Below, one piece after another: positions 1-64,000 of a DNA stretch of 64,000 nt. Position numbers and translations under genes: made by a program. Origin of the DNA: Phoenix dactylifera. Taxonomy: Eukaryota; Streptophyta; Magnoliopsida; Arecales; Arecaceae. Position 1 is the first letter of the stretch; each line of letters begins with the position of its first letter. The stretch lies in the NCBI RefSeq assembly GCF_009389715.1, contig NC_052393.1, positions 5,332,001-5,396,000 on the forward strand, in the 5' to 3' direction. The notes beneath the pieces are model-generated. The model was not told where the DNA came from. It did not search any database and saw only the letters and a program-made list of their open reading frames with translations.

Positions 1-500
1 ATTCTCAAAACAATGGGGGCCTCACAAAATAAGAAAAGCTCCACCCCAGAAACTCCAGTGGGACAAAGTTCAGCAGGTTTCTCCACTGCAGTGTCGTAAA
101 TTACAGTCATGGCCCCCCCTCCAAAAGCACTTCTCTTAGCCCTTCCACACAATGGAATTGTTTTGGGAGATGACTGCCGTTCTTCTCCAAATTCTAACAC
201 GAGAGGGAGAGAGAGAGAGACTCCTAAGCAATTGCAAGTTTCTCCAACACAAGCACAGGTTTTTCTCTAAAAGCTTCTCTCTTCATACCGACCAGTACTG
301 CTCGCTAGAAGTGATGAAGACCGCTTCCAGATCCCATTCATCCAGAAGTTATTTAATTCATCATCCCACTCAGTACCTGTTTGAACTGTTTGGAGCCCAT
401 GAAAGCTATTTTCAGACCATTCCGCAAAGTTCTGTAAGTTAACAACTAGTTTAGTTTATGGTGTTGTCTCTGTTCCTCTGCCCACCAAGGTAATTATATT
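1..500 (+). other. Upstream region and leader of the DYW PPR gene
   Basis: No recognised gene. The stretch contains a GA-rich microsatellite near 200-222. A TAG stop at 447-449, in frame with the ATG at 501, shows that the PPR reading frame does not extend further upstream. A possible splice donor (TCTGTAAGTT, near 430-439) could belong to a leader intron, but this cannot be confirmed without transcripts. Confidence 0.4.
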
Positions 501-2273
501 ATGGCAGGAAGTTTATCCCTTCATCAGACCCAACAGTTCATAGCACCACCAAACAACATCCCACAAGTCTCAGAAAATAGACCCAGAGAGCAAACTTCAT
601 TTCCCCCCTTACCACACCAACTCAAAACCATATTAGAATTCAGGAAGGTCCATGCCCAATACATTAAGCTTGGACTGGACCGAGTTCCCCGTCATGCCGG
701 AGATCTCCTTTCCGCCTGTGCTCTCTCTGACTGGGGCAGCATGGACTATGCCTGCTCGATCTTCCTCAGTCTTGATGACCCAGGGACATTCGACTTCAAC
801 ACCATGATCAGAGCTCATGTTAAAGACAATGACCCAGAGGCAGCACTCCTTTTGTACAAAGAGACGCAGGAGAGAATTGTCAGGCCTGACAACTTCACCT
901 TCCCTTTCGCCCTCAAGGCTTGTGCTCAGCTCTCAGCCGCTGGAGAAGGAATGCAGATCCATGGGCATGTAACAAAACTTGGATTTCAATGTGATATCTT
1001 TGTCCAGAATAGTCTGATATACATGTATGGCAAGTGTGGGGAGATCAATCTCTGTTGCAGAGTGTTCAAGCAAATGGGCTCTGATAGGACTGTTGCTTCT
1101 TGGAGTGCTATTCTTGCAGCTCACACCAGAATGGGCTTATGGAATGAGTGCCTGAAGCTCTTTGCGATGATGACCGCAGAAGGTCTGAGAGCTGATGAGA
1201 GCTCCATGGTTAGCGCTCTCTCCTCGTGTGCACATTTGGGCACGTATGATCTTGGTAGAAGCATCCATTGTTCTTTACTCAGAAATATTAGTGGACTCAA
1301 TGTAATAGTTCAAACTTCATTGATCGATATGTACCTCAAATGTGGGTGCCTGGAGAAGGGGATGGCAATCTTTGATAGGATGCCTCAGAGGAACAAATGG
1401 ACATTCAGTGCTGTGATCTCGGGGCTGGCGATGCATGGGGATGGCGAGAAGGTTCTGCAGATCTTGTCAAACATGCTCAAGGAAGGCATAGAACCAGATG
1501 AAGCCATCTATGTGGGAGTCCTGAGTGCTTGCAGCCATGCTGGACTGCTTGAAGACGGGTTCTGGTGCTTTGATCAAATGCGGCTTGAACATCGGATCAT
1601 ACCTAATGCTCAGCATTATGGTTGCATGGTGGATCTCATAAGCCAAGCTGGGAAGCTGAACGAGGCCTACGAGATGATCAGGAGCATGCCAATGGGGCCA
1701 ACCGATGTGGCTTGGCGCTGCCTACTGAATGCCTGCAAAATTCATGGAAACCTGGAGCTTGCAGAATGTGCCCATAAAAATCTAATGCAGCTAGATGTTC
1801 ATAATGCAGGAGATCACATAATTTTATCAAATATGTATGCTGAAGCACAAAGATGGGATGATGCAGCAAGGATCAGAGCAGAAATGGCGGATAGAGGAGT
1901 GCTGCAGGTTCCAGGATACAGCAGGGTGGAGGTGAAGGGCAGGATGCATACCTTTGTTTCGCATGACAAGTCGCACCCCAAGAATGATGAAGTTTATGAG
2001 ATGCTCCATCAGATGGAATGGCAGCTCAGATTTGAGGGCTACACCCCTGACACATCCCTTGTGCACAGCCAGAAGCTAGCAATTGCTTTCTCCCTTGTAA
2101 ATACAAGCTATGGGACTCTGATACGGGTAGTTACAAACCTGAGAATGAATAAAGAGTGTCATACCTACACTGCACTGATTTCGAAGATATTTGAGCGGGA
2201 GATAATCATCAGGGATCACAACCGATTCCACTGCTTTAGGCAAGGGGCATGCTCTTGCGGAGGTTACTGGTGA
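501..2273 (+). CDS. PPR protein, PLS class with E and DYW domains (At1g31920-like)
   Basis: Single-exon, 590-residue protein. Helical-hairpin repeats of about 35 residues alternate through residues 70-440 (signatures such as DIFVQNSLIYMYGKCG and GLNVIVQTSLIDMYLKCGCL). An E/E+ region follows, then a C-terminal DYW domain ending in CSCGGYW, so the last triplet is GYW rather than DYW. This family binds organellar RNA, and its DYW domain is the cytidine deaminase of C-to-U editing. Here two key positions are altered. The HxE active-site motif reads HSQ (residues 522-524, Glu to Gln), and the first Cys of the following CxxCH is Asn (NKECH, 550-554). It may therefore recruit a deaminase partner rather than edit by itself. 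The start is fixed by an upstream in-frame stop at 447. It is tail to tail with the kinase gene. The At1g31920 assignment is from memory of the family. Confidence 0.93.
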   Translation: MAGSLSLHQTQQFIAPPNNIPQVSENRPREQTSFPPLPHQLKTILEFRKVHAQYIKLGLDRVPRHAGDLLSACALSDWGSMDYACSIFLSLDDPGTFDFNTMIRAHVKDNDPEAALLLYKETQERIVRPDNFTFPFALKACAQLSAAGEGMQIHGHVTKLGFQCDIFVQNSLIYMYGKCGEINLCCRVFKQMGSDRTVASWSAILAAHTRMGLWNECLKLFAMMTAEGLRADESSMVSALSSCAHLGTYDLGRSIHCSLLRNISGLNVIVQTSLIDMYLKCGCLEKGMAIFDRMPQRNKWTFSAVISGLAMHGDGEKVLQILSNMLKEGIEPDEAIYVGVLSACSHAGLLEDGFWCFDQMRLEHRIIPNAQHYGCMVDLISQAGKLNEAYEMIRSMPMGPTDVAWRCLLNACKIHGNLELAECAHKNLMQLDVHNAGDHIILSNMYAEAQRWDDAARIRAEMADRGVLQVPGYSRVEVKGRMHTFVSHDKSHPKNDEVYEMLHQMEWQLRFEGYTPDTSLVHSQKLAIAFSLVNTSYGTLIRVVTNLRMNKECHTYTALISKIFEREIIIRDHNRFHCFRQGACSCGGYW

Positions 2274-2725
2274 CGGGTAAACATCTTTCATCTGAAGCAA
2301 TTGCCTTACCATCACTGATCTTTCGAGCTTAAGCAATTTCTTTATCAAATGTGATTAATGAAGCAACAAAAGGAATTTCCAAGCATCAAGAGGTCAAATC
2401 TACTTGCACATTTAACATTGTTTCTCAAAGTCTGCAATTTGTTTATGATGCTATGGATCTATTTTATCTTTTTCCTCCTTGTAGCTCTATGGGAAAAATA
2501 ATTGAAAATGTGAAGGAAGTTTAAGCTTGGCAACACATAAATCTCTAGTCAAAGAACTGGAACACAGTAGAACATATTCTATGCTCTTATGAGCTGGTTT
2601 TCATTCTGCCAAGGTGTACATTGTATAAAAATACATTCTCCATCTGAATCATTTTTGGTAATCGCTGCCAAAAGAAATTAAGAGAGAATCGCCTGTGAAT
2701 CTCAATTAACAGTACAGTCTCGAAC
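2274..2725. other. Short intergenic gap between convergent genes
   Basis: This gap of about 450 bp separates the stop codons of the PPR (+) and phosphomevalonate kinase (-) genes and must hold both 3' untranslated regions. It is AT-rich. No open frame or repeat was recognised. Confidence 0.5.
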
Positions 2726-5700
2726 CTAATTTATTTGAATTGAAGAAATGGCAGATGACACTTCTTTGGCTCTTGGGTCACCATTTTCCAGTGACACACC
2801 TTTAGGATCTTCTCTAACAAGCAGGGGCAAAACACCGACTGAGCTCCAAGATTTGATTACAGCATTATTGGCTTCTCCCAATATAACAGCAAAAACTGCA
2901 TCATAACCACCTGCTCCAGGGACTCCTGCTAATAGAACTCCTTCCATATTCATAGTGGCATCCAAAAGCTGAGTTTGTGATTCTGGCTCTATCTGCAAAG
3001 TTAGCAGGGAAAAAAGACTAATAAGCTGAGTTCACCATGCAAGGCAAGTTGAAAAATCCAATGACAACTGCATCATACACAGTGAGATTTTTAACACCAG
3101 CATGTGTGATATATCCCAATTTAACATGCTTTTAAACAAGTGCAGGCCGCATATCACATATGCCAATTCAGCCAAACAGGTCTAGAATTTTACATATCTT
3201 AAAAAGTATCTAATGGTTTCTTGCACCAAGAAGTTGACTCAATTTATTCTCATGCTAAACGAGAAGGTTAGGGCAGCTATCACATGGAGGCAATCACTAA
3301 AAATTCCACCCAACAACAAAATTTACTGTATCAGTAACCTCTCGACTTATGTTGACAAGCCGGAAACCGACTATATGAAAGATGCCATATTTTGATAATT
3401 CAGTGAGACACTACAGATACATCATATCATTAATTTAAGTAAATATTGGAGGTATCACACACCTCCATAAAAAAGCAACAAACTGGAAACAGAAGCAACA
3501 TTGAGGTCATGATGTCAAGCACTTAGTGCATAAATAGAGTACAGAGATGTAAGTGCATCATTAGAAGCTAGGATAGCACCAGCATCTTACAATCTAGCTC
3601 ATATGCATATATTTCTCAAAAGAATTGCCATATAGACACTACTAAGCTGTGACAAGTTTCCTGAAAGCTGCCATTTTCCGTAAATCCATAACAAGGATTT
3701 TTCCAAGAATCACAAGACTGCCTCCCAAAAGCTAGATCAGACAACCTGAGTTACAGCTGGTGGTTCTAACTGCATCTAATGAAACTGAACTTGGAATAGG
3801 TGCCAGAGCAGGGAATTGTTGATGTAAAAATATCAGAATGCAAAGCATGTAGAAAACATTAAAATATAGTAAAAATTACGAAAGTTCAAATCCCAATATT
3901 GGTGATGAAATTTTCTTATTTACAATTGAATTTAGTGCGTTTTTATTTGTCCCACAGACAGTAGCATGTGAGAAAATGAGGATGAGTTTTCTAGCAGATC
4001 TAAGAACTTCGACCAGTGTATCACTGGATAAAAAAGGGTGGTGAACCAAAGAATACTCAAGAGCCAACTTGGATGGCTAAGGACGAAGTTAGATAGAGAC
4101 ATCTTACAAATTTTCATAACCTGAGGACATTTAGGGTTTCCTTTCTCCACAAAAATCAGTGCTTAAATAGACTTCTCATTGAACTTATCAGTGTGCTATC
4201 AGTTAAACTGACTGAAATTATCATGAGTCTATAAGAATTTACAGCTTCAAAAAGAGAAAAATGTAAAGGTACTAGTGATTATTCTGCAATGCATAATTCA
4301 TCAGAGGAAAAATAAACAGGAAATTGTGAAGCTGTATACTGTATTGCAATTAAAAATGGAGTACTTTAAATCTTCACTGAAAAAACAAAACAAAACTTAC
4401 CGGTACACCAGCAGCCTTGCCCATCTGTCGCATATGAAACCTGATCTCGAGGAAAGCATCTCTTGCTCCTAACAGGGACTTCACAATAGATTCTTGATGC
4501 TGATCGGTAACTTGTTCCATCCACTATAAATAAATCAGTTCACTGCTTTTAGCATAGTATGACCATAACCCTCTGTTTGGTACAAAGGATGGATTGGAGG
4601 AAGAATGGATAATAGAGAGGATGAATGGGTCTTCTATCCATCATCCTGTGTGTTTGGTGAGATATGGAAGGATGGATGGGAATGATTCCTTTATATGTTT
4701 GGTATAGGAGGAATGTAAGAGAGGATGAATGATATTTGTATGGCATTTCTACTAAACCACCTTTAGATACAAAGGTATCATTACTATCAATTTATAACAC
4801 TTATTTATACTAAAGAAGTAGGGCAATATAAAATTATAATCTTTATAATTATAATTATATAAAATTATATAAATATTTTAATTAATTTAATTAAATAAAG
4901 AATTTTATATATTAATCATATATGGTTTTAATTTATTTGTATATATTAAAAATAACTAATTAATTTATAATTTAATTTAAATAGTTAATTAATTTTATAT
5001 AATAGTTAACTAAAAATAGTGAATATAAATAGAAAAATAGAAGACAATTCTAATTATTTAGTTATAATTATGGAAACTACATGCTAAAATTAAAATAATT
5101 AGTAATAAAGTTTAATGGTATAGAGTTATTAGTATACGTAGAATGAAATAAATAAATAAATAAAATGAATGAAAAGAGAATATATTTTTTTCCTTTTTAT
5201 ATTTATCTGTTTAATTTAACTTTACTAAAAAAAAGTAGAGAAGTGTTAGGATTTTGTCAAAAAATTAATGGGGGTAATTTTATCAACGTAGAAACTCATC
5301 CCTCACATGCTCCATCCATCCTTCATTGCATCCTCCCAATTTAGGAGGATGAAAACTAGTGGGCCAGGATGGATAGGCAATCCCTCCTTTCATCCATCCT
5401 TTCTGAGATTTTTTGAACCAAACGGTGGATGGGGGTCATCCCTCCTTCCAACCCCATCCATCCTCCCTCTCATGACCCCAACCAGACAGGGTAAAAGTAA
5501 GTCCAGCTATAATTGGGGGTGGCTATGGTCAGGTCAGTTACTGGTTGAGTCAAACTACACTTGGGTCAAAAAACCCTCAATCCATACCCAAACCCCTAAA
5601 AATCAGGTTCCGGAAAGTAAACACATATCCATCCCATTTATTTTATGCGGACCTATACCCAACCTACCAACCCATGATAGCTCTTCATTTGTCATTTATA

Positions 5701-8700
5701 TACGAAAACAAAACAATCTAAGGTTGTTGATATAGGATAGCAAGGGGTTAAAACAGTTGTTAATTCCAGTATATATCTGATTTAATATCCTGCAGAACCT
5801 CAATCTGTAAAGCCACCAGTCCAGTGAAGAAGCAGAATAGCAGCTTTTTTTCTCAAATATTAAATTCTATTGGAATAAAAAGTCGCATATACCTTCCCCA
5901 AAAGGAAACTGTATTTTGTCCTATCATTAGAATTCTTATATTTGTTATTTATGAGATCTCAAATTTTCAAAGAAGAATCTAAATACAATATATTTATATT
6001 TCGGTTAATTCAAATTATCACTTAAAAGATAATAATTTAGTGGGTACAAAGAAATGTGATTGAGATTGGAAAATATTCGAAAGCTAAAAAAATAAAAGAC
6101 AAAATATTAAATGCCGAAGGTTTACTCAAATTCGAAAGGAACACAAACTAGACTAGCTAATCTAATGGGGAAAATGAATGGATAACAAAAAGGTTACCCT
6201 CTCATGTCCACAGCCGCTGCAAACAGCTAAAGTATGTCTGTAAGTATCCCAGTGATCCTCTGCTAATTTGTTTAAACTTTTGAGTTGTGCCTCAAGCACT
6301 GAATTAGCATATGCTAACTTTTTCCATGTTTCTAGCGATTTCTGAGGATCAGACTTCTGCCACTGCTTCACAGAACCCACCATTGATGGAGTAGATGAAC
6401 CTCCAGTACCAGGTTCTCCCAGTAGCTGCAAAAAGCACCATACCACTATATGAAATCTTAAGTCTTAACCCAGCCATAAAGAGAAGCGCATGTGACGTGA
6501 AACTAGCAAATTCATTCATATATGAGCAAACAAACCATGCTCTCGGAGTAGAAAGAAGCATGAATTATGTAGGCTCTTGCAACTTCCAAGAAAATTAGAA
6601 ATAGAAATGGCCATGCTCCTCCAAAAATTTAACTCACAGACATGAAAAGAGCTTTCATCATTTAAGAAATTCTGGAGTTTAGTCACTATGCAGGTATTCA
6701 GGAAGTTGCTGAACTTACAAGGGTCATGAGCGGAGGCAAAGAAAAGTGAAACTTCTGATGATCCCACTTCTCTTGAAGAATATCAGTGACTACTTCTTGC
6801 AAACACTTCCCTCCAATAACCTGTAGTTTCGCAACAGAGAACATAAGTTCTTTATCTTTCTTATGACCAATGTGAACCTTATTTAGACTAAATAAATAGG
6901 TTTGCAAGCAATGTAAGAGCTAACAAAATCATTACATCACCTAAAATACGCCTATGCTGTACAGATCAAGCAGCCAACACACAAAAGCAAATTAAAGATC
7001 CTTCTGTCATAACACAAATCAACTTTATTCATAAAACAACTCAAACAATATCTTTATTGGTAGTGGATTGAATCAACTTTTGCTTATGTTACAATTACAG
7101 TGACTTTTCAGTTTGTATGTAGCTACCCCTTTCTGACATAGCGAACAGGTTCAGATGTTTTTGCATGATTGGAGGACAAGGTTTAGCTCCCCAATGCAGG
7201 CAGGGAAGTTTCTGTACAGGAACTCCAATCTGCCATTAGCCATTCTGTATACTCTCATATATGGTGTCGTACTTGACAAAAATTGAAGCCGGTGATGCAT
7301 ACAGACATGCTTGTATTAAGAAGTAATCAAAGGCCCCTGTAGATGGCAGATCAGGATCTCTGTAGGCTTTTTTGTTCATGCAACTGGAACTGAGCCGTAT
7401 CATTTGCCTCATGAGAAACAGTATTCAGATGAATGATAATGACTGCCTGCTGGTAACAGAGGACCTGAGTTTATATCCATCTCTCAATAAACATAAAATA
7501 ATAATATGTTTTACTTCACTACAGCATGGTTCCTAAACAGCAATGCAAGAAGCCTTTTCTTACATCAGAATTTCCAAGTCAGATTGGTCATCCTCAAACA
7601 AGAGCCTCCCTTAAAATCAGCAAAACATGAAATACTAGGTAAACCCAAAAAGAGCAAAGAACCGGTAGACGATAGAATTGATTAAAACAGCAACCAGGTG
7701 ACTTCAAGAATCAAGTAAAAGGACAAACCTCAAGAGTTTTTATAGCTAAAATGAATCATATCCGCAACTCACACATAAAATCAAGTAGGCAGAAGAGATG
7801 CAGCAAGAGAAAACCTGAGCAGAAGAAAGAACTGCAGGAGAAAATCTGACATAGCGTTGACTACCATAGACAGCAGCACTGACATCAAAACCACTGCCAA
7901 TTTTCCCTTGAGCTATACAATGAGCACTTTGAGCTATAACATGTACTAAATCAAGATCTGAATTATTTGTATTCCCTTCGGGAAGACTTTTTGCTGAAAA
8001 TGGAAGATTAACAACTCCAAGATAGTGAAGTAGAGCTGCAACCACTGACGTTGTCATTGCAGCTGATGAGCCAAGTCCAGTTTTTGCAACCTCAGGTTTG
8101 CATCTCTCTCCAGAAATTGTTCCATTGGAAGCTTCTGAATTAAACATAATTGAAGAAAAAGGTGGAAGTGAAGCCAGTGCATCCGGAGTTAAAGGCAGTC
8201 CACGTGCTTCAATCTAAAAAGAAAAATTCACACACAACTCAATTTTGGAATCATTTGAAATATATCAGCTAAGAACATCATACTAGTTACAGATGCTTGA
8301 CTAAAATAAAGAAACATCATAAAACTTTGCATGACAGAGGGTAGCAGAAACAGGAAACATACACTTCATGTATCTCAAAATCACATTTAAAAAGAAATCA
8401 AACAAATTAACAAGTAAAAAATGAAAGTCTTTACGGTCATGTGATAATTTAATATATTAAAGAAAATGGATAAATCAATAAAGGCAAACAGGAGAGCAAC
8501 GTACCTGATTTCTATAAGAATAGAAGTCATTGCTACCTAAGATTGTGATATCAAGACCTGCAACGACCCATGTAAAACTTAGACATGTGAAACCAAAAAC
8601 TATGCTATGCCTAAAATGGTAACAACCAAGGCATGCACAATATAGATGAACTGCAAACAGAGAAGAATAAAAGTAAGAAAAAACACTTAAACTACCTAGC

Positions 8701-11700
8701 AAAAGAAGTTTATTTAATGCATCCTTCTTCTCCTTGTCAACGAATATCACTTTAGAAGCTGCTACAGCATATTGTACAGCCTGTTCCACAAAAGGGTTTG
8801 TCGAGTCCCTGATATTTCAAGGCCATAAAAGAGTCACTAAAGTCTTCATATGATTCTCTGTTGGAAAAATTGGGCAGCTCCATAGTGGATTCTGCCCATG
8901 ATCAAGCTACAAATTCAAAATGGTTGCACTGATAAACAATATGAACAGTTGCAATTGTTACTGATAAAACTCTTAAAAAAAGAAGATTCATATTGCTTCA
9001 TTATAAACCAGCATAAATGCCTCTTCCATATAGGTATGGAGGCCTTGATGGCAACAAAATTGATCATGGCCCCTCTCTACTAATAAGTTAGAAAATAACT
9101 ATGAACAAGAAGCTCTATTCCACATACTTGAGCTAAATATAGTGCTAGAGTTATATGGAACCCCAGAAGCGTGCCACAACCTCTTCTATTTAGGATCTTG
9201 AAGCTCCTATCCAGTTAGGTGTCACACAACCTCTTCTAAACACTCCCACTTGTTAACTGTTAATACCTATCACAGCAACATGGCATTTTACTTAGATCCA
9301 TACATGAATACTGTTCAACAGGATTCTTGTAACTAATGACATTTCTAGAAGTTTGTAAATCACATTAAGCTTCAAATCATATTTAAGGGGAGCCTGCAGA
9401 TTGAAGCCACTTTGTTTTAATTTTTGCAGATTAGGTCCAACTTTAATTTTTCCTTTTTCAGGATGAACCACTTTTAAAATTTTTGGATGTTTTTGTCCTG
9501 AACCCAGATGATACAATCTAGCCGGATGTCCAACTGTAGTTTAGTGCACAAAACCTTTTATAGCGAATGCCCTTAATTTGATAGTGAATGATTTTTTTAT
9601 TATATATATGAAGTGCATCTTTTTAATACTGCATGCATGTAATTGTTGAGTGTGCAATGCACATTCACAGGCAGGAGCGTGATCATAAGGCCAGGAGCAC
9701 AAGTGCCTGAAAATCTTCTAACTAGGCCATTCCTGCAAAGAAAGAAAGAAAGAAAAAGAAAGGCCTGACTCTGAAAAACGACAATAAATCAGGCCATTTC
9801 TGGAAAATACAAATTCTTATCGACCCAATATTGGCACTGGCACTGGATCAGCATGACACAGCACGTGCAATGCTGGCCAGCAACACATCCATGAATCAAC
9901 TTGGTCCTACAAGCACGCAATTGTATGTTGTAACATGAAGACCTCATCTAAGCAATCACCTCTTAAGAAAAGAGTGGATGATATGAAATAACATGACATA
10001 GCAGCTGTCAACAAAGATGACCAGACACTATGAATATGAATCTGAAAGAACTACAAGACTGTGACCCAAGGCTCTGGGATCAAGAAACACCTGCTTGAGA
10101 ATTAATGTCACTTAACCATATAAAAACCTAGAATGCAAGAAGATGCTAAAGTAGATGAACTTAGAAAGTATGGAGAACCAGGTTATATGTGACATTGAGG
10201 ATAACGCAAATGAGCCATATTTGATAAAAAAGAAGAGAAGTCATCCTTGTATACAGCTTATGCAAATAATAATTAGTGACTCTTATAGAAGATTCAGTAC
10301 AGTGATAAAGTCCTTCTGAACATAGGCTGTCTGCTACTTGATGGTGTTAAGCCTTGCTAAATTGATCGTATAAGTAGGAACAGATCAAGAAAATTCCCCA
10401 TATGTTCTTTAGGAAGTTAACACCCTACATTTTAGCAAACCTTTCATAGTTCTTACATGCAACAAGATCAAGTAATGCTTTAAGTGCCCCTTTTCTTATT
10501 TTTCTTCATGTTTTGTGCTATGTTATGTCAAGACCAATGCATGGTCCAGTGCCTAGCTCCTTCCCTGTACAACTTCAAAGGAGAGAACATTAACATTCTG
10601 TTAATCATGAATGCAGAGCGGAATCCTGATTTATTGCAAAATACTAACAAAGCATCTCCATCCACATTATTAATCCAATCTGCATGTTTGTTCAGTAAAT
10701 TATGAATGCACACATTTTTTCATTATCCGATGCCAACAGCTGCAAGCATGCTCATATGCGCATAACAAATATAATAGATTAAAAATTACAACAAATAACA
10801 GCCATTTGCAACAAATAACTCAATCCAATGGAGACATACCTCGAAGAGATGCACTGAAGGGTTGAGTTCTTGAGTGACAACTTGTAGGTTGTTTCTCTAG
10901 AAAGCTGGGGAGATGTTACTTTCACATCTGTCCATGCCTGTAAGATGAAATAAGCAAATTAAAATTTAAAGAAATGGCTCATTGGCATTGAAATCCTCTA
11001 ACAACATAAAAAAGAAAAAAACGATAAAATTTGTACTTCTACTAAAGCATCAAGCTTATCAAGAATGAGCAAATTAAACATCAAAGAAATTGCTCTTTGC
11101 TGAGAAATGCTCTAACAGCATGATCATTTTCAGATAGTGATTAAAGCATGCAAAATTCAAATTATATGACCCTTATAACATTTATCATTTACCAGATTCT
11201 TTGTATTCCTTTTTAGCATGACCACCTAAAACTATGGTTCACTCTGTCCTGAATGAATAACAACAATTTGAAGTAAGTATCGTGTGAAGCACTGAAAGAA
11301 GAAACATAGCTGTAAATGGTCATGAAAAACCCAACTATCTCTTCTAATGGCCATTTCCAGTCTCAATGCTTGACGCTTTTCTCCAACAGTGCAAAAGAAG
11401 CGAGACAAAATGCCTAAAATTTGTTTTCCAATATCAAAATTGTCCTTTTAACAACTTAATGAGGAAATCTTAATCAATCTAGCAATCTACATATCAGTTA
11501 CTGACCATGCAATGCTCTGTCATCATTCATTTTTGTGAAATTTGATTAAAAATATATAAATCCCTCAATCCCCAGTCAGAAGTTAATGAAAAGTTTGACA
11601 ACACTCAACAGTTTTGAGATCGGTTCTTATGAGGGGGAAAATGAGGGGAAGGAGAAAAAGAAATAGAAAACCCATCATCTCCTTATAGTAAACAATAGAC

Positions 11701-12262
11701 CTTGACCCTTGATCTATTGTATAAGTCGCTAAGGTTGAATTCTTCCCCCCATCAAGAACCTAAACACAATTAAAGAAAACAATAAATTTTCTAAACAAGG
11801 CTACCGACTGGTGTTCTTTTTTCCCCTTAACGCAGAAAACCTCCAAATCTCACAGCTGAAACAAGAAGAGTAGCAAATGCAGCAGCAATAGATTGATCTC
11901 CTTGTCGTCACGGGTCAAGTTGGAACTTTTCCCACTCCTAATTTAGGAACAGTACCAAAGATCCAATATTTTTCGAATTATGAGAAGGAAAAACTCACCC
12001 AAGCCCAACTCTCCGGCTGGACCTCCTCGAGCAGCGGCTTAACCATCGCATAGAACCGGGCATTCGTACTAAGAACAATCCCTGCATTGGGCCTCTCGAG
12101 AATGAGGTACCCCCCAGTTATCAAGACCTTCCCGGGAGCCGAAGCAACTCTACAAGAAGAAGCACAAATCCACTCAGAGATGGAAAACAACCTAAAACCC
12201 CAAAAAAGAATAGATCTTTGAGAGAAAAAAGAAGAAGATAGATCACAAACTTACACTTCCAT
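2726..12262 (-). CDS. PMK: Phosphomevalonate kinase (GHMP kinase), ten exons
   Basis: Phosphorylates mevalonate 5-phosphate to the 5-diphosphate in the mevalonate isoprenoid pathway. Ten exons, read on the minus strand: 12262-12255, 12149-11999, 10937-10840, 8808-8696, 8557-8505, 8213-7815, 6820-6719, 6425-6198, 4523-4401, 2992-2726. All have GT-AG borders and consistent phase, giving 1542 nt and 513 residues, the usual plant length. The N-terminus MEVVASAPGKVLITGGYL is the GHMP substrate-loop region. KTGLGSSAAMT (glycine-rich ATP loop, GLGSSAA at about 187-193) and the C-terminal motif GVLLAGVPGAGGYDA are intact. Exon 1 is only 8 nt (ATGGAAGT), but it restores both the start and the frame. 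The introns total about 8 kb, one of them with a Tourist MITE. A MULE nest begins 473 bp upstream of the ATG. Copy function looks intact; the exon model is inferred by eye. Confidence 0.95.
4569..5491. mobile_element. Tourist-like (PIF/Harbinger) element in a PMK intron
   Basis: A 923-bp element in the PMK intron between 4523 and 6198, flanked by 3-bp TAA duplications (4566-4568 and 5492-5494). Its ends are CCCTCTGTTTGGT and, reverse-complemented, CCCTGTCTGGTTG, an imperfect terminal inverted repeat of Tourist type. Subterminal GGATGGATG-type motifs occur in inverted orientation on both sides of an AT-rich core (4790-5270). No transposase is present, so it is non-autonomous. Confidence 0.7.
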
Positions 12263-12734
12263 CGCTCACTTCCGCTGCAAAACTTAGCAAGTCGGAGAGG
12301 GGTTTTGCTATTAAAACACCAAAAAGATCACAGAAAGCTTATGCGAAATAGAGAGAGCAAGAACCCAGAAGCCAATATCCCCAGGAATTCCAAGCTCCCT
12401 ACCCAAAAATTAATTACATAAAGATTGATATAAAGCTTCAGACTAGATCAATCAGCATCGAAATAGAGAAAGAAAATGGGAATCGAAAGAAGAGCGAGCA
12501 AGGAGCTGAGATGGTGGGTATGGTACGCGGGCCGATCGGTAGGGTTTTTGGAGTTCGCAGGTCGAGATGGGACCTGGGACTGGGAGTAATTGCCCCGCCA
12601 ACCTCCAAGACCGTCTGGAAAGATCCTTTCCAACCCAGCGATGTTTCGACGCGTGTCCTACAAGAGAGGACTATATCTCGCCGCTTATTGGCTACATCCA
12701 GTTATGCGGTCTTAGAGCTGTATCCGCGCCTGAA
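12263..12734. other. PMK 5' leader/promoter remnant and MULE target site
   Basis: This is the interval between the PMK start codon and the MULE nest, so it should hold the PMK leader and proximal promoter. No coding frame is supported. The last nine bases, GCGCCTGAA (12726-12734), recur at 21984-21992 and are the target duplication of MULE element A. The rest of the original upstream region has been moved more than 9 kb away. Confidence 0.6.
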
Positions 12735-13234
12735 GGGTGGTTCTATATACACCCCCCCTATTGCTCAGGACACCCCCCAAAAATTAAAAAAAAATTAAAT
12801 ACTCTCTACACCCCCCCCATTTGCTAAGGACACCCCTAAAAAATTAAAAATTCCTAAATTACCCCCCACCCTCCCCACCCCCTCACCTAAATTGCTCTCT
12901 ACACCCCCCAAACCCCCCCCACCCCGCTCTTCCCCTCCAAAACACCCGCCGGCTTCTCCCTTCCGCCCAAAAAACCTCGCCTCAAGCACCTCGCCGGCGG
13001 CCAAACCCCCTCCGTCTCCCTTTGAACTGTTCCGCCCAAAGCACCTCGGCAACGCCCAAAACCCCCCCGTTCCCCCTTCTCCCTCTCGTCGCCGGCATTC
13101 TCCCGATCTCCGACCACCTCGCCGGCTTCTCCCGGAACCACCTCCCCGGCCATCTCCCGAGCAACGAGCACCTCGCCGGCGCCTCCACGACCACCTCGAG
13201 GTAGCTCCCCCCCCCCCCGGCATTTTTTTTTTTT

Positions 13235-13490
13235 CACGGTTCGTGCTCCGTTCGGCACTGGATCGCCGAACAAAAGGTTTCTGTTCGGCTGAACAGTGCC
13301 GAACAGAAGCCTTCTGTTCGGCAACCCTCAACCGAACAGAAGCCTTCTGAAGGCTTCTGGCACTGTGCAGCCGAACAGAAGGCTTCTGTTCGGTTGAGGG
13401 TTGCCGAACAGAAGGCTTCTGTTCGGCACTGTTCAGCCGAACAGAAGCCTTTTGTTCGGCGATCCAGTGCCGAACGGAGCACGAACCGTG
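13235..13490. repeat. Palindromic array in element A (near-perfect giant inverted repeat)
   Basis: Runs of a GCCGAACAGAAG/CTTCTGTTCGGC palindrome in both orientations. The outer limits are mirror images, CACGGTTCGTGCTCCG on the left and its reverse complement on the right, so the whole 256 bp folds into one long hairpin. It appears to be the left and right subterminal arrays of an autonomous element joined by internal deletion. Confidence 0.85.
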
Positions 13491-13526
13491 AAAAAAAAAA
13501 ATTTCGAAACAAGGTGGAACACGTAC

Positions 13527-13571
13527 CTTTGCGGCCGATTCTTCGTCCCAAATCACTAGTTGCTTGTCCAT
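13527..13571 (-). pseudogene. Transposase exon 1 copy kept in element A
   Basis: The minus strand encodes MDKQLVIWDEESAAK followed by the donor GTACGT, identical in protein to exon 1 of the transposase in element C (14777-14821). The rest of the gene is missing. The exon and its flanking leader point towards the PMK gene, which is on the same strand 1.3 kb downstream. A TE-initiated transcript could therefore run or splice into PMK. Joining to PMK exon 2 would be out of frame. Confidence 0.8.
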
Positions 13572-14096
13572 GCTTCGAATGAGGCTTAAATCTCCTTCAA
13601 AGATCGCCTAAACGATGTAAATGGATCGAGGGGTTTAAGGGGGGTTTGAGGGGTGTTTTTTTTTTTGCTTTTCAAAACGAAACGGAGGAGGAGGAAGGGG
13701 GGGTGTACTAAGAAAATTTCAAGGGCAATATGGTAATTACACTAAAGGTTAGTTTGGGTATTTTTTTTTGGTTTTTGGGGGGTGTCCTTAGCAATAGGGG
13801 GGGTAGTTCTATATACACCCCCCCTCAGGACACCCCCAAAAACCAAAAAAAAAAAACCCAAACTAACCTTTAGTGTAATTACCATATTGCCCTTGAAATT
13901 TTCTCATACACCCCCCCTTCCTCCTCCTCCGTTTCGTTTTGAAAAGAAAAAAAAAAACACCCCTCAAACCCCCCTTAAACCCCTCCTCCCCCGTTCCCCC
14001 TTCTCCCTCTCGTCGCCGGCATTCTCCCGATCTCCGACCACCTCGCCGGCTTCTCCCGGAACCACCTCGCCGGCTTCTCCCGAAATTTTTTTTTTT

Positions 14097-14308
14097 CACG
14101 GTTCGTGCTCCGTTCGGCACTGGATCGCCGAACAAAAGGCTTCTGTTCGGCTGAACAGTGCCGAACAGAAGCCTTCTGTTCGGCAACCCTCAACCGAACA
14201 GATCTGTTCGGCTGCACAGTGCCGAACAGAAGGCTTCTGTCCGGCACTGTTCAGCCGAACAGAAGCCTTTTGTTCGGCGATACAGTGCCGAACGGAGCAC
14301 GAACCGTG
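14097..14308. repeat. Palindromic array in element B
   Basis: Same family of GCCGAACAGAAG/CTTCTGTTCGGC palindromes as in A and C. The mirrored outer flanks CACGGTTCGTGCTCCG give a hairpin of about 210 bp, with a short central disruption near 14200. Confidence 0.85.
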
Positions 14309-14776
14309 AAAAAAAAAATTTCGGGAGAAGCCGGCGAGGTGGTTCCGGAAGAAGCCGGCGAGGTGGTCGGAGATCGGGAGAATGCCGGCGACGAGAGGGA
14401 GAAGGGGGAACGGGGGGTTTTGGGCGTTGGCGAGGTGTTTTGGAGGGGAAGAGTGGGGTGGGGGGGGGTTTGGGGGGTGTAGAGAGCAATTTAGGTGAGG
14501 GGGTGGGGAGGGTGGGGGGTAGTTCTAAATACACCCCCCCGATTGCTCAGGACACCCCCCAAAAACCAAAAAAAAATACCCAAACTAACCTTTAGTGTAA
14601 TTACCATATTGCCCTTGAAATTTTCTCAGTACACCCCCCTTCCTCCTCCTCCGTCTCCTCCTCCGTTTCGTTTTGAAAAGGAAAAAAAAAACCACCCCTC
14701 AAACCCCCCTTAAACCCCTCGATCCATTTACATCGTTTAGGCGATCTTTGAAGGAGATTTAAGCCCCATTCGAAGC

Positions 14777-17700
14777 ATGGACAAGCAACTAGTGATTTGG
14801 GACGAAGAATCGGCCGCAAAGGTACGTGTTCCACCTTGTTTCGAAAGTTTTTTTTTTTCACGGTTCGTGCTCCGTTCGGCACTGGATCGCCGAACAAAAG
14901 GCTTCTGTTCGGCTGCACAGTGCCGAACAGAAGCCTTCTGTTCGGCAACGCTCTACCGAACAGAAGGCTTCTGTTCGGCTGCACAGTGCCGAACATAAGG
15001 CTTCTGTCCGGCACACTGCAGCCGAACAGAAGGCTTCTGTTCGGCACTCTGCAGCCGAACAGAAGCCTTCTCGTGCCAAATCGCGTGCCGTGCTGAATTT
15101 TGTGCCGAACAGATCCTCTGATTCATCAATTCTTGGTGATAAATTATTTTATATGTAGGGCTATGCTACAACCGAATCGAGTATAATTGGATCAGAATTT
15201 GTACTGGATTACACAAGCGAATTTACAACTTACGAGGTATTATAATATATTGTGCAATTTTGTATTAGTTTAGCGAGCTATTTTTACAACTGTGTACTTA
15301 TATAAATTGTTTAATGTATAGATCTTCAAGAGTAGAGAGGACTTGTGTAATTGGTGTCGTGAAGCTGGGAGGCGAAATGGTTTTGTTGTTGTAATCAAAT
15401 CATCCGATGCAGGTACCATTTCTAAGAAACCCAGAATTACGTTAGGTTGTGAGAGGGGTGGGACGTACCGAACCACAAAAGAAAAGCGAATAAAGACTGC
15501 CTGTGGGACAAAGAAGTGTGGATGCCCTTTTGCATTAAGAGGAAAGAAATTGGATACTGCGGATGATTGGATATTACTGGTCGTATGTGGAGTGCATAAT
15601 CATCCCGCTGCAGAGAATCTGGAGGGGCACTCATATGCAGGGAGATTATCTGAGCAGGAGACGGAATTGTTAGTGGATATGTCGAAGAGTTTGGTTCGTC
15701 CAAAGGACATATTATCCACATTGAAGGAAAGAGATGCCCTCAATGTTACGACTATCAAGACTATCTACAATGTACGTCAACGGTTTAAGGTTGCAGAGAA
15801 AGCCGGGAGGTCTGAAATGCAACATCTATTAGGTAAATTATCAGAGGCTAAATATATTGAGTGGCATAGGAATTGTACTAATACGGATGTTGTGCATGAC
15901 TTATTTTGGGCACACCCTGGCAGCATTGATTTGTTCCGTGCATTTCCCCGTGTGTTGATAATGGATTGCACGTACAAGACGAATAGGTATCGTCTTCCGC
16001 TCTTAGAGATTGTGGGGGTGACATCTACTGACATGACATTTTCAGTTGCTTTTGTATACTTAAATTCTGAGGGGGAAGAAAGCTATACTTGGGCATTAGA
16101 GAGATTGCGCAGTGTCATAGCTGATGATGTTTTGCCTGAGTTGATTGTTACAGATAGAGACTTGGCTTTGATGAATGCAATTCATAGAGTATTTCCTACT
16201 GCTAGACATTTATTATGTAGATGGCATATTAGTAGGAATGTTTTGGCCAAGTGCAAAAAATTTTTCGAATTGAAGGAGAAATGGGATAAATTTATTATGA
16301 GTTGGAATGTACTAGTGCTGTCCTCCACGGAAGACGAGTATAATGATCGCTGGAGTGCACTGCAGAGAGAGTTCGGTACCTATCCAGATGCACTACAGTA
16401 TGTGTCAGATACTTGGCTGAGCAAATACAAGGAAAGATTTGTTGCGGCGTGGACTGATACATGCAGGCACTACGGAAATGTGACGACAAATAGGTATCAC
16501 AAATAAAGACTCATTTAAATTTAATTTGCCTCAATTCTTATATCTAACTTTCATTTGTTTACTAGGGTCGAGAGTGCACATGCAAAGCTCAAAAAGCAGC
16601 TTGGATCAAGCCAAGGAAGTTTCGAGTCATCTTGGACTAGAATACATGGATTGATTGAGTTGCAGCACAGCTCCGTTAAAGCCTCATTGGAGAAGAGTTT
16701 ATTGGTAGTGCAGCACAACTTCAAGCCAGCTGAATTCAAAGAGTTGCGAGGTTTCATATCTATAAGTGCGTTAAATCATGTCCTCGCCCAATCGAAACGA
16801 GCCAATTCAGTTGGGTTTGATGATTCAAATTGTGGGTGCGCTATTCGACGCACACATGGTATACCATGTGCTCACCAGATTGCGCGGTACAGGGTGGAAG
16901 GTCGGCCCATTCCTCTCGACTGCATAGATCCTCATTGGAGGAAACTTGATATTCTGCTTACCCCCCCCGTGCAGCCAATTCAGTTGAGTTGTGATGCAGA
17001 GTTAGATTTGATTGCGCTACGATTCAAGAAGTTAGATGGGGCTTCTCAATTGCAGATGATCAAGAAGTTACGAGAGATTGCAAGTCCAGATAGTACACCT
17101 CTTTTAGAGCCTGCAAAACGGAAGACCGGTTCACGTGGGCGCGCTTCACTGAAGGTTGATACGTCTACTCGACGTGACCCGTCTGCGTTTGAGTTGGTTC
17201 TATCTGGACAGGATAGTTATTCACCTGGTGTTGAGAAAGTTACCATCCGCAATCCATCTACTCAGATTCAAAAGAGACGGCCCAAGCAAAAGGTAAGTAC
17301 CAAATATTTATTTCCTTACAATAGGTATCACAACGTCTACGGGACGGTCCGTGCCGTGCCGGTATGTCATGTGCCGATACGGGACATGTCGGGACGTGCC
17401 GTGCCGAGATGTGCCGATACGGGACATGTCGGGACGTGCCGTGCCGAGATGTGCCGATACGGGATGTGCCGTGCCGAGATGTGCCGATACGGGATGTGCC
17501 GTGCCGAGATGTGCCGATACGGGACATGTTCTGCCATTGTTACATATTTTCTATCATTTGATATTATTTGCAGATTTTTCGTACTAGAGCCCAGTCACAT
17601 ACGCCCATTATCTATATTGATGCTATTCCTTCTGCCTTGAGACCATACATCCAGCATATCAAGGATGTAAAAGCTGATGGGAATTGCGGATTTAGGGCAA

Positions 17701-18317
17701 TAGCTGACTTACTGGGATTTGGAGAAGATGACTGGGTGCGTGTTAGGAAGGATTTATTGCAAGAGTTGCAATGTCATTCGGACCACTATCGCACATTATA
17801 TGGTGTGGAAGGGACGATTGCTGAGATCACTCATGCATTATCATATTATGATGATTGTCCACCATATGACAGATGGATGACTATGCCGGACATGGGTCAT
17901 CTTATAGCATCCTGCTATAATGTTGTCCTATACCATCTCTCGTTGCAACAATGTCTGACCTTCCTACCTCTCCGTTCTGTGCCAGTATCTCTTCTATCCC
18001 GCAAAGATATCGCTATCGGATTCGTAAATGGAAATCATTTTGTTGAGGTACTACGTTCACAACACTTGCGAATATTTAATTTTGCTTATTTAATTTTGCT
18101 TATTTATAATTTTGTAGCTATTAATATTTTCTTATTTCTAATTTTGAAGGTGTTCTTGTTGCCGGGACATCCCGTTCCGCCAGTAGCGACCAACTGGCGA
18201 AAATATCATCTTCCTTGTGCTACCGGATGGGAAAATTCATATGAAGCACGGATTCAACAGTTCAAAGAGAGCATCTCACCTAATGTTATAATTAGCGAGA
18301 CAGTAGAGTTAGATTGA
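14777..18317 (+). CDS. MULE transposase fused to an OTU cysteine protease domain
   Basis: Six exons: 14777-14821, 15159-15236, 15322-16493, 16566-17292, 17574-18047, 18150-18317. All are GT-AG and in phase, giving 887 residues. A FAR1-like zinc finger region is at about 102-135 (Cys 102, 107, 109; His 133, 135). The MULE DDE transposase core follows, with MDCTYKTNRY (Asp about 256) and VTDRDLALM (Asp about 319), then the LCRWH motif. A SWIM zinc finger follows (Cys 521, 523, 533, His 535; CGCAIRRTHGIPCAH). The C-terminal third is an OTU deubiquitinase-type domain with DGNCGFRA (Asp 709, Cys 712) and NHFVE (His 829). Similar OTU-bearing MULE proteins are known in plants, often mis-annotated. 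Intron 1 holds the palindromic array and intron 4 a minisatellite. No internal stop or frameshift was found. It should excise and insert elements with these ends, including A and B. Confidence 0.92.
14859..15115. repeat. Left subterminal palindromic array of element C (in transposase intron 1)
   Basis: About eight half-palindromes of the GCCGAACAGAAG/CTTCTGTTCGGC family, spaced about 48 bp and often linked by TGCACAGT. It starts CACGGTTCGTGCTCCG and ends CCGTGCTGAATTTTGTGCCG. Both borders reappear inverted in the right array, so the arrays are subterminal inverted repeats. The array lies wholly inside intron 1 of the transposase gene. Confidence 0.85.
17340..17530. repeat. CpG-rich minisatellite in transposase intron 4
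   Basis: Tandem units of about 30-40 bp built from GTGCCGAGATGTGCCGATAC and CGGGACATGTCGGGACGTGC. Five or so copies end at the spacer before exon 5. The units are rich in CG and in short palindromes. They are unrelated to the CTTCTGTTCGGC arrays except for the shared GTGCCG core. Confidence 0.8.
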
Positions 18318-18344
18318 TTATTTATATATGTACAATTTTTGAAA
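18298..18344 (+). repeat. 47-bp direct repeat, left copy
   Basis: Includes the last codons and stop of the transposase (TVELD*) and the start of its 3' region. It recurs at 18820-18866 with one mismatch. The two copies bracket the captured DRM and AGO fragments at a distance of 522 bp, which suggests the fragments entered during repair of a break at this point. Confidence 0.9.
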
Positions 18345-18570
18345 GTTGTAAATTTTTTGGGGCTCTTAGAGTCATGTACTGTGAAACTCCATCATCAGCT
18401 GGGAATACATATAACGACTGTTGTTTCCGTTGAGATTTCAGATGTAAACAGAAACATACTTAAGAGCTGGTGGGAGCAAACAAATCAAACAGGGGAACTA
18501 ATAGACCTTTCTGATGTACAAGAACTTAACGGTGACAAGCTTGAGCAGATGATTAACACATTTGTTGGAA
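18345..18570 (+). pseudogene. Captured DRM-type de novo DNA methyltransferase fragment
   Basis: A stop-free stretch of about 75 codons. It contains TTVVSVEISDVNRNILKSWW, EQTNQTGELIDLSDVQ and LNGDKLEQMI, which I recognise as the region after SAM motif I of plant DRM2-type methyltransferases. These deposit CHH methylation guided by siRNAs. The SAM-loop motif (FSGIGG-like in active DRM) is replaced by LLESCTV, and the fragment stops before the PCN catalytic loop, so no enzyme can be made from it. It lies in sense relative to the transposase gene, directly after its stop codon. The open frame suggests recent capture. Confidence 0.85.
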
Positions 18571-18592
18571 AAGAGGGCTCTGTGATGTTCTT

Positions 18593-18796
18593 GGTTAAGA
18601 GGTTAATCGGCTGCCCTCTCCTTGCAAGGCCAGGTCTTGCCACTGGCACCCTCTTAGGCTTTGCTGCCTTTTTTGGAGGGAAACTTTGTCCAGGGTCAGC
18701 TTTGATTGGAACAACATTTGGAGGTACCTCAGGGGGAGGTGGAGGCAGAACATCAGTCGTATCAGATTCAGGGTCAAACCCCCCACGGGACTCCAT
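18593..18796 (-). pseudogene. Captured N-terminus of an AGO4-clade Argonaute
   Basis: Read on the minus strand: 68 codons starting at an ATG (18796), with MESRGGF, then LPPPPPEVPPNVVPIKAD and RVPVARPGLARRGQPINLL. The proline run followed by PPNVVPIKA and the ARxGxxxRGQ-I-LLT sequence is characteristic of the AGO4/AGO6/AGO16 N-terminal region. AGO4-clade proteins bind 24-nt siRNAs and recruit DRM2. Homology ends after LLT, where NHFKV is normally found. A second copy of the PPPPPE-coding stretch lies upstream of the ATG (about 18797-18819). Only N-terminal sequence is present, so no PAZ, MID or PIWI function. It is antisense to the transposase and sense to the PMD gene. Confidence 0.82.
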
Positions 18797-18819
18797 CTCC
18801 TCAGGGGGAGGTGGAGGCA

Positions 18820-18866
18820 AGACAGTAGAGTTAGATTGATTGTTTATATATGTACAATTTTTGAAA
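18820..18866 (+). repeat. 47-bp direct repeat, right copy
   Basis: Second copy of 18298-18344 (one A/G mismatch). It again supplies TVELD and a stop, and by chance closes the plus-strand frame that runs through the captured fragments. The following GAAACTCCATCATCA also occurs at 18382-18396, inside the captured block. Confidence 0.9.
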
Positions 18867-19050
18867 CTCCATCATCAATATAAATCAAAAAATATCTGTC
18901 TTCGCATTGTTAGATTGATTGTTATGTGCACTGTTATATTTGTGTAAAATAGAACGGGCCAGGCTTTACAAAGATTACACGTAAATGTACCAAAAATATA
19001 TATTTTTCATTAATATCAAAGGCTTTACAAAGATTACAAAGGCTCCATCA

Positions 19051-20965
19051 TCAATCCCTATGACGCCATCGTCGACGCGTGTACTGCTGTACGTCCGAAT
19101 GAGAGGGTCCTGGATCCGAATGAGAGGGTGATGTACTCGGGCCAGGCTCATCACCCAGAAGTACCTGATGCATCTGAGAAATAGCATTATATAGGTGCCC
19201 GGTACCTAGTGACGTAGCCTCTGAGGGACCCATCCGTACAATGTCGGTACTGATACCGAGTGCAGCTGCATTACGCCGCCGGTGCATGTCAGCATCATCA
19301 TGACCTCCCCTAGCTCCAGAATGAGTACTCGAGCGCAGATGAGGAGGCTGAACTGCAACGTGCGTGATACGGAGATACCACTCCATGTATCCCGGTACGC
19401 TGTCTGATGGCCGGGTAACTGGGTGGCTCCTGCTCGCCTGGCTCAGCACGTGGTCCTCCCACCGCTCCCAAAGCTGATCCATATAGGAGTAATGTATCCG
19501 GTACGAGCCTGCTGTGGAACCTCTGTTGGCTCGCGTAGGGGCTAGTGGCGCTCGAGGGATGGTCTGAATACGACCAAACTGTCTAAGAACCCTTTCTGGA
19601 TGATAGGGTTCTACGATATCAAGGCACTTGATGGAGCCACTAAAAAATGCGACGGGTATATATGGGCGATCTCCCCGAAGCCGATGATGGGGATCCCAAA
19701 TAACCTGTAAAACAAAAGGTCCATTTCAGTTTTATACTATATCGCATATTAAATGTACTGACAAACATAAGCAAATGGTAATATGATACGTACCTCATCG
19801 ATGCTCAAAAGGTCCAATGACTCACGTAGAACCACTAAATGGTCCATCGTGGTACGGGATGGAGTACCGGGCATCCAGCGGTGCACGCGGGGACTGGCAT
19901 CAGTATACTCGAGCGACGGGTGAGGACTGAGTGCTGGAAAATGCTCATAAATCCATGCCTGCAGAAGCGTCATATAACCACTGATCTGTCTCACTGATGA
20001 CCTCGACGCAATCCCCAACTGCCGATACAAATATGCTAAGGCAGCTGTACCCCAGGCATATGTGCTCACCCTATCCAGATCCCGCAGTAAACACAGATAC
20101 GCTATAGGCACCCTGGTCCCACTCTTATCAGCAAAGAGTGTGCAGCCTAACAAAAATAACAAATAGGCTCGTGCTGCACACTCTATCCTCTGCTGCCTGT
20201 CTCTATCAGATACAGAGTGAAACTGAGTCCTCAGCCACTCCATCCTCACAGACTGACCGCGCGATGACAGTACCTCCTGACGCGCGTCTCCAGCTGACAC
20301 CCCCAACAACTCCACAAGTAGCTCCTCAGCATCCCGATCACTCATCCTCTCAGGAGAAACTGATACTGAGGAACCTGCGACAGGAATCCCTAAAATGGCG
20401 GATACATCATCCAACGTGATAGTGATCTCGCCAAATGGTATATGGAAGGTGTTCGTCTCGGGCTGCCATCTCTCTACGAAGCCCGAAATCAGAATCTTAT
20501 CGATGAATCGATAAGAGCACTGTACTAACTCTACGAGGCCCGACTGCCTCAATAGTGCTCTGAACCTGGTATTTGGTTGGTTTGAAGACCACCACTTCCA
20601 TTCACCAACCTTGGCAGTATGGTTCATGCACTTTAGTGGAGCTCGTTCCTGTAATATAAATGTATAATTACTACTACTTTATAAAACATCAATAAACAAA
20701 ATATAATGCTATAACAAATAAACAATACCTGTTGCCTCCAGATGGAAGCTGCTATATGCGTCCTGAAACTGATCAGGACGGACTCATCCTCTGGACCTCC
20801 TGGACATGGTCCAACGGACTCATCGTCTTCGCCCCTAGCGGGCATATCATCATGCTCTGACTCAGGAGAGTCCGATGGCATATGAGCAGGCTCGGGAGAA
20901 GCAATCCTAGCACGACGTCTCCTAGCTGACGCCGTAGGTCTAACTCTGGCGGGACGGGGATCCAT
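19051..20965 (-). CDS. Plant mobile domain (PMD, MAIN-like) protein of element C
   Basis: Three exons on the minus strand: 20965-20729, 20648-19794, 19704-19051. GT-AG borders, in phase, 581 residues. The N-terminus is basic and serine/acid-rich (residues 1-79). A PMD follows, with LKCMNHTAKV, FRALLRQSGLVELV, FHIPFGEITITLDDVSAIL and IPVAYLCLLRDLDRV-like segments, and the C-terminal tail is disordered (ending RRRWRHRD). The PMD family is shared by Arabidopsis MAIN/MAIL proteins, involved in silencing and genome maintenance, and by many MULE and Gypsy elements; its biochemical role is unclear. The gene starts about 65 bp inside the right palindromic array and runs towards the transposase gene. 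Their stop codons are 733 bp apart, with the captured DRM/AGO block between. It has no inactivating mutation. Confidence 0.88.
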
Positions 20966-21029
20966 GTCTGAAAATATAGAAATTCAATGTTAGGCTATAT
21001 CAAAGAAAATAATTCAATTGCATACATAA

Positions 21030-21333
21030 ATGTTCGGCACAAAATTCAGCACGGCACGCACCAGAAGCCTTCTGTTCGGCTGCACAGTGCCGAACAGAAG
21101 GCTTCTGTTCGGCTGCACAGAGCCGAACAGAAGGCTTCTGTTCGGCTGCTCAGAGCCGGACAGAACCATTCTGTTCGGCACTGTGCAGCCGAACAGAAGG
21201 CTTCTGTTTGGCACCGTGCAGCCGAACAGAAGGCTTCTGTTCGGTTGAGTGTTGCCGAACAGAGGGCTTCTGTTCGGCACTGTTCAGCCGAACAGAACCC
21301 TTCTGTTCGGCGATCCAGTGCCGAACGGAGCAC
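21030..21333. repeat. Right subterminal palindromic array of element C
   Basis: About nine GCCGAACAGAAG/CTTCTGTTCGGC palindromes with TGCACAG linkers. It is inverted relative to the left array and shares its two border sequences. It lies between the PMD gene's start and a GC-rich segment leading to the terminus. Confidence 0.85.
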
Positions 21334-21816
21334 TGGAGGCGGGGGGGCGGGGAGCTACCTCGACGTGGTCGTGGAGGCGCCGGCGAGGTGCTCGTTGCTC
21401 GGGAGATGGCCGGGGAGGTGGTTCCGGGAGAATGCCGGCGACGAGAGGGAGAAGGGGAGAATGCCGGCGACGAGAGGGAGAAGGGGGAACGGGGGGGTTT
21501 TGGGCGAGGGAGAAGGGGGAGACGGAGGGGGTTTGGCCGCCGGCGAGGTGCTTGAGGTGCTTGAGGCGAAGTTTTTTGGGCGGAAGGAAGAAGCCGGCTG
21601 GAGTGGAGTTTTGGAGGGGAAGAGCGGGGTTGGGGGGGGTTTGGGGGGTGTAGAGAGCAATTTAGGTGAGGGGGTGGGGAGGGTGAAGGGTAATTTAGGA
21701 TTTTTTATTTTTTTAGGGGTGTCCTTAGCAAATGGGGGGGTGTAGAGAGTATTTAATTTTTTTTTAATTTTTGGGGGGTGTCCTGAGCAATCGGGGGGGT
21801 GTATTTAGAACTACCC
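21334..21816. other. GC-rich right end of element C
   Basis: Purine-rich on the plus strand, with a twice-repeated GCCGGCGACGAGAGGGAGAA near 21434 and 21464, then the terminal inverted repeat. The same GC-rich block occurs in A (about 12905-13220). Long open frames here follow from base composition and are not supported as genes. Confidence 0.6.
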
Positions 21817-22072
21817 GAGGGTGGGGGGTAATTTAGGAATTTTTAATTTTTTAGGGGTGTCCTTAGCAAATGGGGGGGTGTAGAGAGTATTTAATTTTTT
21901 TTTAATTTTTGGGGGGTGTCCTGAGCAATAGGGGGGGTGTATATAGAACCACCCCAATAGGGGGGGTGTATATAGAACCACCCGCGCCTGAATCCCGTGG
22001 ATGTGCGGGAACTGGTGACGAATGTACGCTAAGGGGCCCAATCTTCTGCTACCAAACGACATGTAACTCCTA

Positions 22073-22401
22073 GGGGTAGTTTGGTTCGCGAAAAAATATA
22101 TATATATATATATTATAAAAATATAATTTTTGAAAAATAAATTTAAAATTTTTTTGAAAAAATATTTTTGCTATAGAAAAATGAAAGATTTTCAGAAGAT
22201 TTATGTTTGGTTGATATTTTTTTAAAAAAATTATATCTAAAAATCATATTCTTCGAAAAAAAATTCATTAAACATAAAAATCATATTCTTCGAAAATATA
22301 ATTTTTTGTTTTTTTAAAAAACTTTAATTAAATAAAAAATATTTTTTACTTTCTCGTTAATCATACTTTTCTCCTTTCCTTTTTCGCGAACCAAAGGAGC
22401 C
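22073..22401. mobile_element. MITE, about 330 bp
   Basis: The ends GGGGTAGTTTGGTTCGCGAA and (reverse complement) GGGCTCCTTTGGTTCGCGAA flank an AT-rich core. A possible 3-bp CTA duplication (22070-22072 and 22402-22404) would fit a Harbinger-type element, but a 2-bp TA duplication is equally readable. No coding capacity. Confidence 0.65.
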
Positions 22402-22404
22402 CTA

Positions 22405-22989
22405 TGAAAACGACACCAATAGCGTCCAGGTTCACTTACTTCACTTGGGTATCCCCACCATCTGATTATCTTAAGATGAATTTCGATGGTGGCATGGTGG
22501 AGAATGACGCCTCTGGGGGCGTGGGTTTCGTGATCAAGAACCATAGGGGCAGTTTTATCATTGCTGGGGGACGGAGCATACTTGGCTGTTCGACTGTGGA
22601 AGCAGAGCTGCAGGCTGCTTGGGAGGGCGTTTTGTATATAAGACAAGTGTTGGGGGCTGACAGACTTATTCTCAAGGGTGACTGTTCTACAGTGTTTGAC
22701 TGGATACGAGGTGTAGACACGTATGGGGATGGTCACCCTCTGATACGGGACACTCGTAGTTTGGTGCGGAGCTGATCTCCTATCAGATTATCCATGCTTA
22801 CCGAAAGACGAACAGTGCAGCAGACTAGGTCGCCTCTTATGTTGCCCAGCATACTGGGGAGGTCTTCTGGTCTAGTTTAGATGGTGTTCCATATGCCTTA
22901 TTTTGTTTACTTTTCTTTGATATGTCTGACTGTATTCACGTTTGAGGTATATGAAATGAAATACTGTTTTGAAAAAAAAAAAAAAAAAA
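22405..22989 (+). mobile_element. 5'-truncated LINE tail with RNase H domain and poly(A)
   Basis: The frame from 22404 encodes an RNase H fold of the plant non-LTR type: MNFDGG (Asp), VEAEL (Glu) and LKGDC (Asp) give the D-E-D set. It stops at 22775. Downstream, IIHAYRKTNSAAD and VASYVAQHTGEVFW continue the homology in another frame and past a stop, so it is a dead copy. It ends in 18 adenines (22972-22989). CGACACCAATAG-like sequence at the left and CGACAGCAATTG after the poly(A) may be a worn target duplication. Strongly 5'-truncated: no reverse transcriptase is present. Confidence 0.75.
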
Positions 22990-23353
22990 CCGACAGCAAT
23001 TGGGTATGCAATGCAACTCCATTCAAACTCGTGAGGCCCACTCTGCTCGCCGCCTTGCTCTCCAGCCGGTGCTTTGCTCTGAGCCTCACCTACCCTCGGC
23101 GAATCACAAAACCCTTCCCTTTCCAGGGTTTCTGATAAAACGCAGAGATCGAAAAGCCGTTCTTTTCCTCCACCCCCTATCCTTAATTCCCAATCCCTGG
23201 TGCGTTGCCCTCTTTCAGATCTCTTCAAAGCTTCTTTAGATGCTCTATTTAAAATCTCATTCTATATCTTGTTTCTTTTTTTCAAGCTCTCTTTTATCGC
23301 CCCCTTCTCCATCCCAGAGAAGGGTTTTGTTTGAAATCTTGCTCTAATTCTAG
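22990..23353 (+). other. Upstream region and leader of the P-class PPR gene
   Basis: Between the LINE poly(A) tract and the PPR start codon. It is CT-rich near 23040-23300, as expected for a leader. No other gene was seen. Confidence 0.4.
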
Positions 23354-25279
23354 ATGATATTGAGATGGAGAAGATTATTCGATCTTACCTCGAATCGGAC
23401 ATTCAAAACCCTAAGAAATCCCAGTAATAATTGCCTCGAAAGTTCCAAGCTTCATCTTTGCCCTCAGGTCGTCGAGTCGACTGTGTTGAGCTGCCCTTCG
23501 GATACAATCGCTCTAAGCTTCTTCCTCTGGTGTGCTCGTCAGCCAAATTACTTCCACGACCCCCGGTCCTTCGACCGGATGATCCCCGTCGTTGGTCGGC
23601 TCACCGAGCGCTTTGGTTCTGTTGCAGCGATTGTAAAGGAATTGGAGGGCATTGGTTGTTCCGTGAAGGCTCAAACTTTCATGATTTTACTAAGAATTTA
23701 TTGGCGGGGAAACTTGTATAGGTTGGCATTGGAAGTGTTCGATGAAATGAGTAGTAGAAATTTTGTTCCCAACACCTTTGCCCGGAATATGGTTCTTGAT
23801 ATGCTATTCAAGGTTGGTCGTTTCGATGCAGCAATGAGGTTTCTGAGAGACACTCAGTTCCCAAATTTTCTTAGTTACAATATAGTAGTATGTAATCTTT
23901 GCAAGTCCCGTGATTGGTTAAGAGTTCGGGATGTTTTAAGAGAGATGGTAAGGAAAGGATTTCATCCCAACACTGGGACTTATACAATGGTTCTGGATTG
24001 CTTTCACAAGGCAGGAAGGCTTATGGAGTCGCTACAATTGCTAGCTTTTATGATTGTTTCCGGTAATCAGCCCGAAGTAGCCATTTGGACAATGTTGATA
24101 GATAGTCTATGTCGAGCTGGGAAAGTTGATTCAGCCAGCATATTGTTGGGAAAGATGATAGAGTCTGGATGCTCACCTAGTGTTGTCACTTATACTTCCC
24201 TTATCAAAGGGTTTTTCGAAGCACGAATGTACAACAAAGTGCTTAGACTGTTAGATTCTATGCTATCAAATGGGTGCAATCCTGACCAAGTACTGTATAA
24301 TGTTCTGATTGATTGCCTGTCTAAGGTGCAAAAATATGATGATGCAATTGATGTTTTCCTTCTTCTGCGTGAGAGGAAACTAAAACCAGATTCCTATACT
24401 TTGTCTTCTTTATTGTCTGCAATAAGCTCATCAGGTAAAATGAGCTTGCTTAGCAAACTTGATATGAGATTAGGTGTTTCTGTTGATCTTGTGGCTTGTA
24501 ATTCCCTACTAAATTTTTTCTGCAAGGTTGGTCATCCATCTCAAGCAGTAGTGTTTTACAGTGATATGGTTGAGAGAGGCTTTGCACCAGACAAGTATAG
24601 TTATGTTGGACTGTTGAATGGTCTGTGCAGGCTAGGAAAGATAGACTATGCTGTTAATTTCTATCATGCTGTTGTTGTGAATGATCCTCATATAGATGCA
24701 TATGTCCATACAGCGATCCTTGATGGACTTATTAAAAGAGGAAAATATCACTGGGCCATTAGGCTGTTTAGGAAAGCTGTTAAAGAAAATTATTGCCTTG
24801 ATGTTGTATCCTATACAGTTGCTCTTCATGGGCTCTTTAAAGGTGATAGGTTTGAAGAAGCTTGCAGTTTGTTTGACCAGATGAAGCAGTTTGGTGTGAT
24901 TCCTAATACTTGTACCTACAATGTGATGCTTCTTGGCCTTTGCAGGGCTAGAAAAATTGATGCAGTTAAGCAATTGCTTAGAGATATGGAGATTGCTGGA
25001 ATAGAGATGGACCATGTCGCATTCAACACGATAATTGCTCTCTTCATTAAATTGCGGCGTTTTAATTCAGCTTTCCTTGTATTTAGTAAAATGTGTGATT
25101 TGGGAATGAAGCCTAACAAGACCACCTACTCATTACTGTCCAAGGGACTTGCCCATGTCTCTGCCAAAGGACTGGATAATCAGAATTCACAATCGGCATA
25201 TAATCTTGAGGATACTGATTTTGTTTACAGCACTGAGTCTGATCAGCCTAATGAGCTTCTTGTAAGCTCGGGGAGTTAG
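23354..25279 (+). CDS. PPR protein, P class (At1g16830-like)
   Basis: Intronless, 641 residues. A basic N-terminal segment (MILRWRRLFDLTSNRTFKTL) looks like an organellar, probably mitochondrial, targeting peptide. From about residue 100 to 610 the protein is made of some 14 consecutive 35-residue repeats, with typical P-motif openings such as VVTYTSLIKGFFEARMYNKV and DQVLYNVLIDCLSKVQKYDD. No E or DYW tail is present; the C-terminus is a short acidic, serine-rich extension. P-class PPRs bind single-stranded organellar RNA and act in stabilisation, splicing or translation. The RNA target cannot be read from this sequence by eye. The start is the first ATG after the leader; the At1g16830 name is from memory. 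Confidence 0.9.
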   Translation: MILRWRRLFDLTSNRTFKTLRNPSNNCLESSKLHLCPQVVESTVLSCPSDTIALSFFLWCARQPNYFHDPRSFDRMIPVVGRLTERFGSVAAIVKELEGIGCSVKAQTFMILLRIYWRGNLYRLALEVFDEMSSRNFVPNTFARNMVLDMLFKVGRFDAAMRFLRDTQFPNFLSYNIVVCNLCKSRDWLRVRDVLREMVRKGFHPNTGTYTMVLDCFHKAGRLMESLQLLAFMIVSGNQPEVAIWTMLIDSLCRAGKVDSASILLGKMIESGCSPSVVTYTSLIKGFFEARMYNKVLRLLDSMLSNGCNPDQVLYNVLIDCLSKVQKYDDAIDVFLLLRERKLKPDSYTLSSLLSAISSSGKMSLLSKLDMRLGVSVDLVACNSLLNFFCKVGHPSQAVVFYSDMVERGFAPDKYSYVGLLNGLCRLGKIDYAVNFYHAVVVNDPHIDAYVHTAILDGLIKRGKYHWAIRLFRKAVKENYCLDVVSYTVALHGLFKGDRFEEACSLFDQMKQFGVIPNTCTYNVMLLGLCRARKIDAVKQLLRDMEIAGIEMDHVAFNTIIALFIKLRRFNSAFLVFSKMCDLGMKPNKTTYSLLSKGLAHVSAKGLDNQNSQSAYNLEDTDFVYSTESDQPNELLVSSGS

Positions 25280-26092
25280 CTGATCCTCCATATCCTGGAA
25301 TGTGCAAAGAAATGCATGGGCTGTGATAGTCTCATAAGTACCGAAGCAGTTGATTGTGCAGAGGATTTGCTAGAGCACTTGCACATGAAGATGGCTCTGC
25401 AGGTTTTGTTGTTCACAAGCCTTTTCCTGTCCTGCATAAGGTATTGTACCAATATTTTTTAAGAGTCCAATCTTCCTACCAATAAATAAATAAATAAACA
25501 TATCCTACTCACAGAAAATGAAGCTGGCTTGATAAGTCGACCAATTATATTATATCTTATAAAAAATGAAACTTTCATGCAGTTCAAAAATCAGTGCTTC
25601 TTTCTGCATTGGATATGTTTTTAGTTGCTTGAACTATATGTGTTTTGAAACTGTGTTCAGGAACTTTGTTGTTTCGTCCTTTGGTATATGAAGGTAAACA
25701 TTGACTAAGTAAACCTTTATTAAGTTTGAATTCCTCTCGTTTCCGCTTAAGATACCCTCCCTCACCCCTCACCCCCCAACCGGGCATCACATAGGAGTAG
25801 AATCTAGAGTTTAGCGTATTACCTTGTATTTCTGCTGAACAAAAATCAATTTTGTCTACCACTTCTATTTTCTGTTGCTGCTTTTTTTTAAAAGATTTGA
25901 CATGGTCCCGTTTCTCCTCTCACTTCCTGCTGAATAACATCTTTTTATCAATCAAGAGATCCATTCTAGCGAATAGTGTGATGATGGGATGAGCAATAAA
26001 TTTTCTATCTTGAAGAAAGGATTTATGGTGTTACATTCTTACCTTATGGACCAAAATGGGATTCATGATCTTTTCCATATCGGCCAAATGGA
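25280..26092. other. Non-coding, downstream of the P-class PPR
   Basis: AT-rich sequence that should include the PPR 3' untranslated region. No gene or element was recognised. Confidence 0.4.
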
Positions 26093-26372
26093 GCAATGCA
26101 GGTGTGTTATTGTTAGGCAGTGATTTTTTGGTGCTTAGCTGGAGAAGTGATACTTAATTGGAAACATATCGGGATTGGATATACTAGGGCAATGCAGGTG
26201 TGTTATTGTTAGGCAGTGATTTTTTGGTGCTTTGCTGGAGAAGTAATACTTAATTGGAAACATATCAGGATTGGATATACTAGGGCAATGCAGGTGTGTT
26301 ATTGTTAGCAGTGATTTTTTGGTGCTTAGCTGGAGAAGTGATACTTAATTGGAAACATATCGGGATTGGATA
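26093..26372. repeat. 96-bp tandem repeat, nearly three copies
   Basis: Units start at 26093, 26189 and 26285 with GCAATGCAGGTGTGTTATTG. Copies differ by a few substitutions and a one-base deletion. The third unit runs into a short duplication of GGATATACTCTCTTGG. Confidence 0.9.
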
Positions 26373-26855
26373 TATACTCTCTTGGAGTGGATATACTCTC
26401 TTGGCCTAGATGGTCCTTCGGGTTCTCTAAAGACTTTTCTTATTGTTATGGTGGGTTGTGCTTGCATAAATGATGGGGTGTTTCTCCATCCATATGCAGT
26501 AAGAACTTGCACGAAAACAGTCAATGGGTTTTGTTGTTTTGCACATTTGTGTCTTAGTTATATGCTAAATTTTTTGTGAGAACAACTCTGACCATATATA
26601 AGGAAAGCTTTGAAAGAATCTCCCGGCGTCGCCCCCCCCCCCCCCCCTCTCTGTATATGTGTATGGGTTTGTGCAAAGGGGGAGAATTTGGGTGAAGTCT
26701 CAATCTCTTCCCCACTTGATCGTACTCAAACCTAACTCAGAACCCCCGATCGGTGAAGTCTTTGTTAGGTGATACTAGAATTTGACCTGGCCTACTAGCA
26801 CCCTCTTAACGAGGGTGATTTAAGTGCAAAGAAATGTACCGGTGGTTCGCGAAGC

Positions 26856-27014
26856 ATCTGGCACCTAGTGCATAAGGCTTCCGCCACTACGGGGTTCGAG
26901 AAGAGATATCCACTGCCTTAACTTCATTTACGGAGAGGTTGTTTCCATGTTTTGAACCTGTGACTCCCAGGTCGTATTGGAGCAATTTTACTGTTGTGCT
27001 AAGGCCTGCCCTCT
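26856..27014 (-). mobile_element. Au-type SINE
   Basis: On the minus strand it starts AGAGGGCAGGCCTTAGCACA, resembling the tRNA-derived head and A box of the plant Au SINE family. A degenerate B box (GGTTCAAAACATGG) follows, then the body with GAACCCCGTAGTGGCGGAAG and a 3' part with GCACTAGGTGCC. Several substitutions show it is old. No clear target duplication was identified. Confidence 0.7.
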
Positions 27015-27134
27015 GTAGCACCCCTATTTTTACATTATGAAAAGGTTGAGAACCCTTTGGAAAAGTACCAGAAACCTAGTAGCCAAAATGCAAGTATTTC
27101 CTTTTCCTACACTACTTATAACTGTAAAAAGCTT

Positions 27135-27232
27135 GAACATACATAATGTAGTCGTGTTTATAAAGAGCATACATAATGTAGTCGTGTTTATGAAGAACAT
27201 ACATAATGTAGTCATGTTTATAAAGAACATCA
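27135..27232. repeat. About 30-bp tandem repeat, three copies
   Basis: Three copies of a unit containing CATACATAATGTAGTCGTGT followed by TTATAAAGA, with minor substitutions. Confidence 0.85.
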
Positions 27233-29309
27233 AATGTCTTCTTTTTGTCTCTAATGTCCGTGGCTTTAAGTTTTGCCACCTTTTTTTTATGAAATCATGG
27301 AAATGGGGTGTGGCCGTGTGGGTGTGTGGGTGGATGTGTGCATTGTGCAATAAACTCTCAAACTGTACCTGCCAAATAGCCCAAACTGTATACTCTTTAA
27401 AATGATTACAGGTGGTCTCCAGACATGAATCAAATCAAAAAGAGTAATTTATAATCATTAGATTGTTTTATAGGATGACTGCATCATGATGTTATCTCCT
27501 AAAAATTGTTATTGAAATTGATCTTCATGATAATAATTACATTCAATATTACTGTTCTTACAACTCTTTGCATTGATATCTGCTGGTGACATACAGGTAC
27601 TTGTAGATGCACATAATTAAATAATTATTCTCATTTATATTCAAAATTTCAATATTTTACTTCAATTCTAATCATTTCTGCATTATTTCAGATATTAACA
27701 GGAGGTTGTTTCTTTTTTATTATTAATTTCTTTATAGTCTGCTGGATTGAAGCATATGGCAAGCAATTCAGCTAGATGCAGTTACTGACGTGTATAACTT
27801 CAGTGTTGGGAACAAAATTGCAACTGTATGAACTCCAACCAGAAGTTTGGATGGAATTATTGGCATAGGTTACTTCATGCAGGTAATCGACATTGATTTT
27901 TCTTTTTTTGTGGGGCAGGGGTGCTATATAATTTGTAGTTCTCTGATCAACAAGATGTGCATGGAATATTACTGTATCGACAATATACAGATGTTCCATT
28001 ACAGTTTCCATTACAGTTTACCCTCTTTTACTATGGGTTCCGTGATTAGGTCATGAACCTATCAACCTTTGCCCAATTTTCTCTTACTAATGGAATTAAC
28101 TTTTCAAATGGCTGGGGTCTTTTTCTCCATACTTCAAATCATAAAATCCTTAAGGTTCCTATGCAAATATCCTTAAATTTCCATCTTTTCTGGGTCCTTT
28201 CCTTATGTGGCACTAAGATCAACCTCCTCATATTTTTCTCTTCCTCTTGCTAGGGTGCTTCGACAAAATTAGAACTCAGCATGCTCAGGTATAAAATGTA
28301 AAACTATATCTATTTGAAAGACCAAAAATAAGAACAGAAAGGAATTCTTATTGCCTCTCAGAATCCATGATACTTGTTAATTTTTTTTTTTTTTTTTTTC
28401 CATCAGAGGCATGCTCTTTGAGCTCAAAATTTAGTCTGGTCAAATTTGAATATGGGATTTCAAAATGATGGTCTGAAGTACTAGATGTGATCTGCCTGGT
28501 TTAAACTGCCTAGAAACCAAAAACTATATATTCTAGATACTCTTTACCTGTGCATCAAGTTGCCTCAAAATGGATGGTACAAGAAGAATCAATGTCCTAA
28601 AATGCATCCTAAGATATATAAATTGAAATCTAATTGTTAATTTAAAACATGCAAGAGGTTTCTAAAACATATGATTTTTGGTTTTTAGGCAATTCATATC
28701 TAGTAGATTTAGCGCATGCAAATGGACTGAATCACTCTCTGACCTGATCCTGTTCCAACCTGTGATTTTTTCCCTATAAATTCCATTCTTAAGTACTTGA
28801 ATCTGTTTAACCTTTCTTTCTAGAGAAGTCTAACAAATAGATTATCTAACGTATTGCTGGTAAGAGTCTCAAGTTTACATTATCAATAAGTTTGTATAAT
28901 AACCACTATTAAATGTACTGTATCACTAGCTTATTTATACTTCATATATATGTACCTTTTATGCTAGTAATTGAGCATATGGAAATTTTGAGTGTTCTTT
29001 GTACTCAGTAATGAATAAATATCTCTAGGGGAAATTGAGATCTGCCCCCTGATTGACTCTCGTTTTATGTGTAGTTGTTGATGAAAAATCTTATCTCTGG
29101 CCCTTGGTTTTGTTTGTCATTTTATGTGTAATGCCTGGCCTACGTATAAGTACTGAGAGAACAGATATAACTGTCTTCAGAAAGAGGTTTAATTGTGTGC
29201 AAGGGACTTGACATAAAATGCTGTATCAGGACTTTGTATAGAATAACAGTCAAACAAAGGACCTGGTGTTTTAAGTTTCTCATTTTTTTAAATTGGTAGG
29301 AAGAAAGAT
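27233..29309. other. Non-coding stretch
   Basis: AT-rich. It has a poly(T) tract at about 28381-28399. Short open frames show no recognisable domain. No gene is supported. Confidence 0.4.
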
Positions 29310-29312
29310 TTA

Positions 29313-29494
29313 GGGCATGTTTGGCAATATCCTGCCAGATCTGGAAGGATATGGGGAGAAGGGTACATGGGGTGCGATGATTAGAGGGGACGGAAGGATG
29401 GGAGAGGAAAAGTGCAGGGAGGCTGTGCGTCCGGATCCTGATGGGAAGGAAAAAAAAAGATCCCTGGATCTGGCGGATGTTCCTAAACAGGCCC
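29313..29494. mobile_element. Tourist-like MITE, 182 bp
   Basis: Flanked by perfect TTA duplications (29310-29312 and 29495-29497), the PIF/Harbinger signature. Ends are GGGCATGTTTGGCAATATCC and, reverse-complemented, GGGCCTGTTTAGGAACATCC. Both are followed by a shared CCAGATC-type subterminal sequence. Confidence 0.85.
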
Positions 29495-29497
29495 TTA

Positions 29498-32400
29498 GTA
29501 TCCATTGGTTGTATAAGCTCGCTTCCTATATGCAGGGAGTGAATTCTTACTGCTGCAGTTCTTGGCTATTTATTTGACCGAGGCCTTAGTGTTTGAAGCA
29601 TATCCAAACGTGTCTCCATGGTTTAAACCTTTTACCAGTACAAAGCATAAGAGCATTTGCTAACATTTGCTTTTTATTACTGGCACATAGACCTGGTACC
29701 ATACTTTCATCTTTCAAGCAGGGCTATGGTACTGCAGCACTGCTGAATTATATGTAATAGATATCATTTTAGTTCTGTTCCATTCAAAAAGATTCTACAC
29801 CGGATGATGCCTTATTTTCAAGCACTCGGGTTAAAATTTTCAAGATTACGGTTCCCATTTCTGCAATTTACTTCCAGTTGGGTGTTTATTTCCTAGATTG
29901 CTCTTCTTCAGCCATTACCCATTGTTTGTGCAGGAGGATACATGCTGCAACGAATGGTTTCTTGATGCTGCTCCACGGTGATCCTTTAGACACATCAAAC
30001 TTCGAATTGGTATTGAAGGTTGTTCTTGCCAACGAGGAAAGTTGGCTTTGCCAGAGCCCCAGTTTCGGTAATTCAGTATTAATTGACATGATGACCTGAG
30101 GATCATGAAGGGCAATTATGGACAACTGGGCGGGCTTAAACATTCGTCCCACCCATCTCAGCCTCAGATCCTCATTTTCTGTAATAGGGGAGACTTGCCA
30201 TGAGTCATTATTCGACGAGAGTTGAGATTAGTGGATTGAAAGTTTCAGTCCATCTGCTGTGCCGCATCATTTCCCTATAGCAAAACGTAGCCTGAACGCT
30301 CCATTTTATTTAGACAACTCATGGCTTCTTGACAAATAATATAGTTCTCATGACTTCTGTACAGCCAAAAATTGTGTTAAGGCATGGCTTTCAAGTTGCA
30401 GCAGGTGTAGCTAACAGTGAAACAGGACATTCGCATATGGAGTTTGGTTGTTTTGCTGCTGGATCAATTAGCTGTCGATGCTGGATTTGGATGGATCTCG
30501 ATATCCAGAGTAAGCAGTTTGGATCAGGTACAAAGTTATGGCTGCCAACCACAGATTGCTATGCCCTCTGAACCTGAATTAAATAAAACGGAATTTTAGC
30601 GTGCAGAACATCAATGGCAGGTGCAAGCAGATGGAACCCGTGGTAAAGTATGATGAAGAAGCTTCTGTATAGGAAAATATAGTCTTCCATGCTTGAGACA
30701 AAAGTGAAAATAAGGTTGGGTGAGACCTACGATTTTGGATTTCTTGCGTTTCCAAATGCATCCATCTTATGTCATTCTTGCGTAGTTTCCAAATGCATTT
30801 TCGCTTGATCTGGATTAAAAGTGAACTCCTGAAATTTTTCTGCCTTTTTTCTTTCTTGGTTCAATCTTGTCTATGAATCTTTGGTAGGATTCGCCGGTGC
30901 AAGATGTCTCCCACCTCAGCTGATATTCCCTGTGAGTGCATCCTTCGGACCCTTTCACTTGGTCTAACCAAGTTGTTCAGTTTCATTGGCACCCTTGATG
31001 TATTAGGCAAGTTAAACTGGCAACTGCCTCAAACTAATTTGATTTGGTTAAAAGGAAATAGGCTGCTTAAAGACTTTCCAACTTACGATAACCATAACAT
31101 TAAAACTCAAAACAATAGATGAACTTTTGAGAAAAAGAAAATATTCAGCCCGACCTACAACGTTGATTACTAACATGATTTCGCTTGATCTGGCTAGTTT
31201 CTCTGGGATCACGGAATGAAAAATGGGCCCCTCTAGATGGAGACAAACTTTGATGAAACCTAACTGGCCAATTACCAACGCTTTACCATCCTCATGCCAG
31301 CACCTACAAATAACAAGGGATAAGATGAAACAAGATTGCAGCCTGAAAAAGGTTTCATTTAAACCTTCTCTGACCAAATGAACCTCTTGGCAGTCACTTA
31401 CTGCACCAAATCTTTGAAGTGCTCCTGCTCCGAACTGAAAACAATTAGAAGGGCTTACTTGTATCTGACAGTCACTAGTCTCATAGAAGCTACTTAGTAC
31501 GGCCAGATAAATGGCTAAGCCAAAACATTGTTTATACAAGAACCCTAATGAATAGAAAATCTCAGATAAGAAGAATCGAGTGCAGAAAATCGGTTGAGAT
31601 GCTCACTTCTTTTTATAAAACAAACAAGTTGGTAGATATACTTCAAACAACTTCAAAATAATAAGAAAGTTCTATTATTTATTAGCAGGGCTAGATTTAT
31701 TACCTCAAGGGCAAAGAAGGCCACAGATCAATCATGGCACCTTATAAGGTGCACATCTTACCAACAACCATTATTCCTGGGCTAGGCAACATAAAAATAC
31801 CATGTGCTTCATTATACCTTTGAAATAATAATTAACATCAATGATATATTAAGGCAAAACAATTGGATGGTTTATTTTACGTTTTGAATCATCATAAATT
31901 GCTAGGCCACACATAAAAACCTGCTGACAAAATAACAAATCATGCAGAAGGCATGAACCTAGTTGTTGAAGTAGGTGTAAGCCATCATTTGACATACAAG
32001 TAAGTATAAGTGGAGTTCTGGAGATGATGTCACCTGCTCTCATCTAACAGAACCACTACATCTATCTGTTCCCACGCAAGTCCACCAGCTGTAACAGACA
32101 AAACATTGCCCAGTCTCCAGCTCATTTGTTAGGCATCTTCAGTTGGTTCCATGAATCCATTACCAGTCCAATTGCAATATCATAGGATCCATGATATATA
32201 GTTCTTGTGGTTTACCGACCAGGATTAATTACAAGCATAACATTGGGGCTCCTGCTCTGGATCAATGTGTCCTGTTTGTGTCATCCATGCTCTGAAATAG
32301 ATAATAGTCACTGTCATCAGCACTTGTCATTAAACCAAAAAGATTAGAATTATCTCAACTGCAGTACCTTAAGACTAATATTCAGCGACGTCACCTTACT

Positions 32401-33459
32401 GAGCTATTCATCAAATTTCCACATTTCATCACTTCATCAATAGTCAGCGGATGGTCAAGCTTTGCTTCGAAGGAAGCCACTTACAGGCAAATAGCCAGAT
32501 GTCAATTTACATGGGCTAAGCAGTCTTACAAATTTCCTCAGAAACTAAGGTACATAAAAAGAATGGAATTAATCCACTAAAGCATTACCTTGGGTGCCTG
32601 ACAAGTTGTAGACTCAACAAAGCAATTTCCAATGCAACAGCATCTGCCACCCCAAAGATCGCTGACAATTGGATTGTTCATTCTATTCAAGGTTTCTGTT
32701 TCTTCAATCAAATCAGAACAAAATAACTAAACTATTAAGTTTGCAATATTGTCAGATGTCAACTTGCAAGATCTGATTTTTTTGCAAAATTCCTCCAGCA
32801 ACCTGGATACCTGAAAACAATTTCAGGATTGGAATAATCATCCACTACAGGTTGATTCAGATTCCAAAAGTCACCCAAGGAATTCATGCCTTTTCATTCA
32901 TGGAAGGCTTCAAAATTGTATCTAGTAAATTTATTTCAAGGACAGAAGTACTTTAAAAAAAGCATATCATATCATATCATATGTATTAGATGTCTTCATG
33001 TTCTGGTACACAATTAAAGCACCATTAAACCAACAAGGACTAGCAAATCACAACTTGATCATAGTTCTATTATTCGGCAGTGTATACATAAACTACATTA
33101 AGAAATCTGTCTATACTTCTATTACAAAGCAGTCAATAATTAAGTCTCACTAAATATACATTGCATTGTCCCATAAGATGGAGGGTAGATAAGGAGCGAA
33201 AAGGTCACTAGCCATCCTTTAAAAAGACAAGGACCAGACTTGGTTCCAACACGTCCTGCTTGACTTGACTGTTAAAAGATCAGTCAAGGCAAAATAATAA
33301 CAGGAACCATGCTTAGAGAGGTCAGCATCGACAACATGGCTACATAATAGTAATTTACTGCATCAACCCTTAACCTTCCATAAAAAATACTATGTAATGA
33401 AGGCATGGTCAAATTTTAGTCAGTTACGATCCAGAAGATGGTCTGAAGCAGTTGTGGTC
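29498..33459. other. Non-coding stretch between the P-class PPR and bZIP genes
   Basis: About 4 kb. The right end must contain the bZIP 3' untranslated region. Small open frames on both strands (for example 31048-31539 on minus) have no domain I recognise and no consistent splice structure. Untranslated exons or a non-coding RNA cannot be excluded. Confidence 0.4.
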
Positions 33460-36400
33460 CTAGCAACCACTCGGCACAGTATCTGATTGCCCTGCCTTCA
33501 CAACAGAATCCGAGTGCTTTTGAGTGTCATCAACAGAATGTTGGCTGTTCTCATCAAGTCTTGTATCTTCTGATCCTTTGGTGGTTTCCTCAAGCTTCTC
33601 CTGCAAAGTAGCAGTTCCATTAGTCTTTGGCTGTTACACTGCCTGCAGAACAACATGCCAACAAACCAAGATAAAGCTCAATACCTTAAGAGAGGCATTT
33701 TGAGCAAGAAGTTGCTCATAGTCCTTCTTGATTCTGTCTACTTCTGCTCTAAGGCAAGTATTTTCCTCTTTCAGAGCGTCAACACGCCGAGCAAGTTCTT
33801 CACACTCTGCCTGTTAAGTAAAAATTCAACCACTAAGCTAATATTCAGTACTTCCTTCAAAAGTTTTCTGCCTCAAACTATGCATTATACCTGTTTGCGC
33901 AGCCTGGATCGACGTGCGGATTCCCTGTTTGACTGCTTTCTCCTCTGCCTTTTGAGTTCTCTTTCATCCTGTCCAGATAAGGCATCCAATGATTCCAAAA
34001 TTGATCAAAACTTTCAGGTAGTTCCATGAAATCATGCCACTCAAGAAAACAAGACAGCATTTTCCAGAATCAAAAGGTCTATACTGATAGGATGAGTCAA
34101 GGTGAAGGAGAGGAAAAGAAAAGATTACTAATGTAGGGTTAAGGTTTTAAGAAATGGAGGAAGAACAAACAACAAATTCAAATCAAAGAATACGAGGGAG
34201 AGTGCTATACTCATTTATATTCTGATAGATGTCTATGATCATAACTGGGGTATTACCAAAAAGCAAAAACTTTGTAAAATCATCATGACAACAACAAATG
34301 CATTCACAATACTATGCTACAGTAAAAGATAAAAAAAAAATTGATTATGTCAAGGATAAATGTATTTGGAAGACTATTGTGCAAGATAAGAACATATCTG
34401 AGAATAGACATATGCGGAATTTTATTATGCTTATGACCATGTGGAATGGATGTTCGGGATTTTTGTTTCACTCTAGGTGATTGAAAATCTGTCGTTGCCT
34501 TAAAACAGTAACAAGCACCTTCAAAAATTAGTTGTAATAGGAATGCTAGTGGAATCCATTTATGTCAAATCAATTAGTTTTTCAACTAAGGGTATTAAAA
34601 ACAACATCAGTAAAAAGAGCCAACATGAATAAGCCATCATGTATTCAAACAATAGGCAGAAAGTGAGATCGGCTAAAGGAAAGCATTTGTTTCATGCAGA
34701 GATAGAAAAAAAAGCACGAATATTGGGCTGGGTTACGCTAGAACTAAGAGCCTTGACTTTTACAGTAACCAAGTTGGAAGTATAATAAAAAGATTCTAAG
34801 AACGTGTAAAGCTAAAGCACAAATTACTAACTACAAATTCAGAACTCATCAAATGCACTTTTTGAACTGCTCACAAAATAAACGCCAATCATTGAAAACT
34901 AAATGCCAAGATAGATTTGTCCACACATAGAAGAGCTATGAAATCAATCGTTCACAAGGACAAGGCTAGTGGCTATAAAAGACACCTGTCTCCAAAGCTC
35001 TGATGGAACATTCTCACGAGATCCAGAAAGCCCACCAGGAACCATAGCTCCTGCACCTGTGGCTGCAGGGGCCTTCCCACGAATTGGAGGCATGGGTGAT
35101 GGGGTTGATGTGTTCCAGTAGTCCATCCCAATATTTAAGTTTGTGGTGGGACCAGCAACCCCTCCATGTACACCAGCTACCGGCATAGGCATTATTGGAA
35201 TGGTTTGACTTGATGTTGCCTGTGTCGGTGCACGAGCTACTCCATTTTGAGAACCACGTGTAGTGGTACCATTTTGGGATGCCTCTGCTATAGCATTCGA
35301 GTCAAATACCATCCTATTATTATAGTAGATATCATGAAATTATCTAATTAGTGAATATCAGATATCCTACCATCAAAAGAATCCTGTCCACCACACATGT
35401 TTGGTTGTGTGTCCTGTAAAATGCTTATAGCATACACAACATAAATACGTGATGAACCGAATGATTTTACATATAGCAACCTAAAGAGTAGGAATACAAG
35501 GTACCTCCACATTTATACCAACATAATAAAAGCACATGTTAATCATAATAAAGAAACATTACTGCTCCTCAAAAGCATTAATAGAAAATATGCAGATCCA
35601 AATTCTGATGTACCCTTACATAGCTTTTAATCAGCTGTGACGTTTGATGGGAGCAAATGCTGACAAGCCAGTTGATTATTTTTACAGCGACAATCACTAT
35701 ACTACAAAAATGCCAGAAAAGTTGTAGGCAGATGGCTAGATGTTTAAACTTCAAACATGAAGCAAAACCATAAGAGCTCAACTAAGTATTGCATAGTTTC
35801 GAAAGTAATAGTTGAATTCTGGTCATATAAGGAAAGATGTGGAATAAGAGGAGAAAACTAGTTTCCAAGAAATCATCCAAGATTAAAATAACCAGATAAT
35901 AATAAAAACAAAGTATGAGAAATGAAACAACAAAATCATTATCACTTATTACTAGTATTTCTTGCATTCTTAATAACTTTGCCGAGAGTTTCCTAACTTA
36001 CATTCTGAGAATTGGCATCGCTTCCATCACTTGAACCTTCACTTCCACTTTCGCTGCTGCAAAATTATACTTTTGTCAAGTTAGTTGTTAGAATTTTTAA
36101 AATAATGGACATGGAATAGAAGAATGAAGCACAGATTTATGATAAGCATTAGAATATTTGGGCCTACATGCCTCTGTACCTTTGCGAGAAGACTCCATTG
36201 GCTGCTCTTGATGTTTTACCCAGATCATTGTTGTTCTTTCCCGTGATCATGTTCAAACTTCCCAAACTTCCCCTTGATCTCTTGATTGGACTCCTTTCCT
36301 TACCTTCAGATGACTTACCATCCCCTTCCATTCCACCAGCCACAGCCCCCTACAAAAAGAGATGCATGTCATACAAAACATACTATCATGTACATAGCAT

Positions 36401-37986
36401 GCATAAATTTTATTATAGTGTCGCTCAGCAAGGAACTTACAGAAGCATCAGGATTACCATTTGCTGAAGGAACAGCAAAAGGACTGAATGGGTGTGAGCC
36501 CTGCTCAAAGACACAGTGGCACAACTCATTAGCTGCATTCCGAATTGACTACAGCAGAACAAAGATGTTCAGATGAAAAAATTGCACTTGATGATATTCT
36601 ACAAGTTATACCGCTGGAATAGATGGATGAGCATACAACCCTCCATGAGGATACATGACATATGGAGATGGTGGTGTCCCGTATGAAGGCATAAGATGCT
36701 GAGAAGAGAAAAGAAGAAACGTGTAAATAAATTTCATCACTACTATGATAATTGTAACTCCAGAAATTCACCACTACACTTTATTCAAGTTGTTATTAAG
36801 AATCTTCTCTTTATCTCCCTTTCCATTTTGTTCCTCGTGAAGGTGCTTAACAACAACTCCCATTTTCACCACCCAATCACATGATAAGAGGCTCTTACAT
36901 AGACTCAATGCAAATACAGCATAGATACAAGTCTAAGGCAGGCTTCTTGCAACAACCCTAGGCATCATGTCCAGAAATAGTCATAGTTTCACTTCTTTCT
37001 TTTCTTTATCCTGATGAAAGCAAGTTTATATTGGTGGGTTGTTTTGCTGCTTCCTGCCAATTCTACTTTTCTTAAAACCTGAGGCTTCAGGCAGTAATTT
37101 TTCCCTCCTATTCACCTCTCATCGCAGGTCCCAAAAAAACAAAAAGAAGTAAATGACATACTAGCATCTACCAAAAGAAAAGGGAAAAAAGAAAAAGACA
37201 AGCAAAAAGACATAAATATTATTGTGAGCAGGGCCTTTATAGACCTTCCTTTTAACAGAACTGATCATATAAGCCATCAGCCAGCTGGACAGTTAAAAAA
37301 TGATTGTCCCACTCAAATAGCCATATCAAGCTACCAGCAGCATGCTGCACTTCTCTTCCAAGAAGCAAGCGCTCTCATATAGTTAACTACACAGTTGGAC
37401 TGGTAAACAAGTTTCTCTTTTAATTATGAGTACCAATATCGCCAATTTCAAATTATTTGCAGTTCATCAAAACTTTCCACACAACAAGACATATAAATCC
37501 AACCCTGAAAGCAAAAGGTGTAAGACATACATCAAACAAATTAAAGTAGCAAATTGTAAAAACATAGAGCACCTGAGCTCCCCACATGTAAGGATGAGCT
37601 TGGGGACTCGATGCAACAGGAGAATGAAAGAACCCATGTGGCGGAATCGGTGAGTATGCCTAATCAAATGGAAATTATAAAGTTAATGGCATGTAAAGAA
37701 TAATTCTCCTTATAAATTCAGAAAATTTAAGAAAATCTACTCGATCAATACAGAAATAAACATCTCCAGCCAAATCACCTGAAATCCTGACCAGTCAGGG
37801 TACACCGTGGTGGTGGGACTGGCGCTCGTGGCCGGTGGTTGCTCCTGAACAAGAAAAAAAACAATTTTTTACGTTCAAGATAAAGACTAAACTGACGAAT
37901 CGAATGATCTTGGATAATAGATCGCGTACCTGCGCCGCTGATGCCTTCGGTGCCTTAGACGGCGTGTCGGTCTCGCTGCTCCCCAT
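33460..37986 (-). CDS. G-box-binding bZIP factor (GBF1 / bZIP16 / HBP-1a type)
   Basis: Twelve exons on the minus strand: 37986-37930, 37844-37779, 37659-37573, 36698-36612, 36500-36441, 36349-36180, 36056-36002, 35413-35371, 35287-34986, 33968-33891, 33810-33685, 33600-33460. They are in phase and give 423 residues. Residues 1-120 are the proline-rich GBF domain ([40 protein letters not shown]). The middle is the Ser/Gly-rich mosaic region, ending in [14 protein letters not shown]. The basic region [17 protein letters not shown] (about 319-335) has the N-x7-R signature, and the leucine zipper follows from about 336 to 380. The family binds CACGTG G-boxes in light-, ABA- and redox-responsive promoters as homo- or heterodimers in the nucleus. 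The 43-nt exon 8 and the start of exon 9 were chosen to keep the frame open and are the least certain part. Confidence 0.92.
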
Positions 37987-38480
37987 AACTCAATAGACCT
38001 TTCCACCGATCTCTTCTCTCTCTATCTCTTTCTTTCTTAAGCCATCCTAAAGAGCGATAACCTCCGAATCACACAACAAATTAAACAAATCAACGGCCGA
38101 AGCCACTCAATTCGGCTCCCTCCAAAACCCTACCTCGTCTGGAACTCTAGAAAACCATTAAAAAAATCAAAATTCTAGCAGAAAATAAGGGGGAAATCAG
38201 TACTCTGAACCAAAAGAGATTTCCATCGCAAAAGAACCCTTTTGTTTCGAGAATAGATCAAAATCTCGATCAATCATGAAGCAGAGCGAAACTTACATCA
38301 GACGACGAGGTCTCGCAAGCTGAGACGTAGCTCGGAAACGAGATCCAGGCCCAAATTAGGGCAGAACCATGCGGCGAGCCCAATCCAGGGAGCGATTACC
38401 ACAGAGGGGAGAGAGAAAGAGCAAGAAGGGGTGCAGAAGAGAGGGGGCAAGGTAGTGGGGGCAAACCGGGAACTAGTGGG
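37987..38480 (-). other. Leader and promoter of the bZIP gene
   Basis: CT-rich on the minus strand next to the ATG, consistent with a 5' untranslated region. GC content rises around 38290-38480. Leader introns are likely in this family but cannot be placed from sequence alone. Confidence 0.4.
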
Positions 38481-39399
38481 AGAAATTTACAGTCGCGCAA
38501 TGCGCATGGACACGAGTCACTTTCAGCCGTTCGGTAGTATTATATGGATCCGTATCTGGATATGATATTCTGGATATATTGTTTTGGATATGGAGTACCG
38601 TAATATTTACCAGAAAAAAGGTAACCTATCCGTATGGATATATATAGGATTACGATTAACTATGGGGTTGACCCCAACGCCTGAACCGGGTGGGTTTCGT
38701 CGGGCTGGGAGTTTAAAGTTTTCCATTGTACTGAAACACAAGATCGTACTCCAGGCGTCTGATTGGAAAATTCCATGCAAAGTGGATGGCAGATCTAGAG
38801 TCCACGTAGAAATTTCCGACAAAACTCTAGAAAATGGCGTTGTCCCTTCGGCTATGGGATGCCTCGTTTCAGGGTACAAATCTGATTCAACCCTCAAGCC
38901 TCCCATATTTTTTTAAATAAACCTTTCTCTCGTTGTCACATTTAGTACCAGCTGTGCACATACCATGCCGCCGCATATCCGTAGAATTTAATCCTATAAA
39001 ATATGCAAAACTTTATATAATATATATATATATATTATTTAAATTAAAATAATTAATTTATAATAATAGATAAAAATACATTCACTAATAATGAAATAAA
39101 ATACTAAATAAATATACAATCAATAATCAAATTGTAACAAATAATCTACAATCAATAATAATAATTTTAAAAAATACAACTATCCAAAATTCTCTAGCTC
39201 AGTTTCAAGCTCCGCCTATTTTACTTAAAAAAAAAAAAAGAAGAAGAGGAAATGAGCTTTACAAGCTCGATAAGCTATCAAAACTTTTAGAAGAATCAAG
39301 CATAAAATATAATTTTTAAAAATAGATAATTTAATAATTTTAAGATGCTTTTGTCAATATATTTTTTTCCAAAATATGCCCTTTTTTTATCAGTGACAA
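38481..39399. other. AT-rich non-coding stretch
   Basis: Contains a repeated GGATAT-type motif (38550-38650) and a (TA)n tract near 39019-39036. The 38584-38916 frame has no recognisable domain. No gene is supported. Confidence 0.35.
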
Positions 39400-41334
39400 C
39401 AATAAATCAAAAATCGTCTCTTAACCTTTGGTGACTATGGCCATGATCAACCCCATGATAAGACCCAAAAGAAACTAGCCCTTGAATACAGTTTATGAGA
39501 TCCATCAACGTGTGCTAGTGATGAGTCCTAACTGGCTAGGTCTGGAAGAAAATTACCTCTAAATCATACGGCCAATATTCATCTTGTGATAAGGCAAAAG
39601 ACTAATCCTGAGATTAGAGCACGCGATCCATCAATATGTGCCAGCGATTAGCTCCGACTAGCTAGGCCCGAAAGGACTAGTTCTACCAATAATTGGTCTC
39701 GACTAGTTAGGCTTGGAAGAAGCTAGTTTTTAACATATGGCCAACGATCAGTCTCATTGGATATACCCAAATCATAGTTTGACTAAGGAGTTTTCATGAT
39801 ATCCATAACAAATTGGCTCTTATACATAGAGTAAACATGCTCATTTCAATAACATAGGCAATATCAACCAAAATTTCATATTTTCAATATGCAATACCAA
39901 ATTAGGATAATCATTTCCTTTTAAACAACATGAGGAATTAAAACAAAAGTAATCATCTCTTTCTAAATATCATGCAATATTAAAATGGTGGTGTCTTTTT
40001 ATTTCAAACTTTGTAATTATGCAAATATTATTATTTTCATAATCATGCTAGGATAAGAATTTATGCTTGATCCATAAATTTTGAATTAGTCTTTTTTATG
40101 CAAGCATGCATAATATTCACAAGCATGTATAAATTTTTAAATATTTAAATATTTTTCTTCTCAATTATTGGTTTAAAGCTAAGCAATATGAATTCGAATT
40201 TTAAAATATATGATATGCACTAAAAAATCACCAGAGCTAAAGAAAACTTACTATCTAAGTCGACCAAATCCCAAAAATCCATCCGATAAGACTATTGGTG
40301 GTCTTAGATGCATGGCTTGTTTCCTTGAAACCCGACACTTCTCTAGAGTTGAAGGCTTTGATCAAGATAACCAACATTGTCAGCCCTTAATCAAAAAAGA
40401 GATTGGAGAATAAAGAGGAGATAGAGAAATTCGGTCTGAGTCCAAATAAGGCTCAATCTATTCAAATAGATTGATCAACATTAAAAGGAGAGAGGTACTC
40501 GATCTAGGGCCAATTGGATTTTTGGGCTTGATCTATTTGGTCTAGGTCCAATTAGCGGGTTGGCCTATTTGATCTAGGTCAACCAACAAAGGAAAAGGAA
40601 GAGATCAGAAAAACTCATATTTGGTTAGTTGGTGACCCAGAAGGGCATGAGTAGAGAGAATGTGTGCGATTGGGAAAAGAAAAAGGAAACAAAATGAAGA
40701 GGTTAAAGAAGAAAAGGAGGAGGAAGGATGGATGCGAATGAAAAAAGCCCAATTAAAACAGTGGAAAATGAAAGGGAAAACGGCATGCTGGTGCTTAGAG
40801 GCTAGGCCATGCATGGGTGACGATGGGTCAGTGGCCAGCAAGCAGTGGTCGACAACAGAGGCGATCGATGAAAAAAAGGCAAAACCGAGGGCAGAATAAG
40901 ATGCTCGGGTCCATGGTGGCTTGGATCTAGGTTCGATCATTGAAGACCCTTACAGAGAGTGTGAGATGAGGGAGAGAGAGGCCAAGCACTGAGGTGGCTG
41001 CAGTCCTTGCATGCAGCGGTGCTCCGGCTGCGCGCACAAAAGATAAAAGAGTAAAAGGGAAGAAAAGGTGGCAGCTCCCCTGGCTACCTTGATGGAAGCT
41101 CACTTACCCAAAGGAGCCACAAGATGGGTGAGGGGACTCTCCGGTAAACAACAAAGATGATGAATCTTGGCTGGAGATGGTGGATTCCGGCAGGTTGTAG
41201 TGGTGGATATTGGAAAAAGGAAAACATGGAAGGGCAGTTTGAGAGAAAGAAGAGGTGGGATAAGGTGTTGGAGACTCAGGGATGACTCGATCAATCAGAG
41301 AAGAAGGGATCAAATGGAGCGGGTTTTTGAGAGG
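39400..41334. mobile_element. Probable degenerate LTR-retrotransposon sequence
   Basis: Carries diverged repeated phrases of about 130 bp (GATCCATCAA...GTGC...AGCGA, then GACTAGCTAGG with CCCGAAAG), followed by purine-rich sequence. This resembles an eroded LTR. No ends, primer-binding site or protein domain could be fixed, so the assignment is tentative. It is the flank into which the solo LTR at 41340 inserted. Confidence 0.35.
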
Positions 41335-43146
41335 ACGAGTGTAATATCCGGGCCCAATTTGAGCCCAAAACCTTTTTGGGCCCGTACTTGAGCATTGGGC
41401 CAGGACACCTAATGGACCTAACTAGGGCCCATTGTTGGTGGCTGCTATCCCATACCCTAAGGATGGATGTGACTAGGGTAGGGACAGCTGGGAAGCTGTG
41501 GAGGGCCCAGCTGTTAGGCCCTTCACGAGGGGAAGCTGGGGGTGACACTTCACCCCAGCTAAAGGTGGCTACAGCCCCCTAGGTCTCTCTCTCTCTGTGT
41601 GTACCGTACCCCTTCCTCCTCCTTCCTTCCTCTGTTCTCTGAGAGAGGGTTTGCCAAACCTACTTCCGTCGCCGAAGAAGATGCTCGTGGCTTCTTCCAA
41701 AAGCTAGGTAAGCCCTCTACCTTTTCTCCTCTTGACTTGATCGGGATAACAGAGAAAGAAAGAAACACGGAGAGAGAAAGAAAAGGGAAGAAAGAGGGCT
41801 CACTGCATGCGGCCGCGAGCGGCGCCGGCGACACCGCTGGCTCCGACCGCGAGCACCACGACCTCCACGGGGAACAGCCGTGGGAAACGGCCACGGGCAT
41901 CCCGCGTTGCCACTGGTTTTTCCCGGCGTCTCTTCCCCGTGGGAGAAGAGAAGGCCGTCGCAGGCGCGGCCGTGGGCTCAGCCGCAGGCGCGGCTGTGGA
42001 CACCGCGAGCCCAGCCGTGGCACCGCCGACTGTGGCTCGGCCCTCCCAAACTCCCCTTCTTCCTTCACAGGGGAAGAATGAAGAGAGGAAGAGAGAGGGT
42101 TTGGGAGTGAGAGAGAGAATATGGGAGGTTGGTGAAGGGAGGAAGAAGAAAAAGAAGAGAGGAAGAGGGGACTCATCCTCGTCGTCGTGTGCGGCGGCCG
42201 CCGGCTTCGGCCGCGAGCACCGTCGACGCAGGCGCGGCCGAGAGTGCCGCAGGCTCGGCCAGGGATCCCGCGGGGCTTGGCCGCGGACGCCGCCGGTCGT
42301 GGCCCGTCCCCCTCCGCTCGCCATCCTCCCCTCCGCTCGCCGTTCCCTTCCGCTCGCCATCCCCCCCTTTCCGCTCGCCGTCCTCCCTTCGTCGGAGAAG
42401 AGAGGAAGGGGAGATTGGGATGAAAGAGAAGAAGGGAGGAGAAGAAACTTCGGGAAGAAGAAAAGAAACAGAGAAGAAAAAAAAAAAGAAAAGAAGAAAA
42501 AGAAGAAAAAGAAAAGAAAAAGGAGAAGGGAAGAAAAGGAAAGAAAAAAAAAGGAAGAGAAAAGAAAAAGAAAAAAAAAAGAGAGAAGAGAAAAGAAAAG
42601 AGATCCTTAACGGGTCTGCCTAGCGGGTCGGATCCGAGTCCGGATCCGAAACCCGTTAGGCCTAAATTCTTTAATTCGATTTGGGTGAATCCGATGAAGG
42701 ATTGATTCAAGCCCAATCGAGTTAAACGGGTCAATTAAGCCTAATTGGTGTTGAATTTGAACCCAATTAAGCTGAGTTGGTCTCAGCAGACCTAATTGAT
42801 TGTGAATCAGGCCCAATTCATGCCCAATTCAACTGACAGAAGGTTGAATTGACCTTGGGCTAACTTCGACTCAGGCCCAGATGAGCCACATTGACCAAAT
42901 CAGAGGACCCAATTGGTTAGAAAAGGTTGGACCCAATTATAAACGAGGCCCAATCCTTTAATTAAAAAACCCAATCAACCCATGTGGACCCAATCTGGTT
43001 TTAAATCGAACCCCAAAGGCTTCAAATTGGACTTGGGCTAAATCCTTGGATGGGATCCAAGCAAGTAAGTTCATAGTATGATGAACTAAGAGATGTTATA
43101 ATAAATGAATGGGGAATAATGTAAACCCTATGATGTTGTTTTAGGT

Positions 43147-44137
43147 AAGGCTGCAAATGGGTCGGGTCGACCCGTGACCCGACCCGACCCGACCCGCGTA
43201 GACCCGACCCGACCCGAATTTTAGGACCCGCGGGTCCGGGTCGGGTCTTAAAATTGGACCCGAATCATTTTCTGGGTCGGGTCTGGGTTTACCAAACGGA
43301 CCCGATCCGACCCGAATGGACCCGAAGAGAGAGAGAGAGGAAAAGCAAAAGAAAGTCTTTTCTTTTTCTTTTTCTTTTTCTTTTTTTTTTTGGCGTGGGT
43401 TGTGGTACTGTTGGTCAGTGTGGGAGGATAGCAAGTTAGCAACAAGTATAGGTTCACAGAATCCAAAGGAACGTCGGCCCGTCAGGATTCTCTCTCGATC
43501 TATTACACTGTTGAGACCTCTGGTGTGTAGCTGCCTTTTTTTTTTTTTTCCTTCTGTTTTTTGGTTTTTGTTTCTTTTAACTTTTGAAGGGAGAAAGTGA
43601 GGGAACACTGCAACTGAATATGGGTCATGTGCCAGTTTTCTGTAATGGAATTGGATTTTGGAAGAAGGTCTGGGATTTTTTTTTGTCCTCGTGAGAGGGG
43701 AGCTGGGAGACACCGAGTTCCGTCCAATCAGTCATATAGATAAAAAATAGTGTGATATGAAATTTGGCTTGTAGACCGACTTAGTTAGTGAGTCATGGGT
43801 CATCTGTTTTGACTGGAGCTCAATTGCAAAGTCTTTCAAGCCATGGGTCACCCAGCACCTCATAATTATGGTATGACCAAATTAGATTTGTCCAAATTTT
43901 TTTCCAAAAGCACAAAAAATTGGACCCGATCGGACCCGGACCCGACCCGAATCAGACTCGGACCCGACCCGAACCCGACTCGGACCCGACCCGACCCAAC
44001 CCGATCTTGACCCGACCCGACCCAACCCGATCTTCAACCGGGTCAGGTCCGGGTCCAAAATTGGGACCCGAACAAAAAACCGGGTCGGATTGGGGTCACC
44101 TAGGACCCGACCCGACCCGACCCATTTGCACCCCTAG
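43147..44137. mobile_element. Non-autonomous hAT with GACCC subterminal repeats
   Basis: 991 bp flanked by the perfect 8-bp duplication TTTTAGGT (43139-43146 and 44138-44145), the hAT hallmark. Ends are GGCTGCAAATGGGTCGGG and, reverse-complemented, GGGGTGCAAATGGGTCGGG. Both ends carry long runs of GACCC/GGGTC pentamers (43160-43325 and 43920-44125). The core has no recognisable transposase. It lies inside the solo LTR. Confidence 0.85.
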
Positions 44138-44190
44138 TTTTAGGTAATTAAGGATTTGTCACCTGGACTTGAGCAATTTGGAAAGCGAAT

Positions 44191-44420
44191 TGAAGTAAGT
44201 AATCTGTCTTAATCTTATCGTAGATCTTGTATTACATTTTATAAGATGAACCAGTATGTTTCATACAATTTGAATTGTATACATGATTTGTGAAGAAAGT
44301 GAGTAATCTACCTTAATCTTATCGTAGATCTTGTATTACGTTTTATAAGATGAACCAGTGTTTTTCATACAATTTGAATTGTATACATGATTTGTGAAGA
44401 AAGTAAGTAACCTGTCCTAA
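44191..44420. repeat. 104-bp tandem repeat in the solo LTR
   Basis: Two full units and part of a third (phase points 44198, 44302, 44406) containing AATCTTATCGTAGATCTTGT and a CATACAATTTGAATTGTATA palindrome. Confidence 0.85.
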
Positions 44421-44647
44421 TCCTGTTATGGATCATGTCATGTTATTAATGTTTCCTAAGCATTTATTTTAAGAATATATGTTTCATGCATGATATGTTA
44501 CAATGCATAAGTAACTTGCATGATCCCAGAAGCTATGGCTATGTATGCAACATGATGATACTGATATTTTAATCATGCATGTAAGTTTATAAAGTCTTAG
44601 CTAGCCCAGAGGCACTATAATGGGCTCAAAGATGCTACTGAGAATGA

Positions 44648-44796
44648 CTGAGCCGCTAGTGGCTGAATAGTAACTGAGCTTGCCCCGCCAGTGGCTGAAT
44701 GGTAACTGAGCTTGCCCTGCCAGTGGCTGAATAGTAACTGAGCCTGCCCCGCCAGTGGCTGAATAGTAACTGAGCTGGCCCCGCCAGTGGTCGAGT
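44648..44796. repeat. 32-bp tandem repeat in the solo LTR
   Basis: Four to five copies of a unit with AGTGGCTGAATAGTAACTGA and GCTTGCCCCGCC (phase points 44659, 44691, 44723, 44755, 44787). Confidence 0.9.
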
Positions 44797-45741
44797 CTGA
44801 CTTCGCAGTAGCATCCGAGAGAAAAAGGACCACGGCATGCCGGGGGCACGGTTTCATATGCATATATTATGAAAATTTTTGTGATTTGCACTACTGCTTT
44901 GTTTAAATCGCATACTTATTGTGCCATGATGATTATTAGATGAATATGCATGTCAGCTTCTCAAATCCTGCATAAACATGGTTACCATTATGTTCGATCC
45001 GGTAAGATTATGTATGATTACTTACTGAGCCATGTAGCTCATATCCGTTCATTTACTTTTTCTTTCAGATCCTTACCACTGATAGCTGCCAGAGACACGT
45101 TAATTTGGTATCAGGGCTTCTTTCTTTTGGGGTAAAGCAAGTATACTTTTGTGTACATAAACTACATAGAAGCTCTGTATTTGGGTACTGACCAGCATGT
45201 TGTACTAAAAATGCTTTCATATGAAAAGATTCGGTTGGTTTGACTACCCTGTTACCCAGGTATGAGGCTGCGTGCTATTGTGGGCGGTAGTCGGCAATAG
45301 CACGGCCGTGTCACGGATCCGGGTCCGGGGCGTGACAACGAGCATGGCGATTTTGCTCATCTCCCACGAACCTGATAGCAATTGGGAGTGGCTTGAATGG
45401 CCGGATGGCTGCTTTGTATCGGTCTCCTGTTAATTACAGTACATCTTTTGAAGATAACATTCCTCTTGTTACTTGCTTTTGATAGACTTGCCAGGTTTCT
45501 TATACCTTTAGTTTTAATGGTGAGGAAGGAAAGGACTACTCTGCTGCATCCATTCCTTGAATCATTAACATAACCATAGCTCTTCACTGGAATTGCTTTC
45601 CTAATGGAAGTTCAATCTAATAGTATTAGTTAGGTTTATCATTTGGATCTCATGGAAATATCCCAAGTCTTATAAATGGTAGTATATGAGACGTATAAGC
45701 ATATATAATGTAAAATCGTAGATCGAATTAGTCTTTTTGTG

Positions 45742-46699
45742 TATTGGTATGCACTACATCTTGAGTGACAGCTAAGAGCCATAGACTGGTTAATTATATG
45801 CCCTACAATGTCATCAAAGCTAGGCCAAGAAATGGTGACTTTATGGGAGGATAAAACAACCAAATAATTGGGGGCCTTGTCCATGGTATAAAAAATGGAC
45901 CAAGTGTTAAAGATGTAGCCCAAAGGATAGGCCAAGTACAGAAAAGTGTATACCAAGTGCAGACCAAGTACCAGATGATAGATCAAGAATGGATTGAACA
46001 CCAAAATACAGACTAAGCATAGACCCGATATTGAACGACAGATTGTGTATAGATTGAGTGCTCCGGCACATACCTAGCATAGACCCAATATTAAGTGGAG
46101 ACAAAGCTAGAGTCCTAAGATGCAGGCCAAGCATGAAAAAAATTTCGAGGTGGAGGCCGAGTGTAGACCTAGTGTTGGAATGTAGGATAGTCTCCAAAGA
46201 GATTGTTAGGCTACAAATTGCACGATGAGTTATCGGTCTAGAACAAGATTTTTACAGCAAGAAAAGCCTAAAGTAGGGAATCACACCTAGATAACGGGAG
46301 AGATACTAACCATCATAAGTGATAGAGATGACGAACATGGTATGAACTGATAGGGACATATGTGAGAATAAAAATGAGCTATTTGTCCGAGCAATTCATA
46401 GAGTCATATATAAATGTAAGATTATAATAGTTGAGAAGACTTTTCCAAAAATTAAAATACACAGAACTTTTATCTTTTTTTTAGTAAATTTATTTTTATT
46501 TTAAATTTCTCGTAGCTTACTTTGTAGTTTACTTTTTTTTATTACTGTTATCTTCTCGGGTGGGCATCATTCTAATAGTAACAGTCTTTGAAGATTCAAA
46601 ATGATAGAACTCATGATTTCTCTATCATTTTCCGTAAAAAAATGGTGGCATATCTACCGATTAATTTGTTGATCTCTCGTACCAGAAAAGGGGTTAACA
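45742..46699. mobile_element. Putative insertion, revealed by a paralogous site lacking it
   Basis: The sequences on either side (ending CTTTTTGTG, resuming GAAACTAAATGATG) match the paralogous unit near 57135-57160, where they are joined without this roughly 0.95 kb. The insert contains diverged repeated phrases of the type GCCAAGTGCAGACC and CATAGACCCGATATT, as in eroded LTRs. Its class and target duplication are not resolved. Confidence 0.5.
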
Positions 46700-47077
46700 G
46701 AAACTAAATGATGTTCTCCATCAACTTAGAACAAATGCATAGATTTACAATTGATATTTCTTTTGTCTAATATTCAAGGAAAATATAGAGATAAGTTAAT
46801 AACATAGTTTGAGGGGAAAAAAAAAAGTTCATGTTACTCACCCCTTAGGAATTTAAATAACCGGGGCCAACAAAAACAAGTCACGGAGAAATTTGGCAGT
46901 GAATCCACTGATTTAAATATTCAAATTGTATTCACCCATCGCTTAAGACGGAAGCAAGTATTTAACGGCTCCCTTTAGCTGGCGTGCATATAAATGTAAA
47001 TATAAGGCCCTTTCCCTTGCATAAACCAGACTTCTTGGACGCCTCCCTCCCTCTCTCTTCGTGCTTTCTTTCTCCTA

Positions 47078-48010
47078 GAGAGGGGAGGCGAGCAATCTAC
47101 CACTCCTCCTCCTCCTCTCTCTATCTCTCTTCTTCTTCTTCTTCTTCTGCGCCCTCTCCTCCTCATTCGTCTCCTCCTCCTCTTTTTCTTTTCCTTGCGT
47201 ATGTTAAGGCCATAAGTATCGGTGGCTCGCGAAGAAATTGTTCTTCTTCTCCGTTTCTTTGCATGCCGTCTTCTTCTTCTTCTCTTGCGATCGGGCGAGG
47301 CAGCTATGGAAGGTCTGCGATTCCGTAGACAACCGAGCTGCAGCCGTTGTTAGATGGGGGAGGACAAGAAGACACGGTGGGATCTTTTCCCTAGGTCGGG
47401 TTCTTGTTTTCCTTCTCAAGATTGTTTGGTCTTCTCTTTCTTCTTCTCCTTCCACTTGTTCTTGGTCTTCCAGGTGGATAAGGGCCGCGATGTTGCTTCT
47501 TGTTATCTTTCTCTCTTTCTTCTTTTATGTTTCTTCTTTCTCGTCGAGAGAGGAGGCGAGCAATCTACCACTCCTCCTCCTCCTCTCTCCGTCTCTCTTC
47601 TTCTTCTTCTTCGCCCTCTCCTCCTCATCCGTCTCCTCCTCCTCTTTTTCTTTTCCTTGCGTATGTTAAGGCCATAATTATCGGTGGCTCGCGAAGGGAT
47701 TGTTCTTCTTCTCCGTTTCTTTGCATGCCGTCTTCTTCTTCTTCTCTTGCGATCGGGCGAGGCAGCTATGGAAGGTCTGCGATTCCGTAGACAACCGAGC
47801 TGCAGCCATTGTTAGATGGGGGAGGACAAGAAGACACGGTGGGATCTTTTCCCTAGGTCGGGTTCTTGTTTTCCTTCTCAAGATTGTTTGGTCTTCTCTT
47901 TCTTCTTCTCCTTCCACTTGTTCTTGGTCTTCCAGGTGGATAAGGGCCGCGATGTTGCTTCTTGTTATCTTTTTCTGTTTCTTCTTTCTTGCTTTTCTTC
48001 TTCTTTGTTT
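47078..48010. repeat. Tandem duplication of a CT-rich block, about 465 bp twice
   Basis: Copy 1 (about 47078-47546) and copy 2 (about 47547-48010) are nearly identical, for example GTTAAGGCCATAA at 47203 and 47665 and CAATCTACCACTCCTCCTCC at 47093 and 47561. They differ by a few bases and TTC/TCC-run length, which indicates a recent duplication. Open frames inside follow from TTC and CTT runs. Confidence 0.9.
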
Positions 48011-48840
48011 CCCAAATTGGGAGAGCGGAACTGCTTTTGGGTTCTACATGAGGAGGCTGTGATGATACTGGACGAGGGTTTTTCTATGTTTCGAGTGGAA
48101 AACAACTAGTTCTTGACGGCAAGGCAATCTTGGATGGTCTGCTGCTGTTCTTCTGCAGGCAACCGATTGCAGCCGTTTTGATTCATTAGTTGCAGAGCGA
48201 ATGGTGAATCTGAGCCTCCCTCTTCATCTTCCCCTTCCCTGTTTTCTAATTCCTGAGCTTTTTTTTTTTCAAAGACTGTTTTTTTAGAGTTTCTTGAATT
48301 TCTTTACCATGATTGGTACCAAGCAGCCGAAGAATTCATACTTCATAGCAAACTAGGGTTTCAAGAACCCAAATCCTCAAATTTCTATTTTGTCTGTTGA
48401 AAACTAGGGGTTCTGTTGCTTGGCATAAGGGTTTTTGGTAACATTCATGGGAACTATTTGAGTTACTTCCTTCACAATAACAAGAGTTTTGGTCTTCTCC
48501 ACTTTGTTCCGTTCTCCTTCGTCATTCTTTATTTTTTTCCTTTTAACTAACATTATGACAAGTGAGAACTTGGAAACTCTGCTATCCTTCAAACCTCGAA
48601 GGGAAATTCTGAATTGCCATATGAAGCTATCGTTACCAACTGGAGATGGTTTCTCTACACCACTGCAGGAGGCACATAAAAATTTCTCTAGAGCTGGTAA
48701 AGTTCCCTGCTTCCCTTGAATCATCTGACATTTTTTCCCAAATAATTCTCAAGATCTCAGTCAAAAAAGTGGACTTTTGCTTGTAACTTGATAAGGCTAA
48801 ATGCTGAATGATTTTAATAAATCCATCCATCGTGTCCAGG

Positions 48841-51523
48841 TTAGAGCTTGTTGGCTATGGTTAAATTAGATAATATAATCCATGATTACTTTTTAAGGTG
48901 TATAGTGCTGCATAGATAAGATACGCTGTGCTATTGGTTGGGTCAGTTCAGTTTGGGTTGAAGGTCAACCTGAGGTCAAGCTGGAATTTTTGTGCCCATG
49001 GCCCACTCAAATTTATAAAACCTCAACCCAACATCAACCTCAACCAAACCCTGCTTCAGCCGAGCATATTTAGGTGAGATCCTGGGTTGTTGCAGATATC
49101 AAACTTTTTCTCTTTCTCATTGACAATCGAGTTAGCTTAAAGACTCAGGAACCTATAGGCCTAGAGTTCCTCCTTTGCATCTTGACTTTTTGTTGGGTTC
49201 TTGTAACGAGAACAGGACAAAGATCCTCTGGATTACATATAAGTGCTTTTAGTGTATCCATTGGTGATATATATTCTTTTTAAGATCATTTGAAAATCTT
49301 ACTAAGTGATCTTATGCCATTTGCATGAGATGGGAGAGAGTGTCACAAGTTTTCCTCAAAATGTCGCTTGTTAACTTTTTTCAGTTGCCAATATTTTGCC
49401 TTTTTTTTATATCTGCCATATGATTGTTTAAAACTTTTGCTGTTTGATTTCCCATTAAATATTGACATGAATATTTGGAGCAATTAACATAAGAGATGTG
49501 CAATGTAGCTTGTGGAGAACATACAAAGTTTTTGGAGAGAGAAACATGAGGATGAGGGTGACATTTAAGATATGATTTGAGGTTTGACTTAAAGACAGTC
49601 ATCGAGAAAAGTTGATCTCTGACTTGGTCCACTCATTCTCTAAGACAGCTTATTTTCAGACCTTCAGAAAAAAGTCCATTGCGCCTCATGTGACAGAAGT
49701 CTTCCTTTTGTACAGTAAGCACTTGTCCGGAAGGTTTGACCAGACCCCTGAGCTAGGCCTAGGCCCCCTCATCAATGGCTTGCTTCTGTCGTTCTTCCTA
49801 TCTAGTCAAGTGGTTGAACCTGATGGTAATTTTGATTTGCGTACCCTTGTCTATCACATCATATCAGGTTTTTAAGATTTTGGAGTGTTGTTTCAGAGCT
49901 TGTTATGGGAAATCATAGTCTCAAGGTTGAATTACAACAATGCTTACAATCTATAGACATATATTCAGACATAAATGGCAAATCCAATTCCAGAGTATTC
50001 ACCAGGGTAATATGTTGTCAACCATGTTAGACTTGGAATATGGGTGTTTATGATGGATCAGTTAAGTGCATTAATGGAATACCCTGCCTGATATGCCTTT
50101 GGGAGGATGGCCTAAAATGGGAGGATGGCCTAAAATGCAAGGATGAGGTTACTTGTGGACCACATCAGGGCCCGAAAAAAGCATTTGTATGACTGAAATA
50201 GAAGGTGATATTTCCAAACGATATTAATCTTCAGGAGATAAGAAGTTACTTATCTCGTTATATTTCATGCAAAAACCATGCTTCCTGCAGTATCTGATAC
50301 AAGATGAGACCAAAGATCCATATAGACAAAATTATTCTGGTTCTAGGACCCATAGCTACACTATTAGTCAGCGAACATGAACCCTTCATTTTAATTGTTT
50401 GAATTGGATTTGAGTGTTTTCTGTTGTTACATGCCGGTGGCAAAAATGTTGATGTTGCACTTTGAACTACAAGGTGGCCCGCTTGCCTATGTGATTCCCG
50501 ATGTAATTGAAGAAATTGTGGACTCAGAGCTTGCAGTGGGTACCGATTACTGTAACTTCATCCTCATGTTTGGCAAGCCTGTCGGTGCGGGTTACTCGAG
50601 TCATTAAGTATAAAATCTTGGCATGTATCAGGATCTGTGATCAATATGACAAAAGATTTTCTTGTTGCAGAAAGATTCTTTTTTCCGTTATGAGCAATAT
50701 GATATGGGGTAAGCAGCTGACTAGAAAAATGAATGGTTCTGCGCATCTGAGTCTCGAAGCAAGGTACCTGTTGCGAAGGGTTTGGTGGACCAGTTTAACC
50801 AGATCATCATTTTAACCTGCTAGGCTCATAGACTGGTCCTTTTGGGAGCTGTTTTGACCAGGTAAGACCAGGGTCCTATGGGCTAATTCTGCTGTACAGT
50901 AATCTCCCTTTACTGTTGTCTGCGCAATTTCGGGAGTCTAGTTAGTGAGATATACTAATAAAGGATAGTAGATAACACTTGGAATACACTTGGATGTCCT
51001 GCAAACAGTGATGGTTTTGTGATTGTGCATGGTTTTTAGGATAACAATTTATTATTATTTTTTTGAAACAATGGTTTTTGATGATTTTTTTCCTTTTGTT
51101 ATAGATGCTTTTTAAATCCTCTGCGAAATTTTCTGAAAAAAAATTCTATTTTAACATGTCAAATTCGGAATGAAGAAAAGATAGAATTATGATTATGAGA
51201 GCCATGTGGCTTTAGCTTAATTTTTAGCCTTTCAACAGTTAATGTACATAGAAATCTTGATTGTGATGAGACATGAAGATAATATTTGTTCAGGCTGATT
51301 AATGCAGGAAAGTATTCAGTAATCCAGGTTCTGTGCCATCAGCAAAATGTTGCCTCGTCTATTATGTCCATCTCATCAGTGCATAACAATTGGTTGTCCA
51401 GAACTGCTTTTCTTTTCTCTCATATTGGTATCACCTTTCGGGTTATATTGACTCTGTCCATGAAGCTTTCTGTCAGTTGTGCTGTTGATCCAACTTTGTA
51501 TATTCTTCAATTTCTATGAGAAA
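48841..51523. other. Non-coding stretch of unit 1/2
   Basis: AT-rich, with a short tandem GGGAGGATGGCCTAAAATG at 50102-50138. Frames such as 50395-50607 have no supported domain. CTGATTAATGCA near 51294 resembles the first coding exon of AE7 genes (GLINA), but the match is too short to call. Confidence 0.35.
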
Positions 51524-51756
51524 TGCTTGGATTCCTTAATATTCTTAAATCATGTCAGAGATATAAATGACCCAGAACACCCATATTCAGTGGAAGAACT
51601 GAAAGTGGTCGCAGAAGATTCAGCTGAAGTTAATGACAAGCAAAGTTATGTTAGGCAACTACCTATCTTCTAATAATCTGAACTGTACTTCTGTTGTCTG
51701 TTATTGGACTTTGCCTCTGTGTAAAACTTATGCGAAGTCTTCCTTCTCGTTACAAG
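51524..51756 (+). pseudogene. AE7/MIP18-like (cytosolic Fe-S assembly) gene fragment
   Basis: 51524-51655 encodes LNHVRDINDPEHPYSVEELK and VVAEDSAEVNDKQSYVR, matching the core of the DUF59/MIP18 protein AE7, which delivers iron-sulfur clusters to nuclear and cytosolic apoproteins. 51710-51756 encodes VIGLCLCVKLMRSLPSRYK followed by a GTAAAG donor-like sequence. Between them the conserved TFTPTVEHCSMAT segment is scrambled and holds stops. The residues before HVRD are also diverged, and no 5' or 3' exons were found nearby. It is therefore a broken copy; the functional gene must be elsewhere. Confidence 0.75.
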
Positions 51757-52149
51757 GTAAAGTTAGCCATTTGGTACATCCTTATAAATCAAACTTGCTG
51801 TGGCAGTGTATTATCCCAGAAGTATAACGTCGTGCTTTTTCAGTATCAGACTATATGTTGGTTAAACATCAAAGCTAACTATGAACACTTCTTATTCTTT
51901 ACATGCCAAATGGGTTTTCTAGTTTTTGTGTTATATTCTGGACTAGCTGTTTCCATCAGCTGCAAGTCTAGAATATATTATGCCCCTTGACGAAATACTT
52001 ACAAGGTGAAGAAAGCTACATGTTTGGTATAGAAGTTTCATGTACCATTTCATCATTTTCTACATTTAATTTCATTAAAAGAGCTTATATTTGTCATAGG
52101 AGATTATTCAGAAATAATCTGTCATATCATTTAAAATTAGTGGAAGTCC

Positions 52150-53130
52150 AACATGGATGATGGTCCATGGCTCCTATTTCCTGGAAGGTCTTCTACTCAG
52201 CAGGCTACCGATCTGTAGTCAATGTTAGTTGGCGAGGTCATCACCCGAGGAGAAGAGGAGGGGCAATATTTTGATCTGTTGACCAACAAGTTAAACTTGA
52301 ACCAGAAAAACGGGATTGAAATAATTTAAAAGTGGAGCCAAAAATTGACCTAGCTCAAAATTAAGCTCGAAATAATGGTAAACAAATGAAGCTTGATCTT
52401 AGGGTTCGAGCTCGAAACTACTTTCAAACCCTGCTAGATAAGATCCAAGCTCAAACAATCTCTGCTCAATTACACCCCTGGTTCTTCGTCTTCCATTGGA
52501 TAATGGTCATGCTGTTCGTGCTTCTTTCTCTCCCTTACTTTGTCCTTTTTGTTCATCTCTGTTGCTTTTGTTCTTCATCTTTTTTCCCCAAACTGGGAAA
52601 GTGGCATTGCTTTTAGGCTTATATGAAGAGGCTGCAATGATTCCTGAATGAGGGTTTTGCTACAGTGTGAAGTGGAAAACTAGTTCGAGCGGCAACGCTT
52701 GGTTCTGTTTGGCAGGCAACCTATTTGCAGCTGGCTTGATTTAGTTGCAGAGTGTTCCGAACTAACATAATGCCGGATGAAGTGGTAAATTTCAGCCTCC
52801 TCTTCCTCTTCCCCTTTTTTTGATTTTTGATTTCTGTTTTGAATATACTCCTGTTCCAACCTCATTTTCTTAGTTTTCCTGACTCTTCTTCTTTACTTCA
52901 CTTATTTTTTCCATGTAACAAGGGTTTTTGTCTTGCATGGGTTCCTTTTTCCTTCCATAATTCTCTATTTTACCTTCTTTTTTTCAAGTAATATTATGGA
53001 AAAAGACAAAGTGGCTTGCTTAGGGGCTGACTAGGGTTGGTGGCAACTTCAAGTTCCTTTCTGCGAGCTTCCCTTGTGTAGGAGTTGCAGATTCCCTGGT
53101 AGAAATTTCTCTAGGGTTGGTATTAAATAG
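52150..53130. repeat. Paralogous unit 2 leader-like block
   Basis: A diverged copy of parts of unit 1: GGAAGGTCTTCTACTC at about 52181 corresponds to 47308. TTCCCCAAACTGGGAAAGTG (about 52584) onward corresponds to about 48008, and GTGGAAAACTAGTTC to about 48096. No conserved frame. Confidence 0.6.
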
Positions 53131-54316
53131 GGCAATCTGCTTGGACTTTCTTTTGATGATGTCCTTAATCTCGTTTAGAGTTATCCAGTCAAATTTATTC
53201 TGCTGCTTTTATCTGCTTTTATTTTCTTGATCTTCCTACTAATCTTTGCATAGCTGGTGGTATTGTTTCACTTGTAAACTTTTATGCTTCAAAGGCCTGG
53301 TAATACTCTCTATTGCTGTCAGGTGATCTATCAGTAGCTAATGCATAAATTTCTATACAATTTTTTTGAATTCAATTTTCCACTACAACTATCCATGAAA
53401 TAATGTTTCCTTATAAATTTATTACTATTGTTTATCGACTAGAATTATTACAAATTAGTTATTTGCAATACTTATTTCTAATTATTTGCTACATATTCTT
53501 CATGGCTTTTTTGAACAAAAATATGAACTTTCTATTCTTTCAAATGTATAATTTATACTTATCCCTATATTTTGTAATATTGTTTGCCGATTTGTTGGGA
53601 AAACATGGAAATAAAATGTAAAGATTGTATGCTTTGCAAGTTGGAAGGTCCATTGTTCTGCTGGCTACCGCTGCAGCCTGTTGGAGACTGCATAAGATTT
53701 CTGGTTAATGGAATGAGATAAGCCTTTCCTCCTACACAACTCTGTATGACATTTCTTTTCCTACCGTTCTATTGTCTGTTTTATTCATCAAATGTTGCAC
53801 TTTATTCTCTTATTGACAGTTTATGAATTTATATGTCAAGGCCATTTTCTCCAGAAACTTTTGGAAGCATCAGTTCCATGAGGATGATGATACCTGTGCG
53901 GAAGTCTGCCCCCTCTTCTGAAACAATAATTTGCTTATGTTACATATGGCTTCTTATTGGCAGTAGAGGTAGAAGTTGATAGGTATATGATTTGTTTCCC
54001 CTGTTTTCTCATCCTTTACATCTTTACTATTTTTGTGATTCTCTTATTGAGCAGTACAATCTTCTAAGCATGGTTAAAATGGACCTGGCCATTATTTGTA
54101 CAATTTGATAAAACAGGTTCAGAGGCTCCTTTTCTACAGAAACCATAAATGAAAATTGGCTAGTCTTTTTATACTTGCTTTTGCATTTATGACTCCTTTT
54201 GATTGGTTATGGTTTAGTGACTAGAGGCTCCTCTAGTCTTTCATCACATGATGCTTATGACTAGAGAAAGATTATTTGAACCTTGGGTTCATATTCATCG
54301 CAGGATGCAGTACTAT
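53131..54316. other. Non-coding stretch
   Basis: AT-rich. A further fragment, GGAAGGTCCATTGTTCTGCTGG at about 53643, echoes the unit family. No gene seen. Confidence 0.35.
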
Positions 54317-54472
54317 CCAAAGTTTGCCGTATTGGTCGGTACCAGTGCGTACCGACGGCACCGTACCGTACCGGTATGTGGTACACCGAACCATCCTCTA
54401 TATCGGGCATACGGACATTGTAATAGGATGATACCGGTACACGGGGTTTGATATTGAGACGGCAAACCTTGG
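54317..54472. mobile_element. Small inverted-repeat element with GTACC motifs
   Basis: Ends CCAAAGTTTGCCGTATTGG and, reverse-complemented, CCAAGGTTTGCCGTCTCAA. The core is rich in GGTACC/GTACCG motifs. About 156 bp, no coding capacity, and no clear target duplication, so the superfamily is unassigned. Confidence 0.55.
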
Positions 54473-56929
54473 CATTGTCTTTTAATGTCTCTACATCTAA
54501 CTCCAAATTTCTGGTATCTTTTCATCTAATTAGCTTCCACTTGTTGCATACTGTTCGTAGTTCGTACTAATTAATTAATGTTCATCCGACATTCTTCAAG
54601 TTCCCTATTGAACCGTGAAATTTCTTGGTGAGAGAATCTTTAATTACCTATATGTCTTCTTCAAGAAGCTTCATGTGAAGCTTGCAAAGCTTGCAGATTC
54701 ATTGGAAAAACTTCAACAAAAGCTTATACATTTTTTCTATTTTTTAAAGAAGAGTTTATTCATAGATCCTTGATTGAAACACAAATTGTTTACAAATTCC
54801 TAACTCACCAGTTTAAGATGAAGTCGGCAGATTTTGCGGACTTCACTTTGTCTAGAATGTTTTGAAAAAAGTTATTAATAAATTCCTACTGAATATTAAA
54901 TTACCTAAACATCTTCACATAAAGTTGGCAACACTCACCGACTTCACTTTTAAAGTATAAATTGTAGCTAGATTAGTTATATAGCTTCATGAATGGACAA
55001 TCAGTTTTTTCACCAACCCCTAAGCTATAAGTTTTCTATGAAGCTGGATAAGAAAAGGTTATTTTGCATGCCCCTAAATGATTTAGAGATGTCTCATTAC
55101 AAGTTTTAGACAAATATACCATTATTTGGATGGGTAAAAGTAACTGCATAGTTGATCGTACTTCTTGTTTTATGCCAACAATTATCTCTGATATGGTTGT
55201 ATAAGTTATACACTAATCACAAATACTTTGCTGATGAATATATACACTAATCACAAATACTTTGCTGATGAATATATACACTAATCACAAATACTTTGCT
55301 GATGAATATCAAGAACAACTTAGGGGCTTCTATCTTCTATGATCATGTGTGTATGTTTGCACATGTCCATATATGCATGCATTTTGATCTTTTGAAATCA
55401 GCACCATTGTTTGGTCTTGGTTTTATGATCAACACCAAGCAACAATACAACAACCCTTTTAATTCTAAGGTCGAGATAATATTCAATCTTGGATTTTTAT
55501 TATTGGTCACATGGTTGAGGTCCATTTTACTGGTTTCTCATTCAAATTATGTAACAGCCCTTGTTTTGAATTCATAGTTGAACTGCAGGTAATGCTTGGG
55601 TAACCATGTCTAGTTATTGATATTCAAATCATGACACTGGGTATCAGATAACATTGTTCTTCTTGTGTTTAGCACTTTGTTTTTATTGAATCTTATTGAC
55701 ATAAATTAAACATGGATCACAAAGGTGCAAAAGGTTGAGCCACATCAATACATCATCAAACATCTATTCGCCCATAAACTAGCTTCACTTGGTCATTTTA
55801 CTATTCTAAGAAAATAGATAAATATTCAGGTGATTCAAGTAGCTGATCCATACAAAGAACACTCTTCATGACTGTAGCTAGTCACATATGCCCAATACAA
55901 ATTGGGATAGGCTATCGAGCCAGAGTTTTAAATCAAATAAAATGTTATACTAGTGTTTGACATGTGCCATTCTGACATCTTGCCTGAAAGAGCTGTTTCT
56001 TTCCTGCTAAGCCCACATAAAAACTGTACTGAACCAGTAACCATTTTTCTTTTGGGTTTCTTCATCACCTCTCACTTCCATCTCCCCACAAACCCAGCCC
56101 CCTTATCTCTCTAGGATTTAGTTTCTTATTTTCATTACAATGAAAAAGTCCTCATTGCTTCGAGAGATCTTCCTTCCCATTCTCTGCAATCTCTTCTCCA
56201 GACTCCTTTTTTTTGTTCTTGATTAAAAGAGAGGTCCTCCCTTTCTAGCTATGATTGTGGTGGTTTGAGAGAATCTAAAATAGTTTTAGTTATGTATGAA
56301 TATGATGCCATTTTGAACTGTTCTATACTACATTTTTTTAAATTGGTATGATATGCTAGATGATTACTTCTCAAAAGAAAAAAAGGCTTTTGCTATTTGC
56401 TCAAGAATTTGGACTTTTCATGGTAGATTATCTAATGTTCTTTTCTTATTCTTGTTATATTATGATTTAGTAGGTAAATGTGATAGATCTGAAATTTATA
56501 GTACTTTGCTGTCATATGCTATGTGATCATACAAATGGGGTTCTTTCTGTTCTTAGAATTCCAAATAATGGGATGGACCTGCTTCATCTTCTAGTGATAG
56601 TAACGTTATCATATGGCAACTGAGAACAAATATTGTTCCTTGTGCCAGTTGAGTGGAATGATATCATTGCTCTGCTTTCTTTCTAACATTAGTTGCTAAT
56701 TCTAAAATACTATTAACAAAGAAGAGGTGCAAACATGAATGTTACCTGTGTGTGGGTTGGTTACTTAGCTCACTACGTTTGGAACTACTTTGTCCATCTT
56801 GACTATACCATAATCCTCTCTCATACTCCTAACACAAAGAAATATTTACAATGTAACTTATGATTAAAATGTTCTGCCTATTTTTCATTATGTGGTACCC
56901 AAGGTGGATAGAGCAATGATTACCTGCTT
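54473..56929. other. Non-coding stretch
   Basis: AT-rich. Contains GAAGTCGGCAGA and CCGACTTCACTTT phrases (54820-54955) also seen in the fold-back element at 58250, plus the 34-bp repeat listed separately. No gene seen. Confidence 0.35.
55209..55310. repeat. 34-bp tandem repeat, three copies
   Basis: Units starting at 55209, 55243 and 55277 with TACACTAATCACAAATACTT, essentially identical, so recently expanded. Confidence 0.9.
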
Positions 56930-57900
56930 TTGATAGAAAATGGGCAAAAAAGCATCACTCTGTCTAATCCATTCCTCGACTAATGAACATGACCGGAGCT
57001 CTTCACTAGAATTAATTTTGTTTATTTCCGCATGGAAGTTCAACTGTAATATCTCTGGATCTCGTGGAATTATTCCTAAATCTTATACATGGGAGCATAT
57101 GAGTATATGTGTGTAAATGATGTGGATCAAATTACTCTTTTGTGAAACTAAAAAGATGTTTGGTCAACTTAAAATAAATATATGAGATTTGCAATTGAAG
57201 GTCCACCTTCCCTAGTGTCCAAGGAATATAGGGACAAATTAACAACTCAGTCCAAAAAAATTCATGTGCTACTGACTCCTGAGCCGATCCTGATCTAAGA
57301 AGTGTTGTTGTTGGTCTGATTTATTTGTTCTGAGTTGGCAGTGCATGCTCACTAGGGGTCAATTCAAGTCATAGTAGGATTTGGCAGTGAACCCACTTAC
57401 ATAAAACTCTTCTCTTTCTTCTTCTTCTTCTTCTTCACCATCTTCTTATTCTCCTTCTTCTTTTCCTTGTGTGTATGTACATGTGCATAAATTGAGGTGA
57501 CGATGATGGGTGGGTTGGGAGGGGTTTGTTCTTCTTCTCTTCTTTGCATGATTTATTGTCTAGCAAGAGGGTGAGGTAGTTCTGGAAGGTCTATTGTTCT
57601 ACAGACAACTGACTTGCAACCATTATTAGATGGGGAGGAAGTCATCGGAGGAGAGAAGAGGAGGGATCTTTTCCATTCATTGCATCCTCCAAATTCTACA
57701 TCAGTGCCTGGTTTCCTTTCTCAAGAATGTCTGGTCTTCTCTTTCTTCTTTTTCTTTTTCTTGTTCTTTTGGTCTTCCAGGTGGGTAATGGCCGTGATGT
57801 TGTATTTAGTGCTCTCTTTTTCTCTTTCTTCTTTCTTTCTTGCTATTTTTTATCCTTCATTTATTGGAGAGTGAATGTGAAGGTGAGTGTATTTACTAAA
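56930..57900. repeat. Paralogous unit 3 leader-like block
   Basis: A diverged copy of unit 1 without the 0.95-kb insertion: CATTCCTCGACTAATGAACATG... matches about 45549, and the TTC-rich block with GGAAGGTCTATTGTTCTACA (57577) and GGTCTTCCAGGTGGGTAATG matches 47308-47490. Frames are not conserved. Confidence 0.6.
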
Positions 57901-57940
57901 ATAAAAGTGTCTTTATACTAGAGGTGATATGTTGTCTATG

Positions 57941-58640
57941 CACCAGGGTCGGCAGAACCGTCCAGAACCAGGCAGTTCCGATCGTACCGAACCGTTCCGA
58001 TAGTGGACCGAGACAATTCCGACAATGGAAAGGAAACCCGTTGCCACAGGGGGAGAAGGAGAAAGAAAGAGGAAAAGAGAGAGCGAGAGTGGGAGGGAGG
58101 GAGATGGAGAGGGAGAGAAAAGAAGAGAGGGAGATAGAGGCCGGCCGGCGAAGGGTTGGCGAGCCGCGTGCTCCTCCGAGCTCCGTGGCTGGGTCCCCTG
58201 TTTCGTTCGAAACCGGGGCTGACCACTTTTTTAATTTCGCGATTTTTAAGTGAAGTCGGCAAATCGCGTCCGAATGTTTTTTTAATTTTGCGATTTTAAG
58301 TGAAGTTGGCAAGCTCTTGCCAACTTCACTTAAAAATTGCGAAATTAAAAAAAGCTGTCGAATCCCTGTTTCGAACGAAATAGGGGACCCGACCACGGAG
58401 CCTTCTTCCGCCTCCTGCTCGGGTCGCTGACCTCCGCCGGCTTCCACCAGCCCTCCTCTCTCCCTCCCTTTCTCCCCCTTTTCTCTCTCTTTTCCTCTGT
58501 CCCGTTGGCCCTCTCCTCCACCTCCTCTATTGTGTCGGTATACGCCCGGCCCGGCATGGCACAGGCCCGTACCGACCTGTGCCATCGGATAACAGGTCCA
58601 GGGCCTGGTACTGGCACAACAGATCATGCTATGCACCGAT
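57941..58640. mobile_element. Fold-back element with long imperfect inverted arms
   Basis: Arms centred at about 58318 (GAAGTTGGCAAGCTCTTGCCAACTTC). The inner arms carry AAGTGAAGT.GGCAA, then AATTTCGCGA and a TTTCGTTCGAAA block on both sides. Outer arms are GA-rich on the left (58050-58140) and CT-rich on the right (58450-58510). TGCACCAGGG and a TGCACCG near 58632 may be the outer ends. No target duplication was identified. The RNA could fold into a long hairpin. Confidence 0.6.
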
Positions 58641-61600
58641 GTCCAACTATGCTGGGCTTTTCTATCATATGTAGACATGGATACATACAAATTTTTGTTC
58701 ATGTATGGCACATATGCATGCAACATACACAACGAGCTGACTTATTAGCATTTTTCACCAACCATACCATATGTAAGCAGCACTATATTTGTACCTAACT
58801 CTTACCCATTCACTGTAGGGGTCTGATTTGCCCCATAGGTTGCTCCTTCTCCTCCAATCTTTGTTAGAATATTCAGAATATGTTAACCTGCTATATTAAA
58901 TGAGATTATATTATGCAAATTATTTATTTTTCAAGATAGAGTATGAAGCTTTGTTCTCCATTAGATTTTGGATGTACGCATTCAGATATCAAACATTGGT
59001 CTGCAAGGATCTTTCAGTGCCCACTATGTAGAACCAATGTAGACTCTAAATGTACCATCTAGATTAGTGTATTTGCTTTGCTATGCAATGGCATATTAAC
59101 AGATATTAGCCAAAGAAGTTGTTAAAATAATATTAAAATAGAAAACTAGACGTACCATCTAGATTAGTATATATGCTTTGCTATGCAGTGACGTATTAAC
59201 AGATATTAGCCAAAGAAATTGTTAAAATAATATTAAAATAGAAAACTAGATGTATGCCTACATTCCATAGCAGTGTAGATTTATTGCTAATATAACAATA
59301 GGCATGCTTTCATCAGTCATATGCTTACATCATATTCTGTTGCTTATTATAAAGAGGATACTATTATAAGAGAGATTGTTTCAAATGTTATCGGCATTAT
59401 GAGCACTTAAAGTTCAAGGTCCAAGGGGACCATACAACAATTGGAAGATGTGGCTGACATAGATTGGCTTTTGGTACCAAACCAAGAATTAATGCAGCGA
59501 TATCAGTTTATGTAGGAATGAATCAGGTTTGGACCACGTCAGTCACATTAAGAGAATATACTAATTATAAAATTGAACATATCAGAGATGAATACCTTGG
59601 TTAAAATAGATGATCTTTTTTGGAATGTAATTTACCTAATTCTTTGCACTTCCATATTAAAACCTTAGTGGAGAAGTAATAGATGACTTGAAGAATAAAG
59701 AACCAAGATTTTGTTCCTGTCAAATAATAGAGAAGAAATGGGATTATAACATGTTCAGTGAGAGTAATAGTCCTAAAAATGTTTTTGCATTAAAATTAGT
59801 GAAATCAAGGTGTTAAAAGAATAAAAACAGTATTTTTTTGTGATCAAAGGTTATGCTATATTTGGAATAATTCATTTAATAATGCATTTAATAGAGTTTG
59901 AGGAGGTAGGTTGCATTTTTGTTGAAGTAGTCCCCCACTTAGAAGGGACACAAATGCTATAGTCAGTTCAGGAAAAGGTTACTGAAGCTGGTATTACCTT
60001 CTCTAAGTCAGACAAGGCAAAGAACTTCCAATTGTCTGTTTGATACTATAAGGCAATTCAATACAAGTATCTCTACCTATATATATCAAGATAACACTGG
60101 TTCATTAAAATTGGAGAAATCCTATCATTTGTTAATCTTTACAGAAGAGCTTTATTCAAGTTTCCATCAAATAAAGACTAAATAAAGCAACGTTATTATG
60201 AACAATCCTAAGCATCTCCATCCAATTTCATGTCTTACGATGCTTTTAGACAAGTTTAGTAAGATTGCAACTTTTCAAATGTGTAATTTAGTAGAAGACA
60301 ATTCATGCATAGTCTGACTTTGATGATTGTATTTAAGCATGATATAGACATTTCATGGTCGGATGTGGAGGGGAATATATAGTTTGGAGGGTAATTGTGG
60401 GAAGTACGAGAAGTTTGGGAATTGTTGTTGCAATAGGAAAAACCATGTTGTGGCTGGTACAAGGCGTAGGTTAGGTGTCATTCCTAGCTGTCTAGCATAT
60501 CCCAAAAATAAATTATGTCTTGAATGGCATGTAAGGAGGGAAGTAAACTGTTAATAGGGTTAAGTTTTGAGGTGTCATGATATAATCGGAATTGGAAGAT
60601 TACAAGTTGTTAGAGGGTTCAGTTGGAGGTGTTCTTGAGATGGATAAGGTGACATTCAAGCAAGGGTGAAGGATGGATGACATGGGGGAAAAGAAATAAA
60701 ATAAATATTGTTGTTGACAGTTCAATGGTGACGAGGCATGGGGGGTAGGAAGATTAGAAAAATATATTAGCATATATTAGACTATTAGTGGTCGTGTTGT
60801 AGAGTTACATGGGAGTGGAAGGTATAGAGGAGAGGGGCATGAGTCTTGCATAAGTGTATTTTTTTTTTGAGGAAATTGAATAAGTGCCTTTTGTGGTAAT
60901 GCTTCTTGTTCATGGGTGAGGTTAGTGGGCTAAAATTGATTCTAATTAAAGTTGCTTCTGAGATAGTTTGTAAGTAAAAATTTGTGGATCATCTTTAAAA
61001 TGTGAAAGGGTTAAATTTGAAATTTTTGATAGGGTTATTGAAGAAGAATCAATCAGGTTGACATAATCCTGGGGCCCAATTAGTATAGTTAAAGGCAATG
61101 GCTCAACTGCGACGCTTACAAAGGTTTGATGAATGATAGGGTCGGTATAGGTTCTCTTGGTTTTCGGGAGAGAATTTGAATAGGTCAAAATTGTTACATT
61201 TGGGGTCAGATTGCTGAAAATTGTCATTGTGCTAGGATTATTTGTTTTGGGGGGGTGGGGGGGTGGGGGGAGGCCTAAGATCATGCTTTAGGTTCAATGA
61301 ATGTTCAAGCGTAGTATAATGGTGTGAATTTGGAGCAAATAGGTAAAGCTGCATCAGATTGGTTCGGCGTTTCAGGCTCAGGTTAATTCTTAGCAGAGTG
61401 CAGTGTGCTAGCTAAACTTTAGGTTTTGATCATGCGGATTAACTAAGTGCAGGAGTGTGTTGGATGCTAGGGCTAAAAAAACCTTGTTACTTATTCAAGA
61501 GGGAGGAGGCTGGAGGTACTTGTGGGAGGTATCTCCATATGATAAGGTTAGTGGCGGCGTATCTTATCTAGTTTTTCCACATTCCCTTCTGTTTTCTCTT

Positions 61601-63350
61601 TATCTAAACATGTGGTCTATTCAGTGTGGACATGGAATGACAATTTCAGATTAGTTTAGTAATATTGGGATATAAAGTTCTGATTTCCATGGTTTGGACT
61701 TACTGCAAGACGTTAGCTACCACTTAGACCAAATTAACTATCATACTGCTTTAGTGAGATTTGAGGGTGATAGCTGGCTTAATGATTTTTGATTCAAGAG
61801 ATCTGAGTTCAGTCCTAGCCTGAGTCAGGTGCTGGGATTTAACCCATTCTGGTTCTCGGAAAAAAAAGGAAAGACTTAATGATTGATATGTTCATGCGGA
61901 AATATTTTGGTAGTATGTGGTCTTGGTCATAATCAAGCTCCAATTTACATCATGCAAGTCTTTCTATTTATTTGCTTATGTGGTCGCTGAGGAGTTGGGG
62001 TGTTCAGAAACGTGATGCTGGATGCATCAGTCTTATTATGTTCAGATTTTGCTCGTGAGAACGAAGTTTTCTTCTAGGACAAGAATTAAGATTCTTTTGG
62101 TCTTAGAGGGCCTAGGAACTTGAACTCTTGGTGGCATAAGATGGCTGCCATAGGATGAGTTAGAAGTTTCTTTCCTAGATGCAGATGCAGGGTCTATGTT
62201 GGGGTCTGATGATATTCTTCTCTCTTTGATCAGTATGGAATCCTGTCTCTTTGATCAGGAGAGAAGCCTATAGTGATTATGGGTGTTGGGTATCGGAATT
62301 GAAAATGCAGTTGTGTGGACTATTGTTCAAAATTAGAAGATGCAGCTTCTGTTTGTTGAGGAAGAGGAGTCTTGGATAAAAACGTGTGATGTGATTATAT
62401 ATATCATAAGTGGAAATTGTAATGTTACACTTCTTCATAGTGTCGTTATATTGTGTCCGAGTGGAAAAGTATAGGAATATTTCATTTGTTTTCTCTAAGG
62501 CCCTATTTTAGGGAGGATAATAATGGAGTTTTCAACTAGGTTTTTCAGATCTCAGAAATGTGTTTGTGATGCACTTCCATGGTCTTTATGTTTCTCCTTG
62601 TTAATATACTTGTGCCCTTTCGAAATGAATTGTGGTTTAAGATCATTGTTGATGAAGCAATTATTACCATTTCTTAAAGAAGTGTTATTGTAGAGTTTGA
62701 TTTTGGTTGGTCAAAATAGATTTTGGGCCTTAAATAATTGTCTGAGTGTTCCTGTAATGAGATCACGTTTAATGGGTAAATTAATTTAGATTATCATGCG
62801 ATGGTTTCCCTTAGTATATTTAGGCGAGGTACTTTGGACATTAAGTATATGATACTACAGAGGAGTAGCACTTAATTTGTAATTTTATAGGTTCTGCTTT
62901 GATCTAGATGGATCGGTGTCCTTTTGTTTTTGGTCGACTTGAATATCCACACTATGCATTTGAATTAAAAAATTATGAAGAATAACATCTTGGAAATATG
63001 ATTGAGTCTATGGCGTCTATCAAAATAAATCACAATAGCTAGTCTTTGATTTTATTGGTGCAAGTAATGAGGGGATAATTGAATGGTGACTGTGTCATGT
63101 GATCACCGCCATGAGTTTTTTTTTCTTCTGATTTTTGAGTAACAAATAAGTTTAGAATGTGAGGTGGTGTGAATATGAACGAGGATTGATGTGGTAGTCT
63201 TGCTCTCTATGGGCAATAACATTTAGAAGCGTAGGTTTCTCCTTCAAGGGCTCGAGGTAGTTCATATTGGAAAATCATTGTTGGAGTGGGTTTTGTAGGA
63301 TAATCTGTGTTTTGGTGGTTAGCCCTTTTCTTCTAAGGGATGGATATATG
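58641..63350. other. Repeat-rich non-coding stretch
   Basis: No supported gene. Contains a 100-bp tandem duplication (listed), a G-tract cluster at 61249-61271 and AT-rich sequence. Open frames up to 112 codons (for example 60946-61284 on minus) carry no domain I recognise. Confidence 0.4.
59051..59250. repeat. 100-bp tandem duplication
   Basis: Two copies starting GTACCATCTAGATTAGT (59052 and 59152) and ending TATTAAAATAGAAAACTAGA, with a few substitutions. Confidence 0.9.
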
Positions 63351-63356
63351 AATTGC

Positions 63357-64000
63357 TCATCTTGTTTGATCTTCCAATACTAAATGGTCTTTACCGTGGT
63401 CTGGTGTTCTCAACCCTAGAGAAATCAATGGGGGACGTGGGAGAATGGAGAGGTGTTGGGGGTACAAGGCACGGCATGCTACATAGAATGCACTGTGTCT
63501 ATATGGATATATAATCACCAACATTGATATATAGCCTTTATAATCACAGCTGCTATGTAATACATTATAAGATACTCCTAGGTAATCGTAGTCAATAGTT
63601 GTTGCTAGTTGGTAATAGTTGTCTATATGACTTGATAATTTCTTTGCACACAACAACACCCTCCGCTTTAAAAGTGCTCCAAAGAAGAGTTACATGCCAA
63701 ATCCATTGCTAGATGACAAGATCTCCTGGTGCGCACTAATGCCACCACTCAAGAACTCGTCTTTCTAAACACCTATCAATAGCTCCTGCATCGTTGTCAC
63801 TTATTCCACCCTTGTAGTATGTGGCTGGATTCGAACTCTTTAACTCAGAGGAATCTAAAAGCTATACCTATAAAGCAGGCAAGGTAGATAAGTCTGCACG
63901 AGTGTATGAGATCCATTGAAGCCAACTCTGAAGATGGGATAAATGATGGTCTCATGTCAACCTTTTGGGAGTGTCTTTGACCTCCTACGGAATTTTTCCA
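63357..64000 (-). mobile_element. Possible partial LTR retrotransposon end
   Basis: On the minus strand, a polypurine-like AAAGCGGAGGG is followed directly by TGTTGTTGTGTGCAAAG at about 63659. This is the arrangement expected where the internal region of a Copia-type element meets its 3' LTR. The upstream coding part is cut by the window edge and has stops, and the LTR end was not located. Tentative. Confidence 0.35.

Follow-up and report, generated by a model that had tools for sequence, protein, structure and literature searches.

A young MULE family of the date palm (Phoenix dactylifera) has, almost certainly, captured and amplified pieces of two host genes, DRM and AGO4, and both kinds of carrier, copies with the DRM piece only and copies with DRM and AGO4 together, are multi-copy. 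The analysis started from a stretch of 64,000 nucleotides (the window, G000:C2:5332001-5396000) that holds a complete element with both pieces, and was extended to the date palm genome (773 Mb in 2391 contigs, of which C1-C18 are the 18 linkage groups). How plant transposons evade RNA-directed DNA methylation (RdDM) has been worked out in few cases so far, and no report of a plant element with pieces of two RdDM genes was found in the open-licence PubMed Central literature, as represented mostly by titles and the beginnings of abstracts. Here, one young family occurs within a single genome in three states (empty, DRM-only and AGO4-bearing), with known donors and near-identical copies, and thus offers natural controls for whether captured pieces of silencing genes help an element.

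Structure of the element and its captured block

In agreement with the preliminary description of the window, the element is a MULE, as revealed by its MULE-type transposase (PF10551, E = 5.6e-27; PF03101, E = 3.3e-6), its terminal inverted repeats (96.7% identity over 61 bp) and its 9-bp TSD. Its features are listed below in window positions.

14508-14516, no strand: left 9-bp TSD GAGGGTGGG, same as 21817-21825
14517-21816, + strand: complete MULE, 7300 bp, with ends GGGTAGTTCTAAATACACC
14777-18317, + strand: transposase gene, multi-exon, with FAR1-like and MULE domains and a putative OTU-type exon (Pfam; predicted exons)
17562-18317, + strand: putative OTU-type exon of the transposase gene (Peptidase_C65, E = 0.034, below the cut-off)
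18295-18344, + strand: end of the putative OTU exon and 3' UTR of the element, repeated at 18817-18866 with 96% identity
18393-18568, + strand: part of the host DRM gene's last exon, in sense orientation relative to the transposase gene (97.7% to the host gene L010; PDB match)
18563-18595, + strand: piece of the DRM 3' UTR adjoining the DRM exon piece, left by an internal deletion (matches L005 and L011)
18591-18801, - strand: beginning of the first coding exon in host AGO4, including the 5 nt that precede the ATG, in antisense orientation relative to the transposase gene (209/211 to the host gene L060)
18799-18819, - strand: second copy of a 21-bp AGO4 stretch (other copy 18727-18747), junction slippage
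18817-18866, + strand: duplicated element tail, 50 bp, after the AGO4 piece, a repeat of 18295-18344
19051-20965, - strand: PMD (plant mobile domain) gene, convergent with the transposase gene (Pfam)
21817-21825, no strand: right 9-bp TSD GAGGGTGGG, same as 14508-14516

A one-base shift of the TSD register fits the window equally well, and the register chosen is that of the sister copies L049 (C5; the same place as L041) and L050 (C12; the same place as L038), which align with the window element from end to end at 99.1% and 99.5% identity and each possess a 9-bp TSD of their own. When the register was allowed to vary by a few bases, exact 9-bp end repeats were observed in the window, in L049, in L050 and in nine of 17 DRM-only copies, and in the other eight DRM-only copies the search for a 9-bp TSD recognised no end pair. 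All coding segments tested have open frames in the window and L049; the same holds for L050 except for one transposase segment that aligns over 364 of 391 residues. PF10536 matched the PMD gene on two segments (E = 7.7e-58 and 2e-10). The OTU label of exon 17562-18317 is tentative, being given from a motif that we take to be of this type, beside the weak Pfam score.

MULE end sequences are present on both sides of the element (window 12735-14516 and 21820-21985); it is inserted into, or beside, more copies of its own family. An intron-like part of the transposase gene (window 17340-17530) holds a minisatellite with units of ~30 bp (GTGCCGATACGGGA...), the number of which differs among copies. 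Elsewhere in the genome, four 5' ends of the family that lie in one orientation at a spacing of ~900 bp (G000:C7:5071730-5074469) suggest a tandem array of short elements.

The two genes of the element converge, and the block is located between their 3' ends. It had been described as lying directly after the transposase stop codon, and a stop codon (18315-18317), the one that ends the putative OTU exon, does precede it; the DRM homology, however, starts only 76 bp later. At their junction, the DRM 3' UTR and the AGO4 piece have TTGGT in common, and in L033 and L036 the duplicated tail extends for 42 bp more before the sequence continues as in an empty copy. Taken together, the joints have the appearance expected after repair synthesis with template switching.

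Host donors of the DRM and AGO4 pieces

The preliminary description had proposed a DRM fragment in sense and an AGO4 fragment in antisense, and had suggested a search for their donors. This search traced both pieces to host genes of RdDM type that are located elsewhere in the genome. The ORF at 18318-18839 (+) matched solved DRM structures (NtDRM 4onq, E = 1e-19; AtDRM2, E = 6.5e-16), and its host donor is L010 (G000:C1:6482500-6492400; C1:6487159), a gene that ends in a 414-aa ORF with PF00145. At least one host gene matches this DRM region when L011 and the MULE copies are set aside; since a single host DRM gene was seen, as a lower bound, lowering DRM would matter. The window and host DRM share 108 perfect 21-mers and 102 perfect 24-mers, with a longest exact run of 97 nt. 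Compared with the host gene over 395 bp, L009 diverges by 0.8% in its DRM piece.

An internal deletion affects the DRM piece in the window and in the 20 fetched copies of the window form, with further loss in three of these 20. Both the left flank and the DRM part are retained at 17 of the 20 AGO4-bearing places fetched; L032 has a different upstream sequence, and part of DRM is gone from L040 and L047. In 16 of the 17 fetched DRM-only copies, a 9-bp patch, which is also present in the element's PMD region, creates an in-frame TAG and thus points away from a role as a DRM protein. A second DRM-only form, observed in L100 (C1:20378315) and L101 (C3:8954002), has another left joint and is without the TAG patch, so that there has been more than one rearrangement, or capture, of the DRM piece at almost the same spot.

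In L011, a longer, host-colinear DRM piece lies between MULE ends. It looks like a Pack-MULE-like element, and may be either the source of the DRM piece or a sister capture. Host DRM L010 is without ~232 bp of 3' UTR that L011 and the L009-type copies have in common; a tag taken from it was located at 26 places in the genome, none of them in the host DRM gene. Either the reference allele lost the stretch after the capture or the donor was another allele; loss of matching sequence from the target gene would be of interest to an arms-race view. The NCBI protein P0004 (Phoenix dactylifera, DRM1A-like) matches the host DRM gene exactly over residues 1-79, and for its final 17 residues the counterpart is the 3'-UTR stretch, the tag of which is found only in L011 and at element-borne places and not in the host gene.

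The AGO4 donor is the AGO4-clade gene L060 (G000:C1:27567800-27569800; C1:27569051), to which the piece is identical at 209 of 211 positions (99%). At one of the two differences, position 18681, all 20 of the other fetched copies carry the host base, unlike the window. The piece was recognised via the AGO4 protein P0001 (80% identity over 55% of the query) and then via the host gene itself, its PDB search being not significant (best E = 0.65) and its Pfam search returning no match. The window and host AGO4 have 149 perfect 21-mers and 140 perfect 24-mers in common. Two variants, L062 and L063, share the AGO4 joint but differ in how much of DRM they include; the internally deleted copy L061 has AGO4 without DRM. 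A second AGO4-clade gene, L058 (G000:C83:138600-139450), is 84% identical over the captured exon and shares two perfect 21-mers with the block; this paralogue is a built-in control for any siRNA effect.

Copy numbers and states of the family

The block stretch 18576-18822 was found at full length and with 99-100% identity at all 40 places scored (out of 59 candidates; window included), and a chance match is thus ruled out. The genome search with P0001 gave 65 matches, of which six fall on host Argonaute loci and 59 rows on 55 loci (window included). The AGO4 piece occupies these ~55 loci, some of them short or degenerate, with C1-C18 accounting for 29 of the 55. For the main DRM-only form, the left joint was located at exactly 18 places, 11 of them on C1-C18, and the AGO4 stretch is absent from all 17 copies fetched from these places. 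Two DRM-only copies, L027 and L028 (G000:C950, 48 kb apart), have the same outer flank and represent either a single insertion that was duplicated along with the sequence around it or a duplicate in the assembly, so that the 18 places amount to at most 17 insertions. The 26 places with the DRM 3'-UTR tag comprise 12 of the main DRM-only form, 7 that are AGO4-bearing, L011, and 6 other carriers that are without AGO4, L100 and L101 among them being read in sequence; DRM sequence without AGO4 is present at 24 places in all.

The family as a whole has 423 5' ends and 155 copies with the OTU tail. A survey of family copies for the block, as the preliminary description had advised, covered 100 listed copies of these 155: 30 carry AGO4, 12 are of the main DRM-only form, 4 have the DRM 3'-UTR tag, 33 were verified as empty and 21 are left unassigned. 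The block is thereby carried by 46 of the 100 listed OTU-bearing copies, which falls short of most of them. Both fragments match their host genes significantly and the block recurs in many copies, the reverse of the unmatched or solitary block that had been named as evidence against the original proposal. Unplaced contigs may hold allelic duplicates, and these totals may therefore be inflated; near-identical matches to RNA-dependent RNA polymerase (RdRP) on C8 and C242 are a sign of such possible duplicates. Amplified RdRP fragments were themselves considered as a candidate and rejected, the 13 RdRP matches lying at five places and forming no repeated family.

Order and age of the captures

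Over 731 bp of the OTU region, the mean pairwise divergence was 0.84% among empty copies (n = 7, of which 5 are verified; L070 was left out as not alignable, and L068 and L071 because they carry DRM), 0.58% among DRM-only copies (n = 16) and 0.40% among AGO4-bearing copies (n = 13). This order suggests recent, stepwise capture and fits successive expansions. In the tree of the same 731 bp, empty, DRM-only and AGO4-bearing copies are mixed, reflecting either low resolution or exchange between copies, and the tree neither proves nor dates separate lineages; the order of capture thus leans on the mean divergence and the joints. From these, empty copies probably acquired DRM first and AGO4 afterwards, all of it recently. 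Simultaneous capture of both genes is disfavoured, because DRM-only copies exist and because AGO4 abuts DRM 3'-UTR sequence at its junction. The earlier claim that one element had captured two partners is hence borne out insofar as both pieces are present in many copies, but they were probably not captured together.

Possible function of the block and alternative explanations

Transposons of this kind are silenced by RdDM, to which the date palm element would be no exception. Counter-defence by siRNAs against host DRM and AGO4 is the mechanism that we judge most likely, with a probability that comes close to even. Under this mechanism, repair synthesis with template switching would have copied DRM first and AGO4 later, as the joints imply, and read-through of the two convergent element genes would generate sense and antisense RNA of the block. 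The resulting double-stranded RNA would be diced into 21-24-nt siRNAs, which could target the mRNAs of host DRM and AGO4 in trans or direct methylation of both genes. RdDM might then be lowered enough to favour the element, as was proposed for TART-A versus nxf2 in flies, and the element's own PMD protein may act alongside. The RdDM type of both donors, the many perfect 21-24-mers that match the host exons and the convergent placement of the block argue for counter-defence. We more tentatively consider it possible that a plant DNA transposon has assembled a multi-part RdDM counter-defence, consisting of a PMD protein and of DRM and AGO4 sequence added successively at its convergent 3' ends. 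As part of this tentative picture, the element's own silencing response would be converted into siRNAs against both host factors, and the element would have spread recently to dozens of copies.

A hairpin or miRNA source of the block was considered and discarded. The region 17500-19600 holds two inverted-repeat pairs of at least 14 nt, one with arms 1208 nt apart and the other a short palindrome in the AGO4 part, and neither is precursor-like. Folding of 18345-18866 was not stronger than that of shuffled sequences on either strand (z of -0.37 and 0.45).

It is quite possible, if somewhat further from an even prospect, that the pieces are neutral passengers, in which case two expressed host genes would have been copied accidentally during gap repair following excision or breakage, and the block would have hitchhiked on lineages already multiplying. 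Capture of gene pieces by MULEs is common, with 1560 genes represented in 2967 rice Pack-MULEs (as cited in the accessible part of PMC11986588), and the short microhomologies, internal slippage and direct repeats at the joints are as expected of repair filler. The DRM piece is present in several rearranged forms and is eroded, with the TAG-creating patch in nearly all fetched DRM-only copies. The comparison of substitution rates with the flanks, as proposed in the preliminary description, gave 8 segregating sites in 203 positions of DRM and 5 in 221 of AGO4, versus 1 in 153 upstream and 7 in 184 downstream, and thus no signal of constraint or purifying selection on the fragments, in a sample of little power (18 sequences, namely the window and 17 of 20 copies, L032, L040 and L047 being dropped because their upstream or DRM part differs). 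What speaks against chance is that both captured genes come from the pathway that silences such elements. With ~50 RdDM genes, by our estimate, among the 28,595 high-confidence genes of the date palm (as given in the accessible part of PMC6794320), a second hit in the pathway would arise by chance in ~0.2% of cases. Moreover, no other captured gene was seen in the parts examined. Apart from the block, no insert of at least 50 bp was seen in those parts of 19 copies that were aligned (17 DRM-only and 2 AGO4-bearing, with the 5' end outside coverage in 7), nor was another captured gene present in the fetched parts of six of six sampled 5' ends without the OTU tag. Of these six, four end within ~110 bp of the stretch that was fetched, outside which lie ~500 bp closer to the 5' end, and two are internally deleted. 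The carriers were found by searching with the DRM and AGO4 fragments, so that the comparison of donor identities is not blind; as many windows were also scanned, the argument from donor identity against neutrality is weakened. Empty copies are dispersed equally to carriers, and the groups are unseparated in the tree. Because so many equally dispersed copies are without the block, the neutral alternative stands, and their abundance (33 verified among the 100 listed, next to 46 carriers) indicates that the block is not needed for multiplying.

Two further explanations appear less probable. It is rather improbable that gene-like sequence, whatever its donors, serves to lower the element's own silencing or to titrate siRNAs, and equally so that, on such terms, the RdDM identity of the pieces would be either incidental or a means of tuning a feedback by which RdDM declines as siRNA levels rise. 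In maize, Pack-TEs have fewer siRNAs and slightly less methylation than fragment-free relatives, and their donor genes have more siRNAs and methylation (according to the accessible parts of PMC8616336). The divergence order would also fit a better recent spread of carriers, but the empty copies multiplied too. We regard it as very improbable indeed that the AGO4-bearing copies encode a short chimeric protein of 142 aa, in which the DRM piece runs into antisense AGO4, with a dominant-negative or other role. This frame is open in 16 of the 18 readable copies (of 21), with an ATG start in 17 of the 18, and NCBI holds a predicted counterpart, P0003. Yet the product would comprise part of the catalytic domain only, followed by antisense sequence; in copies as young as these an open frame says little, the window copy is without the ATG, and the frame is positioned downstream of the transposase frame.

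Comparison with known systems

If the siRNA counter-defence works, the date palm element would work like TART-A and nxf2 with two donors of one pathway. TART-A of Drosophila melanogaster carries nxf2 sequence and makes antisense piRNAs, and its higher copy number goes with lower nxf2 expression (PMC7785250, accessible part). Both are transposons with a captured, multi-copy piece of a host gene from their own silencing pathway, in the date palm of DRM and AGO4, and they are alike, in the model only, in that element-derived small RNAs are proposed to target the donor gene (ibid.). TART-A is a retrotransposon of an animal, with piRNAs and one donor, whereas the window element is a plant MULE with two donors, and its block is present in part of the family only. 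As far as the accessible part of PMC7785250 describes it, the TART-A case is built on small-RNA, degradome and expression evidence, and that of the date palm block on genome sequence.

Among plant systems, miR820 of rice, which resides in CACTA elements, lowers OsDRM2 (PMC3459959, accessible part) and similarly represents a plant DNA transposon with sequence directed against DRM. However, judging from the same part of that source, miR820 is a miRNA gene without AGO4, whereas the date palm block is a captured DRM exon without excess foldback. VANDAL21 with VANC21 is likewise a DNA transposon, with an anti-silencing function such as is proposed here; VANC is an element-encoded protein that acts on copies of its own family, in contrast to captured sequence from a host pathway (PMC8616336, accessible parts). 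The same parts of that source suggest TE-encoded PMD proteins as counter-silencers, with evidence that concerns the host proteins MAIN and MAIL1, and the window element, too, encodes a PMD protein, so that the likeness extends to a suggestion of counter-silencing. With Pack-MULEs and Pack-TYPE elements, as they are portrayed there, the window element has in common MULE ends and TSDs around sharply bounded fragments of host genes. It differs from them in that its transposase segments are open and its block is present in dozens of copies. Because of the open transposase segments, the window element is not a strict Pack-MULE, and L011 fits this description better.
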